Below, one piece after another: positions 1 to 64,000 of a stretch of DNA of 64,000 bases. The number at the start of each line of letters is the position of its first letter. The first letter of the stretch is position 1. Location of the stretch: NCBI RefSeq assembly GCF_014697025.1, contig NZ_JACJRC010000001.1, forward strand, positions 310,001 through 374,000, written 5' to 3'. The notes beneath the pieces are model-generated. The model did no database searches, was not told the origin of the DNA, and saw nothing but the letters and a program-made list of their open reading frames with translations. The translations under genes and the position numbers were made by a program. The stretch comes from Alkalinema sp. FACHB-956. GTDB taxonomy: Bacteria; Cyanobacteriota; Cyanobacteriia; Leptolyngbyales; Leptolyngbyaceae.

Positions 1-320
1 GGCAAATAAATCCAAAAGCCGTAGAGCGCCTGCCAGGGATATTTAAACGCGAGCAGCAGCACCAGCGTTCCCACCATGCCCCCCACGGCACCTTTGACAC
101 CCCCCACGATCGCCAACAACAGCGCAACGAAGATCGAACAAACCGTCGCGATCGTCAAAAACTGCGTCAATTCTTGTTTAGCCTTAGCTGCTTTACGTTT
201 TGCCGCCAGTTGTTCTTTCAGCGTCAGGGTCGGCTGTTCGATGGATTCCGGGCTGCTTGCGGACTGGCGTTTCGCGGCCTTGGAAGATTTGCTGGATTTT
301 CGGGAGTTTGACTTGGCCAT
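1..320 (-). CDS. hpsL: HpsL-like polysaccharide biosynthesis protein (O-antigen ligase-like), N-terminal part only
   Basis: The reading frame starts at ATG (318-320) and runs leftward out of the window, so only about 106 N-terminal residues are visible. They comprise a very basic Ser/Lys-rich head (MAKSNSRKSSKSSK), a Lys/Ala helix ending near residue 50 (LKEQLAAKRKAAKAKQEL), then two hydrophobic segments joined by a Gly-rich turn, and the sequence FKYPWQALYGFWIYL. A KYP-QALxGFxIYLPF stretch after a basic head is what I know from cyanobacterial HpsL/O-antigen-ligase-like proteins of hormogonium polysaccharide loci. The role, polymerising or ligating an exported polysaccharide at the inner membrane, is inferred from that family. 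The catalytic loops lie outside the window. Confidence 0.72.
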   Translation of the reverse strand, partial: MAKSNSRKSSKSSKAAKRQSASSPESIEQPTLTLKEQLAAKRKAAKAKQELTQFLTIATVCSIFVALLLAIVGGVKGAVGGMVGTLVLLLAFKYPWQALYGFWIYL

Positions 321-359
321 GGGCTGGGGAAGGACAAAGGGGGTACTCTCAGAATGCCC

Positions 360-401
360 GATTTCCCCTTGATTTCCCCCTTGATTTCCCCCCCTTGATT
401 T
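360..401. repeat. Short tandem repeat, unit about GATTTCCCCCTT
   Basis: Three to four consecutive copies of a roughly 12-14 bp unit lie in the gap between the HpsL-like gene and the divergent glycosyltransferase gene. Differences between copies are mostly in the length of the C run. Confidence 0.8.
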
Positions 402-592
402 GCGCCCTGCTGAGAACTCAAGCCAGGAACCCCAGCGAGACACCCAAGCTAGGAACCCAAACATGGCCCAAAAACGTCGTTGCTAATCCCTCTCTCTGGC
501 CTGAGGCTTTGATCCCGCCGACTGCCACCGATCGCCGAAGCTCTAAATTTATACCAACAATAAATATTAACTTCTCGGTACAATAGCCATCT

Positions 593-1921
593 ATGACGAG
601 TCCTTCCCGCCCTGCTTCTGTCCGTTCTATTGCCGCTAGCGCCGACGCTATGCGAATTGAGGCCATCGATCGAGAGGAAACCCCTTTGACTGTTCCGTCT
701 GTTCCCACTGCTGCTCTATTAGCTGCGCCCCAAGGCGACTTGATCGTTCCTGCATTGTCGTTGGAGTTTCCCCTCGCATTTTCGTTAATTATTCCCACCT
801 ACAACGAAGCTAATAATATTCAGCGCTTAGTAGAAATCCTCAGTTCTACGCTGGATCAAGTGTTGCGCCACGATTATGAACTGATTGTCGTGGATGATGA
901 TAGCCCCGATCGGACTTGGGAAAAAGCCCTCGCCCTCGCCCCCCACTATCCTCAACTACGGGTTGTCCGGCGACAGGGAGAACGGGGACTATCTACGGCA
1001 GTGATTCGCGGTTGGCAGGTGGCCCAGGGGCGGGTGTTAGGGGTGATCGATGGGGATTTGCAGCATCCGCCGGAGGTGTTGCTGGGGTTGTGGACGCAGA
1101 TGATCCAGGGAGCCAATTTAGCGGTGGCCAGTCGCCATGTCGATGGGGGGGGCATCAGTGAATGGAGCCTGTTTCGGCGAATGACTTCGCGGGGGGCACA
1201 GATCTTGGGGTTACTGATCCTGCCCCATGTCCTCGGTCGTGTGTCCGATCCGATGAGTGGGTATTTTCTGGTGCAACGATCGGCGATCGGCGATCGCGCC
1301 CTCAATCCAGCGGGCTACAAGATTTTGCTAGAGGTGATTGGACGCGGGCGCATTGGCCAGATTGCTGAGGTGGGTTATGTGTTCCAGGAACGGCAGGATG
1401 GGGAAAGCAAGGTAACTGGACAGCAGTATTGGGAATACATCCAACATCTACTGCGGTTACGCTGGGCCAAACGCGATCGCACGGCGCTGAAAAAGCTGAA
1501 CCAACGCTTTCCGATCGGCAAGTTTTTGCGCTTCGGGATCGTGGGCTTTAGTGGCTTAGCTGTGGACATGGCCGTGTTTGCGGTGCTGTTTGGGCTGCTG
1601 GGGCCAAGTCGGGCAGTCCTAGCGGCGGTACTTTCGGCGGAAGTCGCACTGATTAATAACTTCGTTTGGAATGATTTCTGGACGTTTGGCGAAATTTCTC
1701 GCGGTCAACCGGGCAAACGGCGCTGGTTGAAACGCTTACTGAAATTCAATGTCGTCTGCGGTACGGGGATTGTCTTGCAAGGCTCGCTGATGGGACTGTT
1801 TAGCACAGTACTGGGCTTGAACCCATTCCTAGCAAAGTTACTGGCGATCGCGATCGTAGTGATGTGGAACTTCTGGGTCAACCTCAAGCTCAATTGGCGC
1901 GTCACCGATGTCAAAAAGTAA
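593..1921 (+). CDS. GT2 glycosyltransferase (dolichol-phosphate mannose synthase type) fused to a GtrA membrane domain
   Basis: 442 residues. After a non-conserved N-terminal stretch of about 60 residues comes a GT-A fold: IIPTYNEANN near residue 67, VDDDSPDRTW near 99, and the metal-binding DGDLQHPPE near 153. These match polyprenyl-phosphate mannosyl/glucosyltransferases, which move a sugar from a nucleotide sugar to a lipid carrier. From about residue 308 a GtrA-like domain follows (FLRFGIVGFSGLAVDMAVF) with four hydrophobic helices and the typical NFVWNDFWTF. Two-domain proteins of this kind are thought to make and translocate lipid-linked sugars. The start codon sits only 9 bp after a good -10 box (TACAAT, 579-584), so either the transcript is nearly leaderless or the true start is the in-frame ATG at 650. 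Confidence 0.9.
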   Translation: MTSPSRPASVRSIAASADAMRIEAIDREETPLTVPSVPTAALLAAPQGDLIVPALSLEFPLAFSLIIPTYNEANNIQRLVEILSSTLDQVLRHDYELIVVDDDSPDRTWEKALALAPHYPQLRVVRRQGERGLSTAVIRGWQVAQGRVLGVIDGDLQHPPEVLLGLWTQMIQGANLAVASRHVDGGGISEWSLFRRMTSRGAQILGLLILPHVLGRVSDPMSGYFLVQRSAIGDRALNPAGYKILLEVIGRGRIGQIAEVGYVFQERQDGESKVTGQQYWEYIQHLLRLRWAKRDRTALKKLNQRFPIGKFLRFGIVGFSGLAVDMAVFAVLFGLLGPSRAVLAAVLSAEVALINNFVWNDFWTFGEISRGQPGKRRWLKRLLKFNVVCGTGIVLQGSLMGLFSTVLGLNPFLAKLLAIAIVVMWNFWVNLKLNWRVTDVKK

Positions 1922-2052
1922 CCCGAGCAGTAACCCGAGCCCAAGAGATTCCTCGCTAGAATACTATCTATCAAGCTATCAAGAAGACTATCGATCTGCT
2001 CCGCCGATCAGCTCAGCAATCCCAATTTCCCCTCCTACCCTCCTACCCCACC

Positions 2053-2634
2053 ATGACCCTCAGTAGCACCCACAGAAAACTTACCTTGGAGGAATATCTA
2101 ACCTATGACGATGGCACGGATACTCGCTACGAATTGGTGGATGGAGAGTTAGTAGAAATGCCACCGGAAACGCGCCAGAACAATGCGATCGCCGTCAAGC
2201 TCTTACTGGAATTTGCTAGATATTTACCGCAACAATTGATTGCCTGGAATGCAGAAATTGAAGTGAGTGGACGGTTGGCCAATACGCGCTGCCCTGATTT
2301 ACTGATCTTGACGCCAGAAGCGGCCACGGCCTTGGAGGGAACCTCTCGGGCCACGATTACCCGAGAGATGCCGCCCCCCGCGTTAGTCGTTGAAGTCGTG
2401 AGTCCAGGGGTCAATAATCGCATTCGGGATTATCGTCACAAGCATACGGAATACGCCGCCCGTTGCATTGCAGAATATTGGATTGTCGATCCCCAGGAAA
2501 AGCAAATAACCGTTTGCCAATGGGTTGAAGGAGCCTACACTGATCGCGTATTCCAAGGCGGCGATCGGGTCATTTCTCACATCGTGCCAGAATTTACCTT
2601 GACGCCCGATCAGATGTTTGAACTGCAAGCTTGA
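2053..2634 (+). CDS. Uma2-family (DUF820) restriction-endonuclease-like protein
   Basis: 193 residues. The Uma2/DUF820 pattern is clear: an opening LTLEEYLTYDDGTDTRYELVDGELVEMPP, then RCPDLLILTPE, VVEVVSPGVNNRIRDY and a C-terminal EYWIVDP. The acidic residues in PDLL and the E in VVEVVS are the presumed PD-(D/E)XK active-site positions. The family is greatly expanded in cyanobacteria; most members have no known function. A second, divergent member lies at 38811-39401. The stop overlaps a TTG that opens the frame of the next gene, so the two may be co-transcribed. Confidence 0.88.
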   Translation: MTLSSTHRKLTLEEYLTYDDGTDTRYELVDGELVEMPPETRQNNAIAVKLLLEFARYLPQQLIAWNAEIEVSGRLANTRCPDLLILTPEAATALEGTSRATITREMPPPALVVEVVSPGVNNRIRDYRHKHTEYAARCIAEYWIVDPQEKQITVCQWVEGAYTDRVFQGGDRVISHIVPEFTLTPDQMFELQA

Positions 2635-2663
2635 GCGATGTACCTGACCCATACCGTCGGACT

Positions 2664-3320
2664 ATGAAAAATAGGGACAGCCATTTCCCAGGTCTTGAAT
2701 CTGGCTCAACCAGTCGCCATACCTTGGATTTGACAAAACCGATCGACGCAGCGATCGAAATATATGCCACGGCAACCTATAGTGACCCCCCGTTTGAATG
2801 TCGGGAATGGTGTTCCGTTAACGACCAGGGCTTTCGAGTGTCAGAATTACGCCTCGGCACCCAAACTGGCACCCACATCGATGCCCCCGCCCACTTTGAT
2901 GCCCACGGAGCCACCCTAGAAGCCCTGTCCCCCGCCCACTTGATAGGCCGCTACTTCCTCCTAGACTTGCCCACCTATGGCACGATCGAAACAGTAACCA
3001 CCCTGTGTTCCTCGATCGCCGACGAAGGGATTTTATTCATTCGCGCCCCCTTACAAACCAGCAGTTGCCTGACCCTGGACGCCTTAACCTATCTACTGCA
3101 ACTGGCACCCCCCTTGTGGGTTGTAGATGGGTCTGTGACGATCGCCGCTGCCCCAGATTTTACGTTCTACCAACAGCTAGCCAAGGCAGGTAAATACTGG
3201 GTTGAAGATCTCGATCGACCCACAGCCCAGAAAGTCCATCCTAACGGTGAAATCTTTGCTTTACCATTAGCCTTGGTCGGCACCAGCGGGGCACCCTGCC
3301 GCGTCCTCATCCGCCAATAA
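2664..3320 (+). CDS. Cyclase family protein (KynB / metal-dependent hydrolase type)
   Basis: The family motif is TQTGTHIDAPAHF near residue 72 (ATG numbering), followed by a conserved C-terminal half ending LVGTSGAPCRVLIR. The family includes kynurenine formamidase KynB and other amide or lactone hydrolases with a metal bound by H-x3-H-x-D. Here the first ligand position of the usual HTGTHxDxPxHF is Gln, although the second His and the Asp are kept, so metal binding or activity may be altered. I chose ATG 2664; the frame is also open from TTG 2631, which overlaps the stop of the Uma2 gene. The substrate is unknown. Confidence 0.82.
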   Translation: MKNRDSHFPGLESGSTSRHTLDLTKPIDAAIEIYATATYSDPPFECREWCSVNDQGFRVSELRLGTQTGTHIDAPAHFDAHGATLEALSPAHLIGRYFLLDLPTYGTIETVTTLCSSIADEGILFIRAPLQTSSCLTLDALTYLLQLAPPLWVVDGSVTIAAAPDFTFYQQLAKAGKYWVEDLDRPTAQKVHPNGEIFALPLALVGTSGAPCRVLIRQ

Positions 3321-3406
3321 TCCGGCCTCCTAGCCCCGGCCACAAAGTCATTGCCCACCCTAAAAAGTCATTCATTAGACCGTCAAGCAAATCGTCAAGT
3401 AGACCG

Positions 3407-5182
3407 TCAAGTAGCTATTGAGCATGGATGAACCGATCGCTCGAAGGATTCCCTACGTTGATGGATGGGAATTTGAATTATAAATTCAGTGCCTTGACCC
3501 GGTGTGGAATAGCATTCCAGGTGGCCTCCATGCTTTTCGGTAATGATTTGATAGCTGATGGACATCCCCATGCCTGTCCCTTTGCCGACAGGCTTGGTGG
3601 TGAAAAAAGGATCAAAGATTTGCTGCCGAGTTTGTTCTGTCATTCCTACGCCGTTGTCAACGATTTCAATTTGAACCCAACGGGACTGAATCACTGATGT
3701 GCGAATGGTAATTTGGTAGGATTTCTCACTATCTGTTCCAGCACCCTCCATGCATTCTTCTAGCGCATCCAAAGCATTCGCCAGAATGTTCATAAATACC
3801 TGATTGAGCTGTCCGGCATAGCATTCGATCAATGGCAGATCACCATATTCTTTAATGATCTGGATGCAAGGGTGATGGTTTCGACTTTTGAACCGATGCT
3901 GTAGGAGTAATAACGTACTGTCAATGCCATCATGGAGATTGACCGTTTTACAATCCGATTCATCTAGGCGCGAAAAAGTGCGCAGAGAAAGAACAATTTG
4001 ACGAATCCGATCGGCCCCTGTTTGCATGGATGCTAATTGCTTGGGCAAATCATCCACGAGATAGTCAAAATCAATTTCCTCCATCTTTTCAGCGATCGCC
4101 TGTTCCGCCATTCCCCGTGTATCCTGATCGGGTAGAGTTTGGTAGAGCGCAATTAAACTCAGCAAATCTTGAATGGATTGTTGCGTATGTTTCAGGTTGC
4201 CGTAAATGAAGTTGACAGGGTTATTGATCTCGTGGGCAACCCCTGCCACCAGTTGACCTAAACTCGCCATTTTTTCCGTTTGAATCAGTTGGGGCGTTTG
4301 TTGAATTTGCTGAAGGGCTTGTTCTAATTGTTGATTTTTCTCCAGCAAATAAGCTTCTGTTTGTTGGAGTTGAACGATCGCCTGTTCACGATCCTTGGCC
4401 GTTTGCTGGGCAGTCTGCGCCAACCGCAGGCCATAGGCCGTGACAGCGAGTGTGATCATACCGACACAGCCTGCCAGCACATACTCATACAGCTTCAGCA
4501 TTGCAATTTCGGTGTGTTGCTCTGCAAATCGTTGCTGCTGAATTTGGTTAATCTGTTCCCGTAGTTTTGCGATCGTTGCGCTGATTTTGATATTGTACTG
4601 ATCCATATTTGACATATGGATACTGGCTTGGGCAATTTGATTTTGGCGCAGGTAAGAGAAGATCAATTCCGCTTCACTTTGCATCCCAATGGCATCCAGA
4701 TCCAACCCATCCAGGTTCATGAGTAAAGGATTTGCCAGATTCGGTGATACTTGCTGGGTTAGGTCAGTTTTGACCTGTTGGAGCAGCGTGTGAAATTGTT
4801 TGGCGGCCCGCTTCAGTTCCTTGGATTCCGCATCAATGTTCCGGGAGTTAAAAACGTTATTTCCGGGGGCATTGAGGGCGATCGCCAAAGTACCTAGCTG
4901 AGAATAGGTCTGCTGGCGTGTTGCCCAAGTTTGGTTAATGGTAACTGAGCGATCGTAGATGCACGTAATCTGATGATTGAGGGAGAGCGTGGCTAGCATC
5001 GTAACAACGTTGCAACCAGCCAAAATATAGTAAATGAAATACCATTTCGGCTGTTGGATCAGTTGCTTGAGCCAGTTGGGCGGAGATAGGCAGGATGGAT
5101 CTGCGATCCCGTCAACTTGAGTCAGTTGCGCGGGAGAAGAGGGTTTCAACAAATCATTGAGTGATCTTGGACGTTTCAGCAC
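3407..5182 (-). CDS. Membrane sensor histidine kinase
   Basis: About 591 residues from the proposed GTG start at 5180-5182, which has an AGGAG 8 nt upstream; an in-frame alternative begins at 5311. There are two transmembrane helices (near residues 38-58 and 240-262) around an extracytoplasmic helical sensor region, then a coiled coil rich in Gln, and a HisKA domain with the phospho-acceptor His in VAHEINNPVNF near residue 317. The ATPase domain has an N box (NILANALDALEE), a G1 box (VDNGVGM) and F/G2 boxes (FDPFFTTK, GTGMGMSI). No HAMP or PAS domain is obvious and no response regulator gene is adjacent, so it is an orphan kinase. The signal is unknown. Confidence 0.88.
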   Translation of the reverse strand: MLKRPRSLNDLLKPSSPAQLTQVDGIADPSCLSPPNWLKQLIQQPKWYFIYYILAGCNVVTMLATLSLNHQITCIYDRSVTINQTWATRQQTYSQLGTLAIALNAPGNNVFNSRNIDAESKELKRAAKQFHTLLQQVKTDLTQQVSPNLANPLLMNLDGLDLDAIGMQSEAELIFSYLRQNQIAQASIHMSNMDQYNIKISATIAKLREQINQIQQQRFAEQHTEIAMLKLYEYVLAGCVGMITLAVTAYGLRLAQTAQQTAKDREQAIVQLQQTEAYLLEKNQQLEQALQQIQQTPQLIQTEKMASLGQLVAGVAHEINNPVNFIYGNLKHTQQSIQDLLSLIALYQTLPDQDTRGMAEQAIAEKMEEIDFDYLVDDLPKQLASMQTGADRIRQIVLSLRTFSRLDESDCKTVNLHDGIDSTLLLLQHRFKSRNHHPCIQIIKEYGDLPLIECYAGQLNQVFMNILANALDALEECMEGAGTDSEKSYQITIRTSVIQSRWVQIEIVDNGVGMTEQTRQQIFDPFFTTKPVGKGTGMGMSISYQIITEKHGGHLECYSTPGQGTEFIIQIPIHQRRESFERSVHPCSIAT

Positions 5183-5460
5183 ACAACGGACTCCTAGGAC
5201 TGTGATGTATGACCGTGGTGCAAGATCTGTAGGACAATTTAAGAGGCAGGGCACAAAACGCGATCGCAGAAACCGGGCACTCCAGGGAGTTTCGCAATGC
5301 ATCTGTGCCACGCATGGAATATTGCGCCATCAAAGGACTTGTAACATTTAGTAATCCCTGGTTGGTTGGAAATAAAACAGGGATGTTACGTAAACTGTAA
5401 CGGTGCATAGGTTTGCTTCTGGGAGAGGCATAATTCAGCTACAGTTTGTTCCTCACTACC

Positions 5461-6411
5461 ATGCCCCAAACTGCCCTGTCTCAAGCCGCTGCTTCGCTGC
5501 TGGCCGCGCCGACCGACCGACCACCTGTCCCCGCACGTGCGATCGATGCCCGTCTCTATCAAATTCTGTTTCTCAGCTTGTTTTTGCTCCTCGGTCTCGT
5601 GACTCGGGATTGGACGCTCCATCCGACGATCATCCTCGTGGCGATCGTCACCTGCTGCGCCACCCAAGCGATCGCCCAGTCGATCGTCCAGTTTCTCCAA
5701 TGGCGGGTGGAACAGAAATCTGACCCCTGGCCCATGCCTAGCTTGCAACCATCTACCTATTACAGTGCTCTCATCACAGCCCTGGGACTATCGCTCCTGC
5801 TCCGGGTCGATCGCTGGGAAACGATGGTTCTGGCTTGCAGCATGGCGATCGCGTCCAAATTCCTCCTACGGGTCAATCAGAAACATATTTTTAACCCTGG
5901 TAACTTTGGCATTATTTCGGTCTTGCTGCTGACCCATCACGCTTGGGTGTCACCGGGCCAGTGGGGAGAATCCGCCTGGTATGCGGCGCTGTTTCTGCTC
6001 TGTGGCGGCCTGGTACTGCAAAAGGTGGGGCGCTGGGATACCACCGTCGCCTTTTTATCGGTCTACGTTGGCCTAGAGGCCGTGCGCAACCTCTATCTAG
6101 GTTGGACGTGGGATGTTTGGGGGCATCGCCTCATGAGTGGGTCTTTGGTGATGTTTGCGCTGTTTATGATCACCGACCCGAGAACGATTCCCAATGCGCG
6201 ATCGGCTCGCTTGATTTGGGCCGCCGCGATCGCAGCCCTCACCTTTGTTTTACGAAATGTCTATTTTCTTAATACAGCCGTCTTTTGGGCGTTGTTTGTG
6301 CTGGCTCCCTTGACCTTCCTTTTAGACTGGCTGTTTCAGGCCGATCGCTTTGAATGGCTGCATCCATCCGCCGATCGCTCCATGACTGCCAGCCCCTCCC
6401 TCGATCGGTAA
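5461..6411 (+). CDS. RnfD/NqrB-family integral membrane protein
   Basis: About 316 residues from ATG 5461 (the frame is open from TTG 5446). It is almost entirely hydrophobic, with some nine membrane helices. Diagnostic segments resemble the D subunit of Rnf and the B subunit of Nqr: FLLRVNQKHIFNPGNFGI and SGSLVMFALFMITDPRTIP. In Rnf/Nqr complexes this subunit carries covalent FMN and takes part in ion translocation. No other Rnf/Nqr subunit is nearby, and I cannot identify the flavinylated threonine motif. It may therefore be a stand-alone cyanobacterial branch with a different job, and only the family assignment is firm. Confidence 0.78.
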   Translation: MPQTALSQAAASLLAAPTDRPPVPARAIDARLYQILFLSLFLLLGLVTRDWTLHPTIILVAIVTCCATQAIAQSIVQFLQWRVEQKSDPWPMPSLQPSTYYSALITALGLSLLLRVDRWETMVLACSMAIASKFLLRVNQKHIFNPGNFGIISVLLLTHHAWVSPGQWGESAWYAALFLLCGGLVLQKVGRWDTTVAFLSVYVGLEAVRNLYLGWTWDVWGHRLMSGSLVMFALFMITDPRTIPNARSARLIWAAAIAALTFVLRNVYFLNTAVFWALFVLAPLTFLLDWLFQADRFEWLHPSADRSMTASPSLDR

Positions 6412-6432
6412 AGTCTAGATCGGTAAAGTCTA
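6403..6432. repeat. 15-bp tandem duplication across a stop codon
   Basis: Two perfect copies of GATCGGTAAAGTCTA lie head to tail. The first copy contains the TAA stop of the RnfD-like gene, so the duplication re-creates a stop-like segment just after the gene. Confidence 0.9.
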
Positions 6433-6557
6433 GATTTTCATCCACACGATTACATTACCCACGATCGCAACCCACACGATTACAACAATTGTTACTCTCA
6501 GTTGCCTGAATTCTTTTTAGTGATTCACCCATTGATCAATACTGATTGGATAGAACG

Positions 6558-7946
6558 ATGAAACATTCTCGATCCCTATTAAACTTTGTATTAGCTTTTT
6601 TAGCTGCAATAGCATTGTGTTTAACAGTTGTACCCGCAGCTTGGGCCTTCTGTGGCTTCTATGTTGCAAAGGCAGACTCCAAACTATACAACCAAGCCTC
6701 CCAAGTGGCGATCGCCCGCGAGGGTAATCAAACCGTGTTAACCATGGCCAATGATTACCAAGGCGAGGTCAAGGATTTCGCGATCGTGGTTCCGGTACCC
6801 GTCGTGCTGAAAAAGGAACAGGTCAAAGTCGCCAATCCCGCCATTATTGAACGGTTGGACGCCTTCAGTGCCCCACGACTGGTGGAATATTTCGATCCCG
6901 ATCCTTGCCAGCGGTTTGAATTGGAAGATCGGATTCCCATGAGTGCCGTTCCCGCCCCCCAAGCCGCCGGAGAAAGCAAATCCCGCCGCAGTGATGCCTT
7001 TGGCGTGACCATTGAAGCTAAATTCAGCGTGGGTGAATACGACATTTTGATTCTCAGCGCTAAGGAATCCGGCGGATTGGAAACCTGGCTGCGACAAAAC
7101 GACTACAAAATTCCGGACGGTGCCCGCAAACTGCTGCGACCTTACATTCGGCAGAAGATGAAGTTCTTCGTGGCTAAGGTGAATCTTGAGAAGTTTGAAG
7201 ATTCCGGCTTTACCCGCCTGCGACCACTGCAAATGACCTACCAGTCACCGCGTTTTATGCTGCCGATCCGGTTAGGCATGGTGAACGCCCAGCAGGCCCA
7301 GGATTTGATTGTCTACGTACTGTCGCCCCAGGGCCGCGCCGAAGTCACCAATTACCGCACGGTGCAGGTTCCGTCCAATGTCAATATTCCCGAATTCGTT
7401 AAGAACGAATTTGGCCCATTTTACAAAGATCTGTTCAGCACAGCCTACGATCGGGAAAATCGCAACGTCGCCTTTTTGGAATATGCCTGGAATATGGCCA
7501 ATTGCGACCCCTGTTCCGCCGATCCGCTCAACCCCGAAGAACTGAAAGAAGCGGGGGTCTTCTGGCTCGATCGATCGAGTGATGAGCCTAACCCCGGAAT
7601 TTGGAATCGTCGTCGCCCGCCTGTGATGAATAACGGAGTGTACGTCACCCGCTTGCATGTACGCTATACCCGCGACAAATTCCCAGAGGATTTGATGTTC
7701 CAAACGACGAACAATCAGGACACTTTCCAAGGTCGTTATGTGATGCAGCATCCGTTCCTCGGCGAAGCAAAATGTGCAGAAGGTAAACGCTACCGCGCTG
7801 CGTTGCCCCGCCGGTTTGAACAGGAAGCTCAAACCCTCTCAAAATTAACGGGTTGGAATATTAACGACATTCGTAAAAAGCTACCAACCATTAAGCTGGC
7901 AGACTTTAGTTGGTTCGATCGGGTGTGGTTCAATTTCTTGGGTTAA
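6558..7946 (+). CDS. DUF2330 domain-containing exported protein
   Basis: 462 residues from ATG 6558. A classical signal peptide (FVLAFLAAIALCLTVVPAAWA, cleaved after AWA) precedes CGFYVAKADSKLYNQ, the start of a DUF2330 domain in which a Cys directly follows the signal peptide. FAIVVPVPVVLKKEQVKV and LSAKESGGLETWLRQN are further conserved stretches. The protein should be secreted or periplasmic. The function of the family is unknown. A strong terminator follows at 7986-8033, which suggests a single-gene transcript. Confidence 0.85.
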   Translation: MKHSRSLLNFVLAFLAAIALCLTVVPAAWAFCGFYVAKADSKLYNQASQVAIAREGNQTVLTMANDYQGEVKDFAIVVPVPVVLKKEQVKVANPAIIERLDAFSAPRLVEYFDPDPCQRFELEDRIPMSAVPAPQAAGESKSRRSDAFGVTIEAKFSVGEYDILILSAKESGGLETWLRQNDYKIPDGARKLLRPYIRQKMKFFVAKVNLEKFEDSGFTRLRPLQMTYQSPRFMLPIRLGMVNAQQAQDLIVYVLSPQGRAEVTNYRTVQVPSNVNIPEFVKNEFGPFYKDLFSTAYDRENRNVAFLEYAWNMANCDPCSADPLNPEELKEAGVFWLDRSSDEPNPGIWNRRRPPVMNNGVYVTRLHVRYTRDKFPEDLMFQTTNNQDTFQGRYVMQHPFLGEAKCAEGKRYRAALPRRFEQEAQTLSKLTGWNINDIRKKLPTIKLADFSWFDRVWFNFLG

Positions 7947-7985
7947 AGTAACCCGGGTTCTCCGACCAGCCTTGCTATCAAACAA

Positions 7986-8033
7986 TCAGCGGACGATCGC
8001 AGAATCCTCGATCGTCCGCTGACTCTAGTTTTT
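7986..8033 (+). terminator. Rho-independent terminator of the DUF2330 gene
   Basis: A perfect 14-bp inverted repeat (TCAGCGGACGATCG at 7986-7999 and its complement at 8009-8022) with a 9-nt loop is followed by CTCTAGTTTTT. The T run is on the plus strand. Confidence 0.85.
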
Positions 8034-8117
8034 CGAATCTAGCAGTTTATCTAGCATGAAGTACTAAGCTTAACGCTGAGTTTAATGCCGTCATCAACGC
8101 TAAATCTAGTACTGAAA

Positions 8118-9440
8118 TTAATGTTGACTCAATCGCTGATAGACCTGAGTCAGCGCAGTCCCGTCGCCCACATTGCCGGGAAATAGCACGATCGGTAAAT
8201 TGGGAAACTGCGGATGGGTCTCGGACGTGCGCACCATCGACACCCCAGGAATCACCTGACCCAAGAGATAGGCGGTTTGCAGCGCTAGTCCTTGGCTCAG
8301 GGTATCGTTGGAGGTAATGCCCCCTTTGCTAATCAAAAAGCCGATATCCTCTGGCAAATGGCGAATCACATTCATCAGTAAACTGGAAACTGCTTCCCCA
8401 AACTTCAGCCGAGTCTCCACATCATCAAAGGTCAGTTCCTGCCGACTGGTGTAAACCACCGCCGTTTGTCCTGCTTGGTGAATTTGGCTGACCCGATCGT
8501 AAATTTCGGCCAAGAGTTGCCCTGGGATTGCGGGATTGGGGTCTAACAACCGCCCCACTTCTACCTCTACCCCCACCGTCCCCGGTGCTTGCAGTAGGTT
8601 GGCTAATTGTTCCGTCGTCTTTTTCACATGGGAACCGACAATGACAGCCCCCGGTTTGCCCTCCCGAACGTAGCTGGCCATTTCCTCCGGCGCGATCGGT
8701 TGGGGTGGCAGGTTCGCCAAGGCGGTGAGTAAACTAGCCGCACTGCGGAACAAAAAGCGTTTGCCCTGGGAGGCAGCGGCCAAAACCTCTGCTGCAAATT
8801 GATTCAGATCCGCTTGGGTTTCCGCATCCACCACCGCACAGCAATTCTGGGTCAGGTGCAACAGGCGATCGAGCACCCCCGATCGAATATCCGCCAGCAC
8901 AAATCGCTCCACTTGGTTGGCAGCAATACGCCCCTGGGTTTTCTCCTCAACGTAGTCGGGTAGATAGCTATGGCTGTAGCCAAAGACAGAATCCTTCGCA
9001 AATTCCGTTTCGTGCACCGGGGTATCCACGCCATTGACCTTGAGGTAGTGAATGCTGTCCCGCGTCGTGCGACCGCCTTCAAAAAAGGCCGGGGTGAGGA
9101 AATGGGCATCAAATCCCCCCAGTTCCTCGGCAATCACATCGGTTTCGATCGGATAATGGCCGCGCAGGGTGGAGTCCGATCGGCTGACGACTAGGAAATC
9201 CTGAATACCGACTTCAGCGATCGCCGTTTTTAAATTGCGGCACACCTCCCGCGTCACATCTGCGGCTTGTTCTGCGGGCAGTGCTCGGGTATTGGTTAAC
9301 ACGAAAAAAATGGGTGCCTCATCTCGCAATCCCAACTTTAAAGTTTCCACATCCCACTGCATCAACAACAGACAGCTATGAACCGTCTGCGAGCCAGTGG
9401 GATCATCATCTAGCACAATAATTTTGGGGCGAGTATTCAT
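8118..9440 (-). CDS. Four-carbon acid sugar kinase family protein (DUF1537)
   Basis: 440 residues from ATG 9438-9440. The N-terminal domain has the family hallmark VLDDDPTGSQTVH, followed by SRSDSTLRGHYP and LTPAFFEGGRTT. The C-terminal nucleotide-binding half contains FLISKGGITSNDTL and PIVLFPGNVGDGTAL. The family phosphorylates four-carbon acid sugars such as threonate or erythronate in enteric and soil bacteria. The usual catabolic partners (an aldolase and a dehydrogenase) are absent here, so the substrate is open; detoxification or recycling of a sugar acid is a reasonable guess only. Confidence 0.87.
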   Translation of the reverse strand: MNTRPKIIVLDDDPTGSQTVHSCLLLMQWDVETLKLGLRDEAPIFFVLTNTRALPAEQAADVTREVCRNLKTAIAEVGIQDFLVVSRSDSTLRGHYPIETDVIAEELGGFDAHFLTPAFFEGGRTTRDSIHYLKVNGVDTPVHETEFAKDSVFGYSHSYLPDYVEEKTQGRIAANQVERFVLADIRSGVLDRLLHLTQNCCAVVDAETQADLNQFAAEVLAAASQGKRFLFRSAASLLTALANLPPQPIAPEEMASYVREGKPGAVIVGSHVKKTTEQLANLLQAPGTVGVEVEVGRLLDPNPAIPGQLLAEIYDRVSQIHQAGQTAVVYTSRQELTFDDVETRLKFGEAVSSLLMNVIRHLPEDIGFLISKGGITSNDTLSQGLALQTAYLLGQVIPGVSMVRTSETHPQFPNLPIVLFPGNVGDGTALTQVYQRLSQH

Positions 9441-9556
9441 AACCAACAATGCAACCGCAATAGGAAAAACGATGAACTGATGCTTGCTTTAGCCTACCAA
9501 GGAACGATCGCCAAACCCGCCCATTTCCAGAAACTCACCATAGGAATTCCTGCTGC

Positions 9557-9627
9557 AAAACATTGGTGTTGCAAAACATTGGTGTTGCAAAACACGAACT
9601 CTACAAAACACGAACTCTGCAAAATTC
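9557..9627. repeat. Interleaved short tandem repeats
   Basis: The segment is built from TGCAAAACATTGGTGT (two copies), CAAAACACGAACTCT (two copies) and CTGCAAAAT (two copies), lying one after the other between two genes. All share a CAAAA core, which suggests successive slippage or duplication events. Confidence 0.8.
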
Positions 9628-9629
9628 TG

Positions 9630-9665
9630 CAAAATAAAGAGAGACCCACGATCGTGAATCTCTCC
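9630..9665 (-). terminator. Terminator of the minus-strand gene ending at 9715
   Basis: Read on the minus strand, GGAGAGATTCACGATCGTGGG and TCTCTC form a stem with an AGAGA/TCTCT base and a palindromic CACGATCGTG top, followed by TTTATTTT. Confidence 0.7.
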
Positions 9666-9714
9666 CCCAATTTCTAGCCGATAGAACCTAGGCCATCTCT
9701 CTAACGACGGATGG

Positions 9715-10077
9715 TTAGCGACGGATGTCCTTCGCCATATTCCGGAACATATCCATGCTGGTATCCAGTTTGCGCCGTTCTTGAGCTTCTTGGCTGCCAG
9801 CAGCACCATTCTCCGTAGCCTTCGAGGCTGCGGTAGAGCTAGCCGAAAAACTACCATTTTGGCTATTGAAAACCGTTTGGTCTGCTGCAGACACTTCTTT
9901 TACAATCTCAAACTCTTCGCCACCGGCACTCTTCGGGAATGTCCGACGGATCTTTTTGGACTGCCGCATATAGTCGGTATTACCCATGGATCGTGCAGCA
10001 TCATCATCCAAGAAAAAACTTTCCTTGGATTGAGGCTCTTGATCGTTATTTTTCCCAAATCCAAACAGACCTGCCAT
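9715..10077 (-). CDS. Conserved small hypothetical protein, Gly-Phe N-terminus
   Basis: 120 residues. The start MAGLFGFGKNN is followed by SFFLDDDAARSMGN, YMRQSKKIRRTFPK and a Ser/Ala-rich linker; the C-terminus is a charged helix (RRKLDTSMDMFRNMAKDIRR). No signal peptide or membrane helix is present. I believe proteins of this shape are widespread in cyanobacteria, but I know no function. It has its own terminator (9630-9665) and a plausible nitrogen-control promoter upstream (10216-10257), so it is probably transcribed alone. Confidence 0.75.
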   Translation of the reverse strand: MAGLFGFGKNNDQEPQSKESFFLDDDAARSMGNTDYMRQSKKIRRTFPKSAGGEEFEIVKEVSAADQTVFNSQNGSFSASSTAASKATENGAAGSQEAQERRKLDTSMDMFRNMAKDIRR

Positions 10078-10572
10078 GCAATCCTCTCCTACCCCGTATA
10101 AAAACTTGATTTAGTTTTGTAAAAATCTATTCTATCAAAAATTGCTTAACAATCACGTCAAAACTGTTCCCTGTCAGGAATTGGTGAATTAGGAAGCCCT
10201 TGCCGTTAAGCCAGAAATTTACATTTCTTGAGAATTCAATCTGTAATGTAAATTACATTTAACAACATTGCGAATTCCGCAATCATTGACGAGTGCAAAG
10301 CCGGGTCCAATCAACGCTGCATCGACCGTGTGATTTCTTAGCAAATCCCTAACTTATGTATCGATGTTCCTATTGACTCACGCCGAACTGCGAAAATTAA
10401 GTCATAGGTTAGACTTGCTTCCCTGGCTCCACCCCCTACAGTGCTAAGAGGATGCATAAGACACATAGAATTCAGGACTAGGTTCCCAGCATTCGTTCCA
10501 ACCTATTCTGGAATACTACGCATTTCCACTGAAGTTAAGCCCACCTGTCTTGTTTGGTGGAGGAGAACCATT
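10078..10572. other. Divergent intergenic region of about 495 bp
   Basis: No convincing gene. It holds the candidate NtcA promoter described separately and, near 10375, a TTGACT hexamer that could serve the pentapeptide-repeat gene. The segment just before 10573 has a strong ribosome-binding site (GGTGGAGGAGAACC). Confidence 0.6.
10216..10257 (-). promoter_or_regulatory. Candidate NtcA-activated promoter
   Basis: TGTA-N8-TACA, the full NtcA consensus, occupies 10242-10257. Read on the minus strand it is followed after 21 nt by TAAATT (10216-10221), which fits TAN3T. This is the canonical spacing of NtcA-dependent cyanobacterial promoters (20-24 nt) and points toward the 120-residue gene, with a leader of roughly 130 nt. 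On the plus strand no such -10 box is at the right distance. Regulation by nitrogen status is an inference from the motif alone. Confidence 0.45.
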
Positions 10573-11007
10573 ATGCGACGATCGGTGATTTATGCCATTA
10601 CACTGGCCTTTGCATTGCTGATGTCTACACCCGTGCGCGCAGCTGATCCGGATCAAGTCCAGAAGTTGCTAGAAACGGGCGAATGTCAGGGCTGTAACTT
10701 ATCAGGCGCAAACCTACGCCATGCCCATTTGATTGGAGCCGATTTGCGGGGAGCCAACCTAGAAGGGGCAGACTTGTCAGGTGCGAACTTGGAAGGAGCC
10801 GATTTGACGGGTGCCAATCTAGCACGGGCTAACATGGTGGGAACCTTTGCTACCAACGCGGATATGAGTGGCAGCAACCTGGCGCGGGCGGACTTGACCA
10901 ACGCGATCGTTTACAACGCAGAGACCCGAGGGGCTAACATTACGGGCTTAACCTTCCAGAATGCTCAACTCTACGGCAGCGGCATCAACGTCGGCGGCGG
11001 TGACTAG
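10573..11007 (+). CDS. Exported pentapeptide-repeat protein
   Basis: 144 residues from ATG 10573, chosen because GGAGGAGAACC lies just upstream and a signal peptide begins there (MRRSVIYAITLAFALLMS, cleaved at VRA-AD). After a short lead containing two Cys (ECQGC) come about ten A(D/N)LxG-type pentapeptides (LSGANLRHAHLIGADLRGAN and on), expected to form a right-handed quadrilateral beta helix. The family's roles are varied and often unknown. Here the signal peptide puts it in the periplasm or thylakoid lumen. Confidence 0.87.
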   Translation: MRRSVIYAITLAFALLMSTPVRAADPDQVQKLLETGECQGCNLSGANLRHAHLIGADLRGANLEGADLSGANLEGADLTGANLARANMVGTFATNADMSGSNLARADLTNAIVYNAETRGANITGLTFQNAQLYGSGINVGGGD

Positions 11008-11010
11008 GTG

Positions 11011-11085
11011 TCTGCCACGGTGGCTAAGTACTAGCTAATCTGCCACGGTAGCTCAGTACCAGCCAAGGTGACTAAGTGCTTACCC
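11011..11085. repeat. 28-bp imperfect tandem repeat after a stop codon
   Basis: Two 28-bp units (11011-11038 and 11039-11066), beginning TCTGCCACGGTGGCTAAGTA and TCTGCCACGGTAGCTCAGTA, are followed by a partial third copy. They lie directly downstream of the pentapeptide-repeat gene. Confidence 0.8.
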
Positions 11086-11215
11086 AAGTAACTCAATGGG
11101 TCACTAACATCTACCAAGAAGGAGCAGAGCTTGCCCGTCTCTGCCAGCTTCCCGACCTTTCTTCAACCGCACAATCTTCCCCTAAATGCCCCCTGCCCAT
11201 CTAAAAGACGAGAGC

Positions 11216-12160
11216 CTAGCCGCCCCATACCTTCTCTAGCACCGTCGAAGGTGCAATATCGGCCACTTGCCCAGTGGAGGACTTGATCGATAGGACGCGA
11301 TCGTTCTTGGGGAGCAACTTATTAGGATCCGCCTGACCCAGTAGCACTAAAGTAAATGCCTGGGACGCGATAGATAGGTGCATCGTATCGCTGTTCAGAC
11401 ACATGACTAGGCTGGCTCCAGTCAGCATTGCCACCAATTGCCCAAGATTATCTGGAGCGGTGATCTTAAGCCCTGGTAAGGCTTCCACAAGCAGCTTGAC
11501 CCAACTGTCATCCTCGGAGGTTTGTGCCAGCACCAAGGGTAACTCAGGCTGCTTTTTCTGAAAGTCTTGAAGAATCAGTCGCCAATTGTCAGCGGGGTAA
11601 ACACCATCAGCGGATTTGGCATCACCACAAACCACAACATAGCCCCCAGAAGCCAACCCCAGACGTTGCCGTTCTTGGTCAGCCCATTGCAGATCTTTGG
11701 CGGGCACACTGACTTTGAAATCGGGCAGTGGCGTACTGAGATCCATGCCCTGCACCAGATCGTGGTAGGTCTGGGCGAGGTACTGATTGCCCTTGTAAGG
11801 GATCGATCGCGTGAGGAAGAGCTCACCCGCTCCTCCCGCAAACCCAACCCGATTTGGAATCCCACTCAACCAGAGGAGAAACCCCACTGACCATCGGTTA
11901 TCCAGGGTAATCGCAGCTTCATATTCCCGATCGCGCACCGTTCCCAGCAAGTTACCCCAGTCGGCTAGACTGTTCCTCGCCTGAAAGTCGAACGCAATTA
12001 CTTCATTGACTGACTTGGAAACTCGGTAGGCTTCCTTAGCTCTAGGCTCAACGACTACATCAATCTGAGCTTCGGGATAGCGTTTTTTCAAATCATCGAT
12101 CGTTGGAAAAAAGAGGATTTGATCACCGATTTCACCGGGAACAAGAGCAAGGATTCTCAT
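11216..12160 (-). CDS. Glycosyltransferase family 9 (heptosyltransferase-like)
   Basis: 314 residues. The GT9 features are an N-terminal LALVPGEIGDQILFFPTIDDL (nucleotide-fold start with a GEIGD loop), a central VVVCGDAKSADGVYP at the start of the second Rossmann domain, and NSDTMHLSIASQAFTLVLLG, the conserved donor-binding segment. GT9 enzymes add ADP-heptose or related sugars to lipopolysaccharide cores. Many cyanobacteria lack heptose but keep GT9 paralogues for other surface glycans. It is 162 nt downstream of the HlyD-type gene on the same strand. Confidence 0.86.
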   Translation of the reverse strand: MRILALVPGEIGDQILFFPTIDDLKKRYPEAQIDVVVEPRAKEAYRVSKSVNEVIAFDFQARNSLADWGNLLGTVRDREYEAAITLDNRWSVGFLLWLSGIPNRVGFAGGAGELFLTRSIPYKGNQYLAQTYHDLVQGMDLSTPLPDFKVSVPAKDLQWADQERQRLGLASGGYVVVCGDAKSADGVYPADNWRLILQDFQKKQPELPLVLAQTSEDDSWVKLLVEALPGLKITAPDNLGQLVAMLTGASLVMCLNSDTMHLSIASQAFTLVLLGQADPNKLLPKNDRVLSIKSSTGQVADIAPSTVLEKVWGG

Positions 12161-12321
12161 AAAAAAATGCTTTACACGTCTACCCGCTCCTTATTCTATG
12201 GGAATTCTATGGGATTTTTGCAAAGAGAAGTCGTGATTTCCTAGACAAATGTAGGGATAATTGCTCATCCCTGCACCCATCACCCTGCTGATGACCGGAC
12301 TGACGACCGGATTCAGACTGA

Positions 12322-13812
12322 TTACCGTACCGAGAATGCTTCGTTAAAGCGTTTGGTAATGGGTTCAGTGATGAAGCTAAGAACCGATTTCTTGCGGGTC
12401 ACAATTTCTGCGGTGGCGGCCATCCCAGGGGTAAAAGCCACATCCCGCCCCCGCACCTTGATGGAAGACTGCTTGAGCCGAACCTTACAGGGGAAGACCG
12501 GGCCAATATCCCGTCCACTCTCATCCTTCTCAACGATCGCATCGGGGCTGATCTGAACCAATGTCCCTTCAACAATGCCAAATTCCTGGTAGGGGAAGGT
12601 CGCAAATTTGACTTTGACGTTCACTTCCTCCTTTTGCTCGAATTTTTGCAGGATAAACCCAATGTCCCGATTGAGGATCTTGGCCTCTAAGACTAAGTCT
12701 TGGTTTTTCGGCAGCACCCGCAGAATTTCTTCCCCCTGCTGAATCGGCCCTTGGGTCACCTTCACGTCATAAATCGTGCCGTCAAAGGGGGCTGTGATCG
12801 TTTCACGATCGTTTTGTTGCTTCTTGGCGACTTCCAATTCCCCTTGCTTCTTCGTCAGTTCCTGCCGTTGCAGAGTCAGCTGCGTCAGGACTTCCCCTTG
12901 GCGCTGCGGGGCGATCCCCGCTGCGGTACTTCTCGCCCCCTCAAAGGCTTGTTGGGCTTGCAATATCCGTTCAGCTTGGGCTTCAATTTCCTTTTCTAAA
13001 CTGACGATCTGGTTCTGAGCCTCCACAATTTGATTGCTGGCATTGGTGACTTGGTTGCTGGCATTGGTCACCTGATCCACCGCGTTCAAATATTCGATGT
13101 GGGGAACAGCCTGATCTTCGTTTAAAGTGCGCAGTCGGGATTCCTTTTCCCTAGCAGTGGCCAGGTTCCGTTCTGCGTTCTGCTTGCTGATCTGCGCATT
13201 GGCTAAGGTTGCTCTCGCGTTGGCTAGGTTTTCGCGAAACCGTTCTAGGCGAGATTGCCCTTCCCCGATCGTGGCGAGTTGGCGATTGGCTTCGGCGTTG
13301 GCAGCCGATTGTTTTTCCTGAAGTTCCCGCTGCCGTGCTAGAAGAAGCTGGCTTTGTTCGGCATTAGCGGCTGTCACTTGCCCTCGGCTTTCCGCTTCCA
13401 ACCGAGCAATATTCTCTTGAATTTTGGCGACTTCTTTCTCTAAACTTTCCACACTGGTTTCCGCAACCCCAGGATCCACTTCCACTAGTACCTCATCCTT
13501 GGTGACGGTTTGTCCCGGCTGGACGGCAACCCGCGATACACTTCCTGCACTCAATGCCCGCAGGGGGCGCACTTCAGTAAAGGGAACCAGCTTGCCTTGG
13601 GCCGTTGCAACTTCGTCAATCAAGCTAAAGTGAGCCCAACCGATCGCGCTCAAGGTCAGTACACTAATTCCCCCTGCTAACAAGCGGGTATACAGTGGTG
13701 GCAGTTCCTGGACGGCTTTGCCCAACTCGTAGGAAAGCTTATCTTCTGGATTCGCAAGTTGCTGCTTCAGTTGTCGGGACTGGGCAGGCGTGGCTGAGAG
13801 AGAGACTTTCAT
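12322..13812 (-). CDS. HlyD-family periplasmic adaptor (membrane fusion protein)
   Basis: 496 residues. One N-terminal membrane helix (about residues 42-62) anchors it in the inner membrane. A lipoyl-like half (ALSAGSVSRVAVQPGQTV) is interrupted by a long coiled-coil hairpin (about residues 115-325, rich in Glu/Gln/Ala, with internal repeats such as NQVTNASNQVTNASNQ). The second lipoyl half (ITAPFDGTIYDVKVTQG) and a C-terminal beta-barrel with GMAATAEIVTRKKSVLSFI follow. Such proteins bridge an ABC exporter and a TolC-like channel for type I secretion. No ABC transporter or TolC gene is in the neighbourhood, so its partner must be encoded elsewhere. Confidence 0.9.
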   Translation of the reverse strand: MKVSLSATPAQSRQLKQQLANPEDKLSYELGKAVQELPPLYTRLLAGGISVLTLSAIGWAHFSLIDEVATAQGKLVPFTEVRPLRALSAGSVSRVAVQPGQTVTKDEVLVEVDPGVAETSVESLEKEVAKIQENIARLEAESRGQVTAANAEQSQLLLARQRELQEKQSAANAEANRQLATIGEGQSRLERFRENLANARATLANAQISKQNAERNLATAREKESRLRTLNEDQAVPHIEYLNAVDQVTNASNQVTNASNQIVEAQNQIVSLEKEIEAQAERILQAQQAFEGARSTAAGIAPQRQGEVLTQLTLQRQELTKKQGELEVAKKQQNDRETITAPFDGTIYDVKVTQGPIQQGEEILRVLPKNQDLVLEAKILNRDIGFILQKFEQKEEVNVKVKFATFPYQEFGIVEGTLVQISPDAIVEKDESGRDIGPVFPCKVRLKQSSIKVRGRDVAFTPGMAATAEIVTRKKSVLSFITEPITKRFNEAFSVR

Positions 13813-14225
13813 AGAATTGCCGGGATCGTTTTGGGGGACTAATGAAGTTGGGGGACGGGTGAGTCTTTGGAGTTGAGATGTTGGAGGCTTTAGCTTCCAG
13901 GTTAATCTACCTTCGCTGCTAGGATACCCACTTTTGAAGAAAAAAATGTTGGCCTGAGACTGGACTCAGTGGCAGGTTGCTAGAACCCCAATGAATCATC
14001 TCAATTCCATGATCATAATCTGGGATCCGCTCGCTTTGCCCAGCGGGAGCCTGCCCAACAAAACCCAGAAGCCTGTCTAATCAACCCTGTCTCATCAACG
14101 AAATGAGGCGGTGATCAGGAAATCAAAGCAAGGGAGGCACGATCGACGATCGTGCCTCCCTTCCAACGCAACTATTCAGTCTGAATCCCGCATTAGTCCG
14201 TCAAGTTGTGCTCAACCACACAGGC
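13813..14225. other. Intergenic region of 413 bp
   Basis: Contains the terminator at 14130-14162 and presumably the promoter of the HlyD-type gene. I see no gene or other structured element. Confidence 0.55.
14130..14162 (-). terminator. Strong hairpin downstream of the DUF6679-type gene
   Basis: AAGGGAGGCACGATCG (14130-14145) and its exact complement (14147-14162) form a near-perfect palindrome. On the minus strand it is followed by GCTTTGATTT, a weak T tract. It may also act as a block on the other strand. Confidence 0.65.
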
Positions 14226-14540
14226 TTAGGACTCATTGGATTCTGACGATGGCTGATTCGACAACTGCTCTGCTTCTGGACAATCATCAGAGACAAGGGG
14301 ATCGACATTGCCTTTTGGCACCGATGCTAATTTTTGGGTCACAGCCCCAATGCTTTCTAGGCGAACCATTTCTTCCCAGGAACAAACTTCGTCTTCTTCC
14401 TCCGTTTCGTACCGTAGGGTGACGAGATCGCCCTCAATATCCAAAATTCGGGCGCGCTCAATCCAGCGTTGCTGATCCCGCAGAAAAATCCAAACTTCTC
14501 GTCCATCGCAGCAAAGTTGATAAATTTTGCGGTGCAACAT
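14226..14540 (-). CDS. DUF6679-family small protein
   Basis: 104 residues. The N-terminal 75 residues are the conserved part: MLHRKIYQLCCDGREVWIF, then RARILDIEGDLVTLRYE, EVCSWEEMVRLESIG. The C-terminal 30 residues are acidic and low in complexity. The beta-rich conserved part looks like a small Sm- or Tudor-like barrel, but that is a guess. To my knowledge it is conserved across cyanobacteria without an assigned function. It has its own terminator (14130-14162). Confidence 0.78.
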   Translation of the reverse strand: MLHRKIYQLCCDGREVWIFLRDQQRWIERARILDIEGDLVTLRYETEEEDEVCSWEEMVRLESIGAVTQKLASVPKGNVDPLVSDDCPEAEQLSNQPSSESNES

Positions 14541-15376
14541 GGTGTTTCTCCTGAGACAATCATTCTCAAAGGTCTAGGGATAGATCCATCCATCACATCA
14601 TGGAACTGACTGGAGTCTATCAGAGAGGGACCGGATATTCTACTGCACTCCCGTCTCCTCAAAGCGATCGAACCTCCTATTCACTCATACACAAACCTCT
14701 CCGAAAATCTCGATAAAACGGGCTCAAAAGTTCCTCAATGGCTAGAACTCTTTCCGTCGGCAAGGTCGATCGAGACCGTTGAACCACCCACTTGAGCTGG
14801 GTGCGGAGAAGCGTTGAAATGGGAGGATAGAAATTCTTCACTAAGCAAATAGCCATTCCAAACAACATTGGATCCTAAAAGACTCGGCTGAAAGAACAGC
14901 GCTTAAACCTTAGAGCCATGACCCAAAAGTGAATCACACAAACCTTGGATCCGTTATTAAACGTGCAGAAAGAGCAAGCTACAGAACTTTTTAGGGCTCT
15001 TTACAACTGCAAAATTTGAAGCTTTAACCGCCGAGATGCTGTCGGTACAAAACTGTACAAGCAAGGGTGAAGGAACCCGCAGCGCCAATTAAACTCGGTC
15101 AGTATAGTCATGCTGAGATACGAGGAATGCTCCAAGAACCTACCAAAGACTAGAAAGGCAATTTCCCTGGCCCAATTTACGAATGAGCTACCTAATAAGC
15201 TACGTAAAGTGATCCATTCGTTTCACCTCCAGGTTACCCCCCATTCTAGCGATTGTCAGGTCAATCTGCGGCCTTCATGAATAAATTTGTTCATAAATTT
15301 TGTTCCTAGATGTTGTTTATAAGGGGGTTCGTACCATCTACGATGCTTGGATCAGGGATCCTGACTATCCGCCAGG
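14541..15376. other. Long intergenic region of about 836 bp
   Basis: Apart from a weak 63-codon frame (14677-14868, minus) I see no convincing gene. Small features: a tandem AATAAATTTGTTC / ATAAATTTTGTTC at about 15277-15304, an inverted GTACA/TGTAC at 15045-15058, and a TCAGG/CCTGA hairpin at 15352-15364 just past the end of the minus-strand gene. Confidence 0.5.
14677..14868 (-). CDS. Possible small protein, 63 residues
   Basis: The frame encodes a short hydrophobic start (MLFGMAICLVKNFYPP) and a basic amphipathic C-terminal half (ERVLAIEELLSPFYRDFRRG). An AGGA lies very close to the ATG. The composition is protein-like and the rest of the region is empty, but there is no recognisable family, so this is a tentative call. 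Confidence 0.3.
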   Translation of the reverse strand: MLFGMAICLVKNFYPPISTLLRTQLKWVVQRSRSTLPTERVLAIEELLSPFYRDFRRGLCMSE

Positions 15377-16900
15377 TCAGGGCAGCCACTGAGGATGAAT
15401 TCCTGCAAACGGGAGGGATTGGGGTTCTAAAGCTTGCTTGGGATCACTCGCTAAGGGCAACAGCCATAGCTGTCCTGTTTTGGCCGTTGGTTCCCCGTTG
15501 GGAGAAGGCTTCACCGTTTGGTCAAATAATAGAGCTACTCCATCGGGCGCAAGGCTGACTTTGACTTCCCGTTGATTGGGCAACTTGAGCAACGGGTACA
15601 ACGCCTCATTCGGGTTCTTGGCGGTTTGGGCGGTTTTGAGATCGATCGCCGCTAGGTAGGGTTGTTCCTGATAGGTTTCACCGGGAATCAGTTCCGTTAA
15701 TAGACAGTAGAGAATCTGTTTGGTGGGATCAAAAATTGCATTCAGAATCGATCCCGTGGTTTGCAGAATTTCCTTTTCCCCTTGACCTGTGACCAGAAAC
15801 AACGATCGCGTGTAGTTCTTATTAAACTTCACCATAGCCGCAGCGGTATTATCCCGGGCTAAGCCCAGCACGTTGCCAAATTTAGGTAAGAAGCTGGGTG
15901 CTTCCGCCCCCTCTTGCAGTGGCAGAACCGAGAGTCCTTCTCCCTGGGCCAGAATCATAGATTGACTGTCAGCAGTAATCAAAAAGTCGCCACCGGGTTG
16001 GTCGAGTTTAATGGGTGCTGGAGCTGTGCCCGATCGCAGAATCCAGGGTTCAGACTGTCCCTGATTTTTGCGGCTGACTCGCTGCACGACGATCGTCCGT
16101 CCATCGGGAGACAGGTCAAATTTCAAGTTTTGGTAGTCCTGATTGTCCAGAACTTCAAGAACCTGCCCTGCATCCCCAGGGCTATAGGGGAGATCACTCG
16201 CCTGCGGGTCGGACGCTGTCGGAGCATTGACCCGCAACCCCGTTGTGACGGTATAGAGCTTTTGCTCCACAAGGGGGACTGGATTATTGTTCGCTTGAGC
16301 CGCTGCTGGGGCTCGATCGACCGCTGAAAACAGGATGCGATCGGCCATGGGATAGGGCTTGAAGTCAAAGACCGTCAGATTAGACGGTGTCAAAAGACGT
16401 TTTTCCGTTTTGGTCAGGTTATAGAGCACCAAGCGTCCCGCCTCTTCTCCTTCCGTTCCCACATAGGCAAAAACCCGATCGCGGGTGCGAAAGGTGGCGC
16501 TGAAAGGTTGCATCTTGGCATGGTAGGTCCCCTGCTGAAACCGATCCTGGGCATCCTGCAATTGGAGTTGAAACGCTTCGCCATAGGGTGCGGGAAAGTT
16601 AAGCGTGTAAACCATGCGTCGGCCTGCCCAACTGATCCGACCGGGTAAGGATGGGGTAATCTTCAAATTGTTGACCACGCTCTCATGATCCATGGGACGG
16701 CTGAAGTTCAGCACAAACGCAGTGTCCATTGCGCCCACTTCCCGATCGTGCCAGTTAAACTCCCGCACGCGAGGCGCGCCCCGATCGCCCGCGAACAGCA
16801 GTACGCCAATCACAAGCACCAATGCCGCAATCAAGGCCACTGCCAACCGATCAAGGGGGTGCCCAAAACGGCGTGGAACTGGGGCAGGCATCTGCATCAT
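15377..16900 (-). CDS. Membrane-anchored Ig-like (Big_5) and beta-propeller protein
   Basis: 507 residues. One N-terminal membrane helix (about residues 18-38, LAVALIAALVLVIGVLLF) is followed by an SbsA-type Ig-like domain with VLNFSRPMDHESVVNNLKIT and RMVYTLNFPAPY. The remainder is a series of beta strands with TolB/WD40-like blades (RILFSAVDRAP, NLKFDLSPDGRTIVVQRVSR, KVSLAPDGVALLFDQ). It should face the periplasm. Cyanobacteria commonly carry one such gene; I know no function. The location next to the FHA-domain gene on the opposite strand gives no clear hint. Confidence 0.75.
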   Translation of the reverse strand: MMQMPAPVPRRFGHPLDRLAVALIAALVLVIGVLLFAGDRGAPRVREFNWHDREVGAMDTAFVLNFSRPMDHESVVNNLKITPSLPGRISWAGRRMVYTLNFPAPYGEAFQLQLQDAQDRFQQGTYHAKMQPFSATFRTRDRVFAYVGTEGEEAGRLVLYNLTKTEKRLLTPSNLTVFDFKPYPMADRILFSAVDRAPAAAQANNNPVPLVEQKLYTVTTGLRVNAPTASDPQASDLPYSPGDAGQVLEVLDNQDYQNLKFDLSPDGRTIVVQRVSRKNQGQSEPWILRSGTAPAPIKLDQPGGDFLITADSQSMILAQGEGLSVLPLQEGAEAPSFLPKFGNVLGLARDNTAAAMVKFNKNYTRSLFLVTGQGEKEILQTTGSILNAIFDPTKQILYCLLTELIPGETYQEQPYLAAIDLKTAQTAKNPNEALYPLLKLPNQREVKVSLAPDGVALLFDQTVKPSPNGEPTAKTGQLWLLPLASDPKQALEPQSLPFAGIHPQWLP

Positions 16901-17248
16901 AGCAATTGACCCTTCTCTACTTTATGCGGGGTACGCCGTCTATTCTAGACGGTCAAGGATTGCTAAACGGTCAAGGATGACAGAACCGGCATGGACTAGT
17001 CCCCAGAGCACAGCATTAGATCACGGCATTGAAGGCTGCTAAAGGAAATGCTGCTAAAGGTTGAAAAAGACCATTTTACACTGAAAAACAAATAAAAATA
17101 ATCGAAAAAATCACGAAATTATGGGAGTTAGATCGTTATTTCGTCCGTAGCACTGGGGCACTCTAAGCAGGAATGTCCTTCCATGGCATTTGTTTAGATG
17201 ATGACTCCCAATAATGACATTCTCCAAATCATTTAAGGAGAGATTTCC
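16901..17248. other. Divergent intergenic region of 348 bp
   Basis: Two small tandem duplications are present: ACGGTCAAGGAT repeated at about 16950-16978 and GCTGCTAAAGG repeated at about 17034-17060. An A-rich stretch (17080-17120) and a good ribosome-binding site (TTAAGGAGAG) before 17249 complete it. No gene is seen. Confidence 0.6.
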
Positions 17249-17953
17249 ATGAGTTTAGATCCGCACTCTCCTGATGTTTTTCTATCCCCCTTTGACTCAG
17301 CTTCCCTCAATATTGACTCCCTTGTCAGCGAAATTGAAGCCATTGCCTCCGTGCAAGCTGCCAACTATGAAAATCTGGATGGGTTAGAAGACTCCGACGA
17401 AGTTCTGTCCCACCGAATTGCGACCTTTGTCATGGACGATGGCACAGGTCAACCTGATAGTGACTCTACCCGTTATCACCTGGATGTGCCGCGACCTAAA
17501 TATGTGCAAGGGGTGCTGCGAGGTCAGCAAGCCTACCTCATTACCAATCTCTTAGGAGAAGGATCCCGTACCTTAATTCAGCCGCAGATGGTGTGGACGA
17601 TCGGCCGCAACCGAGAAGCTGCGATGCCCATGCGCGATCGGATGATGTCGCGCCGCCATGCCGTCCTCATGTTTACCCGTCGAGAAGGCTTTTATCTAGT
17701 TGACCTTAACAGCATGAACGGATCCTTCGTGAATGGCATTCGAGTAGAAAACCGCTGCTTACTGAAGGATGGCGACTTTATTCAAGTCGGCAACACTGAG
17801 TTTTTCTTCTTCGTCAGTGGTAGCTACCGCTCCCTCGAAGCTCTCCATCCAGAAATTTTGACGCGATTGATTCATCCCACCACAAAAGCGAGTACCCATG
17901 TGGATTACTCAGAAATTCGCGAGGAAATTTCCTTTAACTTAAATCTCAACTAA
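17249..17953 (+). CDS. FHA-domain protein
   Basis: 234 residues. An acidic N-terminal region is followed by a forkhead-associated domain (about residues 112-190) with the phosphothreonine-binding signature: IGRNREAAMPMRDRMMSRRHA (GR, then S-R-R-H), LVDLNSMNGSFVNGIRV and LKDGDFIQVGNTEF. The protein should bind a phosphothreonine peptide in the cytoplasm, probably on a Ser/Thr kinase target; no kinase gene is adjacent. A clear AAGGAG precedes the ATG. Confidence 0.88.
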   Translation: MSLDPHSPDVFLSPFDSASLNIDSLVSEIEAIASVQAANYENLDGLEDSDEVLSHRIATFVMDDGTGQPDSDSTRYHLDVPRPKYVQGVLRGQQAYLITNLLGEGSRTLIQPQMVWTIGRNREAAMPMRDRMMSRRHAVLMFTRREGFYLVDLNSMNGSFVNGIRVENRCLLKDGDFIQVGNTEFFFFVSGSYRSLEALHPEILTRLIHPTTKASTHVDYSEIREEISFNLNLN

Positions 17954-17990
17954 GGATCTCCACTCACAGACCGACTGAACGCGGTAAACT

Positions 17991-18031
17991 AGTCCAGTTG
18001 CCTAATTGCTGATTACAAGCTGCACTGGACT
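17991..18031 (+). promoter_or_regulatory. Inverted repeat abutting the glyS start codon
   Basis: AGTCCAGT (17991-17998) and ACTGGACT (18024-18031) are exact complements; the second arm ends at the base before the ATG. The hairpin would cover the ribosome landing site of glyS, where no standard Shine-Dalgarno sequence is visible. A role in translation control is possible but unproven. Confidence 0.4.
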
Positions 18032-20173
18032 ATGTCGTCGTTTTTGTTGGAAGTTGGAACGGAAGAACTCCCTGCTGCTTTTGTGGCGAGTGCGATCGAA
18101 CAATGGAAAGTTCGCATTCCCCAAAGCTTTGCGGAACTGAAACTAGAACCTTCAGGGATTGAATTCTACGGGACTCCACGACGACTGGCAGTACTGGTGA
18201 AGGGACTGCCCCTGCAACAAGCCGACCAAACCGAGGAAGTGAAAGGGCCCCCCGCCCAGGCTGCCTTCAAAGATGGCCAGCCCACCAAAGCGGCAGAAGG
18301 ATTCGCCCAGAAACAAGGCGTGGCGGTAACAGATTTGGAAATTCGGCCCACGGATAAAGGCGATTTTGTCTTTGTGCAGAAGCAGATTGCGGGGCGTCCG
18401 GTGGCGGAGTTGCTGACGGAATTGGTACCGCAGTGGGTCATGGGCTTGGACGGCAAGCGATTAATGCGTTGGGGGAATGGGGATGTCCGCTTTTCCCGGC
18501 CCGTGCGCTGGTTGGTGGCGTTGATCGATGACACGGTGCTACCGATTACCTTAACCAATGGGGCAGAAGCCGTTTACAGCAGCGATCGCCTCTCAGCAGG
18601 CCATCGGGTGCTGCATCCGGAGCCCATCAGCATTGCAACGGCAGATGACTATGTTGCCACGCTACGGAAAGCCTTTATCGAGGTGGATCCGGCTCAACGG
18701 GAGCAGACGATCGTTACCCAAGCCAAGGCGGCAGCCGCAGAAATTGGGGGTGTAGCGACGATTAACCCCGATCTATTGGCGGAAGTCGTGAACTTGGTGG
18801 AATATCCCTCGGCGGTGGTCGGGAAGTTTGATGATGAGTTTCTGGAGTTGCCTGCGGAAGTGGCGGTAACAGAAATGGAGAGCCATCAGCGCTACTTCTC
18901 CGTGCGCAAAGGCGAAAATTCGGCGGAATTGCTCCCCTATTTCATTACGATTTCCAATGGTGATCCGGCTAAGGCCACCATTATTGCCCAGGGGAATCAA
19001 CGGGTGATTCGGGCGCGGCTCTCCGATGGCAAGTTTTTCTTTGATGCCGATCGCAAAGAGAAGCTAGAAAGTTTTCTGCCAAAGTTGGAAACCGTAACCT
19101 TCCAAGCCGATCTGGGTTCCATGCGAGCCAAGGCCGATCGGATTATGGTGATTGCGGGGCACCTGTGCGATCAGTTGGCGATTACGGGGACGCAACGGCA
19201 GTCGATCGAACGGGCGGCGTTGCTGAGTAAAGCGGACTTGGTAACACAGATGGTGGGCGAGTTTCCGGAACTGCAAGGGGTGATGGGTGAGAAGTATGCC
19301 CGTCACAGCGGGGAAGGCGAAGAAGTCGCGATCGCCATCATGGAGCATTACCTACCCAAGGGTGCCGGCGATTCCTTGCCCCAAACGTTGGCGGGTCAGG
19401 TGGTCGGTTTGAGCGATCGTCTAGACACGCTGGTTAGCATTTTCAGTTTGAATATGATTCCCAGTGGTTCTTCCGATCCCTTTGCGTTGCGGCGGGCAGC
19501 GAATGCAATTGTCAATATTACTTGGGCTGCCAATCTCCAAATCGATCTCCTAGCATTGCTAGAGACAATCATTCAGCAATTCAGCCAGCAGTACGAATCA
19601 GTCATGAAACTGAAGGCTGATACATTGCTGGTTGCGTTGAAGGACTTCTTCCTCCAGCGGGTGCAGACATTGTTGAAGGAAGAGCATAGCATCGACTATG
19701 ACTTGGTGAATGCCGTAGTGGGTGAAAATGATGCCGACTATGCCGATCGAGCGCTGCGGGACTTGGTGAATGTGCGCGATCGAGCAGTGTTCTTGCAAAC
19801 GATTCGCCAGGATGGACGGCTAGCACCGATCTATGCGGTGGTCAATCGGGCCTCGAAGTTGGCAGCCCAGGGAACGTTAGATTTCCAACAGACCGATGTG
19901 ACGGCGGTAGTGAAACCTTCGCTGTTCCAGAAATCTTCGGAGCAGGCGTTTTATGATGCGTTGACGCAGTTACAAACCCAAACGGACTATGACCAGTTGG
20001 TGAGTTCCCTGGCCGCGATCGCGCCGACATTGACGCAGTTCTTTGATGGAGAAGACAGTGTTCTGGTGATGGATAAAGATCCTGCCATCAAACAAAATCG
20101 GTTGAATCTCTTGGGCGTCTTGCGCAACCGGGCACGGGTATTGGCGGATTTCGGCGCGATCGTGAAGTCGTAA
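18032..20173 (+). CDS. glyS: Glycine--tRNA ligase, beta subunit
   Basis: 713 residues, the usual length for the beta subunit of the bacterial alpha2-beta2 glycyl-tRNA synthetase. Recognisable segments: [14 protein letters not shown] at the N-terminus, [13 protein letters not shown], the HD-like [32 protein letters not shown], and the C-terminal anticodon-binding [17 protein letters not shown]. The beta subunit recognises tRNA-Gly; the catalytic alpha subunit is not in this window, as is normal in cyanobacteria where the two genes are unlinked. It is followed after 57 nt by murD on the same strand. Confidence 0.97.
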
Positions 20174-20230
20174 ACGTGAAATCGTAAATTATCCAACGTA
20201 GGCCGTCAAATTGTAGACCAGGAGCGGGGT

Positions 20231-21595
20231 ATGCCAAAGGCGTCAATTATTGGGGTGGGCAAGTCAGGCAACGGCGCAGCGCGGTTACTGAAGGCCCAGG
20301 GCTGGGAGGTGACAATTCACGATCGGGGCCAGTCGGAAGCCTTGCAGACCCAAGCCACCAGTTTGATAGCAGAAGGAATTGCCGTATCTCTCGGTGATGG
20401 CTTTGATCCGACCTTGGTACAACCGGATTTGCTGGTGGTGAGTCCAGGAGTGCCGTGGGATGTCCCTAGTTTGGTGCAGGCGCGCAGCTTAGGCATCGTC
20501 ACGATCGGTGAAATGGAGCTGGCTTGGCGAAATTTGCGCGATCGGCCCTGGGTCGCGATTACCGGAACCAATGGTAAAACGACGACGACGGCCTTAGTGG
20601 CGGCAATTTTTCAAGCCGCTGGCCACCATGCTCCGGCCTTTGGCAATATTGGCTATGGGGCCTGTGAAGTGGCATTGCTGGAGCAGCAGCCAGACTGGTG
20701 TGTGGCGGAGTTAAGCAGTTATCAAATCGAATCTGCGCCCACGATCGCGCCGCAGATTGCCCTGTGGACAACATTTACACCAGATCACCTCGCTCGCCAC
20801 AAAACCATGGCGAATTATTTTGAAATGAAAGCGCGATTACTAGCGCGATCACAAATGCAAGTGTGGAATGGGGATGATCCCTACCTACGGCAGTTGGGCC
20901 TAGAGCAGGGCTTTCCGGTGCGGCAGAATGCTTGCTGGACGAGTGTTTCCGGTAAAGCTAATTTAGTGGGCAATCCTGAGTTAGGGATTTGGATCGAAGA
21001 CAATCAAGTGGTTTTTCGGGGTGAGGCTGTACTCGCCGCAGATGCGTTACGAATGCCGGGAAGCCATAATCTACAGAACTTGTTAATGGCGGTGGCAACA
21101 GCCAAGTTGGCAGGTATTGACAATGCAGCGATCGCTCAAGCAATTACGGAATTTCCTGGCGTGGAACATCGGTTAGAACAGGTGATTTGCTGGCAGGGCA
21201 TTGACTTTATCAACGATAGTAAAGCCACTAATTATGATGCAGCGGAAGTAGGGTTGGCATCCGTCCAAGCTCCGGCCATTTTGATCGCAGGTGGTGCACC
21301 CAAGGAAGGGGAAGATGGGGCGTGGCTCGCTCAAATTCAACGATCGGCGGCAGCGGTGTTACTGATTGGAGACGCCGCGGAACGGTTTGCCCAGCGCTTG
21401 CAGACTGTGGGATACAGTAATTGCGAAATTGTGGAAACGATGGATCGGGCCGTTCCCCGATCTGCGGAATTGGCGAAGGCGTTGGGAGCGAAGGTGGTGT
21501 TGCTGTCTCCGGCCTGTGCCAGTTTTGATCAGTATGACAATTTTGAACAGCGGGGCGATCATTTCAAGCGCCTCTGCTTAGAGACGCTCGGTTAA
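20231..21595 (+). CDS. murD: UDP-N-acetylmuramoylalanine--D-glutamate ligase
   Basis: 454 residues. N-terminal Rossmann domain with [18 protein letters not shown]-loop [13 protein letters not shown] near residue 114; the Mur-ligase central motif LSSYQIES and [13 protein letters not shown]-terminal [20 protein letters not shown], which contains the substrate loop typical of MurD, and [19 protein letters not shown], a MurD hallmark. The enzyme adds D-Glu to UDP-MurNAc-L-Ala in the cytoplasm during peptidoglycan precursor synthesis. It lies on the same strand as glyS (57 nt gap) and converges with mnmG. Confidence 0.97.
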
Positions 21596-21642
21596 GTACG
21601 GCATTTGGTGAAGCATCAGGGAGTCTACGGATGCCCCATGAT

Positions 21643-23553
21643 TTACGGCGCGATCGCCGTTGGGGTTTGTCGAGCTTGGATTTCGAGATAAATTAGCAGT
21701 GCATTAATATCCGCCGGATTGACGCCGCCAATGCGTGATGCTTGACCGATCGTTAAGGGGCGTACTTTACTGAGTTTTTCCCGCGCTTCTTTCGACAGGG
21801 TGGCAATGCTCACGTAGTCCAAATCCGCTGGCAGTTTACGGTGTTCCTGGCGGGCGATTTGTTCGATCTGCGTTTGCTGGCGGTGGATGTAGCCTGCATA
21901 CTTAATATCGATTTCTGCGCCTTCCTTTTCCGATCGATCTAACTCCAGGTTGCCTAAATTGAAGCGATCGAGATCAACGTAGTGAAACCCTGGTTTACGC
22001 AACAGTTCCGCTAGGGTAATTGATCCTTTGATGGCTTGTTGAGTGTGGTCAGCAATGGCTTTACCAAGTTCGTCGTGTTCCTTCACCCGTGTTGTATGCA
22101 ATCGCTCCTTTTCTGCGGCAATGTTTTCCTGTTTGCGCGTAAACAATTCCCAACGTCGATCGTCGATCAGCCCAATCTCCCGACCCAGGGGCGTTAAGCG
22201 TTGATCCGCATTGTCCGATCGTAGGATTAAGCGATACTCCGATCGACTCGTTAACATCCGGTAGGGTTCCCGCAAATCCTTCGTGCACAGGTCATCAATT
22301 AACGTTCCCAGATAACTCCCTTCGCGCGGGAAAATTATTTCACGCTCCCCCCGCACCAAGCGCGCCGCATTCACCCCTGCAACAAACCCTTGGGCAGCAG
22401 CTTCTTCGTAACCCGTTGTGCCGTTAATCTGGCCAGCACAGAATAGCCCTTGAATTTTCTTAGTCATCAAGGTGGGATAGCATTGCGTGGCTGGGAGGTA
22501 GTCGTACTCCACCGCATAGGCCGGACGCAGCATGACGCATTTCTCCAGTCCCGGTAACGATTGCAACATCGCTAGCTGCAACCGTTCTGGCAATCCCGTG
22601 GAAAATCCTTGGACATAGATTTCAGGAATGTCTCGGCCTTCCGGTTCCAGGAAAATTTGATGACTTTCCTTATCAGCAAAGCGGACGATTTTATCTTCAA
22701 TGCTGGGGCAATAGCGCGGGCCTTTGGCATCCACCCAGCCGCCGTAGACTGGGGACAGATGCAGGTTTTCCCGAATAATCCGGTGGGTCTCCGCCGTGGT
22801 GCGGGTCAGATAGCAGGGCACCTGGAGCCGCTCTTGCCAAGCCGTTGGGTCAAAGCTAAACCACCGCACGTCCTCATCTCCTGGCTGCGGTTCCAGGATA
22901 TCGAAGTTGATCGATCGGCGATCGACACGGGCCGGAGTTCCCGTTTTCAGCCGTCCCGTTTCAAAGCCGAGACGATTCAGGGTATCGGTCAAGCCCGTAG
23001 CCGCAAATTCGCCCGCCCGTCCCGCTTCCATGGATTTATCACCCACCCAAATGCGTCCCCCCAGGAAGGTGCCCGTGGTGAGAATGACCGCTTTGCAGGC
23101 AAAGGCAACGCCAAAGTAGGTTTGCACGCCGATAATGTCGTCATTGGCCCCCAGAACCAAATCCGTCACCATCCCTTCCCGCAGGGTGAGGTTGGACTCC
23201 GTTTCCACAATCCCCTTCATGACAGCGGCGTATTCCCGCTTGTCCGACTGCGCGCGCAAGGCCCAGACCGCAGGGCCACGGGAGGAGTTGAGAATGCGCT
23301 TTTGCAGGTAGGTTCGATCGGCGACCCGACCCATTTCGCCGCCCAAAGCATCAACTTCATGCACCAGTTGGGACTTGGCGGGCCCACCGATCGCCGGGTT
23401 ACAGGGTTGCCATGCCACCCGATCGAGGTTCAGCGTCAGCAACAGGGTGCGACAGCCTAAGCGTGCCGAGGCCAGCGCTGCTTCGCAGCCGGAATGGCCC
23501 GCGCCAACCACAACAACATCGTAGGCATCGATAAAGTCAACAGGTGCGTTCAT
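21643..23553 (-). CDS. mnmG: tRNA uridine-5-carboxymethylaminomethyl modification enzyme MnmG (GidA)
   Basis: 636 residues. FAD-binding [20 protein letters not shown] at the N-terminus; [20 protein letters not shown]; the conserved [36 protein letters not shown]; and a C-terminal helical tail ([15 protein letters not shown]). With MnmE it installs the carboxymethylaminomethyl group at wobble U34 of several tRNAs. Length and all family landmarks are normal. The gene converges with murD. Confidence 0.97.
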
Positions 23554-23899
23554 GGGCTATAGGGATTGTTGAACGATCGAGCAAATCGGGCTGGCACTCC
23601 CAAATTGTTTGATGAGGATACCAACCCCCTATTTTAGCGGGTATCTTCAATCCTCGGGTGATGGGATTGTCAGCGTTGTGGGGAATGGCCTTGGCGGGGG
23701 CGATTGGGATCGCGATCGTTGCGAAATGCAATGAAATACGGGCGATCCGCAGGGCGCGATCGTAGAATCGAGACAGGGGGACTGCTGCAATTTCAGGTGT
23801 AATTTCAGTCGAGTGAATATTTCCAGAAGGACTTTGAAGATCAGGACTTTGAAGATATTGTTGCGGGTTCTCCCGTGATTCTGCCTAAGTGATTCCGTT
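23554..23899. other. Divergent intergenic region of 346 bp
   Basis: Includes a perfect 14-bp direct duplication, AGGACTTTGAAGAT, at 23828-23841 and 23843-23856, and an echo of CAATTTCAGGTGTAATTTCAG at about 23789-23810. No gene. Promoters for mnmG and the PBP1C gene must lie here. Confidence 0.6.
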
Positions 23900-26422
23900 A
23901 TGGCAAAACCCCAGTGGTTAGGTTGGTTGATAGCGTTACCCAGAAAAGTGTGGCTCACGATCGCTGGGCTGATGCATGATGATGGGCACGGTCGGCCATC
24001 CAGCAACCGTCGTCGCTGGCGGTGGAATCGTTGGAAAATTCTGCTGGGATTGGTCGGCTTGCTGATTCTGCTGCGATTGCTTCCCTGCCTGGTTCCGATT
24101 CGTGCTACTGACTTGGTACAGGACGATCGCGCGATCGAATTCCGAGATCGCCATGGGACAGTTTTAGGGACCTTGCTAACCCGCGACCAAGACCATACCG
24201 CAGTAGTGCCGATCGAACGGGTGTCTCCCTGGTTTCTGCAAGCGATCGTTGCGGCGGAGGATAAGCGGTTTTACAGCCATGGCGCGGTGGATTGGTGGGC
24301 GATGGGACGGGCGATCGGGCAAGTTGTTACGACCCGTGAAGTCGTCAGTGGTGGCTCGACCATAACCATGCAGTTGGCTCGTATGATCGATCCAAAACCC
24401 CGGACGATCGCCAGTAAGCTCCAGGAAATTTGGGTCTCTTGGCGTTTGTGGGCAGGGATGGATCGCCGCGAGATTTTACACAGTTATGTCAACCGTTTGC
24501 CCATGGGGGGCAATGTGTATGGCGTAGAAGCAGCATCCAAGGTCTATTTTGGCATTCCAGCCCAGGATTTGAGTTTAGCGCAGGCGACGTTGCTGGCAGC
24601 GATTCCCAATGCCCCCAATCGACTCAATCCCCACGAACACTGGGATCGGCTCAAACGACGGCAACACTATGTCCTCGATCGCCTCGTTGCCGATCGGCTG
24701 ATTACTCCAGAACAACGCGATCTGGCCTGGGCGGAAGTGGTGACGTTACAACCCCGCCAGCAGGGTATTCTTGCTGCTCCCCATTATCTCTTTTGGGTCG
24801 CGAAGCAATTACCCAAAACCCATCCAGCCCAGATTACCACCAGCTTAGATTTGCCCCTCCAACAATTTGTGGAAGCTCAAGTGCGCCAGGTGTTGGAAAC
24901 ACTGCAATCCTATAACGTGCAGCAGGCAGCGGCGATCGTGTTGGATAATTCCACAGGAGACGTGTTGGCCTACGTGGGATCTCGGGATTACTTCGCAGAA
25001 TCGGAAATGGGGCGCAACGATGGCGTGCAAGCATTGCGGCAACCGGGTTCAACCTTGAAGCCATTTCTGTATGAATTAGCATTGGAAAAACAGATCATTA
25101 AACCGAATACAATTCTGGCGGATGTTCCGGCTCACTATGGAAGTCCTGGTGCGCAACTTTACAGTCCCACAGACTATAGTGAAACCTTTCAAGGGCCTGT
25201 GCGGGTTCGCATTGCCTTAGCTAATTCCCTCAATATTCCTGCGGTGCGAGTACTGGAAAAGGTGGGGGTTGCTACGTTTCTCGATCGCTTGCATCAATTG
25301 GGTTTTCGGCACCTCACCCAAACGCCGACTTACTACGGGCTAGGACTAACGCTAGGCAGTGGGGAGGTGAGTTTGTGGGAGTTGGCCTATGCCTATCAAG
25401 TGATGGCCAATCAAGGTCGATCGCCGCAAGCTTCTTCGCGAACCTCCGTGGATGTGGGTCTGCCGCAAGCCCCGCAGCTTAAACCGACGGCTTACCATCG
25501 GGATGCGGCGGCAACCTGGGCGTTGATTGCCGACATGTTGAGCGATCGCCATGCACGGGCCAAGTCCTTTGGCCTGAATTCGCTGTTGAGTTTACCGTTT
25601 CCGACGGCGGTTAAAACGGGCACCTCGTCAGATTTTCGGGATACGTGGACAGTGGGCTTTAGTCGAGAGTACACAGTGGCGACGTGGGTGGGCAATTTTA
25701 CCGGAGAACCCATGCGGCAAATTTCAGGAGTGACGGGGGCGGCTCCGCTGTGGAATCAAATCATGGTGCATTTACATGGGCAGCGGGAACCGGAAGCGCT
25801 ACCCAAACCGACGGGACTCGTGCAGCGTCCGATTTGTGCGTTGTCTGGGCTGAAACCCACACACGCCTGTCCAACGATCGTCCAGGAATATTTTTATCCA
25901 GAGGACTTAACTGCCTATGAACAAAGCCAGGATACTGCTGATCTGACCGTAGCGCAGACACCAGCGCAGTCGAGATCGAAACAGTCTACAGTACGGCTGA
26001 ATTTACCTGCGGAGTACAACGAATGGATGGCCCAGCAATCTCAAGCAAAACGCTGGAATCAGCAACTAAGAATTATTTCCCCTCAGGAAGGTGATCAGTT
26101 TTTACTGGTATCAGATCGGGGTCATCCGTCAATTCAATCTTCACAAAAAGAGTCTGAACGACAACGCCTAGAATTTAAAGTGTCAACCCAGTCTCAACAG
26201 TCGATCGAGTGGATACTTAATGGAAAAACTATTGCTAAAACATCAAACCAGTCATTGTTTTGGGAAATGAAACCAGGAACTTGGACGCTTGAAGTGAAGC
26301 AAGGTCAAGTGAAGCAGGGTCAAGTGAAGCAGGGCCAAGAGACCGATCGGGTCCGCTTTCGGGTGGAGATGGCAGAACCCGAAAGCGATCGACGGGGATT
26401 TTCCACAGGAGCCGGTGATTAA
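23900..26422 (+). CDS. pbpC: Penicillin-binding protein 1C (bifunctional transglycosylase/transpeptidase)
   Basis: 840 residues. A single membrane helix (about 50-70) follows a short basic cytoplasmic tail. Transglycosylase GT51 motifs: AAEDKRFYSHGAVDWWAMGR and GGSTITMQLARM. Transpeptidase motifs: catalytic Ser in GSTLKPF near residue 386, SLN in ANSLNIPAVRV, and KTGTSSDFRDTW. The C-terminal region (from about 715) is the BiPBP_C domain typical of PBP1C (IISPQEGDQFLL and EWILNGKTI). It polymerises and cross-links peptidoglycan at the outer face of the cytoplasmic membrane. The tail carries VKQGQ three times in tandem, encoded by a 15-bp DNA repeat, just before the end. Confidence 0.93.
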   Translation: MAKPQWLGWLIALPRKVWLTIAGLMHDDGHGRPSSNRRRWRWNRWKILLGLVGLLILLRLLPCLVPIRATDLVQDDRAIEFRDRHGTVLGTLLTRDQDHTAVVPIERVSPWFLQAIVAAEDKRFYSHGAVDWWAMGRAIGQVVTTREVVSGGSTITMQLARMIDPKPRTIASKLQEIWVSWRLWAGMDRREILHSYVNRLPMGGNVYGVEAASKVYFGIPAQDLSLAQATLLAAIPNAPNRLNPHEHWDRLKRRQHYVLDRLVADRLITPEQRDLAWAEVVTLQPRQQGILAAPHYLFWVAKQLPKTHPAQITTSLDLPLQQFVEAQVRQVLETLQSYNVQQAAAIVLDNSTGDVLAYVGSRDYFAESEMGRNDGVQALRQPGSTLKPFLYELALEKQIIKPNTILADVPAHYGSPGAQLYSPTDYSETFQGPVRVRIALANSLNIPAVRVLEKVGVATFLDRLHQLGFRHLTQTPTYYGLGLTLGSGEVSLWELAYAYQVMANQGRSPQASSRTSVDVGLPQAPQLKPTAYHRDAAATWALIADMLSDRHARAKSFGLNSLLSLPFPTAVKTGTSSDFRDTWTVGFSREYTVATWVGNFTGEPMRQISGVTGAAPLWNQIMVHLHGQREPEALPKPTGLVQRPICALSGLKPTHACPTIVQEYFYPEDLTAYEQSQDTADLTVAQTPAQSRSKQSTVRLNLPAEYNEWMAQQSQAKRWNQQLRIISPQEGDQFLLVSDRGHPSIQSSQKESERQRLEFKVSTQSQQSIEWILNGKTIAKTSNQSLFWEMKPGTWTLEVKQGQVKQGQVKQGQETDRVRFRVEMAEPESDRRGFSTGAGD

Positions 26423-26430
26423 GCAAATAT

Positions 26431-26556
26431 TCAAATTTCTGCCCTCTCCTTGGTCACGGCATCGGACGTTTCGCGAAGTCCCTGCATAGCAGAATTGGAA
26501 AATCGCAAAACGTGTAACTGATTAACCGCTGCCTGCACTTCTTCGCGAGTGCCTAA
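26431..26556 (-). pseudogene. Fragment of a paralogue of the 70-residue protein at 45550-45762
   Basis: On the minus strand the frame reads L-GTREEVQAAVNQLHVLRF-SNSAMQG and on to a stop at 26431-26433. GTREEVQAAVNQLHVLRF aligns closely with GTREEIQSTINQLQVLRF of the intact gene at 45550-45762, but the preceding codon context has an in-frame TGA (26557-26559), there is no start codon, and the downstream half is unrelated. It is therefore a broken, partly replaced copy. It lies between pbpC and the CysQ-like gene. Confidence 0.65.
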
Positions 26557-26599
26557 TCAATGGCAAGACTGACAGGACAGATTTTTCTGCCCCCGTCGT

Positions 26600-27463
26600 T
26601 CAATTTTGACCCCGATCGAGCTCCGCGAATGCCGTCTGAAGCTGTTGGCAAAGGATCCGGTGGGCCTGCCCATTACTGCCCACAAGACCGCCCCATTGAC
26701 TCACATCCGCTTGGTTGTACCGCAACACAGACTGATCGAACCGCGTTAACAGTCCGCCCGCCTCCTGCAAAATCAACTCCGGAGCCGCAAAATCCCAATC
26801 TTTGGGTGCAGAATGACCCGATAGAGAAATATATAAATCAGCCGTTTGATCAACAATTGCTGCAATCTTACAACCCACACTGCCGATCGAAACTTGAGAA
26901 GCAACCGTTAATTGCTTTAATAACGCCTCTAGGGATGGACTTCGATGACTACGACTAGTCACTAAAATCATTTCTTCGATCGTCTTTTTCCGACTCACCT
27001 TCGCTGATTTGGGCTTACCGCCTTGCTGTTCTACCAAGGTGCCCTTTCCTGCGATCGCGCTATACAGCTTGCCCATCGCCGGACAAGCCACCACCGCCAC
27101 CACCGGACGCCCTTGGTGCGTCAGTGCAATCTGTACGGCATATTCTCCGGTGTTATTGATGTAATCCTTAGTGCCATCCAACGGATCAATCACCCAAACC
27201 CAATCCTTCCCAAGTCTTTCCTTGGGGTCTTGCGTTTTAAAGGTCTCTTCACTGAGATAGGCAAAATCATCCAATCCCAATTGGAACTGCAACATCGTTA
27301 GAATATGTTGATTTGCCGCTAGATCGGCACTCGTTACGGGACTCTCACTTGTGCCCTTGACCTCAAAGCCGCCCGATCGCGCCTGTAATAAAATATCCGC
27401 CGCCTGCCAGCCCACGGTACGCGCTAGATTACGAAATTCTCCTAAGCGTTCTGCGATCGCCAT
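26600..27463 (-). CDS. Inositol monophosphatase-superfamily enzyme, CysQ (3'(2'),5'-bisphosphate nucleotidase)-like
   Basis: 287 residues from ATG 27461-27463 with an AGGGA upstream. Metal-dependent phosphatase motifs: Glu in YLSEETF, DPLDGTKDYI (the D-P-x-D-G-T core) and WDFAAPELILQEAGG. SVGCKIAAIVD is also typical. CysQ-type enzymes remove the 3' phosphate of PAP/PAPS produced in sulfate assimilation. Other superfamily members act on inositol-1-phosphate or fructose-1,6-bisphosphate. DxxDGTKDYI rather than DPIDGTxNFV favours the CysQ side. Confidence 0.85.
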   Translation of the reverse strand: MAIAERLGEFRNLARTVGWQAADILLQARSGGFEVKGTSESPVTSADLAANQHILTMLQFQLGLDDFAYLSEETFKTQDPKERLGKDWVWVIDPLDGTKDYINNTGEYAVQIALTHQGRPVVAVVACPAMGKLYSAIAGKGTLVEQQGGKPKSAKVSRKKTIEEMILVTSRSHRSPSLEALLKQLTVASQVSIGSVGCKIAAIVDQTADLYISLSGHSAPKDWDFAAPELILQEAGGLLTRFDQSVLRYNQADVSQWGGLVGSNGQAHRILCQQLQTAFAELDRGQN

Positions 27464-27660
27464 ACTGTTCCCTACCCATTCCAACCAACAATGTTAGATT
27501 CTTATTCTGTTAAGAACGATAATCCAACAAAAAAGGCATAGCAGCGCCATGCCCCACTAGTGTATTCTTTCTTATCAATTTCGTTTAATCTGTGTCGATT
27601 GATATCTTGACCTCAGACCAACCTGTCAGACTGAATTGCTCAAGCTCATGCCTCAGGTTT

Positions 27661-27725
27661 ATTTCTCAGATCCAATTTCTCAGACCCATTTCTCAAACCC
27701 ATTTCTCAGACCCATTTCTCAGACC
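27661..27725. repeat. 13-bp tandem repeat, five copies
   Basis: ATTTCTCAGACCC and slight variants occur five times head to tail (first copy 14 bp). The array is in the gap downstream of the minus-strand membrane-protein gene and upstream of the CysQ-like gene. Confidence 0.9.
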
Positions 27726-27761
27726 TTGCGGTTTACTCGCTGAGAAATTCCGTCTCAAGCC

Positions 27762-28247
27762 TCAAGCATCCTGGGCGGGTTGAGCGATCGGTGCAAAGGC
27801 CGAAACCCAGTAGCGACGGCAACTCCAGAGCAACCCAGCCCCCACCGCTAAATAAATTAAACCTCGCACTTCAAAGCTGACGCCCGCTGCCCGTAAGACA
27901 ATACCAATGCCCATCATGGCTACAATCAGCCCGATCGTTTTGGCTCCAAACATTTGGAAAATACTCTTCAACGGATTCGGTTCCTGGAGGCTGTCCACCC
28001 GATCGATGACCCGTCCAGCGGTTTTATCCAGCACCAGTTTGCCTTTCATCAGGCCCACGGCCAGGGCGATCGCGCCAATGCTGAGATGACGGGGATCCAA
28101 ATCACCCAGGTACGGAAAATGGAACCAAAATACACTGCCCATGGTGAGCAAGCCTGCGCCCACTAAGGTCCAAATGGATGCGGCTATCCAGAGGTGCTGC
28201 TGTCGATTCAGTCCACTCCAACGACCTTCCCTCCAACGACCTTCCAT
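27762..28247 (-). CDS. Small membrane protein of unknown function
   Basis: 161 residues from ATG 28245-28247 (GGAG 7 nt upstream). The N-terminus has a duplicated EGRWREGRW, encoded by a short direct repeat. About five hydrophobic segments follow in pairs, with the polar loop KGKLVLDKTAGRVIDRVDSL between the second and third. I do not recognise a named family. The neighbours (a phosphatase and aqpZ) do not suggest a role. Confidence 0.75.
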   Translation of the reverse strand: MEGRWREGRWSGLNRQQHLWIAASIWTLVGAGLLTMGSVFWFHFPYLGDLDPRHLSIGAIALAVGLMKGKLVLDKTAGRVIDRVDSLQEPNPLKSIFQMFGAKTIGLIVAMMGIGIVLRAAGVSFEVRGLIYLAVGAGLLWSCRRYWVSAFAPIAQPAQDA

Positions 28248-28393
28248 AGGGTATCTCCGGAAATGTAACGAAACGATTAACAATTATAGACGTTGGGGGA
28301 AACCAGTGCTAGCGCGATCGCGTGGTCAGATCATCGAAATCCTGCTATTTCCATCCTGCATGATGCACGATGGGGCAACTCTGCAACCCACCC

Positions 28394-28425
28394 GAAAAAA
28401 AGAGACGTCCCCGAGGGAACGCCTC
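28394..28425 (-). terminator. Rho-independent terminator of aqpZ
   Basis: Read on the minus strand, AGAGGCGTTCCC pairs with GGGGACGTCTCT (12 bp including two G-U pairs, loop TCG) and is followed by seven T. The wobble pairs exist only on this strand, which fixes its orientation. Confidence 0.85.
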
Positions 28426-28433
28426 TAGAAGTG

Positions 28434-28493
28434 TTCAAACGTTCAAAGCTCAAGTTTTCAAAGCTCAAGTTTTCAAAGCTCAAACGTTCAAAC
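28434..28493. repeat. 15-bp tandem repeat TTCAAAGCTCAAGTT
   Basis: Three copies of TTCAAAGCTCAA(GTT) sit between shorter GTTCAAAC units on both sides. The array is in the aqpZ 3' region between stop and terminator. Confidence 0.85.
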
Positions 28494-28512
28494 TGGCTAG
28501 CCTAGCATCTGC

Positions 28513-29301
28513 CTAAGCGAGGGGGGCTTGCTCTCGATCGGCAAGGCGAGATTCGCTAGCATCGCTAAAGAGGGCGTTATACACCCAACCTGCTAGCAAA
28601 GCCCCCACAATGGGTGCAACCCAAAACAACCAAACTTGGCTAAACAACTCTGCACCCGCAAAAATCGCGGGGCCAGTACTGCGAGCCGGATTCACAGACG
28701 TATTCGTCACCGGAATGCTAATTAAGTGAATCAGGGTTAAGCCCAACCCGATCGCCACAGGAGCCAGTCCTTGGGGGGCACGCCGATCGGTGGAACCCAA
28801 AATAATCATCAAGAAGAAGAACGTCATCACAATCTCGGTGATCAGGCAAGCAGCGAGGGAGTAGCCCGCTGGGGAATGGACGCCAAACCCGTTCGTTGCC
28901 AGGGGATTGCTGCCAGTCAAGGCAAAATCAGGTCGGCCACTGGCGATCAAAAAGATAACGCCAGCGGACGCCGTTGCACCGAGCACCTGAGCCACGATGT
29001 AGGGTAACAGGTCAGAGGCCGGAAAGCGTTTGCCCGCCCACAGTCCAAAGGAAACTGCCGGATTGAGATGGCAGCCGGAAATGTGACCGATCGCGTAGGC
29101 CATGGTGAGCACAGATAAACCAAAGGCGATCGCGACCCCCAACGCACCAATTCCCGTGGGTAGGGTGCCAATCACTTTGCCCGCATTATCCGCCAGCGTA
29201 GACGAAGTAAAACTCGCAGCCAGTACGGCACTGCCGCACCCGCCAAGAACGAGCCAAAACGTCCCAAAAAATTCTGCGGCACAGCGTTTCATTAATGACA
29301 T
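28513..29301 (-). CDS. aqpZ: Aquaporin (MIP family, AqpZ type)
   Basis: 262 residues from ATG 29299-29301 (GGAG 8 nt upstream). Six membrane helices plus the two half-helix NPA boxes: [12 protein letters not shown] and [13 protein letters not shown], which define the water channel. The R after the second NPA and the small residues around it suit an orthodox aquaporin rather than a glycerol facilitator. It mediates water flux across the cytoplasmic membrane and helps in osmotic adjustment. It ends in a strong terminator at 28394-28425. Confidence 0.94.
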
Positions 29302-29403
29302 AGGCAAGACTCCATTTTGTTTGAATTAATACTTTGATAATGAGAAGAATCTAAGGAGAACTACTGAGCTCTACGATCGTTGAATCCAGATAACCCCTGG
29401 AAC

Positions 29404-29436
29404 TACAATGGCAATTACCGTAGGAATACCATTGTA
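29404..29436. promoter_or_regulatory. Inverted repeat upstream of aqpZ
   Basis: TACAATGG (29404-29411) and CCATTGTA (29429-29436) are exact complements 17 bp apart, between the end of the PfkB gene and the start of aqpZ. With no T tract it is more likely an operator-like site than a terminator. Confidence 0.35.
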
Positions 29437-29490
29437 ATTCTGCGTTACATCTATCTATCCAAATCGATTTATTGATCAAATACCTCTATC

Positions 29491-30369
29491 CTAAGGAAGT
29501 TCTAAGCTCCAAGACCGAGTCCCTAAGAACCTACAGGCGAAAGCTGCCGTTTTTCCTGCGAAATCTAAGGAATTTATAAGATTTTGCTGTAAAATGGCGT
29601 GACAAAAGGCTCCATGGAAAATGTCACCAGCCCCCAGGGTGTCTACAGGCACGATCGACGGCGGTTGTCGAGCTTGCAGCGTTGGATGTGCCAAATCACA
29701 CCACACGATCGGCCCTGCCCCTTGGGTTATGGCAATGGTCTGAATGCCAAACTGTCGCAGGTAGGCGAACACGTCCGCCTGGGTCGCGCAACCGGGAGGC
29801 TGGAAATTGGCGGAACAAATGGCATACTCTACAAAAGGCAACACGGTGTCAAATCCAGGTTTCCAACTACCGCCGTCGATGACCACAGGAATCCCTAAGC
29901 GTTTCGCTTCCTGGGCGATCGCAGCACTCAAGGCCATCTGATGCCCATCGATCAAAACAACATCGGTATCAGCTAACAGCGCTTGTAAGGGTTCCTGGGG
30001 AAGACTATCGGCAGGAACCTGAGTTCTTTGGGCATTCAGGGAAATGACCGATCGATCGCCCGTGGCCTGGGTGATCACAATCGACGACACCGGGGGCGAC
30101 GCCGTCTGCTCCGGAGTTAAATCCATCAAGCGCACCCCACAGCTTTCCAAATCAGCGTGAATCAGCGACGTAATCGGGTGCTGGCCCACCGAACTCAGCA
30201 ACGTCGCCGCGCCTCCCAGGGCTGCAAAGGCCACCGCCGCATTGGTCGCAGGCCCCCCAGCGGAAATGAGTGATTCGATCGCCACTACTTTCTGATTGGC
30301 CTGGGGCGGTGCCTCTGCCAGGTAGATAAAATCCACGGTGGTTAATCCGATAAATAATCCCCGTGCCAT
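29491..30369 (-). CDS. PfkB-family carbohydrate kinase
   Basis: 292 residues. The PfkB signatures are both present: an N-terminal GGPATNAAVAFAALG and the C-terminal catalytic VDTLGAGDIFHGAFCHA with its Asp. It belongs to the ribokinase superfamily and phosphorylates a sugar or nucleoside. Residues lining the substrate pocket do not let me choose between ribokinase, adenosine kinase and others. The start has a strong GGAGGAGAAAACC upstream and is divergent from rsmI with only 59 bp between them. Confidence 0.88.
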   Translation of the reverse strand: MARGLFIGLTTVDFIYLAEAPPQANQKVVAIESLISAGGPATNAAVAFAALGGAATLLSSVGQHPITSLIHADLESCGVRLMDLTPEQTASPPVSSIVITQATGDRSVISLNAQRTQVPADSLPQEPLQALLADTDVVLIDGHQMALSAAIAQEAKRLGIPVVIDGGSWKPGFDTVLPFVEYAICSANFQPPGCATQADVFAYLRQFGIQTIAITQGAGPIVWCDLAHPTLQARQPPSIVPVDTLGAGDIFHGAFCHAILQQNLINSLDFAGKTAAFACRFLGTRSWSLELP

Positions 30370-30428
30370 TGGTTTTCTCCTCCCAGCAATCTGTCCTCCG
30401 ATCGCCCATTTTCGCCTATGATTCCTCC

Positions 30429-31286
30429 ATGGAAATTTGTGCAGGCACGTTATATCTCGTCGGAACGCCGATCGGCAACCTGGAGGACATGACCTTTCGG
30501 GCCATTCAGGTATTGCAACAGGTGGATTGGATTGCAGCGGAGGACACCCGCCACACGGGTAAGCTGCTCCAGCACTTCCAAATCAAAACCCCACAACTGA
30601 GCTACCACGAACACAATCGCACAGCGCGGATCCCGGAGTTGCTCGATCGCTTGCAGCAGGGGAAATCGATCGCCCTCGTCACCGATGCAGGAATGCCCTG
30701 TGTCTCGGATCCGGGCTATGAATTGGTGAAAGCCTGTGCCGAGGCGGGATTTCCTGTCGTCCCAATTCCGGGCGTGACGGCAGCGATTACGGCCTTGGCA
30801 GCTTCGGGGTTACCTTCCGATCGCTTCGCCTTTGAGGGATTTCTGCCTGCAAAAACGAAGGAGCGCGATCGGGCCTTGGAAGCCTTGCAAACGGAAACCC
30901 GCACCTTAATTTTCTACGAAGCGCCCCACCGTTTACGCGATACCCTAGCATCGTTTCAGTTGGCCTTTGGGGACGATCGGGCCATGACGATCGCGCGGGA
31001 ACTGACGAAGCTCCATGAGGAATTTTGGCGCGGGACGATTGCTGCCGCGATTGAACATTACAAAACCCGCGAACCCCAAGGCGAATATACCTTGATCGTC
31101 GCGGGTACTGTTCCGAAAACCGTGGAGCTAACGGAGGCTGTATTGAAAGCAGAGTTGCTGGCGTTATTGCGTCAGGGGATATCCCGATCTCAGGCCAGTC
31201 GTCAGTTAGCCCAACAGACTGGAATGGCTCGCCGTCCGTTGTACCAACTAGCGTTGGAATTGCCGGATGAGGACGAGGTAGACTGA
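30429..31286 (+). CDS. rsmI: 16S rRNA (cytidine-1402-2'-O)-methyltransferase
   Basis: 285 residues from ATG 30429. Tetrapyrrole-methylase fold with LYLVGTPIGNLEDMTFRA at the start, AAEDTRHTGKLLQHF, SYHEHNRTARIP, LVTDAGMPCVSDPGYELV (SAM pocket) and FLPAKTKERDRALEAL. RsmI methylates the ribose of C1402 in the decoding centre of 16S rRNA. A C-terminal helix-turn-helix-like extension (GISRSQASRQLAQQTG) is the usual HTH_68-type tail. Confidence 0.95.
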   Translation: MEICAGTLYLVGTPIGNLEDMTFRAIQVLQQVDWIAAEDTRHTGKLLQHFQIKTPQLSYHEHNRTARIPELLDRLQQGKSIALVTDAGMPCVSDPGYELVKACAEAGFPVVPIPGVTAAITALAASGLPSDRFAFEGFLPAKTKERDRALEALQTETRTLIFYEAPHRLRDTLASFQLAFGDDRAMTIARELTKLHEEFWRGTIAAAIEHYKTREPQGEYTLIVAGTVPKTVELTEAVLKAELLALLRQGISRSQASRQLAQQTGMARRPLYQLALELPDEDEVD

Positions 31287-31308
31287 ATTCACTTGTCATT
31301 GCGAAAGA

Positions 31309-31447
31309 TTCGATCCCCCTAAGTCCCCCTTAATAAGGCGGACTTTGAGTGAATTTAGGCTCAGACTAGAGATTTTAAATCTGATTCTTGGACTTTCTTT
31401 GATTTTCTCTAGTCCCCCCCTTATTACGGGGGGCTAGGGGGATCGAA
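31309..31447. mobile_element. MITE-like palindromic element, copy A
   Basis: 139 bp bounded by perfect 13-bp terminal inverted repeats, TTCGATCCCCCTA at 31309-31321 and TAGGGGGATCGAA at 31435-31447. Each end is itself a smaller hairpin (CCCCCTTAATAAGG-type). It fills the gap between the convergent rsmI and gap genes and carries no frame. Two related copies are at 32647-32799 and 54243-54356. Confidence 0.75.
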
Positions 31448-31503
31448 TTCTCAGGGGTACTAGGAAGAGATCGAGGCGAGATCGAGTCATTCCTAGGCAG
31501 ATC

Positions 31504-32571
<1,068 letters not shown>

Positions 32572-32646
32572 TCAAAAATTGAGTGGTGTTAACCGCAGTG
32601 CTGGTACGCACCTACCTAGAATTCATTCGTCGATCGCGACGTGGTG

Positions 32647-32799
32647 GATCCCCCCAGCCCCCCTTAATAAAGGGGGAACCGGAAATAGAGAGGGAACTGG
32701 AAATTCAAATTAGGAGAATCGCAAATGCGGGTTTGTTCAAAGTCCCCCTTATTTTGTTCAAAGTCCCCCTTAATTAAGGGGGATTTAGGGGGATCGAAA
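32647..32799. mobile_element. MITE-like palindromic element, copy B
   Basis: The left end reads GATCCCCCCAGCCCCCCTTA, and the right end TTAGGGGGATCGAAA is its imperfect complement. An internal TTCAAAGTCCCCCTTA occurs twice as a tandem duplication at about 32736-32771. About 153 bp, no frame. Confidence 0.65.
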
Positions 32800-32810
32800 C
32801 CGCTGCGATC

Positions 32811-32893
32811 GACGATATTTTTGCTCTACTGAGGACGATATTTTTGCTCGACTAAGACTGTGAGTTGAGATTGTGAGTTGAGATTGTGAGTTA
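32811..32893. repeat. Two adjacent tandem arrays (23 bp x2, 13 bp x3)
   Basis: GACGATATTTTTGCTCTACTG and the near-identical next copy (23-bp unit) are followed at once by three copies of the 13-bp TTGTGAGTTGAGA unit, the last incomplete. Confidence 0.85.
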
Positions 32894-33148
32894 CTAGGAA
32901 ATGTTGAAAAATGAACGATCGAAATCACCGAGCAATTTTGCAAAACAACGATCGAAGCTATGCAAGGGGACAAAGAGAGGGTTGGGAATCATTCAGCATT
33001 CACGATACCGCCTCTCTGTCTGGGGATCGGAATTCGTAAGCTTTTCGTTAATTTGTTCCAGGATGGTTGACAGGAGGCGAAAGGCCCCAAGGGGGTGGGA
33101 TCAGGGCTTATCATGGTTTGGGTAATTGCTCACGTGCACCTAATCTCC

Positions 33149-33754
33149 ATGCCAACCAAACCCTATCAACCCCTTTTACTGCGTCTGCTCCATGGCGTAA
33201 ATAGTATTTTGGTCATCCTGGCTCTCATCAGCGGCTATTGCGTCTATAACCAGTTTGATGGGCGCTGGGGCAAGCTGGCGATCCCCAGAATTAATGCGAT
33301 TATCGACATTCACGGCACGATCGGGCTGACGTTTTTCCTTTTTCTACCGCTGTTTGCCCTCTACAGCCTCACCCTAGGCCAACGGCGCTTGGCAGGATAC
33401 AAGGCCCTAGGCAAGTTAAGTCAGGTGAACAAGCCGATTTGGTGGGTGACGCTGCATCGGCTGACGAATACAGCGATCCTGTTGGCAGCCTGGATGGCCT
33501 GGGGGTCGGGTAAGCTGATGGACGAAACCTGGCTACCAATGGGGCAAGTAGATCACAGTGCCTACCTAGCCCATCTGATCAGTTGGTTAGTACTCTTCAT
33601 TTGCCTTGGCTTGCACCTGTTGATGGGGATCAAAGTTGGGGGAACGCCACTACTGCTGTCCATGGCCTCTATTAAATATCGCCCAGAAGATAGTCCCCAG
33701 CTATGGCCGGCCCAAGCTAAGCAATGGTTGGTCGATCGCGGCTGGCTGAAATAG
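33149..33754 (+). CDS. Cytochrome b561/b-type membrane protein
   Basis: 201 residues from ATG 33149 (ATG 33113 is an in-frame alternative). Four membrane helices carry His residues placed as in di-heme cytochrome b proteins: LLRLLHGVNSILVILAL (helix 1), IIDIHGTIGLTFFLFL (helix 2), VTLHRLTNTAILL (helix 3) and FICLGLHLLMGIKVGG (helix 4). It should sit in the thylakoid or cytoplasmic membrane and pass electrons; the partners are unknown. No redox partner gene is adjacent. Confidence 0.78.
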   Translation: MPTKPYQPLLLRLLHGVNSILVILALISGYCVYNQFDGRWGKLAIPRINAIIDIHGTIGLTFFLFLPLFALYSLTLGQRRLAGYKALGKLSQVNKPIWWVTLHRLTNTAILLAAWMAWGSGKLMDETWLPMGQVDHSAYLAHLISWLVLFICLGLHLLMGIKVGGTPLLLSMASIKYRPEDSPQLWPAQAKQWLVDRGWLK

Positions 33755-34129
33755 CACTGCTGGCCGAGATGTCACTGCTAGCCGATCCCGTAGCTGCACG
33801 ATCGGTCACCCCAGGTTCGCCTGGGTTCGCCTGGGTTCGCCTGGATTCGACTGTGCAGAATCGATATTCCCTTGGGGATCGGCTGGTATGCTGGAATCCA
33901 GCGTAGGCAAGGGCGATCGGGGATCAACCATTGGCCTTCTCCCCAGAGTCCAGTAGTCTGTGGCAAAAGGATATGTCAAAGTAAAGATGTAGTTTTTGTA
34001 AGGTTGCGGAGGAAGACTTTGCCCAGCAAGCTTCGATCGCAATACTGAAGAAATGTGGAAAAACGTTTCTCGCGTTTTTTCCGATCTTTCAATTCCCCTT
34101 GCAAACCGCAGTCGCGTGGAACTTGCCCT
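33755..34129. other. Intergenic region of 375 bp upstream of metH
   Basis: Contains a short tandem array (33811-33850) and the metH leader. I looked for cobalamin, SAM and SAH riboswitch features and found none that I could support. Confidence 0.55.
33811..33850. repeat. 10-bp tandem repeat CTGGGTTCGC
   Basis: Four copies in a row, the outer two with one or two changes. Confidence 0.85.
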
Positions 34130-37100
34130 ATGAACAGCCGATTTCTTGAGCGTCTTCACAGCCCTGAGCGTCCCGTCCTTGTCTTTGATGGCGCAATGGG
34201 CACCAATATCCAATCCCAAAATCTCACCGCAGAGGATTTTGGGGGCGCGGAGTATGAAGGCTGCAATGAATATTTGGTCGTGACGAAACCGGAGGCGATC
34301 GCCAAGGTTCACCGGGATTTCCTTGCGGCGGGCGCAGATGTGATCGAAACCGATAGCTTTGGGTCCAGTCCGCTGGTGCTGGCGGAGTATGATCTGGCTG
34401 ATCGGGCCTACGAGTTGAGCAAAAAATCCGCTGAATTGGCCCGCCGTTGTGCTGATGAGTTTTCCACACCAGAGAAGCCTCGCTTTGTCGCGGGTTCGAT
34501 CGGCCCTGGCACCAAACTCCCTACCCTCGGTCACATCACCTACGACGAACTCAAGGCAAGCTTCACCACCCAGGCCGAGGGCTTATACGACGGGGGTGTG
34601 GATCTATTCATCGTCGAAACCTGTCAGGACGTGTTGCAGATCAAGGCCGCGTTGAACGCGATCGAATCCGTCTTTGCCAAAAAAGGATCGCGGTTGCCCT
34701 TGATGGTGTCCGTGACGATGGAAGTTCAAGGCACGATGTTGGTGGGCACGGATATTTCGGGTGTGCTGGCGATTTTGGAACCCTACCCGATTGATGTCTT
34801 GGGGCTGAACTGTGCTACTGGCCCCGATCGCATGGCGGAACATATTAAGTATCTAACGGAAAATGCCCCGTTTGTCGTCTCCTGCATTCCCAACGCGGGG
34901 TTGCCGGAAAATATCGGTGGCCATGCCCACTACAAACTGACGCCGCTAGAAATGCGCATGGCGTTGCATAAATTTATCGAAGACTGGGGCGTGCAGGTCA
35001 TCGGGGGCTGCTGTGGAACCCGACCCAGCCACATCCAAGCCTTGGCCGAGTTGGCCGCTGAAATGACGCCCAAGCCGCGATCGGTGCGCATTTCAGAAAA
35101 TCCCACCACGCGGGAGCCGTTGCAATATACCCCCTCAGCAGCTTCCATCTATTCCGCCCAACCCTACGAGCAGGACAATTCGTTCCTGATTGTGGGCGAA
35201 CGCTTGAACGCCAGCGGTTCCAAGAAAGTGCGGGAATTGCTCAACGAAGATGATTGGGATGGCTTGCTCGCGATCGCGAAATCGCAGGTCAAAGAAGGCG
35301 CACACGTTTTGGATGTCAACGTAGACTACGTGGGGCGCAACGGTGAGCGAGACATGAAGGAATTGGTTTCGCGATTGGTGACGAATACAACGTTGCCCTT
35401 GATGCTCGACTCCACGGAATGGACGAAGATGGAAGCGGGCCTCAAGGTAGCGGGCGGCAAGTGCATTCTGAACTCGACCAACTACGAAGATGGCGACGAG
35501 CGCTTCTTCAAGGTGTTGGAACTGGCCAAGGAATACGGGGCCGGGGTCGTCATCGGTTGCATTGACGAAGAGGGCATGGCGCGCACGGCGGAGAAAAAAT
35601 TCCAAATCGCCCAGCGGGCCTACCGGGATGCGGTGGAGTTTGGCATTCCGCCCCATGAAATTTTCTACGATACCTTAGCCTTACCCATTTCCACCGGGAT
35701 TGAGGAAGACCGGGAAAATGCCAAAGCCACGATCGAATCCATCCGCATGATTCGGGAAAATCTACCCGGTGTGCATTTCATGCTGGGGGTTTCCAACGTG
35801 TCCTTCGGCTTAAGTCCAGCGGCGCGGATTACGTTGAATTCCATGTTCCTCCATGAGGCGATGCAGGTGGGCATGGATGGCGCGATCGTCTCCGCTGCCA
35901 AGATTTTGCCATTATCGAAAATCAGCGAGGAACACCAGAAAGTTTGCCGGGATTTGATCTACGACAATCGCGCGTTTGACGGCAATATCTGCACCTATGA
36001 TCCGTTAACTAAGCTGACGGAAGTCTTTGCCGGGGTCAGTACAAAGGATGCCCGAGCCAGCAGTTCCCTCGCTGATTTACCGATCGACCAACGCCTGAAG
36101 CAACACATTATCGACGGTGAGCGGATTGGTTTAGATGACGCTTTGAAGATTGCCCTAGAGGAAGGCCACAAAGCGCTGGATATTATTAATACCTTCCTGC
36201 TAGATGGTATGAAAGTGGTGGGGGAATTGTTTGGCTCCGGTCAAATGCAATTGCCCTTTGTGTTGCAGTCAGCGGAAACCATGAAGTCAGCGGTGGCGTT
36301 TCTGGAACCCTTTATGGAGAAGGTGGAAGGAGAAACGGACGATCGGGGCAAAGGTAAATTCCTGATTGCGACCGTTAAGGGGGATGTCCATGACATTGGT
36401 AAAAACCTCGTGGATATCATCCTGACTAACAACGGTTACAAGGTTGTTAACTTAGGCATTAAACAAACCGTTGACGCGATCGTGGATGCCTACGAACAAC
36501 ACAAACCCGATTGCATTGCCATGAGTGGCTTGTTAGTGAAGTCTACAGCATTCATGAAAGAGAATCTGGAGGTCTTCAATGAGAAGGGTATTACGGTTCC
36601 GGTGATTTTGGGAGGGGCAGCCCTGACGCCTAAGTTCGTCTATGGTGATTGTCAGGATGCCTACAACGGGCAAGTGATTTACGGGAAGGATGCCTTTGCC
36701 GATTTGACCTTTATGGATCGGCTCATGCCTGCCAAACAGCAGAAGGCTTGGAGCGATACGGAAGGATTCACCGGAGAATTTGCCCAATTTAACCAAAAGG
36801 GCAAAAAGGCGATCGAACAGGCGGAACGGGAACTGAACGGGGATGTTGCGCCGAAGTCCGATGAGCCGGAGGTGATTGATACGGTGCGATCGGAGGCGGT
36901 GGACATTGAGATTCCACGACCCACGCCACCCTTCTGGGGCACCAAGATTCTCACAGCAGCAGAGTTAAATCTAGAAGAACTCTTCTGGCACATGGATTTG
37001 CAAGCGCTGATTGCGGGGCAGTGGCAGTTCCGTAAACCGAAGGAACAGTCCCGTGAGGAGTACGATGCGTTCCTGGCGGAGAAGGTATATCCGGTATTGG

Positions 37101-37744
37101 AGGAATGGAAAGCGAGACTCCGCAATGAGCAATGGCTAGAACCGACGTTGGTCTATGGCTATTTCCCCTGTGCGGCGGAAGGCAATTCGGTGCATGTGTA
37201 CGATCCCTTGGTAATTGAGCAGGGCTTAACGCCGCAAACTGCAACTCCGTTCGTGACTTGGCAATTCCCGCGCCAGAAGTCCTTGCGTCGTCTTTGCATT
37301 GCTGATTTCCTTCGCCCGATCGAACAAAATACGTTTGATGTGTTGCCGATGCAGGCGGTGACGATGGGGGAAATTGCGACGGAGAAGGCGCAGGAACTCT
37401 ACAAGGGCAATAGCTACACCGATTATCTCTATTTCCACGGGATGGCGGTGCAGTTGGCGGAAGCGCTGGCGGAGTGGAGTCACGCGCGGATTCGTCGGGA
37501 GTTGGGCTATGGCGAGTTGGAGCCGGATAATATTCGCGATATGTTGGCGCAACGCTATCAGGGTTCGCGCTATAGCTTTGGGTATCCCGCTTGTCCGAAC
37601 GTGATGGATCAGGTGCCGCAGTTGCAGTTGTTGGCGTGCGATCGGATTGGGATGCACATTGATGAGAGTGAGCAGTTGTATCCGGAGCAATCCACGACAG
37701 CGTTTGTAGTGTATCACCCCGTCGCGAAGTACTTTAGTGCGTAG
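34130..37744 (+). CDS. metH: Cobalamin-dependent methionine synthase
   Basis: 1204 residues from ATG 34130 (usual length about 1200). Four modules in order: homocysteine-binding barrel with [11 protein letters not shown] and the zinc Cys in NCATGPD and [11 protein letters not shown]; pterin-binding domain ([30 protein letters not shown]); cobalamin-binding domain with [14 protein letters not shown] (the D-x-H-x-x-G base-off motif) and SGLLVKS; and the C-terminal SAM-binding activation domain ([21 protein letters not shown]). It transfers the methyl group of methyltetrahydrofolate to homocysteine. A terminator-like hairpin follows the stop. The last 36 codons are duplicated at 38598-38705. Confidence 0.96.
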
Positions 37745-37767
37745 GAACGAGTTCGCGTGATGGATTT

Positions 37768-37812
37768 CCCTGGGGCGATGGCCATGAGGCATTACCCCAG
37801 GGCTAGTTCTTT
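37768..37812 (+). terminator. Likely metH terminator
   Basis: CCCTGGGG (37768-37775) and CCCCAGGG (37795-37802) form an 8-bp GC-rich stem followed by CTAGTTCTTT. It separates metH from xisH. Confidence 0.55.
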
Positions 37813-37839
37813 GTGCCAAAATGTAGGGAGTAGAACCTA

Positions 37840-38256
37840 ATGCCCCGTAAGGACTTGTTCCATGACTTAGTTAAACAGGCTTTAAGCCAATCGGGTTGGG
37901 TGATTACAGATGATCCGCTTTATCTAAGCATCGGTGATGTGAACATCCAGATTGATTTGGCAGCAGAGCCGTTAATTGCCGCAGAAAAGGAAGGACAAAA
38001 AATCGCAATCGAAGTGAAGAGCTTTGTGAATACTTCCAAAATCACGGCATTCTATGCTGCACTAGGTCAGTACTTGACTTACAAAGTTGCTTTGAAGTTG
38101 GAGGAACCCGATCGTTCGCTTTACTTAGCAATTCCCATAGCAACCTACGAATCATTATTTCAAGAGGTTCTAATTCAAGCAACGCTGCGTGACTATCCAA
38201 TCAAGCTGATTGTGTATGATAAGTTAACCCAGGAGATTGAGCTATGGAGAGACTAG
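37840..38256 (+). CDS. xisH: XisH-family protein (fdxN element excision controlling factor-like)
   Basis: 138 residues. PD-(D/E)XK-like nuclease core: VNIQIDLAAEPLIAAEKEGQ then IAIEVKSFVNTSKITAFYAA (E-x-K). Matches the XisH family known from Anabaena, where XisH and XisI are needed with the recombinase XisF for excision of the fdxN element. Here, as in most cyanobacterial genomes, there is no recombinase next to it, so the pair is likely a stand-alone module of unknown purpose. It overlaps xisI by 13 nt, a standard two-gene operon. Confidence 0.9.
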   Translation: MPRKDLFHDLVKQALSQSGWVITDDPLYLSIGDVNIQIDLAAEPLIAAEKEGQKIAIEVKSFVNTSKITAFYAALGQYLTYKVALKLEEPDRSLYLAIPIATYESLFQEVLIQATLRDYPIKLIVYDKLTQEIELWRD

Positions 38257-38579
38257 AATACTACCGTCAATGCCTTCAACAATTCCTGGCAAATTATGCC
38301 AATTATGGTGCGAAACGCGAAGGCTTGGAAACGCAGGTGATTGTTGATACAACTCATGATCATTATCTTTTATTGAGGACGGGTTGGGAGAAGAATAAAC
38401 GCATTCACACTTGCATTTTTCATTTTGATATTAAAGATGGCAAGATTTGGGTTCAGGAAAATAATACGGATATTGAGATCGATCGAGATCTAGAAGAGAT
38501 GGGAATTTCCAAGCAAGAGTTGGTGATTGGATTTCATCATCCTTCGATGCGGGAATGTTCGGATTATGCGATCGCGTGA
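38244..38579 (+). CDS. xisI: XisI-family protein
   Basis: 111 residues. Typical family sequence: YRQCLQQFLANYANYG, DTTHDHYLLLRTGWEK, RIHTCIFHFDIKDGKIWVQ, NNTDIEIDRDLEEMGI and a C-terminal VIGFHHPSMRE. XisI is the regular partner of XisH and is expected to bind it. The start codon lies inside the end of xisH, which implies translational coupling. Confidence 0.9.
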   Translation: MERLEYYRQCLQQFLANYANYGAKREGLETQVIVDTTHDHYLLLRTGWEKNKRIHTCIFHFDIKDGKIWVQENNTDIEIDRDLEEMGISKQELVIGFHHPSMRECSDYAIA

Positions 38580-38597
38580 TGATGCTAATAGAAGTCA

Positions 38598-38705
38598 GTG
38601 CGATCGGATTAGCCCGCCTATTGATGAGAGTGAGCAGTTGTATCGATCGCGATCAACAACAGTTGTGTGGTTTATCACCCCGTCGCGAAGTACTTTAGTG
38701 CGTAG
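38598..38705 (+). pseudogene. Second copy of the metH 3' end (remnant)
   Basis: 108 bp that align with the last 109 bp of metH (37636-37744). Three blocks are identical: GTGCGATCGGATT, a 24-bp block containing GATGAGAGTGAGCAGTTGTA, and a 33-bp block beginning TATCACCCCGTCGCGAAGTA that includes the metH stop. The parts between are diverged. In the metH frame it starts [13 protein letters not shown] and then shifts. The copy lies just past xisI, so xisHI is bracketed by direct repeats of the metH tail about 962 bp apart. Confidence 0.85.
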
Positions 38706-38810
38706 CGTCTAGAATGGAATCGATCGGTATCTCTTGGGATTCTGCCGATCGATTCCCCAAGTTCGCTTTGGATTGAGACCGGTCTTGAAAGTAATGCGGA
38801 GCGATCACCT

Positions 38811-39401
38811 ATGGTTCTTGCGACAGACAAAACTGCCATCAACAACGAATCCTATACGGCTGAACAATACCTTGAGTTGGAGGTTTCAGCCGAAACTCGT
38901 AGCGAATATTGGAATGGAGAAATTGTGCCCATGTCTGGTGGAACCCCGACACACAATAAAATCAGCAGTAACATGAATGGACTCCTGTGGTTAGGGTTGA
39001 AGGGGAAGCCTTACGATCTTTTTATTGCGGATCAACGTCTTGCGATTCCCGATCGCAACATTTATGCCTATCCCGACATCATGATCTTACCGCGTCCGAT
39101 CGAGCTTCAAGCCGGACGAAAAGATACGGTAATAAATCCAATTTTGATTGCTGAAGTATTGTCTGATTCGACTGAGGCGTACGATCGAAATAAAAAGTTT
39201 TCTGCGTATCGGACGATTTCTACATTTCAAGAGTATGTATTAATTGACCAATATCAGCCCCATGTTGAACATTACGTTAAACAGGGTTCCCATCAGTGGC
39301 TTTTCACAGAATACGATGGTTTGGATCAGCAAATTATGCTGACTTCGATCTCGGTTGAAATTAGTTTGGTAGATTTATATGAGAATGTTGTCTTTGAATG
39401 A
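38811..39401 (+). CDS. Uma2-family (DUF820) restriction-endonuclease-like protein
   Basis: 196 residues with GGAG 9 nt before the ATG. Family landmarks: YLELEVSAETRSEYWNGEIV, MSGGTPTHNKISSNMNGLL, YAYPDIMILPRP, LIAEVLSDSTEAYDRNKKF, and FQEYVLIDQYQPHVEHY. It differs strongly from the copy at 2053-2634, so it is not a recent duplicate. It is the last intact gene of the small accessory stretch after metH. Confidence 0.87.
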   Translation: MVLATDKTAINNESYTAEQYLELEVSAETRSEYWNGEIVPMSGGTPTHNKISSNMNGLLWLGLKGKPYDLFIADQRLAIPDRNIYAYPDIMILPRPIELQAGRKDTVINPILIAEVLSDSTEAYDRNKKFSAYRTISTFQEYVLIDQYQPHVEHYVKQGSHQWLFTEYDGLDQQIMLTSISVEISLVDLYENVVFE

Positions 39402-40232
39402 GAGTCTTGTCTTTGGTTCAGGTATAAAGGTTTTAATGTGACTGCTTGGATTGGTATGCCCATATGAAGCCTTTCCCCGATCGTGAGGTCAATAATAATT
39501 CGTAAGTCCCCCAACATTTTGCTCTCACCCATTTTGGGTTTTCGGGGTATGGTGTCTGTAGAGTTTGTCCACTTATTACTTAGCATTTCCAAAATAGACA
39601 CTAACTAAATTAACAAGTACATAAATCGCTGTCAGTAGAGGACACCACATATAGCGGTTGGATAACCGAACCTTTTAGTCATGATTTATTGACCGCCTTG
39701 ATAACAAGCAATCCTCAAAGCTAAAAGCTTCATCATCCAGAAAATTCACGATCGCCATTTCGATCACAGCCTCCATCGGGCATTCCAACTCCTCAGCCTT
39801 TTCCGCCAAAGCTACCTTCACATAATCGGGCAAATGTTCCAGCAAAGTCGCGATCGCCTCTGCTGAGAGATGCTGAGTAGTAAGCGAACGTAATCCCGTA
39901 CATCATCCGGATTATAACGATCGAGCTAGCCCCACAAGGTCGTGATCAGGATTCCCTTGTGGGCATTCATCCCACACATCTTCTACGTTCCATTCTGCTC
40001 TCACCTTTATTGTGTCATCTCATATCACTGCACCTGCCTGAGCGTAGGAATGAGACAAAGCATTGGTAGTGCCCTGACGTAAAGGATAGAGAAAAATAAC
40101 CTTAAGCTGAAAGGTCTTTTCTACAAGGCTTTCGGCGAAGTCTGATTATTCTTCATCCTTTAAGAAATAGGACTACCAAAGCATTGAATGCATCTGAACC
40201 CTACTCTGTGCCCGACTAAAAGGTGTGCTCGA
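39402..40232. other. Gene-poor region of 830 bp
   Basis: Holds only the decayed gene at 39675-40004. The rest (39402-39674 and 40005-40232) has no frame I can support. Confidence 0.55.
39675..40004 (-). pseudogene. Decayed small cyanobacterial gene with two frameshifts
   Basis: On the minus strand three frames in succession make one plausible protein. Frame 1: VRAEWNVEDVWDECPQG, ending LVGLARSL then a stop. Frame 2: RYNPDDVRDYVR. Frame 3: QHLSAEAIATLLEHLPDYV, continuing through AEKAEELECPMEAVIEMAI to a stop at 39675-39677. Each joint needs a one- or two-base shift. The joined protein of about 105 residues reads like a small acidic helical protein, but I cannot name its family. Neither an intact copy nor a partner is visible in the window. 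Confidence 0.6.
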
Positions 40233-41195
40233 CTACTCGGTTTCTACCCGATAGCCCAATTCTGCCAAACGAGTCCGTGACTGTCGCCACTTCGGTTGCA
40301 CTTTGACAAACAATTGCAAATCGATTTTGCCTTCGATTAACTTTTGCATTTGCTGACGGGCTTCCGTTCCGATCGTCTTTAGCATTGCGCCTTTTTTGCC
40401 GATAATAATTCCCTTTTGCGAATCCCGTTCCACATGAATCGTGGCAAACACACGGGTGATTTTTTCCTCTTCCGACACCTTCTCGATCGCGATCGCCACG
40501 GAATGTGGCACCTCCTCACGGGTCAGGTGCAAAATTTGTTCCCGGATTAATTCCCCCATAATGAACCGTTCCGGCTGATCGGTAATCAGATCCGGCGGGT
40601 AATAGTAGGGGCCTTCTTCCAGATTCGCAATCAGTTGCGTCTGGAGCGAATCCAACCCCGCACCCGTCAGCGCCGAAAACTTAGCCGTATGCCAGCCTCG
40701 GGTGGCTGCGAGTTCCAAATAGCCCCGATCGTAGGCTTGGTCAGACTCCGCTTGCTGATCCGCCTTATTCAAGCCCAGAATCACCGGAACATCCGTTTGG
40801 TTGAGCAAATCCGCAATAAACCGATCGCCCCCGCCCAATTCCGTGGAGGCATCTACCACAAACACCAACAGATCTACCGCATGGATCGCCATCTGGGCAT
40901 TTTTCACCAACACTTCCCCCAACTTGTGGTGGGGTTTGTGAATTCCTGGCGTATCAACGAAAATAATTTGGGCCTCCGGTGTGGTCAGGATCCCCTTGAG
41001 GCGGTTGCGCGTCGTTTGGGCTGTGGGCGAAGTAATCGCAATCTTCTGCCCCACCAAAGCGTTCATCAACGTGGACTTGCCCACATTGGGACGACCAATG
41101 ATCCCGACAAATCCCGATCGAAAGTCTGGAGGCGCGATCGGAACGCCGCCTAATCCTAGAGATAGGTCATCAAACGCTGGCAAATCTGCATTCAT
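40233..41195 (-). CDS. era: GTPase Era
   Basis: 320 residues. G1 GRPNVGKSTLMNAL, G3 DTPGIHKPHH, G4 NKAD in LGLNKADQQ; the switch region SPTAQTTRNRLKG is the Era-type effector segment. The C-terminal KH domain has IIGKKGAMLKTIG. Era binds the 3' end of 16S rRNA and assists 30S assembly. The first 25 residues are a short non-conserved extension. It is divergent from pfkA (75 bp between starts). Confidence 0.96.
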   Translation of the reverse strand: MNADLPAFDDLSLGLGGVPIAPPDFRSGFVGIIGRPNVGKSTLMNALVGQKIAITSPTAQTTRNRLKGILTTPEAQIIFVDTPGIHKPHHKLGEVLVKNAQMAIHAVDLLVFVVDASTELGGGDRFIADLLNQTDVPVILGLNKADQQAESDQAYDRGYLELAATRGWHTAKFSALTGAGLDSLQTQLIANLEEGPYYYPPDLITDQPERFIMGELIREQILHLTREEVPHSVAIAIEKVSEEEKITRVFATIHVERDSQKGIIIGKKGAMLKTIGTEARQQMQKLIEGKIDLQLFVKVQPKWRQSRTRLAELGYRVETE

Positions 41196-41270
41196 TCGGT
41201 GATTTCAGTGGCAATCAATGCGCCGCAACTCAAAAATTGTAGTGTATTTGGGGTATGAGTATAGTGGCTT

Positions 41271-42350
41271 ATGGGTATTAAACGCATTGGCATCTTAACC
41301 AGTGGTGGCGACTGCGCCGGTCTGAATGCCGTGATTCGGGCCGTGGTCTATCGCGCGATCGGCACCTACGATTGGGAAGTGGTGGGCATCTGCCGCGCCA
41401 CCCAAGGCTTGATGTGCAGTCCGCCCGACGTGATGGAGTTAACGATCGAACAGGTCGATCGCTGGCTCACCGGGGGCGGCACCTTTCTCGGCACCACCAA
41501 TCAAGGCAATCCCTTTGCCTATCCCATGCAAGACGGATCCGTGATTGATCGTTCCGATGAAATTATCGAAAATTACCGATCGCTGAATCTAGACGCACTG
41601 ATTGGCATTGGGGGGGACGGCAGCATTGCGATTTTGCGCAAATTGATGCAACTGGGCAACATCCCCTTCGTGGCCATTCCCAAAACCATTGACAACGATG
41701 TGGACGTCACTGAGCGATCGATCGGCTTTGACACGGCTGTCAACATTGCTACCGAAGCCCTCGATCGGCTGCAATTTACCGCTGCCAGCCACTCCCGCGT
41801 CATGATTTTGGAAGTGATGGGTCGGGATGCAGGACACATTGCCATCAGCGCCGGAATCGCTGGGGGAGCCGATGTTATCCTGATCCCAGAAATTCCCTAT
41901 TCGATCAGCAAAGTCTGCGACAAAATCCGGGAGCGGCAAGCGAAGGGCAAAAACTATTCCCTCATCATTGTGTCCGAAGCGGTGCGCACTGAAACTGGGG
42001 ACACCATCAGTTCCACCAACGCCCTCGGCCAATGCCGCTACGGGGGAATTGGACAATACCTGGCCGATCGTATCTCCGCCTGTAGTGGGGCCGAAACGCG
42101 GGTTACCGTTCTGGGCCATGTGCAGCGGGGGGGCACCCCTTCGCCGTTGGATCGCTTGCTAGCTTCGGCCTTTGGGGTAGCAGCCGTGGACTTGCTGGCT
42201 GAGGGCAAATTCGATCGCATGGTGGCATGGCAACAACGATCGGTGATTGATGTGCCGATCATGGATGGGATCGCCCACTACCACGCCGTCGATCCGGTCA
42301 GTACGTTGGTGAAAACCGCGAAGGGACTTGGGATTTATCTAGGGGAATAG
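41271..42350 (+). CDS. pfkA: ATP-dependent 6-phosphofructokinase
   Basis: 359 residues. GILTSGGDCAGLNAVIRAVV at the start; GIGGDGSIAIL (Gly rather than Asp in GGDG, the mark of ATP use rather than pyrophosphate); active-site PKTIDNDVDVTERSIGFDTA; EVMGRDAGHIA; and LGHVQRGGTPSPLDRLLAS for fructose-6-phosphate binding. It phosphorylates fructose-6-phosphate in glycolysis. The length suits the cyanobacterial/group III-like branch. It converges with the PIN-TRAM gene with only 15 bp between them. Confidence 0.95.
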   Translation: MGIKRIGILTSGGDCAGLNAVIRAVVYRAIGTYDWEVVGICRATQGLMCSPPDVMELTIEQVDRWLTGGGTFLGTTNQGNPFAYPMQDGSVIDRSDEIIENYRSLNLDALIGIGGDGSIAILRKLMQLGNIPFVAIPKTIDNDVDVTERSIGFDTAVNIATEALDRLQFTAASHSRVMILEVMGRDAGHIAISAGIAGGADVILIPEIPYSISKVCDKIRERQAKGKNYSLIIVSEAVRTETGDTISSTNALGQCRYGGIGQYLADRISACSGAETRVTVLGHVQRGGTPSPLDRLLASAFGVAAVDLLAEGKFDRMVAWQQRSVIDVPIMDGIAHYHAVDPVSTLVKTAKGLGIYLGE

Positions 42351-42365
42351 CACTAAGCCCCAACA

Positions 42366-43445
42366 CTAAGACATGGCGAGGGATTTGGGTTTGGCGAAAA
42401 TCATGCGACCTGCGGAGGTTTGCAGCGCACTGGTCACCACCACTTCCAACTCCCCGCCCACATAGCTGCGGCCATCTTCCACGACCACCATTGTGCCGTC
42501 GTCCAGGTAACCGATCCCCTGGGCAGGTTCTTTGCCTTCCTTGAGGATTTTTAAATCCAAACTGTCGCCGGGGAGGTAACTGGGGCGAATCGCCTGGGAG
42601 AGATCGTTCAAGTTCAGCACCGCCACCTGCTGCACCCGCGCGACTTTGTTCAAGTTGTAGTCCGTTGTCACCAAGGCTCCGTTAATGTCCATCGCCAGCC
42701 GCACTAATTTTGCATCCACTGTGGGAATATCCTCGTAGTCCGCTGGGTGAATCACGACCCGATCGGGATATTTCGATCGCATCTGGTTCAGAATATCCAA
42801 GCCCCGCCGTCCCCGTGCCCGTTTCTGGTCATTCGACGCATCGGCCACCTGTTGCAGCTCTTGCAGGACAAAGTGGGGCACCAACAACTGCCCTTCCAAA
42901 AAGCCCGTCGCCAAAATTTCAGCAATCCGCCCATCAATGATGCTGCTGGTATCCAAGACCTTGGCCGATGCCGGTTTCAGCGTCCCTTCGGCCAGCAAGA
43001 CCGATTCCACACTGCTGGGATTGATCAACCGCAGCAGCGATCGACCGTGGGTATCGGCCAAGGACATGCCGGACACCGAGAAGAGAATGCTCCCTAGAAT
43101 GGCCGTCAGCGGCTTAATAAAGGCAAACTCCGGCGGAATCGGCAACAGAAAGATGGGAGCCAGCATCAGGTTGGCCACCAGCAAGCCCAGAACCAACCCC
43201 ACCGATCGGGCCAGCAACACATGGGCGGGCATGTCCTTAATTTGCTTTTCCAGTCGTCGGTAGCTGGTTTGCACCAACAGCCCAAACACCGTGCCAATCA
43301 GCGCCCCAAATCCGCTGACCACAAACCGCAACCCTTCCGGATTGGTGACTTGATCCTGAAGGTTGATCGGCAGGGCTTCGATCCCATGGAAACCGATCCC
43401 TGCGCCTGCTAGGATGAGAGCCAAGATGATAATTGCATCAAGCAT
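42366..43445 (-). CDS. PIN and TRAM domain membrane protein (YacL-like)
   Basis: 359 residues. Four N-terminal membrane helices (residues about 3-140) are followed by a PIN nuclease domain from about 165: VLDTSSIIDGRIAEI (first Asp), VPHFVLQELQQVAD and VTTDYNLNKVA carry the acidic metal ligands. A C-terminal TRAM domain (from about 290, GIGYLDDGTMVVVEDG) would bind RNA. It resembles Bacillus YacL and plant-type homologues; a membrane-tethered RNase is the likely nature. The target is unknown. Confidence 0.9.
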   Translation of the reverse strand: MLDAIIILALILAGAGIGFHGIEALPINLQDQVTNPEGLRFVVSGFGALIGTVFGLLVQTSYRRLEKQIKDMPAHVLLARSVGLVLGLLVANLMLAPIFLLPIPPEFAFIKPLTAILGSILFSVSGMSLADTHGRSLLRLINPSSVESVLLAEGTLKPASAKVLDTSSIIDGRIAEILATGFLEGQLLVPHFVLQELQQVADASNDQKRARGRRGLDILNQMRSKYPDRVVIHPADYEDIPTVDAKLVRLAMDINGALVTTDYNLNKVARVQQVAVLNLNDLSQAIRPSYLPGDSLDLKILKEGKEPAQGIGYLDDGTMVVVEDGRSYVGGELEVVVTSALQTSAGRMIFAKPKSLAMS

Positions 43446-43679
43446 AGGTCTAGGTCTGATAGGTCTCGTCTGGCGGGTGGTGAGCTAGACCCATCAGATG
43501 AAGGATCAAATGAAGGGTCGAAGGAGTTTAGGAAAGGCGAAAACCCCTGATTTGGGCGTATTTAGGCAACATTATATCTTGGGAGTTTATCGGGTTTATG
43601 GAATTGTAATGTTGGGTGAGTGTAGATAACCCAACCAAATGTTACAAATGTAGAGCTTCGTTAAAAATTAATAACGATC

Positions 43680-44954
43680 GTGTTGCATAACGACGCAATT
43701 ACCGCTGCCTATTTACACATCCCCTTTTGTCGGCGGCGCTGTTACTACTGTGATTTTCCCATTTCTGTGGTGGGCGATCGCAAAACGGGGCACAACTCTG
43801 GCATGATTCAGGAGTATGTGGACAAGCTATGTGGGGAAATCCGTGGCACTACACAGCGATCGACGCAGCCTTGCCAAACCCAGCCTTACCAAACCCAGCC
43901 TTTCCCCACTCAGTTGCAAACCATCTTCTTCGGGGGGGGAACACCATCGTTGTTAACACCGCAACAACTCGATCGGCTGCTGACGACGCTGAATCAAACC
44001 TTTGGCATTGCACCGGGGGCCGAAATCTCGATCGAAATTGACCCCGGCACCTTCGATCGGGCCCAACTCCAAGGCTATCGATCGGCGGGGATTACGCGGG
44101 TCAGTCTGGGGTCCCAAGCCTTTCAACCGGAATTGCTGCAAGTCTGTGGCCGCACCCATCAGGTGGAAGATATTTACCATTCCGCAGAATTAATTCACGA
44201 GGTCGGCATCACCAACTATAGTCTGGACTTGATTTCCGGGTTGCCTAGCCAGACGGTGCAACAGTGGCAAGCGTCGTTAGAGGCCGCGATCGACCTGCGA
44301 CCCACCCACATTTCCACCTATGACCTCACCTTGGAACCGGGGACGGTGTTTGGTAAGCGCTACCAACCGGGCGATCGGCCCCTGCCCACGGACGAAACCA
44401 CCGCAGACATGTATCGCCTTGCCTCGCGCACGTTGCAAGCAGCGGGTTATGAGCATTACGAAATTTCCAACTATGCCCAGCCCGGTTATGCCTGTCGCCA
44501 TAATTTGACCTACTGGGAAAATCGATCGTTCTATGGCTTTGGCATGGGCGCAACCAGTTACGTCAACGGCCAGCGTTTTGCCCGACCGCGCACGCGGGAG
44601 GCGTATTATCAATGGCTGGAAAATCCTGAAATCCCCTCAGAATTGCTAGCAAGTGAAATTGATCACACCTCCGATCGTCTCGTGGAAACGCTCATGGTTG
44701 GCTTACGATTAGCAAAAGGGGTGGCGATCGAAAACCTGCGACAACAGTTTGGCAACTCAGCGATCGAACAGGTTTGGCAATGCTTGAAACGTTACCAAGC
44801 TCCTGGCTGGGTGGAGGCTTGGGATGCTACGGGAAAACGGTTGCCCCCCGATGTATCCTGGGAGGAGATCGATCGAATGAGCCTGTCGGAACCGGAGGGC
44901 TTTCTGTTTTCCAATGTTGTGCTGGTTAGCTTGTTTGAAGCCTTTGGGACTTGA
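43680..44954 (+). CDS. hemW: Radical SAM heme chaperone HemW
   Basis: 424 residues, starting at GTG 43680 because the iron-sulfur motif PFCRRRCYYCDF (C-x3-C-x2-C) lies only 16 residues in. FFGGGTPSLL, SLGSQAF, LDLISGLPSQT and HYEISNYAQPGYACRHNLTYW are family hallmarks. HemW binds heme and a 4Fe-4S cluster and delivers heme to membrane cytochromes; older annotation calls it oxygen-independent coproporphyrinogen oxidase-like. Between the cluster domain and the GGGTP motif is a low-complexity QPCQTQPYQTQPFPTQ, encoded by a 15-bp tandem repeat (about 43867-43911), absent from typical members as far as I know. Confidence 0.92.
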   Translation: MLHNDAITAAYLHIPFCRRRCYYCDFPISVVGDRKTGHNSGMIQEYVDKLCGEIRGTTQRSTQPCQTQPYQTQPFPTQLQTIFFGGGTPSLLTPQQLDRLLTTLNQTFGIAPGAEISIEIDPGTFDRAQLQGYRSAGITRVSLGSQAFQPELLQVCGRTHQVEDIYHSAELIHEVGITNYSLDLISGLPSQTVQQWQASLEAAIDLRPTHISTYDLTLEPGTVFGKRYQPGDRPLPTDETTADMYRLASRTLQAAGYEHYEISNYAQPGYACRHNLTYWENRSFYGFGMGATSYVNGQRFARPRTREAYYQWLENPEIPSELLASEIDHTSDRLVETLMVGLRLAKGVAIENLRQQFGNSAIEQVWQCLKRYQAPGWVEAWDATGKRLPPDVSWEEIDRMSLSEPEGFLFSNVVLVSLFEAFGT

Positions 44955-44990
44955 TAGAAGGGTGATGAATTCAAGTCAACGACCCGATCT

Positions 44991-45380
44991 CTAAACGTTG
45001 ACCTGGTAGCCCAGATTTAATTCATCTCCGGGTACACCGCGTACGCCCCAGTGTTCCTTGGGAATTTCGTAGAGGATGATTTCAATGTCATTGACAGCCA
45101 TTTCTAATTCTTGACTTAACCGTTTATACAATAAGCGGATTAGTGTTTTCTTGGTTTCCACTGTGCGTCCAGCAAAGAAGCTAATTTCAATCACAATGTA
45201 TTGCGGCGATCGATCGGCGGGGTAAATAAAATCCTCAGGTTCCATGGGAAAAAAGCGCTGAAACCGTTTTTCGATCGGATAGGCGAATGCTTCAACAATA
45301 CAAGCGTGAATGATGTCAGAAAGGCGCGATCGATTTTGACGAAGGAACTCCGCTTGGCCGTGAATTTTTGTTTGTGGCAT
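44991..45380 (-). CDS. Tautomerase-family protein
   Basis: 129 residues from ATG 45378-45380. That start is chosen because it gives MPQTKIHG, leaving Pro as the N-terminal residue after Met removal, the catalytic base of the tautomerase superfamily; the open frame extends upstream to 45440. Other segments: SRLSDIIHACIVEAF and FFAGRTVETKKTLIRLLYKR, the usual helix after the second strand. The long form resembles MSAD/cg10062-like tautomerases. The substrate is unknown. Confidence 0.83.
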   Translation of the reverse strand: MPQTKIHGQAEFLRQNRSRLSDIIHACIVEAFAYPIEKRFQRFFPMEPEDFIYPADRSPQYIVIEISFFAGRTVETKKTLIRLLYKRLSQELEMAVNDIEIILYEIPKEHWGVRGVPGDELNLGYQVNV

Positions 45381-45549
45381 AGAAAGTAAAAGAGGCAGTG
45401 AAATTTCCTCAATTATTTCACTCCAGCCGCCGATTTTCACGGGAAAGTTCCTTCGGTCATCTCAGTCGATTGTCCAAGAAGTGAGATCTAGAAATGATCG
45501 AATCACGGGAGACGATCGCTGCTGTTGTCTAAACCCTGACTGGCGATCG

Positions 45550-45762
45550 CTAATTGTGATCGCGTTCCATCATGCTGATGTATTTCCAATCGGAGCCGAG
45601 GACGGGAATGGGAGGACTCCAGCGAATGCGTTCGCAAAACCGCAGCACTTGCAGTTGGTTGATGGTGGATTGAATTTCTTCGCGGGTGCCGAGAAGGTAG
45701 AACTGGAGCGGTCTGCGGGTGTCGTCGATCGGGCGATCGTGGTCGCTCATGCCAATGAACAT
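45550..45762 (-). CDS. Conserved 70-residue cyanobacterial protein
   Basis: Starts at ATG 45760-45762 with AGGAG 8 nt upstream, giving MFIGMSDHDRPIDDTRRPL. The core QFYLLGTREEIQSTINQLQV and RIRWSPPIPVLGSDWKYISM looks like an alpha-beta fold. No signal peptide or membrane helix is present. I do not know a function. A broken relative of its middle part is at 26431-26556. Confidence 0.78.
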   Translation of the reverse strand: MFIGMSDHDRPIDDTRRPLQFYLLGTREEIQSTINQLQVLRFCERIRWSPPIPVLGSDWKYISMMERDHN

Positions 45763-45799
45763 GGGATTTCTCCTGATTGTTAAGACGGGAAGAAACCCC

Positions 45800-45841
45800 A
45801 AAAATTAAAGCCACCCTTTTGCGCAGGACAAGTAGGGTGGC
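45800..45841 (-). terminator. Terminator on the minus strand
   Basis: GCCACCC (45810-45816) and GGGTGGC (45835-45841) form a 7-bp stem with an 18-nt loop. On the minus strand it is followed by TTTAATTTTT. It lies downstream of the DUF4351 gene (with the candidate RNA between) and just before the 70-residue gene. Confidence 0.65.
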
Positions 45842-45854
45842 CCGATCGAATGTT

Positions 45855-45995
45855 ACAATCCGTGTCAGACCGCCGAGCTGGTCGCTTCAGCTTGGGGGTT
45901 TAGCTGCCCTCCGTTGGGTCCAAGCAACGTGGGGTAGCGCCTTAATTTTCGGGAAACAAGCTGATTCCATCGGGGTGTTGAAACACGGTTGTACT
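45855..45995 (+). ncRNA. Candidate rod-shaped structured RNA (6S-RNA-like)
   Basis: Nested complementary segments make one long rod. Outer stem CCGTGT (45860-45865) with ACACGG (45982-45987), extended by TACAA/TTGTA; CCGCCGA with TCGGGG; then a large internal bubble; CAGCTTG with CAAGCTG; and an apical hairpin GCTGCCCTCCGTTG / CAACGTGGGGTAGC (13 of 14 pairs). The two G-U pairs in the apical stem become A-C mismatches on the other strand, so plus is favoured. A rod with a central bubble is the architecture of 6S RNA, which mimics an open promoter for RNA polymerase. Exact ends are unknown and sequence identity to known 6S RNAs was not checked. A -10-like TACAAT at 45854-45859 may instead be the promoter, with a start near 45866. 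Confidence 0.45.
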
Positions 45996-46174
45996 CAGCT
46001 ATGAGAAACAAGCCTACGGACAAACTCAGGTTCTGTCAACCGTATTCCGAAATTTTGTCATCCTGTTGCAATCCTGTGATATTCAGCAACATTTCTCCAT
46101 TTCAGAAAAGCAGCATGGTTGAAAATTCGATCGGGCTATTCGTCTGCCACATTCTGAGAAACCACAATTACTGT

Positions 46175-47158
46175 CTAATCCTGATTGTTTAACCAATTGG
46201 TAAGGTCATCGATCGATTCAAAATCCAGCAACGCTTCACCGAGGGATTCAAGGTGTTCGATCGATAGCACGTTGATGCGATCGAGTATGAGATCGTCGAT
46301 GGAGCCAACTTTACGGCTAAGTAAGCGTAGGATCAGCGATCGTTCCCGTTCCAGCGATCGTTGGGCTTCTTCCTGACGGCCTTCAATCTTGCCCCGATCG
46401 TAGCCAATTCGTTCCACGCTGGTAATGTAAGGCACTTTGCGCTCCTCCTCGTAGGCTTGCAACTCTTGCCAAAACTTATGCTCTAACGCTTTGGGTAACC
46501 CCAAAATCCAATCGATGAAGTTGAACAGATTCAGCACATCTGTTTTATTATAGCCAGACTCATGCAGAGACCGGATCAGCCGCAGCTTCCAGTCCTTCCG
46601 ACTCAGCTTATCCCGCCGGGTTTCCTGCATCTTTAAATGGGCCATCACCACCCAGGCAAAGGGATTTTGGCTGCGCTCCAACTCCGCCCACCGATCGCGG
46701 TAATCCAACAACTTCACCGTACTGAACTCAAAATTTAGCGTTGTTCCGGGTTGCGTTACGTTGTAGTGCGACGGTCGCCAATGCGGTTTTCCATCGCACA
46801 GAATTGCAATACTCGTGGCATGGTGTTCAAAATAATCGAAAATTCGAAACGAATAGGTGTAAATCCGCTTGGCAAAGCCTTTTTCAGGCACAGCTTGAAT
46901 CTCAACGTGAATCAATAGGTAAATATCTGGCCCCTGGTTGCGGTGCAGTTTGACCAATTGATCGGCGTACCGCTTGCCCATGACGGCGGTGGGTGCCAGT
47001 TTCAACAATTCCTTGTCCAGAAATTCGATCGGCTTTGTCCAATCGACAACCTGCGCAATCTCCGGGAAAAAGAAGTCTAGCGCCTCCCGAAAATACAGCC
47101 GCAGCACCTTTTTCCACGGTGAATCTTGTTCATCTGGTTGGAGTGTTTCGTTGCCCAT
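46175..47158 (-). CDS. Rpn/DUF4351-type putative PD-(D/E)XK nuclease
   Basis: 327 residues. N-terminal nuclease-like part: DFFFPEIAQVVDWTKP, YADQLVKLHR, and the core IYLLIHVEIQAVPEKGFAKR (D then E-x-Q). The C-terminal 60 residues are the DUF4351 domain (LILRLLSRKVGSIDDLIL, LSIEHLESLGEALLDF). The family is numerous in cyanobacteria and related to recombination-promoting RpnA nucleases. In this group the catalytic Lys is often replaced by Gln, as here. The biological role is unclear. Confidence 0.85.
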   Translation of the reverse strand: MGNETLQPDEQDSPWKKVLRLYFREALDFFFPEIAQVVDWTKPIEFLDKELLKLAPTAVMGKRYADQLVKLHRNQGPDIYLLIHVEIQAVPEKGFAKRIYTYSFRIFDYFEHHATSIAILCDGKPHWRPSHYNVTQPGTTLNFEFSTVKLLDYRDRWAELERSQNPFAWVVMAHLKMQETRRDKLSRKDWKLRLIRSLHESGYNKTDVLNLFNFIDWILGLPKALEHKFWQELQAYEEERKVPYITSVERIGYDRGKIEGRQEEAQRSLERERSLILRLLSRKVGSIDDLILDRINVLSIEHLESLGEALLDFESIDDLTNWLNNQD

Positions 47159-47249
47159 TACCGATCACTTGACCTAGAGAGTAGTGCGATCGTATCACAA
47201 GCACGCTACCCCCACTGTAACGACTCAATTCGATCGCGGGTGTTCAGGA

Positions 47250-48068
47250 TTAATAAATTGCCATCATCAGTTGCTTGCGGTACTGATGGGTTAACGGATT
47301 ATCATTCCCCAACAAATCAAACAGCGACAGCATTGCACGCCGCGCAGCATCATTGCGATATAACCGATCACGCTGCACGATCGCCAAAAAGCCCTGCAAC
47401 GCTGCTTCATAATCCTGATCCAAAGCCGCCTGCGCTGCCGTTTGATACATCCCATCCAACTCACTCAGCACTTCCAGTTGCGTAATTTGCTGAAACTGAA
47501 TCAACGACTGCAACCCCCGCGCCCGTGCCGCATATTCCTTCTCGTACTGCGGAATAATGCCCAACAATGTCTCCGCCTTTTCGTGATTTCCTGCTTCTAG
47601 ATAAAAATTGGCCGCTTCCAAAATCAACCCATAGTCATTGGGATATTTCTCCAGCAAAGCCTGTAACTTAGCCGTCGATTCCGCCACCTGTCCCTGGGCC
47701 GCCTCCGCATACAGCGCCTCCAGTTCCGCATTCAGCTGCGATCGTAAACTCAGTTGTTCCAGCAATTGCCGAATTTGGTGCTCCGGCAACACCCCCACAA
47801 ATCCGGGCTTCACCGCACCCTCCGTCACAATCCGCACATCCGGCACCCCGGACACCCCATAGGTATTGGCCAAATCCGGATTTTCGTCAATGTCCACCTT
47901 GGCTAGGACAAAATCATACTCCTGCACCATCGTTTCCAAGATGGGCTTCAGCATTTGGCAAGGCCCACACCAAGTTGCATAGAAATCAACTAATACTGGC
48001 TTTTCGTAGGATTTTTCTAAAACTTCCGTAGCAAACGATTGTTGATTAACCGCCAAAGAGGTTCCCAT
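47250..48068 (-). CDS. Thioredoxin-TPR protein, YbbN/CnoX-like co-chaperone
   Basis: 272 residues. Thioredoxin domain with the redox-active YATWCGPCQMLKP near residue 32 and the cis-Pro loop GVSGVPDVRI. From about residue 115 there are TPR-like helices (AEAAQGQVAESTAKLQALLE, LEAGNHEKAETLLGIIP, and a C-terminal FDLLGNDNPLTHQYRKQLM) as in YbbN. YbbN/CnoX holds unfolding proteins and hands them to GroEL or DnaK. A WCGPC motif means it can also do thiol-disulfide exchange, unlike E. coli YbbN with SxxC. Confidence 0.9.
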   Translation of the reverse strand: MGTSLAVNQQSFATEVLEKSYEKPVLVDFYATWCGPCQMLKPILETMVQEYDFVLAKVDIDENPDLANTYGVSGVPDVRIVTEGAVKPGFVGVLPEHQIRQLLEQLSLRSQLNAELEALYAEAAQGQVAESTAKLQALLEKYPNDYGLILEAANFYLEAGNHEKAETLLGIIPQYEKEYAARARGLQSLIQFQQITQLEVLSELDGMYQTAAQAALDQDYEAALQGFLAIVQRDRLYRNDAARRAMLSLFDLLGNDNPLTHQYRKQLMMAIY

Positions 48069-48215
48069 AGGACAGCGTTAAAGTTACAGGTTCTTCTCAA
48101 AATCAAGCCCCGATCGGCTCATTCCATCATTCTCTCTTGTCTCGGATTCAACAGGACGGTAAAGTTCACAGTTAGCGACTTGCTATAGAGACCCCCATCG
48201 ATCTACCCATTCAGC

Positions 48216-49331
48216 ATGACTGCCGACCTTCCCCACCCCGACGCCAACGCTGAGCGTACCGCATCTACGCCTGTTTCCCCCTCGGAGGCCCCCCCTTTTG
48301 CCCCCAAAGACCCAGTGAACGACCCAGCATCCAGTGCCCCAGCCTCACCGGAGTCACCTGCGGCCAGTGCTCCGATTCCAGATTCTCCCACCCCTTCTAC
48401 CCCTCCTACCCCCAGCCCCGATAACCCAAGTCCAGAGTCGGTATCCAGCAATTCATCCCATAGCGATTTACCCCATAGCGATTTACCCCATAGCGATTTA
48501 CCCAACTCCGACATTCCCGACGCCGATGATCCACCCACGGATGTGACCCAGGTGCCTGCGGGCGTAATGGCGCAAAGCGATCCCCAAGCCCCGATCGACC
48601 CCAATGCCCAAATTCGCATCAAAACAGAACAGGGTAAACTCTGGGCCATCCTACCGCCGGAACCCACGGACAAAGAGAAAACCCTAGGCTACTCCTGGAC
48701 GGAACTGATCCAGCAACTTCAACAACGCTTGAATGGCGATGCCCGATCGTGGGCACCGGGCAGTAATGTACGAGTCATGGCCCGCGATCGGCTATTAAAC
48801 AGCACTCAATTGCAGGAACTCGCGGAAGTGCTGACCAAGGCCCAACTGCGGCTGAAGCGCGTCTACACCACCCGTCGCCAAACCGCCGTTGCCGCTGCCA
48901 CCGCAGGCTATTCCGTCGAACAAACCATTCCCCGTCTGCAAGTCACCAAACCCGCCAATGGCGAAAATACGCCCCCCCTCGCAGAACCACTCTACTTAGA
49001 AATGACCCTGCGATCGGGCGTCGAAATTCGTCATAACGGCTCCGTCGTGGTCATGGGTGACCTGAATCCTGGCAGTTCGATCGTGGCAGAGGGCGATATC
49101 TTGATCTGGGGACGGCTGCGGGGGGTTGTCCATGCCGGATCAGCGGGCAATGCCAGCGCGATCGTCATGGCGCTCAAAATGGAACCCGCCCAAATTCGCA
49201 TCGCCGATTTCGTAGCCCGTGGCCCGTCGAACCCACCCAACCAAATTTTTCCGGAAGTCGCCTATGTCACCGCGCAAGGAAAAATTAGTATCGCCAGCGC
49301 GGCGGATTTCTCCCGGCCTATCCTGAAGTAA
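48216..49331 (+). CDS. minC: Septum site-determining protein MinC
   Basis: 371 residues, longer than typical (about 230-270). Residues 1-130 are Pro/Ser/Asp-rich and disordered, with HSDLP three times in tandem (15-bp DNA repeat near 48457-48501). A degenerate MinC_N-like part follows (about 135-250, GNDARSWAPGSNVRVMAR-like). The C-terminal MinC domain is clear: TLRSGVEIRHNGSVVVMGDL, NPGSSIVAEGDILIWGRLRG and HAGSAGNASAIVMAL, the right-handed beta helix that binds MinD and FtsZ. It blocks FtsZ ring assembly away from mid-cell. It is followed by minD and minE. Confidence 0.95.
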   Translation: MTADLPHPDANAERTASTPVSPSEAPPFAPKDPVNDPASSAPASPESPAASAPIPDSPTPSTPPTPSPDNPSPESVSSNSSHSDLPHSDLPHSDLPNSDIPDADDPPTDVTQVPAGVMAQSDPQAPIDPNAQIRIKTEQGKLWAILPPEPTDKEKTLGYSWTELIQQLQQRLNGDARSWAPGSNVRVMARDRLLNSTQLQELAEVLTKAQLRLKRVYTTRRQTAVAAATAGYSVEQTIPRLQVTKPANGENTPPLAEPLYLEMTLRSGVEIRHNGSVVVMGDLNPGSSIVAEGDILIWGRLRGVVHAGSAGNASAIVMALKMEPAQIRIADFVARGPSNPPNQIFPEVAYVTAQGKISIASAADFSRPILK

Positions 49332-49386
49332 ATCGAAAAGGGAGTGTTATAGTCTATAAGCATTTGAAGCACTGGGTTTCAACGCA

Positions 49387-50190
49387 ATGGGTCGCGTAAT
49401 CGTTGTTACGTCTGGAAAAGGTGGGGTTGGCAAAACCACCACAACCGCTAATTTAGGCATGGCCTTGGCGCAGCGCAATCGCAAGGTTGCGGTCATTGAT
49501 GCGGACTTTGGTCTGCGCAATTTGGATTTGCTCCTGGGGCTGGAAAACCGGGTTGTCTATACCGCTGTGGATGTGTTGGCGGGGCAATGTCGGCTAGAGC
49601 AGGCGTTGGTGAAAGACAAGCGGCGAGGCAATTTAGTCCTGTTACCTGCCGCGCAAAACCGCACCAAGGATTCCGTCAATCCCGCCCAGATGCGGCAGCT
49701 CATCGCAGCGATCGCGCGGGTCTATGACTTTGTCTTGATCGATTCTCCGGCGGGGATTGAAATGGGCTTCCAAAATGCGATCGCCGCTGCTCAGGAAGCG
49801 CTGATTGTGACGACGCCAGAAATTGCAGCTGTACGGGACGCCGATCGGGTCATTGGTTTGTTAGAAGCGAATAACATTAAGCGCACCAGTCTGATTATCA
49901 ACCGGATTCGGCCCAAGATGGTGGAAGTCAATGACATGATGTCCGTGGAGGATGTGCAAGAAATTCTCGCGGTGCCCTTGATTGGCGTGGTGCCCGACGA
50001 TGAGAAGGTAATTGTTTCCACGAACAAAGGCGAACCGCTCGTTTTGTCTGGCAATCCCACCTTGGCAGGCACCGCGTTTGAAAATATTGCCCGTCGGATC
50101 GAAGGGGAAAAAGTACCCTTTTTGGATCTCAATGTCAAAGATGGCCTGCTTGCCAAGCTGAAAAATTTCTTCACGAAACCGATCGGCTAA
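49387..50190 (+). CDS. minD: Septum site-determining protein MinD
   Basis: 267 residues. Deviant Walker A VTSGKGGVGKTTTTANLGMAL with the signature Lys; IDADFGLRNLDLLLGLENR; Walker B-like FVLIDSPAGIE; and a C-terminal amphipathic helix (GLLAKLKNFFTKPIG) that holds the ATP-bound dimer on the membrane. It recruits MinC and is released by MinE. It starts 56 nt after minC. Confidence 0.97.
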   Translation: MGRVIVVTSGKGGVGKTTTTANLGMALAQRNRKVAVIDADFGLRNLDLLLGLENRVVYTAVDVLAGQCRLEQALVKDKRRGNLVLLPAAQNRTKDSVNPAQMRQLIAAIARVYDFVLIDSPAGIEMGFQNAIAAAQEALIVTTPEIAAVRDADRVIGLLEANNIKRTSLIINRIRPKMVEVNDMMSVEDVQEILAVPLIGVVPDDEKVIVSTNKGEPLVLSGNPTLAGTAFENIARRIEGEKVPFLDLNVKDGLLAKLKNFFTKPIG

Positions 50191-50194
50191 GCTT

Positions 50195-50240
50195 CCAGGT
50201 ATTTCTCGCCCCAGGTATTTCTCGCCCCCAGGTATTTCCC
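50195..50240. repeat. 16-bp tandem repeat between minD and minE
   Basis: CCAGGTATTTCTCGCC occurs twice head to tail, then a third partial copy CCAGGTATTTCCC. Confidence 0.9.
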
Positions 50241-50301
50241 AACCCCCAGCCATTCCCTAAACTATTTATCTACCGTTTAGTCCCCCACTCGCCGTTGCAT
50301 C

Positions 50302-50805
50302 ATGATCCTCGAACTTCTCGAACGGATGTTTCCAAAATTCAACGATCACACGAGTCGCCAGGAGGTGAAAAATCGCCTTAAGCTGGTTCTGGCTCACGAT
50401 CGATCGGATTTGACACCGCAGATGATCGAGGCGATGCGACAGGAAATCTTGGCCGTTGTCTCGAAGTACGTCGATCTGGATGCGGATTCGATGGATTTTG
50501 CGCTAGAAAATAATAATCGGGTGACGGCCTTGGTGGCGAATTTGCCGATTCGGCGCATTAAACCAGAGTTTTATACCGTAAAAGAGAATGAAGGGGAAAT
50601 TGCAGATTTACCAGAATTAGCGCTGGATGAAGCAGAAGTCGGCGATCCCAAGTTAGTGATTGAAAATTCGATCATGACGCCAGAAATTGCGACTGCAAGT
50701 GCTTCAGAAAGCCCCGAAAGTCTATCCGAAAATCCACCTGCGCCTGAAGGGGCACCTCTAATTGAACTAGGAGAAACCTCTCAAGAGTCTCCACGGGAGC
50801 TATAA
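50302..50805 (+). CDS. minE: Cell division topological specificity factor MinE, with long C-terminal extension
   Basis: 167 residues against a usual length of about 85-110. Residues 1-90 are standard MinE: an N-terminal membrane-binding helix (MILELLERMF), the MinD-binding NRLKLVLAHDRSDLTPQMIE, and the dimer-forming EILAVVSKYVDLDADSMDFA. Residues from about 100 on are acidic, rich in Glu, Ser and Pro (ENEGEIADLPELALDEAEV; ASASESPESLSENPPAPEG), and presumably disordered. MinE stimulates MinD ATPase and drives Min patterning. It follows minD after 111 nt that contain a tandem repeat. Confidence 0.93.
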   Translation: MILELLERMFPKFNDHTSRQEVKNRLKLVLAHDRSDLTPQMIEAMRQEILAVVSKYVDLDADSMDFALENNNRVTALVANLPIRRIKPEFYTVKENEGEIADLPELALDEAEVGDPKLVIENSIMTPEIATASASESPESLSENPPAPEGAPLIELGETSQESPREL

Positions 50806-50860
50806 AGGCTCAAATCAGCGGCGATAGAAACCTTGAACTCAGCATCAGTGGCGACAACAA

Positions 50861-52057
50861 TTAACGGCAGCGTTCGATCGCGGCGATCGAACGCTGAATC
50901 GCATCCACTAACTGATCAATATCCGAAACGCTATGGGTTGCCATCACGGTCATGCGAATGCGGCTGGTGGGAACCGTGGGCGGACGAATGGCCGGAGCAA
51001 AAATGCCATTCGTCTGAAGCGCTTGCCCCATCTGCATCGCCGTGGCCACATCGGCTAGCCCCAAACAGACGATCGGCGAGTCCGAGGGCAGTAACCTGAA
51101 CGTTTCATTCTGGTGACTAAGCCGTTCTAACTGCGTTTTTAAATAAGCGACATTGGCCCAGAGGCGATCGCGGCGATCGGGTTCCGTTTTCACGATTTCC
51201 AACGCGGCCAAGGCCGCTGCCGTATCCGCTGCTGTCAAGCCCGTGGTGTAAATCCAACTGGGAGCACGGTTACGCAGAAAATCCACCAACTTTGCCGACC
51301 CCGCCACATAGCCCCCCAAACTACCCAGCGCCTTACTCAGCGTGCCCATCTGAATCAGCGATCGGCCCGTGCAACCAAAATGCTCCACACAGCCCGCACC
51401 GGATTGGCCCATCACCCCGGTGCCGTGGGCCTCATCCACCAGCACCATACAGCTAAATTCCTCCGCCAAATCCAGCAGTTCCGGCAACGGAGCCAAATCC
51501 CCATCCATACTGAAGACACTATCCGTCAGGATTAAGCAGCGGGGAAAATTGGCCCGTTCCGCCACCAGCCGCGATCGCACCTCGGCCAAATCCCCATGGC
51601 GGTACTCCAACAACCGCGCCCCACTCACCAGCGCCCCACTGCGCAGACTGGAGTGATTGTACTGATCGGACAGAATCAAATCCCGCTGGCCCATCAGCGC
51701 CGCGATCGTGCCCAAATTAGCGGCATAGCCGGAGCTAAAGACGATCGCATCTTCCGTTTGTTTCAACGCCGCGATCGCCCGTTCCAACTGTCGATGCAAG
51801 TCCCGATGGCCGGTAATTAAGCGCGAACCCGTTGTCCCTGTGCCATAGGCTTGCGTGGCCGCCACCGCTGCGGCAATCAAGCGATCGTCCCCCGCTAATC
51901 CCAGGTAATCATTACTAGCAAAGTTGAGCAATGCCTGCCCATCGACGCAAATTCGCGTGCCCGGTTTTCCCGTCACCGTTTTGGTCGATCGATACCAACC
52001 CGCCTTGTGCAACGTTTCCAAGGATCGATCGAGCCAAGCATAGGGATCGGAATGCAT
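50861..52057 (-). CDS. bioF: 8-amino-7-oxononanoate synthase
   Basis: 398 residues from ATG 52055-52057. PLP enzyme of the alpha-oxoamine synthase family: [51 protein letters not shown], and the PLP-binding Lys in [17 protein letters not shown] near residue 240. It condenses pimeloyl-ACP with alanine in biotin synthesis. Related enzymes (2-amino-3-ketobutyrate CoA ligase, ALA synthase) share the fold, but the sequence fits BioF. It converges with minE; a 13-bp hairpin covers its last codons. Confidence 0.92.
50868..50896 (-). terminator. Perfect hairpin across the end of bioF
   Basis: CAGCGTTCGATCG and its complement are separated by CGG. The hairpin encodes the last residues of BioF and is followed on the minus strand by a weak GTTAATTGTTGT. 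It could end transcripts from either direction in this convergent gap. Confidence 0.45.
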
Positions 52058-52455
52058 AGAAAATCCAAAATTAGCAACGCAGAATGAAATACAAAATGCA
52101 GTCAAAAAGGAAGTGCAAAATCAAAGATTGAAAGAGTATAGATCAATGCATCATTGAAATTCAATTGATAATACTGGCAGCGATCGAAGCGCAATGACTC
52201 ATTCAATTCTTCACAAAAAGGCTCAATGGTCTGACCTGTCTCTACTTAAGATTAGGTTGCAAGTAGCTTAATCCTAGTTTAAAAACGATGGGACTCACAA
52301 TACCTATGATAGGCTGGACTCAAATTAATAACTCTGGCTAATCAGTAACTTTATTCATTGAAACGTTACAAATCGCAATATTTGGCGCGGAAGCAGTCAT
52401 AATAGATCCTGTAAGTATTACGCCTGATCCACCGAGCAGTTAGGGAGGTTGACCG
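52058..52455. other. Divergent intergenic region of 398 bp between bioF and flv3
   Basis: AT-rich in places. Promoter-like hexamers (for example TATGAT near 52307) are present, but none with a convincing partner. A clear ribosome-binding site (TAGGGAGG) precedes flv3. No gene seen. Confidence 0.55.
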
Positions 52456-54201
52456 ATGGTCTCATCGATAAGTCGCACGAACCAAACGTCCAGTCCTAAA
52501 AAGCGTCTAACCCTTCAGCATTCAGACATCGCGCTGGATACAACGGTTATTCGATCGTTGGATTGGGATCGCGATCGCTTCGACATTGAGTTTGCGCTAC
52601 AGAACGGCACCACCTATAACTCCTTCCTCATCCGGGGGGAAAAGACAGCACTGATCGACACCTCCCACGAAAAATTTCGCGATCTCTACCTCAATACCTT
52701 AACCAGCCTGATTGATCCCAAGGAGATCGATTACCTCATCGTCAGTCACACCGAGCCGGATCACAGCGGGCTGGTGAAAGACATTCTGCAACTGAATCCC
52801 GACATCACCGTCGTTGCGGCCAAAGTTGCCCTGCAATTCCTCGATGACCTCGTGCACCAACCCTACAACAAGCGCATGGTCAAGAGTGGCGAAAAGCTGG
52901 ATCTGGGGAAAGGCCACGTTCTCGAATTCATCTCCGCGCCCAACCTGCACTGGCCGGACACCATCTTTACCTACGACCCCGCCACGCAGCACCTATTTAC
53001 CTGTGATGCCTTTGGTATGCACTACTGCGACGATTACACCTACGACGAAGATTTGGAACTGATCGAAGCCGATTTTCGCATCTATTACGAATGCCTCATG
53101 GCTCCCAATGCCAAATCGGTGCTCTCTGCGATTAAACGCATGGGCGATCTGCCGGGAGTCACCACGATCGCGACAGGCCACGGGCCATTGATTCAACATA
53201 ACCTGACCGAACTGGTGGGCCGCTACCAAACCTGGAGCAGCGAAAAAGCCAAGGCTGCCAAAAACGTGGTGGTGTTCTACGTGTCGGGTTATGGCGATGC
53301 CGATCAACTGTCCGGCTACCTGGCCAACGGGGTGCTAAAAACCGATGTCTTGGTGGAGTCGATCGACCTCAGCACCGCAGAATTAACCGATGTTCGCTAC
53401 GCTGTGGAAATCGCCAACGGCATTATTATTCTGATGCCGCCCCAATCCGGTGAGATGAGCGAAACCACGGCCACAGCCATCAGCACCATTCTCGCCACGG
53501 CCAACAGCAAGCAAGCCTACGGATTGTGCGAGTCCGGTGGCGGCATTGACGAACCTGTGCACACCCTGCGCGCCCGCTTGCAGGAAGCCGGTCTGACCGA
53601 AGCTTTCCCGCCGATCAAACTTGACAACGGCACGGGCAAGGCAGTCTACCAACTTTGCGAAGAATCCGGTACCGACATCGGCCAATGGCTGACCCGCGAT
53701 CGGGCGGTGAAGCAGATGAAGGCACTGAATCACGACTTGGATAAAGCCCTGGGTCGCTTGAGCGGTGGACTGTATATCATCACAGCCCAGAAAGGCGACG
53801 TGAAAAGTGCGATGTTGGCCTCTTGGGTGTCGCAGGCTAGCTTTAAGCCCTTGGGTTTAACGATCGCGGTGGCCAAGGATCGGGCGATCGAGTCGTTAAT
53901 GCGGGTGGGCGATAAGTTTGTCCTCAACGTTTTGGAAGAAGGCAACTATCAGTTATTGATGAAGCATTTCCTTAAGCGCTTTGCACCGGGGGCCGATCGC
54001 TTCGAAGGCGTCAATACCCAACCGGCCCAAAACGGCTCGCCCATCCTGACGGATGCTTTGGCTTATTTGGAATGCGAAGTGCAAACCCGCATGGAATGCA
54101 GTGATCACTGGTTAGTCTATGCCACGGTGGATGTGGGTCGGGTTTCCAATCTCGATTCCCTCACCGCCGTTCATCACCGCAAAGTCGGCAACCACTACTA
54201 A
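52456..54201 (+). CDS. flv3: Diflavin flavoprotein Flv3
   Basis: 581 residues. Beta-lactamase-like diiron domain with a canonical ligand set: IVSHTEPDHSGLVKDIL (H-x-E-x-D-H) and APNLHWPDTIF; then a flavodoxin domain (from about residue 270, VVFYVSGYGDADQLSGYLAN) and a C-terminal flavin reductase domain (from about 430, GGLYIITAQKGDVKSAMLAS). This A-D-R layout is special to oxygenic phototrophs. The start resembles Synechocystis Flv3 in IRSLDWDRDRFDIEF. It accepts electrons downstream of photosystem I and reduces oxygen to water, working with Flv1 at 54415. Confidence 0.93.
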   Translation: MVSSISRTNQTSSPKKRLTLQHSDIALDTTVIRSLDWDRDRFDIEFALQNGTTYNSFLIRGEKTALIDTSHEKFRDLYLNTLTSLIDPKEIDYLIVSHTEPDHSGLVKDILQLNPDITVVAAKVALQFLDDLVHQPYNKRMVKSGEKLDLGKGHVLEFISAPNLHWPDTIFTYDPATQHLFTCDAFGMHYCDDYTYDEDLELIEADFRIYYECLMAPNAKSVLSAIKRMGDLPGVTTIATGHGPLIQHNLTELVGRYQTWSSEKAKAAKNVVVFYVSGYGDADQLSGYLANGVLKTDVLVESIDLSTAELTDVRYAVEIANGIIILMPPQSGEMSETTATAISTILATANSKQAYGLCESGGGIDEPVHTLRARLQEAGLTEAFPPIKLDNGTGKAVYQLCEESGTDIGQWLTRDRAVKQMKALNHDLDKALGRLSGGLYIITAQKGDVKSAMLASWVSQASFKPLGLTIAVAKDRAIESLMRVGDKFVLNVLEEGNYQLLMKHFLKRFAPGADRFEGVNTQPAQNGSPILTDALAYLECEVQTRMECSDHWLVYATVDVGRVSNLDSLTAVHHRKVGNHY

Positions 54202-54242
54202 GTACGCAATTGATTGATTAGTGTGATTGATTAGTGCTATAA

Positions 54243-54356
54243 GACCCGATTCCCCTAGCCCCCGCACTACGTGCCGCTGCGCTAGAAAAAGGGGGAAATT
54301 CAGCCAAATTCTTTCAAAGTCCTTATTAAGGGGGATTTAGGGGGATCATCCGGGTC
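54243..54356. mobile_element. MITE-like palindromic element, copy C, between flv3 and flv1
   Basis: The left end GACCCGATTCCCCTAGCCCC and right end TTAGGGGGATCATCCGGGTC are imperfect complements, with outermost GACCCG/CGGGTC. Internal TTTCAAAGTCCTTATTAAGG is shared with copy B. About 114 bp, no frame. Confidence 0.65.
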
Positions 54357-54414
54357 GTAATCACCAATTGATTCGGTATAAGTCCCTGCCCCATCTATCG
54401 ATCGGAGTTTTCCT

Positions 54415-56142
54415 ATGTCTACAACGACCCGTCCTCGGGATGTCCAAGTTGCTGAAATTGCTGAAAAGACACTGGTTCTCCGATCGCGGATTTGGGAACA
54501 GTTGCGCTTTGAGGCAGAATACGCGCGTAAAAAAGGTACCACGGTTAATAGCTATCTGATACAAGCCCGTGAAGTCGCATTGATTGACCCACCCGGCGGG
54601 TCATTTGTTGATATTTTCATTGATGAGTTGCAGCAGCATGAATACTATCAGCAAATTGACTACATCATTCTCAACCACGTTAACCCCAACCGAATTGAAA
54701 CGCTGAAAGCACTGTTGCCGCTTGCATATCGAGCTAAAATTGTCTGTTCTCGGCCAGCGGCCAATATTCTCAAAACGGCATTTCCTGACGACGAATTGCC
54801 CATCATTACCGTCCGCGCGGGGGATGTGATTGATCTAGGAGAAGGCCATGAACTGAAGTTTATTACCAAGCCGACCCCACGCCACCCGGATGGACTGTGT
54901 GTCTATGATGCAGCAACCCGTGTGCTCTTTTCCGACAAACTGTTTGGGGCCCATGTCTGTGGTGATGAAATTTTGGATGATAACTGGAAGGCAGTGCAGG
55001 ACGATCGGCAATACTATTTCGATTGCATTCACGCCGCTCAAACGAAGCAGGTTGAGGATGTTCTAGAAAAAATTTCCCTTTATCCTGTCAAGATGTTCGC
55101 CGTCGGCCACGGCCCCTTGGTGCGCTACAGCGTTAGTCGGCTGATGTTTGACTATCGGGATTGGTGTGAAGCCCAGCATCAAAAGGCATTGTCCGTAGCA
55201 TTGCTCTATACGTCCGCCTATGGCAATACGGGCTTGATGGCCAATGCGATCGCGCGCGGACTCACGGAATCTAATATCGAAGTGGAATCCATTAACTGTG
55301 AGCTATCTGAGCCAGAGGAAATCACAGCGGCGATCGAAAACTGTGATGGCTTTATTATCGGTTCGCCAACGCTGGGGGGACATGCTCCTACCCAAATTCA
55401 AACAGCACTGGGATTGATTCTATCAACTGCATCCAAAACCAAATCCGCTGGGGTGTTTGGTTCCTATGGTTGGAGCGGAGAAGCGATCGATCTATTGGAA
55501 ACGAAATTGCTGAACGCGGGTTACTCCTTAGGGTTTGAGACGTTGCGCTGCAAATTTAAGCCAACGGAAGAGATGCTCTCCCTTTGCGAAAATGCCGGGG
55601 CCGAATTTGCCAAGTCCCTGCGCAAAACCCAGAAAACCCGCGCCCCCAAACAAACAGCCGCCACCGAAGCCCAAGCCGATCGCACGGAGCAGGCTATGGG
55701 CCGCGTGGTCGGATCTCTCAGCATCGTCACGGTGCAGCGGGGTGATGCAAAGGCTGCAATTTTGACCTCTTGGGTTTCCCAAGCCACGTTCAATCCACCG
55801 GGAATCACGATCGCAATCTCCAAAGATTTAGCCGAAGGCATCCTCGATCATGCGGGTGATCAATTTGTGCTGAACGTGTTGCGGGAAGGTAAAAACCTCC
55901 GCAGACATTTCCAAAAAATTACGGTCACGGGGACTGACCCCTTCGCGGAAGTGGCTGTCAAAACAGCCCGTAACGGTAGTCCTATTTTGCAGGAAGCCTT
56001 AGCTTACTTGGAATGTACCGTGCAGAATCGCTTAGATTGCGGCGATCACTGGCTACTCTACGCAGTGGTGAACGGGGGTGAAGTCTTGGAAGCCAATGGG
56101 GTCACAGCAGTGCTGCATCGTAAGTCGGGAGCGGCTTATTAG
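54415..56142 (+). CDS. flv1: Diflavin flavoprotein Flv1
   Basis: 575 residues with GGAG 8 nt before the ATG. Same three domains as Flv3: diiron-type domain, flavodoxin domain (LLYTSAYGNTGLMANAIARG near residue 262) and flavin reductase domain (VVGSLSIVTVQRGDAKAAIL near 435). In the first domain the metal-site motif reads LNHVNPNRIET in place of HxExDH, so the canonical diiron ligands are missing, as in known Flv1/Flv2 proteins. WEQLRFEAEYARKKGTTVNS and PTPRHPDGLCVYD fit Flv1. It is expected to form the functional hetero-oligomer with Flv3 for oxygen photoreduction under fluctuating light. Confidence 0.93.
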   Translation: MSTTTRPRDVQVAEIAEKTLVLRSRIWEQLRFEAEYARKKGTTVNSYLIQAREVALIDPPGGSFVDIFIDELQQHEYYQQIDYIILNHVNPNRIETLKALLPLAYRAKIVCSRPAANILKTAFPDDELPIITVRAGDVIDLGEGHELKFITKPTPRHPDGLCVYDAATRVLFSDKLFGAHVCGDEILDDNWKAVQDDRQYYFDCIHAAQTKQVEDVLEKISLYPVKMFAVGHGPLVRYSVSRLMFDYRDWCEAQHQKALSVALLYTSAYGNTGLMANAIARGLTESNIEVESINCELSEPEEITAAIENCDGFIIGSPTLGGHAPTQIQTALGLILSTASKTKSAGVFGSYGWSGEAIDLLETKLLNAGYSLGFETLRCKFKPTEEMLSLCENAGAEFAKSLRKTQKTRAPKQTAATEAQADRTEQAMGRVVGSLSIVTVQRGDAKAAILTSWVSQATFNPPGITIAISKDLAEGILDHAGDQFVLNVLREGKNLRRHFQKITVTGTDPFAEVAVKTARNGSPILQEALAYLECTVQNRLDCGDHWLLYAVVNGGEVLEANGVTAVLHRKSGAAY

Positions 56143-56170
56143 GCTGGTTCGTCGTGGCTTATTAGGCAGG

Positions 56171-56280
56171 TAGTCATAGGCGGATAGTCATAGGTGGGTA
56201 ATCATAGGTGGGTAGTCATTGCCATTTAGGAAAGCGGTGGCCTATTCATTGCCCTATTCATTGCCCTATTCATTGCCCTA
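56171..56280. repeat. Two tandem arrays (14 bp x3-4; 12 bp x3)
   Basis: TAGTCATAGGTGGG-type units at 56171-56218 are followed by CCTATTCATTGC x3 plus CCTA at 56241-56280. The second array reaches the TGA stop of the minus-strand exosortase-associated gene. Confidence 0.9.
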
Positions 56281-57004
56281 GATTGGCTGGCTGGCGTTTG
56301 CAAAAGTTGCAGGTTTCCTTCACGTAGCCGATCTGTTTTAACAACAAGGCTGATTCTTCTGCCGAGGGGTGGGCTTGCTGGATGGGCATAGAAATTTGTG
56401 CCCAAATACAACGTTGTTCCAGTAAGTTTCCCTGCCCGATCGCCCAACGGCCCCAGACTTTCGGCTCTAATAGATGGAGATACTGCTGTTTCTGAAATTG
56501 CGTTTTATTGATCACGGCTCTGCCCGTCGGTGTCAGGCAAGTGCTTACGTAAGCTCGTTTTTGATAGGTGAACGATCGGTAAGTGCCAATGGAGTTCACT
56601 AACATTTTTGCAGTGTCATTGATCTCCTTAGGCAGGCCCATTTGTTCATCCATCAGTTTGCCCAGATCGCCTTCTGTATCGACCACATACCGCAATTCTA
56701 GAGAGAGCGGTTTCTGTTGATAGGTATAGTCGTATTGTCTGGTTGCTAAGATGCGATCGTACTGGGGGGTTGTTGTATTTTTTACCGCAAGCGTTGTGTG
56801 TGTGAGATCCTGGAATGATTCAATCTGGAGGGTCTCAGGAAAGGGGTGGGGATGATACTCCCGCAGAAACATCTTTGGATTCATCACCCCTTGAATGGCA
56901 ACTGCCCATACGCTGAGACTCAGCGCCCGAAAGAATGCAAACTGAAATTTCAAGAGCCGTCGTCGATTCAGTTGAGCATCATTTAGTCGTAAAAAATCCT
57001 GCAC
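56270..57004 (-). CDS. Cyanoexosortase A system-associated protein
   Basis: 244 residues from GTG 57002-57004, with GGGGGTGGG upstream. One membrane helix near residues 24-42 (FFRALSLSVWAVAIQGVM) precedes an exported domain of about 200 residues with few landmarks: TLQIESFQDLTHTTLAVKN and SLELRYVVDTEGDLGKLM, and near the end ESALLLKQIGYVKETCNFC. It corresponds in size and place to the EpsI/associated protein that follows cyanoexosortase genes. It starts 10 nt after the cyanoexosortase stop and is surely in the same operon. Its molecular role is unknown. Confidence 0.82.
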   Translation of the reverse strand: MQDFLRLNDAQLNRRRLLKFQFAFFRALSLSVWAVAIQGVMNPKMFLREYHPHPFPETLQIESFQDLTHTTLAVKNTTTPQYDRILATRQYDYTYQQKPLSLELRYVVDTEGDLGKLMDEQMGLPKEINDTAKMLVNSIGTYRSFTYQKRAYVSTCLTPTGRAVINKTQFQKQQYLHLLEPKVWGRWAIGQGNLLEQRCIWAQISMPIQQAHPSAEESALLLKQIGYVKETCNFCKRQPANLGQ

Positions 57005-57014
57005 ATCCCACCCC

Positions 57015-58142
57015 CTATGAATGATTCGACTGGCTTTGAGCGCAAATTTGAGATTTCATAGCAACTTCTTCGATCGCTGAATTGGTCCAGCTTTCTCCGG
57101 CTACGACAACATCTTGCATTGTGATGATATCTTGCGTGTTGGTCAAAGATAGATGCTGCGAAGTGCATCTTTCACCATCTAATTCATTCTCGTAATCCTC
57201 TTCGTACTCTTCCTCATAATCATCTTCATACTCCTCTTCATGCGCCTCCTCATAATCGTCTTCAAGTCCATCCTCGTCATTTGCCTCTGCCGACGATCGG
57301 GACAATAACCAACGGCAAGCCAGAGCAAATAGGATAAACGCAATGGTTGAAAAAATCTGGGCTCCCTGGGCTCCATGCCAATAGTCAAAAGCAGCTTGAT
57401 CTTTGACGACCAGTGCCATAATCATGACTCGCACACTGGATAGTATGACCGACATCACCACTGTAAATCCCAGAAGTAAGATTTTGTGAATCTTAGAAAA
57501 CTGGGTCATTAAATTAAACACGATCGTCAGTTGGATTAGCAGCACCATCATGGGAATACCCGTGCAAGGATAGCCCACTTCAATGATGTTGTTATTCAGT
57601 GAGATCTTGACCCCGATCTGGACTGAGTTATAGCCTGCATAATAAAGAAACAGACTGGCTAATTTAGCAATCACTAAGCGAATTAAGTCGCCGATCGAAA
57701 CATCCACCAACCGGAAAATTACACCCGGTGGAATAATCAACGTCGCTACCAACAAGCCTTCGCGGGCATACTGATGAAATTTCCAACCCGATGCAATGAG
57801 TCCTAAACTCAGCACCGCCCAGATGGGAAAAATTCGAACGAAATCCGATTCACATTGAAAGAGAGATAAACATTTAAAGAGCAACAAGCCCAGCAAACTT
57901 CCCCCCAATAAAATGGTGCCCATGCCACTCTTCAGCTTGAGGCGATCGTGGCGTTGCCAAAGAGATGTAACGATCGCGCTCCAAAATACGAGACTAATAA
58001 CCAGTTGATCGGTTTCTCCAATCACCTTCCAAATCAGCACGAGATGTAAAAAAATGAGGCCAACCCCTAACCAAACCAGGAGATAACGGCGTGTCCAGGC
58101 CGGCCTCATAAAACGCATGCTGGCGATTCCACCAATCTTCAT
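57015..58142 (-). CDS. crtA: Cyanoexosortase A
   Basis: 375 residues. Eight or more membrane helices. The exosortase catalytic triad is visible: Cys in VGYPCTGIPMMVLL near residue 193, Arg in LSSVRVMIMALV near 237, and His in FDYWHGAQGAQIF near 257. Exosortases are membrane cysteine transpeptidase-like proteases that process PEP-CTERM-type sorting signals, usually coupled to exopolysaccharide loci. After the last helix there is an Asp/Glu/Tyr-rich tail (about residues 283-320, repeats of EEYEDDYEEEYEEDY type) followed by about 50 ordinary residues. Upstream hpsJ and downstream associated protein form one operon. Note that the symbol crtA is also used for a carotenoid enzyme. Confidence 0.9.
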   Translation of the reverse strand: MKIGGIASMRFMRPAWTRRYLLVWLGVGLIFLHLVLIWKVIGETDQLVISLVFWSAIVTSLWQRHDRLKLKSGMGTILLGGSLLGLLLFKCLSLFQCESDFVRIFPIWAVLSLGLIASGWKFHQYAREGLLVATLIIPPGVIFRLVDVSIGDLIRLVIAKLASLFLYYAGYNSVQIGVKISLNNNIIEVGYPCTGIPMMVLLIQLTIVFNLMTQFSKIHKILLLGFTVVMSVILSSVRVMIMALVVKDQAAFDYWHGAQGAQIFSTIAFILFALACRWLLSRSSAEANDEDGLEDDYEEAHEEEYEDDYEEEYEEDYENELDGERCTSQHLSLTNTQDIITMQDVVVAGESWTNSAIEEVAMKSQICAQSQSNHS

Positions 58143-58226
58143 GCAAGATACCTAGCGGGAAAAACGGAATACAAAAACCTAAATACCAAACATCCAGTCC
58201 GAAGCATCATCTTTCATGTAATCTAT

Positions 58227-59270
58227 CTAGTTGCGGCGACGGCGACGGGCAGACTTGCGCGATGATGGCGCTGCATTATTGGGCAGTTTGGGGGCACTCT
58301 GCCCTGCACCTGCCATTTCATAGGCATCGCCGAGACGTTTGCGCGCCCAGCCGCTGACATACCAAATGTAGAGAAATAATGCTCCACCCACCAAGGCTTC
58401 TAGAATGATCTTGGAACTGTTCTTGGTCAAGTTTTGCTGCACATTTTTGCGAGCTTGGTCTGCCTGTTTATTGGCTTCTTCGCGAGCCTTCTTGAGGTTA
58501 TCTAAAACCTGAGCCTTAGCTTCTTCCGCATTTTTAGGCGCATTGGGAATTTGCTTTGTCTTATCATCGGGAACGGGAATGAGGCTTTGGAGCTGGGCTG
58601 GTGTTGCTTGATCCAACTGTGCCTGGGTGGTTTCTAAGAGGAGTTTTTGTTGGTTAACCTGAGTATTGATCTGGTCGTTATTAAAGCGACTAATCCGCAT
58701 CGTGTTAACCACTGTTAGGGGAATTAACAGAATTAAAATGACGCCAATGAGCAGCGTACTCCAAGAAACCAGCTTGACAACGGGTCTTTCTAAGCGAAAC
58801 CGAGCCGCCGATTCCCCGTAGAATACCAGCATAAATGCGATTAATGGGACGGGAATCAGACGCACCACATCCCCCGTTGTCTGGTATTCCCAAACCGGAT
58901 TCATTAACTCTGCGGGAAGCACTACGTACAGTAAGTCAATCAACGAAACGAGCAACAACCCATACCCAACAAACCGGAGAATGCGTAAGCCTCGAACGGG
59001 GTTCAAACCACTCAAGAGTGGATTTTGAGCCAGGTTGACCAGTACGGCACCATCCGGGTTGTCTGCTGGAGTGCGATTTCCTTGGGGCCGATCGTCGGAT
59101 AAACGATCGCCTTCCGCCCGATCGGGAATGTTCTGTTCTACATCAGGGCTGGTGGTGGGGGAAGTTCCTGACTGGGACTGTACCGATTCAATAGACCGAT
59201 CCATCGATCTATCGATGCGGGGATCTTGAGGTGCAGGCATTGCATCCATTGAAGAGTTGGAGATATTCAT
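58227..59270 (-). CDS. hpsJ: HpsJ-like protein, cyanoexosortase A-associated
   Basis: 347 residues from ATG 59268-59270. A polar N-terminal region (to about 85) is followed by three helices (ILRFVGYGLLLVSLIDLLYV, LIPVPLIAFMLVFYGESAAR, LVSWSTLLIGVILILLIPLT), then a long Gln/Lys/Ala-rich periplasmic coiled coil (residues about 190-295), a last helix (EALVGGALFLYIWYVSGWA) and a basic tail ending RKSARRRRRN. HpsJ was named for hormogonium polysaccharide genes and is often linked to cyanoexosortases. It is 84 nt upstream of the exosortase on the same strand. A structural or regulatory role in export is inferred. Confidence 0.85.
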   Translation of the reverse strand: MNISNSSMDAMPAPQDPRIDRSMDRSIESVQSQSGTSPTTSPDVEQNIPDRAEGDRLSDDRPQGNRTPADNPDGAVLVNLAQNPLLSGLNPVRGLRILRFVGYGLLLVSLIDLLYVVLPAELMNPVWEYQTTGDVVRLIPVPLIAFMLVFYGESAARFRLERPVVKLVSWSTLLIGVILILLIPLTVVNTMRISRFNNDQINTQVNQQKLLLETTQAQLDQATPAQLQSLIPVPDDKTKQIPNAPKNAEEAKAQVLDNLKKAREEANKQADQARKNVQQNLTKNSSKIILEALVGGALFLYIWYVSGWARKRLGDAYEMAGAGQSAPKLPNNAAPSSRKSARRRRRN

Positions 59271-59514
59271 TAATCTACCCAGCAAAAATGGGACTAAAAG
59301 AGAGTTATTGCCAAGCTAACTAAGGCATGTTTGTTTTCGTGTCGGGCTTCGGGCAGCGGCAAACTTATACAACCCGTGAACAATGCAGTAGACGCGATCG
59401 CAACAGTCGCCCTCCCAGACTAGGAGCAGAGTCAGGTTCTATGAAGTGATGATTCCTGATTCTGAGCAGCGTCATTTTGTCCTCAATCATTCCCTGGCCC
59501 CTTTCCATTGACCC

Positions 59515-60219
59515 ATGACGTCTACGTTTCTTGATTGGAGAAAATTTAAATCGATCGTACAGAACCGTCACCGTTGGCGTGGCCTCCACCGCTGGGCAGC
59601 CCTCACTGGGTTTGTCTTTATGGCGGGTTACATTCCCGTTCGCATCGAGATTGCCACTTGGATGGCCCCCAAACCCCAAGCAATCTTAACCCTAGGTGGT
59701 GGCGAAAAACGCGAGATGTTTGCAGCCGAATTTGCTCGGAATCATCCCGACCTCAAAATTTGGATCTCTTCCGGTCTAGAACGTGAAAAAGCAGAGGCCA
59801 TTTTTCGCGCAGCAAAAATCGATCTAAGTCGAGTTCACCAAGACCGTAAAGCAACGGACACGGTAACTAACTTTACGACAATGCTCGCGAGATTTGAGCA
59901 GGAGAAGATTAACCACATCTATCTTGTCACCTCTGCTGAACATATGCCTCGGGCGACGGCGATCGCCACCATGGTGCTGGGCAGTCGTGGCATTGCTGTG
60001 ACCCCGGTCAATGTACCTTCCGTGGGAGAACCTGAATCGCCCTGGCGCACGGTCCGAGATGTGATTCGCTCTACCATTTGGATTTTTACAGGATGGACTG
60101 GGGCTGAGTTCCGTCAGGACTACCAAGTTACGCAACTCAATGACCAACTGTTTGGGGCAGAAACGACCCATGAATCTGCAAACACAGAATCTGCAAACAC
60201 AACCGATGAATCTCGCTGA
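59515..60219 (+). CDS. YdcF/SanA-family (DUF218) protein
   Basis: 234 residues. N-terminal membrane anchor (about residues 25-45, WAALTGFVFMAGYIPVRI) then a DUF218 domain: AILTLGGGEKREMFAAEFA, LKIWISSGLEREKAEAIF, ATDTVTNFTTMLARF and YLVTSAEHMPRATAIA, which contain the acidic and Ser/Thr positions typical of the family. Family members are implicated in envelope and polysaccharide biology, some binding S-adenosylmethionine; the reaction is unknown. It starts the plus-strand gene set opposite hpsJ, and its end overlaps the next gene. Confidence 0.86.
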   Translation: MTSTFLDWRKFKSIVQNRHRWRGLHRWAALTGFVFMAGYIPVRIEIATWMAPKPQAILTLGGGEKREMFAAEFARNHPDLKIWISSGLEREKAEAIFRAAKIDLSRVHQDRKATDTVTNFTTMLARFEQEKINHIYLVTSAEHMPRATAIATMVLGSRGIAVTPVNVPSVGEPESPWRTVRDVIRSTIWIFTGWTGAEFRQDYQVTQLNDQLFGAETTHESANTESANTTDESR

Positions 60220-60811
60220 CTACACGATCGATGACTACACGCCCGGAGCCGCTACCTGGCAGCAACTGCTTTGGTACTTTATCGGTTCGCCGATCGTCCA
60301 AAGTTATTTCCTCCCCTGGTCAGCCCTGAAGGTGCAAGTTCTGCGCTGGTTTGGGGCCTCGATCGGGCAGGGTGTTCGCATTAAGCCCGGTGTCAGGATT
60401 AAATTTCCCTGGCGGCTTGTGGTGGGTGATTTTGTTTGGATTGGTGAAAACGCATGGATTGACAATCTCGCCCCCGTTACGATTGAGAGCCATGTTTGCA
60501 TTTCCCAATCTGTTTACCTTTGTACTGGTAACCATGATTGGAGCCATCCCCATTTTCAATTAAGGATTGCCCCGATTTACATTCAGCAGGGCAGTTGGAT
60601 CGCGGCACGGGCCACGATCGGGCCTGGGGTCACCGTGGGAGAAGGGGCTGTTTTAGTCCTGGGCGGCGTCGCCGGACGATCGCTCTCACCCATGATGATC
60701 TACGCAGGCAACCCTGCTGAGCCCATTAAAACCAGAGTCATTCATGCACCGACGATTCATGCACCTACGATGTCAAAAATCTCTGAGATGATTACAAGGA
60801 GTCTAAATTAA
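60206..60811 (+). CDS. WcaF-family extracellular polysaccharide O-acetyltransferase
   Basis: 201 residues from ATG 60206 (ATG 60170 and 60140 are in frame and overlap the previous gene more). Left-handed beta-helix hexapeptide repeats from about residue 55: IKPGVRIKFPWRLVVGDF, VWIGENAWIDNLAPVTI, SWIAARATIGPGVTVGEGAV. The catalytic His lies in LCTGNHDWSHPHF. WcaF-like enzymes acetylate a sugar of an exported polysaccharide using acetyl-CoA. The choice of start rests on MNLADYTIDDYTPGA, which matches the usual beginning of the family. A 13-bp direct repeat (ATCTGCAAACACA) lies just upstream. Confidence 0.9.
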   Translation: MNLADYTIDDYTPGAATWQQLLWYFIGSPIVQSYFLPWSALKVQVLRWFGASIGQGVRIKPGVRIKFPWRLVVGDFVWIGENAWIDNLAPVTIESHVCISQSVYLCTGNHDWSHPHFQLRIAPIYIQQGSWIAARATIGPGVTVGEGAVLVLGGVAGRSLSPMMIYAGNPAEPIKTRVIHAPTIHAPTMSKISEMITRSLN

Positions 60812-61596
60812 TGACAACTTCTCTTTCTGTCGGCCCCATCCAGCACTACGTCCAAGGCAATAGCTGGTTTGACCTGGCTAAGTACCAAAACCTGGGCAGA
60901 GTCAATCGGGTTTCTGTGAACCTGTCGGCCAGCAATCTGTGGCTGATTGATGCCAGCAAACTCAGCCTTGTGAATGACTATGCACCCCGCATTGCGTTCG
61001 TCAACGAGAGCGCAGCTAACAAAAGCCCTATCAGACTGACGACCCAAGGGCAAACCCTGCAAACAGCAACGGTGTTCTCGGATCTGTCCGGGGTCAATAG
61101 CGCGCTGTCCTCCAAGGATGCACCACTGCGGATGGGCGATTGGGTACAAACCTCCACCATCGCAGGCGGAACGAAGCTGGATTTCTCTGTGGCCCCCAAC
61201 GGGGTGAATAACCCCAATGCTAGAGCACTGAGTACCAATCCCAGGCTCAACGCCATCAGCAGATTCAATCCAGACGCGCCGGTGTATTGGACGGCCTATG
61301 CTGATCCCAAGGCCGATCGGATCATCCTGGCCTACGAAGACAACACCAACTGGGGCAGTGACAACGACTACAACGATGGGGTCATTGCGCTGGATCTCGG
61401 TGCTGCTAGCTTCCGGAACATCTTCCAGAACTATAACTACGGTCAAAACCCCAACATCAGCTTGAGGAATGCGACATATGTTTCTGTGCCCTTTGAGCTG
61501 CACTCCACCCTAGGGGTTGTGGTCGCCATCGCGATCGTGGCTCAAAAGTGGTTCTTCCAACGGAAGAAACTGCAATCCAAACCGTTAGTGGTGTAA
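60811..61596 (+). CDS. DUF4114-type protein with C-terminal exosortase sorting signal
   Basis: 261 residues; the ATG overlaps the wcaF-type stop (TAATG) and has AGGAG 9 nt before it. The central region contains RIILAYEDNTNWGSDNDYND, the acidic D/N pattern of DUF4114, probably calcium-binding. The C-terminal 36 residues are a tripartite signal: VPFELHSTLG, a hydrophobic helix (VVVAIAIVAQKWFF) and a basic cluster (QRKKLQSK). The PFE-x4-LG form is the cyanobacterial variant of PEP-CTERM. Being three genes from cyanoexosortase A, it is the obvious substrate. Oddly, the N-terminus (MTTSLSVGPIQHYVQ) shows no signal peptide. Confidence 0.8.
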   Translation: MTTSLSVGPIQHYVQGNSWFDLAKYQNLGRVNRVSVNLSASNLWLIDASKLSLVNDYAPRIAFVNESAANKSPIRLTTQGQTLQTATVFSDLSGVNSALSSKDAPLRMGDWVQTSTIAGGTKLDFSVAPNGVNNPNARALSTNPRLNAISRFNPDAPVYWTAYADPKADRIILAYEDNTNWGSDNDYNDGVIALDLGAASFRNIFQNYNYGQNPNISLRNATYVSVPFELHSTLGVVVAIAIVAQKWFFQRKKLQSKPLVV

Positions 61597-61677
61597 GTTC
61601 TGCTCATTGCAGCCTATGAGTTGTGAATGAGTTGTTGGTTGGTTCATCGATCGAGGATTATCTTTTAGTGATTCTTG

Positions 61678-61727
61678 CTTTTTAGGTAATGTTTACTTTT
61701 TAAGTAATGTTTACTTTTTAGGTAATT
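61678..61727. repeat. 18-bp tandem repeat CTTTTTAGGTAATGTTTA
   Basis: Two full copies and part of a third, between the DUF4114 gene and the fusion gene. CGATCGAG lies just outside on both sides (near 61648 and 61729). Confidence 0.9.
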
Positions 61728-61813
61728 CTCGATCGAGCTTATTTTCTCCTAAGGTTCAGGGTGCATCTACTTCTTCACCTTATGCACTTTACGGAAACAC
61801 TCCAGTTGTCACC

Positions 61814-64000
61814 ATGTTTTTTGCTCCTTTTTCCGGCGTCACTCATCTTGTTCAATCGCTCTTCAACCGCAAATCTAACTCAACGGTCAAAGATGATGTG
61901 CAACTGACGCTGATTACCCAATTCTATCCCCCAGACTTTGCCGCAACGGGACAGTTCATGGATGAATTGGCCCAAAACCTCACCACCCAGGGCATGCAAG
62001 TCCAAGTCTTCACCGGACAGCCCAGCTATGCCTTTGATGCCACCGCTGCCAAGGCTCCCGAAGTGGAAAAAATGGGCGAAGTGCTTGTCCGGCGATCGAA
62101 CTTTCTCCGCAGTGTCTCCCGTAAATGGGCGGGTCGTACCATTAGCAGTCTCGCTTTTTGTGCTCATGCCGCTCTCCATCTTCTCAAGCGTGAGCATCGC
62201 GGTGACATTTTATTATTAACCAGTGAACCCCCCTTTCTCCAAGTTTTAGGATACTTGATCAAATTAGTATTTGGTGTTCCGTTTGCCACGTTAGTCTATG
62301 ACCTCTACCCCGATGTCGCTGTTGAACTCGAAGTTTTATCTCAAAACCATTGGCTCATTCGTTTCTGGGATAGTGTTAACCGTCGGGTTTGGAATGCTGC
62401 TGATAGCATTGTCGTTCCTTGCCAAACCATGAAGGATCGCATTGTTGCCAAGGTTCCAGAAGTTAGCGAAAAAATTATTGTTATCCATAACTGGGCTGAT
62501 CCCACTTGGATTAAGCCCATGCTCAAAGCTCAAAATAGCTTTGCCCAGGAGCATCAACTGACGGAAAAATTTACCGTGCTCTATTCGGGCAACATGGGGC
62601 GATGCCATGACATGGACACCATCATGGGGGCCGCAGTCGAACTGCAAAACGAACCGGTGGAATTCCTCTTTGTCGGCGGTGGCCCCAAACGGGAAGAGTG
62701 CAAACAACAGGCGGCGGCCCTGGGCTTGCAAAACTGCCGCTTTTTACCCTACCAAGACAAAGCCAGATTGCCCGAATCCCTCACGGCCTGCGACCTCTCC
62801 CTGGTGAGTGTGGACGTAGACATGGAAGGCTTAGTGGCCCCGAGTAAGTTCTACTCCGCGCTGTCCGCAGGTCGTCCCGTCGCCATCATTTGCGAAAAAC
62901 ATTCCTACCTGCGATCGCTCGTCTCCGATGCCAACTGCGGTGCAGCGATTAGCAATGGCGACAGTAAAGGTTTGGCTGGGTTTATCCGGTATTTGATGAA
63001 AGATCCGGAAATGACGGAACGCATGGGCAAAGCCGGTCACCGCTACATCCAGGAATACTTCACACCCCATGAAATCAGCCAGCAATACTTCCGCATTCTG
63101 CGCCGTGCCGTACTGAACCACGCTGACCTCCACCAAGCTGTGGAACAAGAAGAATTTTGCATTCACTACCAACCCATGATGGAGATTGGGACGCGCAAGA
63201 TTCTGGGCGTAGAAGCCACGATTCGTTGGCAGCACCCGACGCGCGGTTTGATTTGTCCTGCGGAATTTGAATCCGCCGCCCACGAAACGGGATTAATTGT
63301 TCCCCTAGGCTGGTGGTTGCTCCAGGGCGCATGCCAACAACTACAAACCTGGCGTCAACAACACCCCAAACTGGATCTTCAGTTGAGCATTAACCTCAGC
63401 AGCCAGCAGTTTTTCCATCCTGAGTTAGTTTCCCGATTGGATGCCGCCCTCCAGCAGTACGATTTGCCCGGAAATGCGCTGATGCTGGAAATCAAAGACC
63501 AAGTGGTGATGGAAGATGCTGCGGCTACGACGGCAATTCTGTTGCAGTTGCAGACTCGGAACATTCAAGTTTGCATTGACAACTTCGGTGAAGGGTATTC
63601 CACGTTAGATTATCTACACCGTTTCCCAATTTCTGCGCTGAAAGTTGATAAATCCCTCGTCAGTCGCATCGGGGTTGATCCCAAAACCGTTAGCTTAATT
63701 GAAACGATCGTCATCCTGGCCAAGGATCTCAGAATGAAGGCGATCGCGGTAGGGGTCGAATCGACTGAGCAACTGCTGCGGCTGAAGGAAGTCGGACTTA
63801 AATATGCCCAGGGCTATCTCTTTGCCCCGAGCCAAGATGCTGAGCAAACCTCCACCTTCCTAGAAACCTGCGGCCAGCAGGAATTAGTTCATCCCCTACC
63901 TGCGGCCAATCTGCCCGTGCCTGTAACCAGTGCGAGTGATGAGACGAAACCCTTGGTGCTGATCGTGGATGACGATCGCTCCATGCGATCGATTCTCCGG
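61814..64000 (+). CDS. Glycosyltransferase (GT4, WbuB-like) - EAL - receiver fusion, right end cut off
   Basis: One uninterrupted frame from ATG 61814 to the window end (at least 729 residues). Residues about 30-425: GT4 with LITQFYPPDFAATGQFMDEL, VLYSGNMGRCHDMD, FLFVGGGPKREE and MEGLVAPSKFYSALSAGRPV, close to WbuB/L-fucosamine-type transferases. Residues about 435-690: EAL domain (FCIHYQPMMEIG, LGVEATIRWQHP, SINLSSQQFFHPEL, IDNFGEGYSTLDYLHRFP, ALKVDKSLV, YAQGYLFAPS). The metal-binding DDFG is DNFG, EAL is EAT and AEGVE is AVGVE, so hydrolysis of c-di-GMP is doubtful. From about 712 a receiver domain begins (LVLIVDDDRSMRSIL) and continues beyond the edge. It suggests direct c-di-GMP or phosphorelay control of polysaccharide synthesis. 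Confidence 0.9.
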   Translation, partial: MFFAPFSGVTHLVQSLFNRKSNSTVKDDVQLTLITQFYPPDFAATGQFMDELAQNLTTQGMQVQVFTGQPSYAFDATAAKAPEVEKMGEVLVRRSNFLRSVSRKWAGRTISSLAFCAHAALHLLKREHRGDILLLTSEPPFLQVLGYLIKLVFGVPFATLVYDLYPDVAVELEVLSQNHWLIRFWDSVNRRVWNAADSIVVPCQTMKDRIVAKVPEVSEKIIVIHNWADPTWIKPMLKAQNSFAQEHQLTEKFTVLYSGNMGRCHDMDTIMGAAVELQNEPVEFLFVGGGPKREECKQQAAALGLQNCRFLPYQDKARLPESLTACDLSLVSVDVDMEGLVAPSKFYSALSAGRPVAIICEKHSYLRSLVSDANCGAAISNGDSKGLAGFIRYLMKDPEMTERMGKAGHRYIQEYFTPHEISQQYFRILRRAVLNHADLHQAVEQEEFCIHYQPMMEIGTRKILGVEATIRWQHPTRGLICPAEFESAAHETGLIVPLGWWLLQGACQQLQTWRQQHPKLDLQLSINLSSQQFFHPELVSRLDAALQQYDLPGNALMLEIKDQVVMEDAAATTAILLQLQTRNIQVCIDNFGEGYSTLDYLHRFPISALKVDKSLVSRIGVDPKTVSLIETIVILAKDLRMKAIAVGVESTEQLLRLKEVGLKYAQGYLFAPSQDAEQTSTFLETCGQQELVHPLPAANLPVPVTSASDETKPLVLIVDDDRSMRSILR

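What the first reader, a model, noticed from the sequence alone, without database searches (positions are those of the whole stretch)
37636..38705. xisHI bracketed by two copies of the metH 3' end
About 108 bp at 38598-38705, just after xisI, match the last 109 bp of metH including its stop, with long identical blocks and a diverged middle. The xisHI pair therefore lies between direct repeats of a core gene's tail, with a unit of about 962 bp. Two readings are possible: the module inserted at the metH end and restored it, as elements that target gene ends do; or homologous recombination with a genome that already had metH-xisHI left both tails. XisH/XisI are known from DNA-element excision, so a link with mobility is attractive but not shown. 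The two direct repeats could also allow loss of xisHI by recombination.
Basis: partly seen in the sequence, partly recalled or inferred. Interest (0 to 1): 0.72.

Follow-up and report, generated by a model that had tools for sequence, protein, structure and literature searches.

The report
Gene modules piling up behind metH
In this cyanobacterium a small gene pair (xisHI) sits between the working end of a core gene (metH) and a broken copy of that same end, and some related cyanobacteria show the same scar with other small toxin-antitoxin or defence genes, which suggests that DNA pieces carrying a metH end were added there again and again, with no integration enzyme of their own in sight.

Summary
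The repeat is real: the last 109 bp of metH (37636-37744) recur as 108 bp at 38598-38705, 83.5% identical, E=2e-28. The second copy is a frameshifted relic. Tying it to xisHI is too narrow. A profile of the metH end shows a second piece downstream, same strand, within 10.5 kb, in 16 of 388 cyanobacterial genomes; DNA comparison adds three loci. Cargo differs: toxin-antitoxin pairs, restriction genes, STAND ATPases, Uma2, xisHI. A control gene end (glyS) gave an extra match in 1 of 291 genomes. The window and genome G024 carry two tail-headed blocks, tail-xisHI and tail-Uma2, in opposite order. Left borders vary widely, no tyrosine recombinase lies within 20 kb of metH on the contigs held for 17 relic genomes, and no Pfam recombinase appeared in 67 ORFs. 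Best reading: additive, homology-guided recombination at metH, not a site-specific element. Other xisHI pairs also often lie between direct repeats (8 of 29; 0 of 29 acetyltransferase loci; 26 of 587 random windows), some being tails of groEL or a PHP gene. A tilt of borders toward GATCG (HIP1 core) is only suggestive.

The parts
34130..37744 (+). metH, B12-dependent methionine synthase (1204 aa), the receiving core gene
   Evidence: Pfam domains S-methyl_trans, Pterin_bind, B12-binding_2, B12-binding, Met_synt_B12; homologues in 58 of 58 relatives
37636..37744 (+). functional metH tail, upstream copy of the repeat, ends at the stop codon
37768..37802 (+). hairpin CCCTGGGG...CCCCAGGG just after metH; similar stem letters follow metH ends in G010 and the 91-nt relic in G024
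   Evidence: seen by eye in the sequences; no terminator scan was run
37840..38256 (+). xisH
   Evidence: Pfam XisH PF08814, E=3.2e-52; solved relatives 2okf, 2inb
38244..38579 (+). xisI, overlaps xisH by 13 bp
   Evidence: Pfam XisI PF08869, E=2.9e-41; solved relatives 3d7q, 2nlv, 2nvm, 2nwv
38598..38705 (+). displaced, frameshifted metH tail (relic)
   Evidence: 83.5% identical to 37636-37744
38811..39401 (+). Uma2-family gene headed by the relic; the block 38686-39390 is shared with G024 at 81%
   Evidence: Pfam Uma2 PF05685, E=4.9e-31; shared block

Best explanation
The doubled metH end is the scar of an additive recombination event. DNA carrying a metH 3' end plus its own downstream module recombined with the resident metH by homology inside metH; its other end was joined within the resident metH tail (illegitimate joining), or a circular piece went in by a single crossover. 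The chimeric metH stays intact, and the resident tail with its own module is pushed downstream and decays. In the window I read tail-hairpin-xisHI as the incoming block and tail-Uma2 as the resident one. The same process recurs at metH across cyanobacteria and probably at some other genes. Shown: the scar, its recurrence, the swapped block order in two genomes, one clean comparison with sisters that lack the insert (G147), absence of a nearby tyrosine recombinase. Inferred: the recombination route, the roles of incoming and resident block, and that addictive modules favour adding over replacing.
For: Repeat and relic. Second metH piece downstream in 16 of 388 genomes by profile and three further loci by DNA. 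Control: glyS end, 1 of 291 genomes with two matches; 6 of 67 metH genes against 4 of 450 other ORFs in the named loci (with L200 counted as metH). Tail-xisHI and tail-Uma2 in opposite order in the window and G024. In G147 the relic plus 18-25 nt past the stop aligns with the metH end and flank of five sister loci, while the flank of its functional tail aligns with none of the five. Successive relics in G386, the farther one shorter. Left borders from 24 to about 775 nt before the stop. No PF00589 within 20 kb of metH on the contigs of 17 relic genomes. No Pfam recombinase in 67 ORFs of 17 loci.
Against: No same-genus genome without the insert was available, so the event in the window itself is not shown by an empty site. 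In 6 of 7 comparisons sisters agree with the functional tail more often than with the relic; this fits decay of the relic but does not show that the functional tail is foreign. XisH and the metH end of the window and G024 are equally diverged (85%), so no recent transfer is visible. In Symploca SIO1C2 part of the sisters' downstream DNA lies before the relic. Borders tend toward certain places, which a random join does not predict. The metH and glyS searches differ in sensitivity (profile against single sequence).
Confidence: 0.6

Rival explanations
1. Site-specific elements use the metH 3' end as attachment site. The repeats are attL and attR, the small units are cis-mobilisable remnants, and the integrase acts in trans or has been lost.
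For: Direct repeats with an intact restored gene end; most repeats end at or near the stop; 10 of 16 short relics start within three stretches about 36-50, 88-91 and 105-109 nt before the stop, a mild preference; successive copies as in tandem islands.
Against: Left borders range from 24 nt to about 775 nt, too wide for one core. No PF00589 within 20 kb of metH on the contigs of 17 relic genomes, though several contigs end soon after metH. No Pfam recombinase among 67 ORFs. Serine recombinases were not searched genome-wide.
Confidence: 0.17
2. Local duplication: a segment starting inside metH and running downstream was duplicated in place, and one copy of each module was later lost or replaced.
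For: Both tail copies share flank beyond the stop in G010 and G031; in G386 the end of a cargo gene is also repeated.
Against: In G147 the flank of the functional tail is absent from five sister loci. In the window the modules behind the two tails are unrelated (XisHI and Uma2), and both are found behind metH tails in another genome.
Confidence: 0.12
3. XisH is a nuclease that cuts the metH end, so that xisHI spreads by homing and brings a replacement tail.
For: XisH belongs to a solved fold (2okf, 2inb), recalled as PD-(D/E)XK nuclease-like. xisHI pairs are often flanked by direct repeats (8 of 29), including groEL and PHP gene tails.
Against: The same metH scar occurs with many cargos that lack XisH, and xisHI pairs sit beside unrelated genes.
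Confidence: 0.06

Closest known systems
Homology-assisted illegitimate recombination / small variable segments (PMC2884548, section 14 and passages read; it cites work in Acinetobacter, Pseudomonas stutzeri, Streptococcus pneumoniae)
   Same: Small DNA segments at a site between conserved genes, no recombinase, homology on one side.
   Different: There the suggested outcome is replacement of the resident segment; here the resident tail and module are kept and pushed downstream, repeatedly at one core gene across a class.
Integrase-dependent islands in the 3' end of a protein gene, including cis-mobilisable elements (recalled, e.g. icd, guaA, fda)
   Same: Target gene end restored; displaced copy at the far side; tandem accretion.
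   Different: No integrase near; widely varying borders; units down to about 350 bp (G147) or 962 bp (window).
Integron cassette arrays (recalled; PMC8618304 seen only in a listing)
   Same: Small modules, often toxin-antitoxin, in series, each with a repeat at one border.
   Different: The repeats are copies of a gene's coding end; no tyrosine recombinase nearby at metH; attC folding was not examined.
fdxN element of Nostoc PCC 7120 (PMC4874684, passages)
   Same: Contains xisH and xisI.
   Different: There xisHI are needed for excision by XisF of an element inside a gene; here xisHI stand without a recombinase, metH is intact, and the flanks are gene-end copies.

Membership tests
Integrase-dependent element in a gene 3' end (ICE/IME/CIME) | direct repeats at both ends, one restoring the target gene | tested here: met
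Integrase-dependent element in a gene 3' end (ICE/IME/CIME) | tyrosine recombinase in or beside the element | tested here: not met
   No PF00589 within 20 kb of metH on the contigs held for 17 relic genomes; nearest on the same contig is 29 kb away in G147
Integrase-dependent element in a gene 3' end (ICE/IME/CIME) | serine recombinase in or beside the element | tested here: inconclusive
   None among Pfam hits of 67 ORFs between metH and relics; no genome-wide search was run
Integrase-dependent element in a gene 3' end (ICE/IME/CIME) | one crossover core shared by insertions | tested here: not met
   Left borders 24-181 nt in 16 short relics (L073 corrected) and up to about 775 nt in others
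Homology-assisted illegitimate recombination | homology on one side of the insert | tested here: met
   metH itself
Homology-assisted illegitimate recombination | non-homologous or microhomology junction on the other side | tested here: inconclusive
   Borders vary; GATCG at the border in 7 of 16 relics, expected 0.9; donor molecules are not available
fdxN-type excision element | XisF-type recombinase and excision of the element | tested here: not met
   The 962-bp unit holds only xisHI; excision itself is not testable here
Integron cassette array | attC folding sites | not tested
   no folding of the repeats was run
Integron cassette array | integron integrase nearby | tested here: not met
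   no PF00589 near metH in 17 relic genomes
Toxin-antitoxin module (XisHI) | toxicity of one partner neutralised by the other | not testable with these tools
   only position among toxin-antitoxin modules was seen

The most novel reading that the evidence does not exclude
Cyanobacteria have a recombinase-free cassette traffic. Small addictive modules (toxin-antitoxin pairs, restriction genes and, by position, XisHI) travel as units headed by the 3' end of a host gene, dock by homology on that gene's end in another genome, and are joined on the far side at HIP1-type GATCG words. Because losing a resident addictive module is costly, recombination adds instead of replacing, so tail-headed cassettes pile up behind metH and other genes and can be permuted. 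This would give HIP1 a role and place XisHI among addiction modules.
Probability: 0.2. Interest if true: 0.8.

Novelty: new variant of a known kind. Interest (0 to 1): 0.56.

Why it matters
It turns one odd repeat into a class-wide, checkable pattern: a core gene whose end keeps receiving new modules and keeps the scars in order, so gain events can be read. It offers a natural test of whether toxin-antitoxin and restriction modules bias recombination toward addition. It gives a concrete place to test the suspected link between the HIP1 palindrome and recombination (PMC4390886, passages). It also supplies position evidence on XisHI, whose specific roles are called unclear (PMC4874684, passage).

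Tried and rejected
Assembly duplication: rejected (83.5% identity, different flanks). XisHI as the cause of the scar: rejected as general cause, since relatives with other cargo have it. Tyrosine-recombinase island: searched, none near. A first control with six concatenated gene ends in 155 genomes was unreadable because of paralogues and a capped list, and was not used; glyS alone replaced it. glyS used one sequence while metH used a profile, so its sensitivity is lower. BrnT as a second module family: flanking repeats in 5 of 26 loci at E<=1e-3 and 2 of 26 below 1e-6, or 7 and 5 of 26 with a shorter gap; in the three I looked at (L265, L272, L288) the repeat was not seen to be a gene tail, so the pattern is not shown for every toxin-antitoxin family. 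The 169-nt repeat at another xisHI pair of the own genome (L258) was suspected to be the tail of the adjacent large gene; tested, not so. In the border test the entry for L073 was wrong, because the two compared stretches overlapped; one search gives 122 nt, no GATCG, and the count of 7 of 16 stands. That test left out L078, L079, L084, L086, L148 and L173 (long or right-truncated relics) and a 20-nt third hit in L077. Rfam: only a group II intron in L144, away from metH. Literature listings for metH integration, toxin-antitoxin arrays in cyanobacteria, XisH/XisI with toxin/antitoxin and core-gene hotspots with addiction showed no title or abstract start that describes this; I saw listings only for those, capped, and subscription papers are not held.

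Full report
Observation. The last 109 bp of metH (37636-37744) recur at 38598-38705 as 108 bp, 83.5% identical, E=2e-28. The second copy reads metH residues 1170-1190 and 1193-1204 in two frames; it is a relic. Between the copies lie a hairpin (by eye) and the overlapping pair xisH-xisI. Behind the relic comes a Uma2-family gene. metH itself is confirmed by its Pfam domains.

Recurrence. The whole metH protein searched in 58 genomes already showed separate short C-terminal pieces downstream of metH in G031, G024, G007 and G052. I fetched DNA downstream of metH from 40 of the relatives and, with the window, found a second metH tail in 6 of 41 loci (window, G031, G010, G007, G024 with two, G052; a 20-nt hit in L072 was not counted). 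A 45-residue profile of the metH end was searched in 388 genomes of the class: 362 matched and 27 had more than one match. Those 27 and G010 were searched again. In 16 of them the extra match lies downstream on the same strand within about 10.5 kb: G000, G007, G024, G031, G052, G109, G147, G176, G177, G230, G267, G305, G324, G341, G350, G386. Two of these (G305, G324) are weak by protein (E 0.04 and 0.02) but clear by DNA, and G109 matches an earlier part of metH rather than the extreme end. The other 11 of 27 are second metH genes, pieces elsewhere or weak matches. Of six f36 genomes in the search five have relics (G177, G386, G350, G324, G305; not G359) and they share ancestry, so independent events are fewer than loci.

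Is metH special? The glyS end was searched in 291 genomes: 280 matched and one (G230) had two matches (where its second match lies was not listed). 16 of 362 against 1 of 280 gives p=7e-4. glyS was searched with one sequence and metH with a profile, so the contrast is somewhat inflated. In the named loci 6 of 67 metH genes have a downstream tail repeat (5 of 66 as scripted, plus L200, which the script filed under other ORFs although it is metH), against 4 of 450 other ORFs (p=5e-4). In the earlier loci 438 other ORFs gave hits in 3 genes, one of them a cargo gene in the G386 locus.

Polarity. Five sister loci of G147 (L202, L193, L199, L201, L189) were compared. The relic of G147 with 18-25 nt past the stop aligns with their metH end and flank, while the flank of its functional tail aligns with none of the five at E<=1e-6. 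So new DNA entered between metH and its old end there. In G386 two relics follow one another, the farther one shorter, as expected from successive additions. Against a simple picture: in Symploca SIO1C2 part of the downstream DNA of three of four sister loci lies before the relic; and in 6 of 7 comparisons sisters agree with the functional tail more often than with the relic, L173 being the exception. That fits decay of the relic but does not show that the functional tail is foreign.

The window compared with G024. G024 reads metH, cargo, a 24-nt metH relic, Uma2, a 91-nt metH relic, hairpin, xisH cut by the contig end. The window reads metH, hairpin, xisHI, relic, Uma2. The blocks tail-Uma2 (81% over about 705 nt) and tail-xisH (74% over 394 nt) are shared in opposite order. 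The simplest account is two metH alleles with different downstream modules that met by recombination in opposite roles. XisH of the two genomes is 85% identical over the part present and the metH C-terminal part 85%, so nothing points to a recent event.

Cargo. Between metH and the last relic of 17 loci I called 67 ORFs of at least 68 residues (overlapping shorter ones dropped) and scanned them with Pfam; one of the 67 is the metH piece of L173. Found: BrnA (L043 and L077; L043 below cut-off, its BrnT seen), BrnT (L082, L083), BrnA (L082), HicA (L077, L078), a HicB-like match just below cut-off (L078), PIN (L034), DUF433 with DUF5615 (L034, L084), AF2212-like (L075), DUF4160 with DUF2442 (L076), NTP_transf_2 and XisHI (L052), Uma2 (L034, L078, L079), CoiA-like nuclease genes (L074, L077) with an N6/N4 methylase (L074), NACHT-TIR (L081), NB-ARC (L173), Bro-N (L042), helicase/ResIII (L043), subtilase (L033), a weak RHH match (L148). 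Many ORFs had no match. That DUF433/DUF5615 and DUF4160/DUF2442 are toxin-antitoxin-like is recalled. L052 also carries ordinary metabolic and regulatory genes over 10 kb, and the roughly 230-nt insert of G147 has no listed gene. No recombinase, transposase or integrase family appeared. PF00589 is present in each of the 17 relic genomes searched, but the closest on a metH contig is 29 kb away, in G147; contigs of several drafts end soon after metH. I did not measure how often such modules occur at random intergenic sites, so an enrichment for addictive cargo is not shown.

Borders. In 16 short relics of 14 loci the repeat starts 24-181 nt before the metH stop (L073 corrected to 122). In others it starts much further left: metH residue 947 (L173), 1044-1050 (L079, L078), 1111 (L086, which lies away from the full metH), 1125-1130 (L084, L148). 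Most repeats end at or within 8 nt of the stop; G031 shares 13 and G010 60 nt beyond it. A GATCG word lies at the left border in 7 of 16 relics against 0.9 expected from its density in each locus; measured in the functional copy it is 9 of 16 against 2.4, p about 1e-4. These words are partly fixed by conserved codons, the border definition is fuzzy and several genomes are related, so I treat this as a lead. The groEL relic (below) also starts at GATCGC. PMC4390886 (passages read) reports some indication that HIP1 functions in site-specific recombination and, at low efficiency, illegitimate recombination, and says there is no evidence linking it to homologous recombination.

Other xisHI pairs. 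30 xisH loci of the family were fetched; 29 could be tested. Direct repeats flank the pair in 8 of 29 at E<=1e-3 and 7 of 29 below 1e-6, window included. Controls: 26 and 12 of 587 random windows taken from metH-region loci, and 0 of 29 acetyltransferase loci. Without the window the stricter comparison gives p=7e-5. Recognisable tails of the adjacent gene: metH (window) and groEL (G266: groEL, xisHI, 39-nt groEL relic at 87%; Cpn60 by Pfam). In G025 six copies and in G014 five hits of a repeat that encodes a gene-end-like peptide (..INYDIKYRMGRD..) were found. In G025 each copy runs into the start codon of a module (TGATG in five, TAATG in one): nucleotidyltransferase genes three times (the first followed by HepT-like), DUF3644, XisH, DUF4258. 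That the peptide is the end of a restriction-methylase protein is recalled; no parent gene is adjacent. L224 and L243 carry repeats that I could not assign to a gene; L241 and L245 are weak or short. Outside that set, in the own genome, the C9 pair lies between the tail of a PHP-domain gene (Pfam) and a 65-nt copy of it (78%), the C19 pair between 169-nt repeats of unproven origin, and the C14 pair showed none.

Mechanism. Shown: the scar, its recurrence, no tyrosine recombinase nearby, variable borders, swapped order in two genomes, one clean comparison with sisters. Inferred: homology-guided entry through metH, closure by illegitimate joining or by a single crossover of a circle, retention of the resident module. 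The published neighbour is homology-assisted illegitimate recombination (PMC2884548, section 14 and passages read), invoked there to explain replacement of segments. That addition prevails here because many resident modules are addictive is a hypothesis.

Verdict. xisHI as a special mobile element is not supported. The finding is one case of a recurrent additive pattern at metH, a new variant of a known kind, with the bolder cassette reading at about 0.2.

Noticed in passing
L250 (G025:C1:4940000-4958000), 6481-11995: Array of six copies of a 95-121 bp gene-end-like repeat, each running into the start codon of a small module (NTP_transf_2 with HepT-like, DUF3644, XisHI, DUF4258); G014 (L251) has a similar, more broken array.
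   Followed up: partly
L142-L158, metH region: metH with about 0.2 kb upstream and a short stretch downstream is about 86-95% identical in DNA between cyanobacteria titled Symploca, Okeania, Crocosphaera, Calothrix, Trichodesmium and Leptolyngbya, with little else alike around it in several pairs (13 pairs compared): metH itself seems to move as a single gene.
   Followed up: partly
L086 (G302:C17:1255000-1265000): A 94-residue metH end in a short frame, about 225 kb from the full metH and on the other strand, followed by another weak tail hit.
   Followed up: no
L173, 4459-5232 nt after the metH stop: Chamaesiphon sp. 336R keeps an open 258-residue metH C-terminal piece (Met_synt_B12) behind an NB-ARC gene.
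   Followed up: no
L146, 1093-1488 nt after the metH stop: Symploca sp. SIO3C6 has a copy of a 5' part of metH downstream of metH, so scars are not limited to the 3' end.
   Followed up: no
L258 (G000:C19:87000-101000): Another xisHI pair of the own genome lies between 169-nt direct repeats (90%), with a third partial copy farther out near PIN-like and other small genes; the repeat is not the tail of the adjacent large gene.
   Followed up: partly
L074 and L077: The same CoiA-like nuclease gene (DUF7830/DUF6035) follows metH directly in genomes of two different families, f42 and f36.
   Followed up: no
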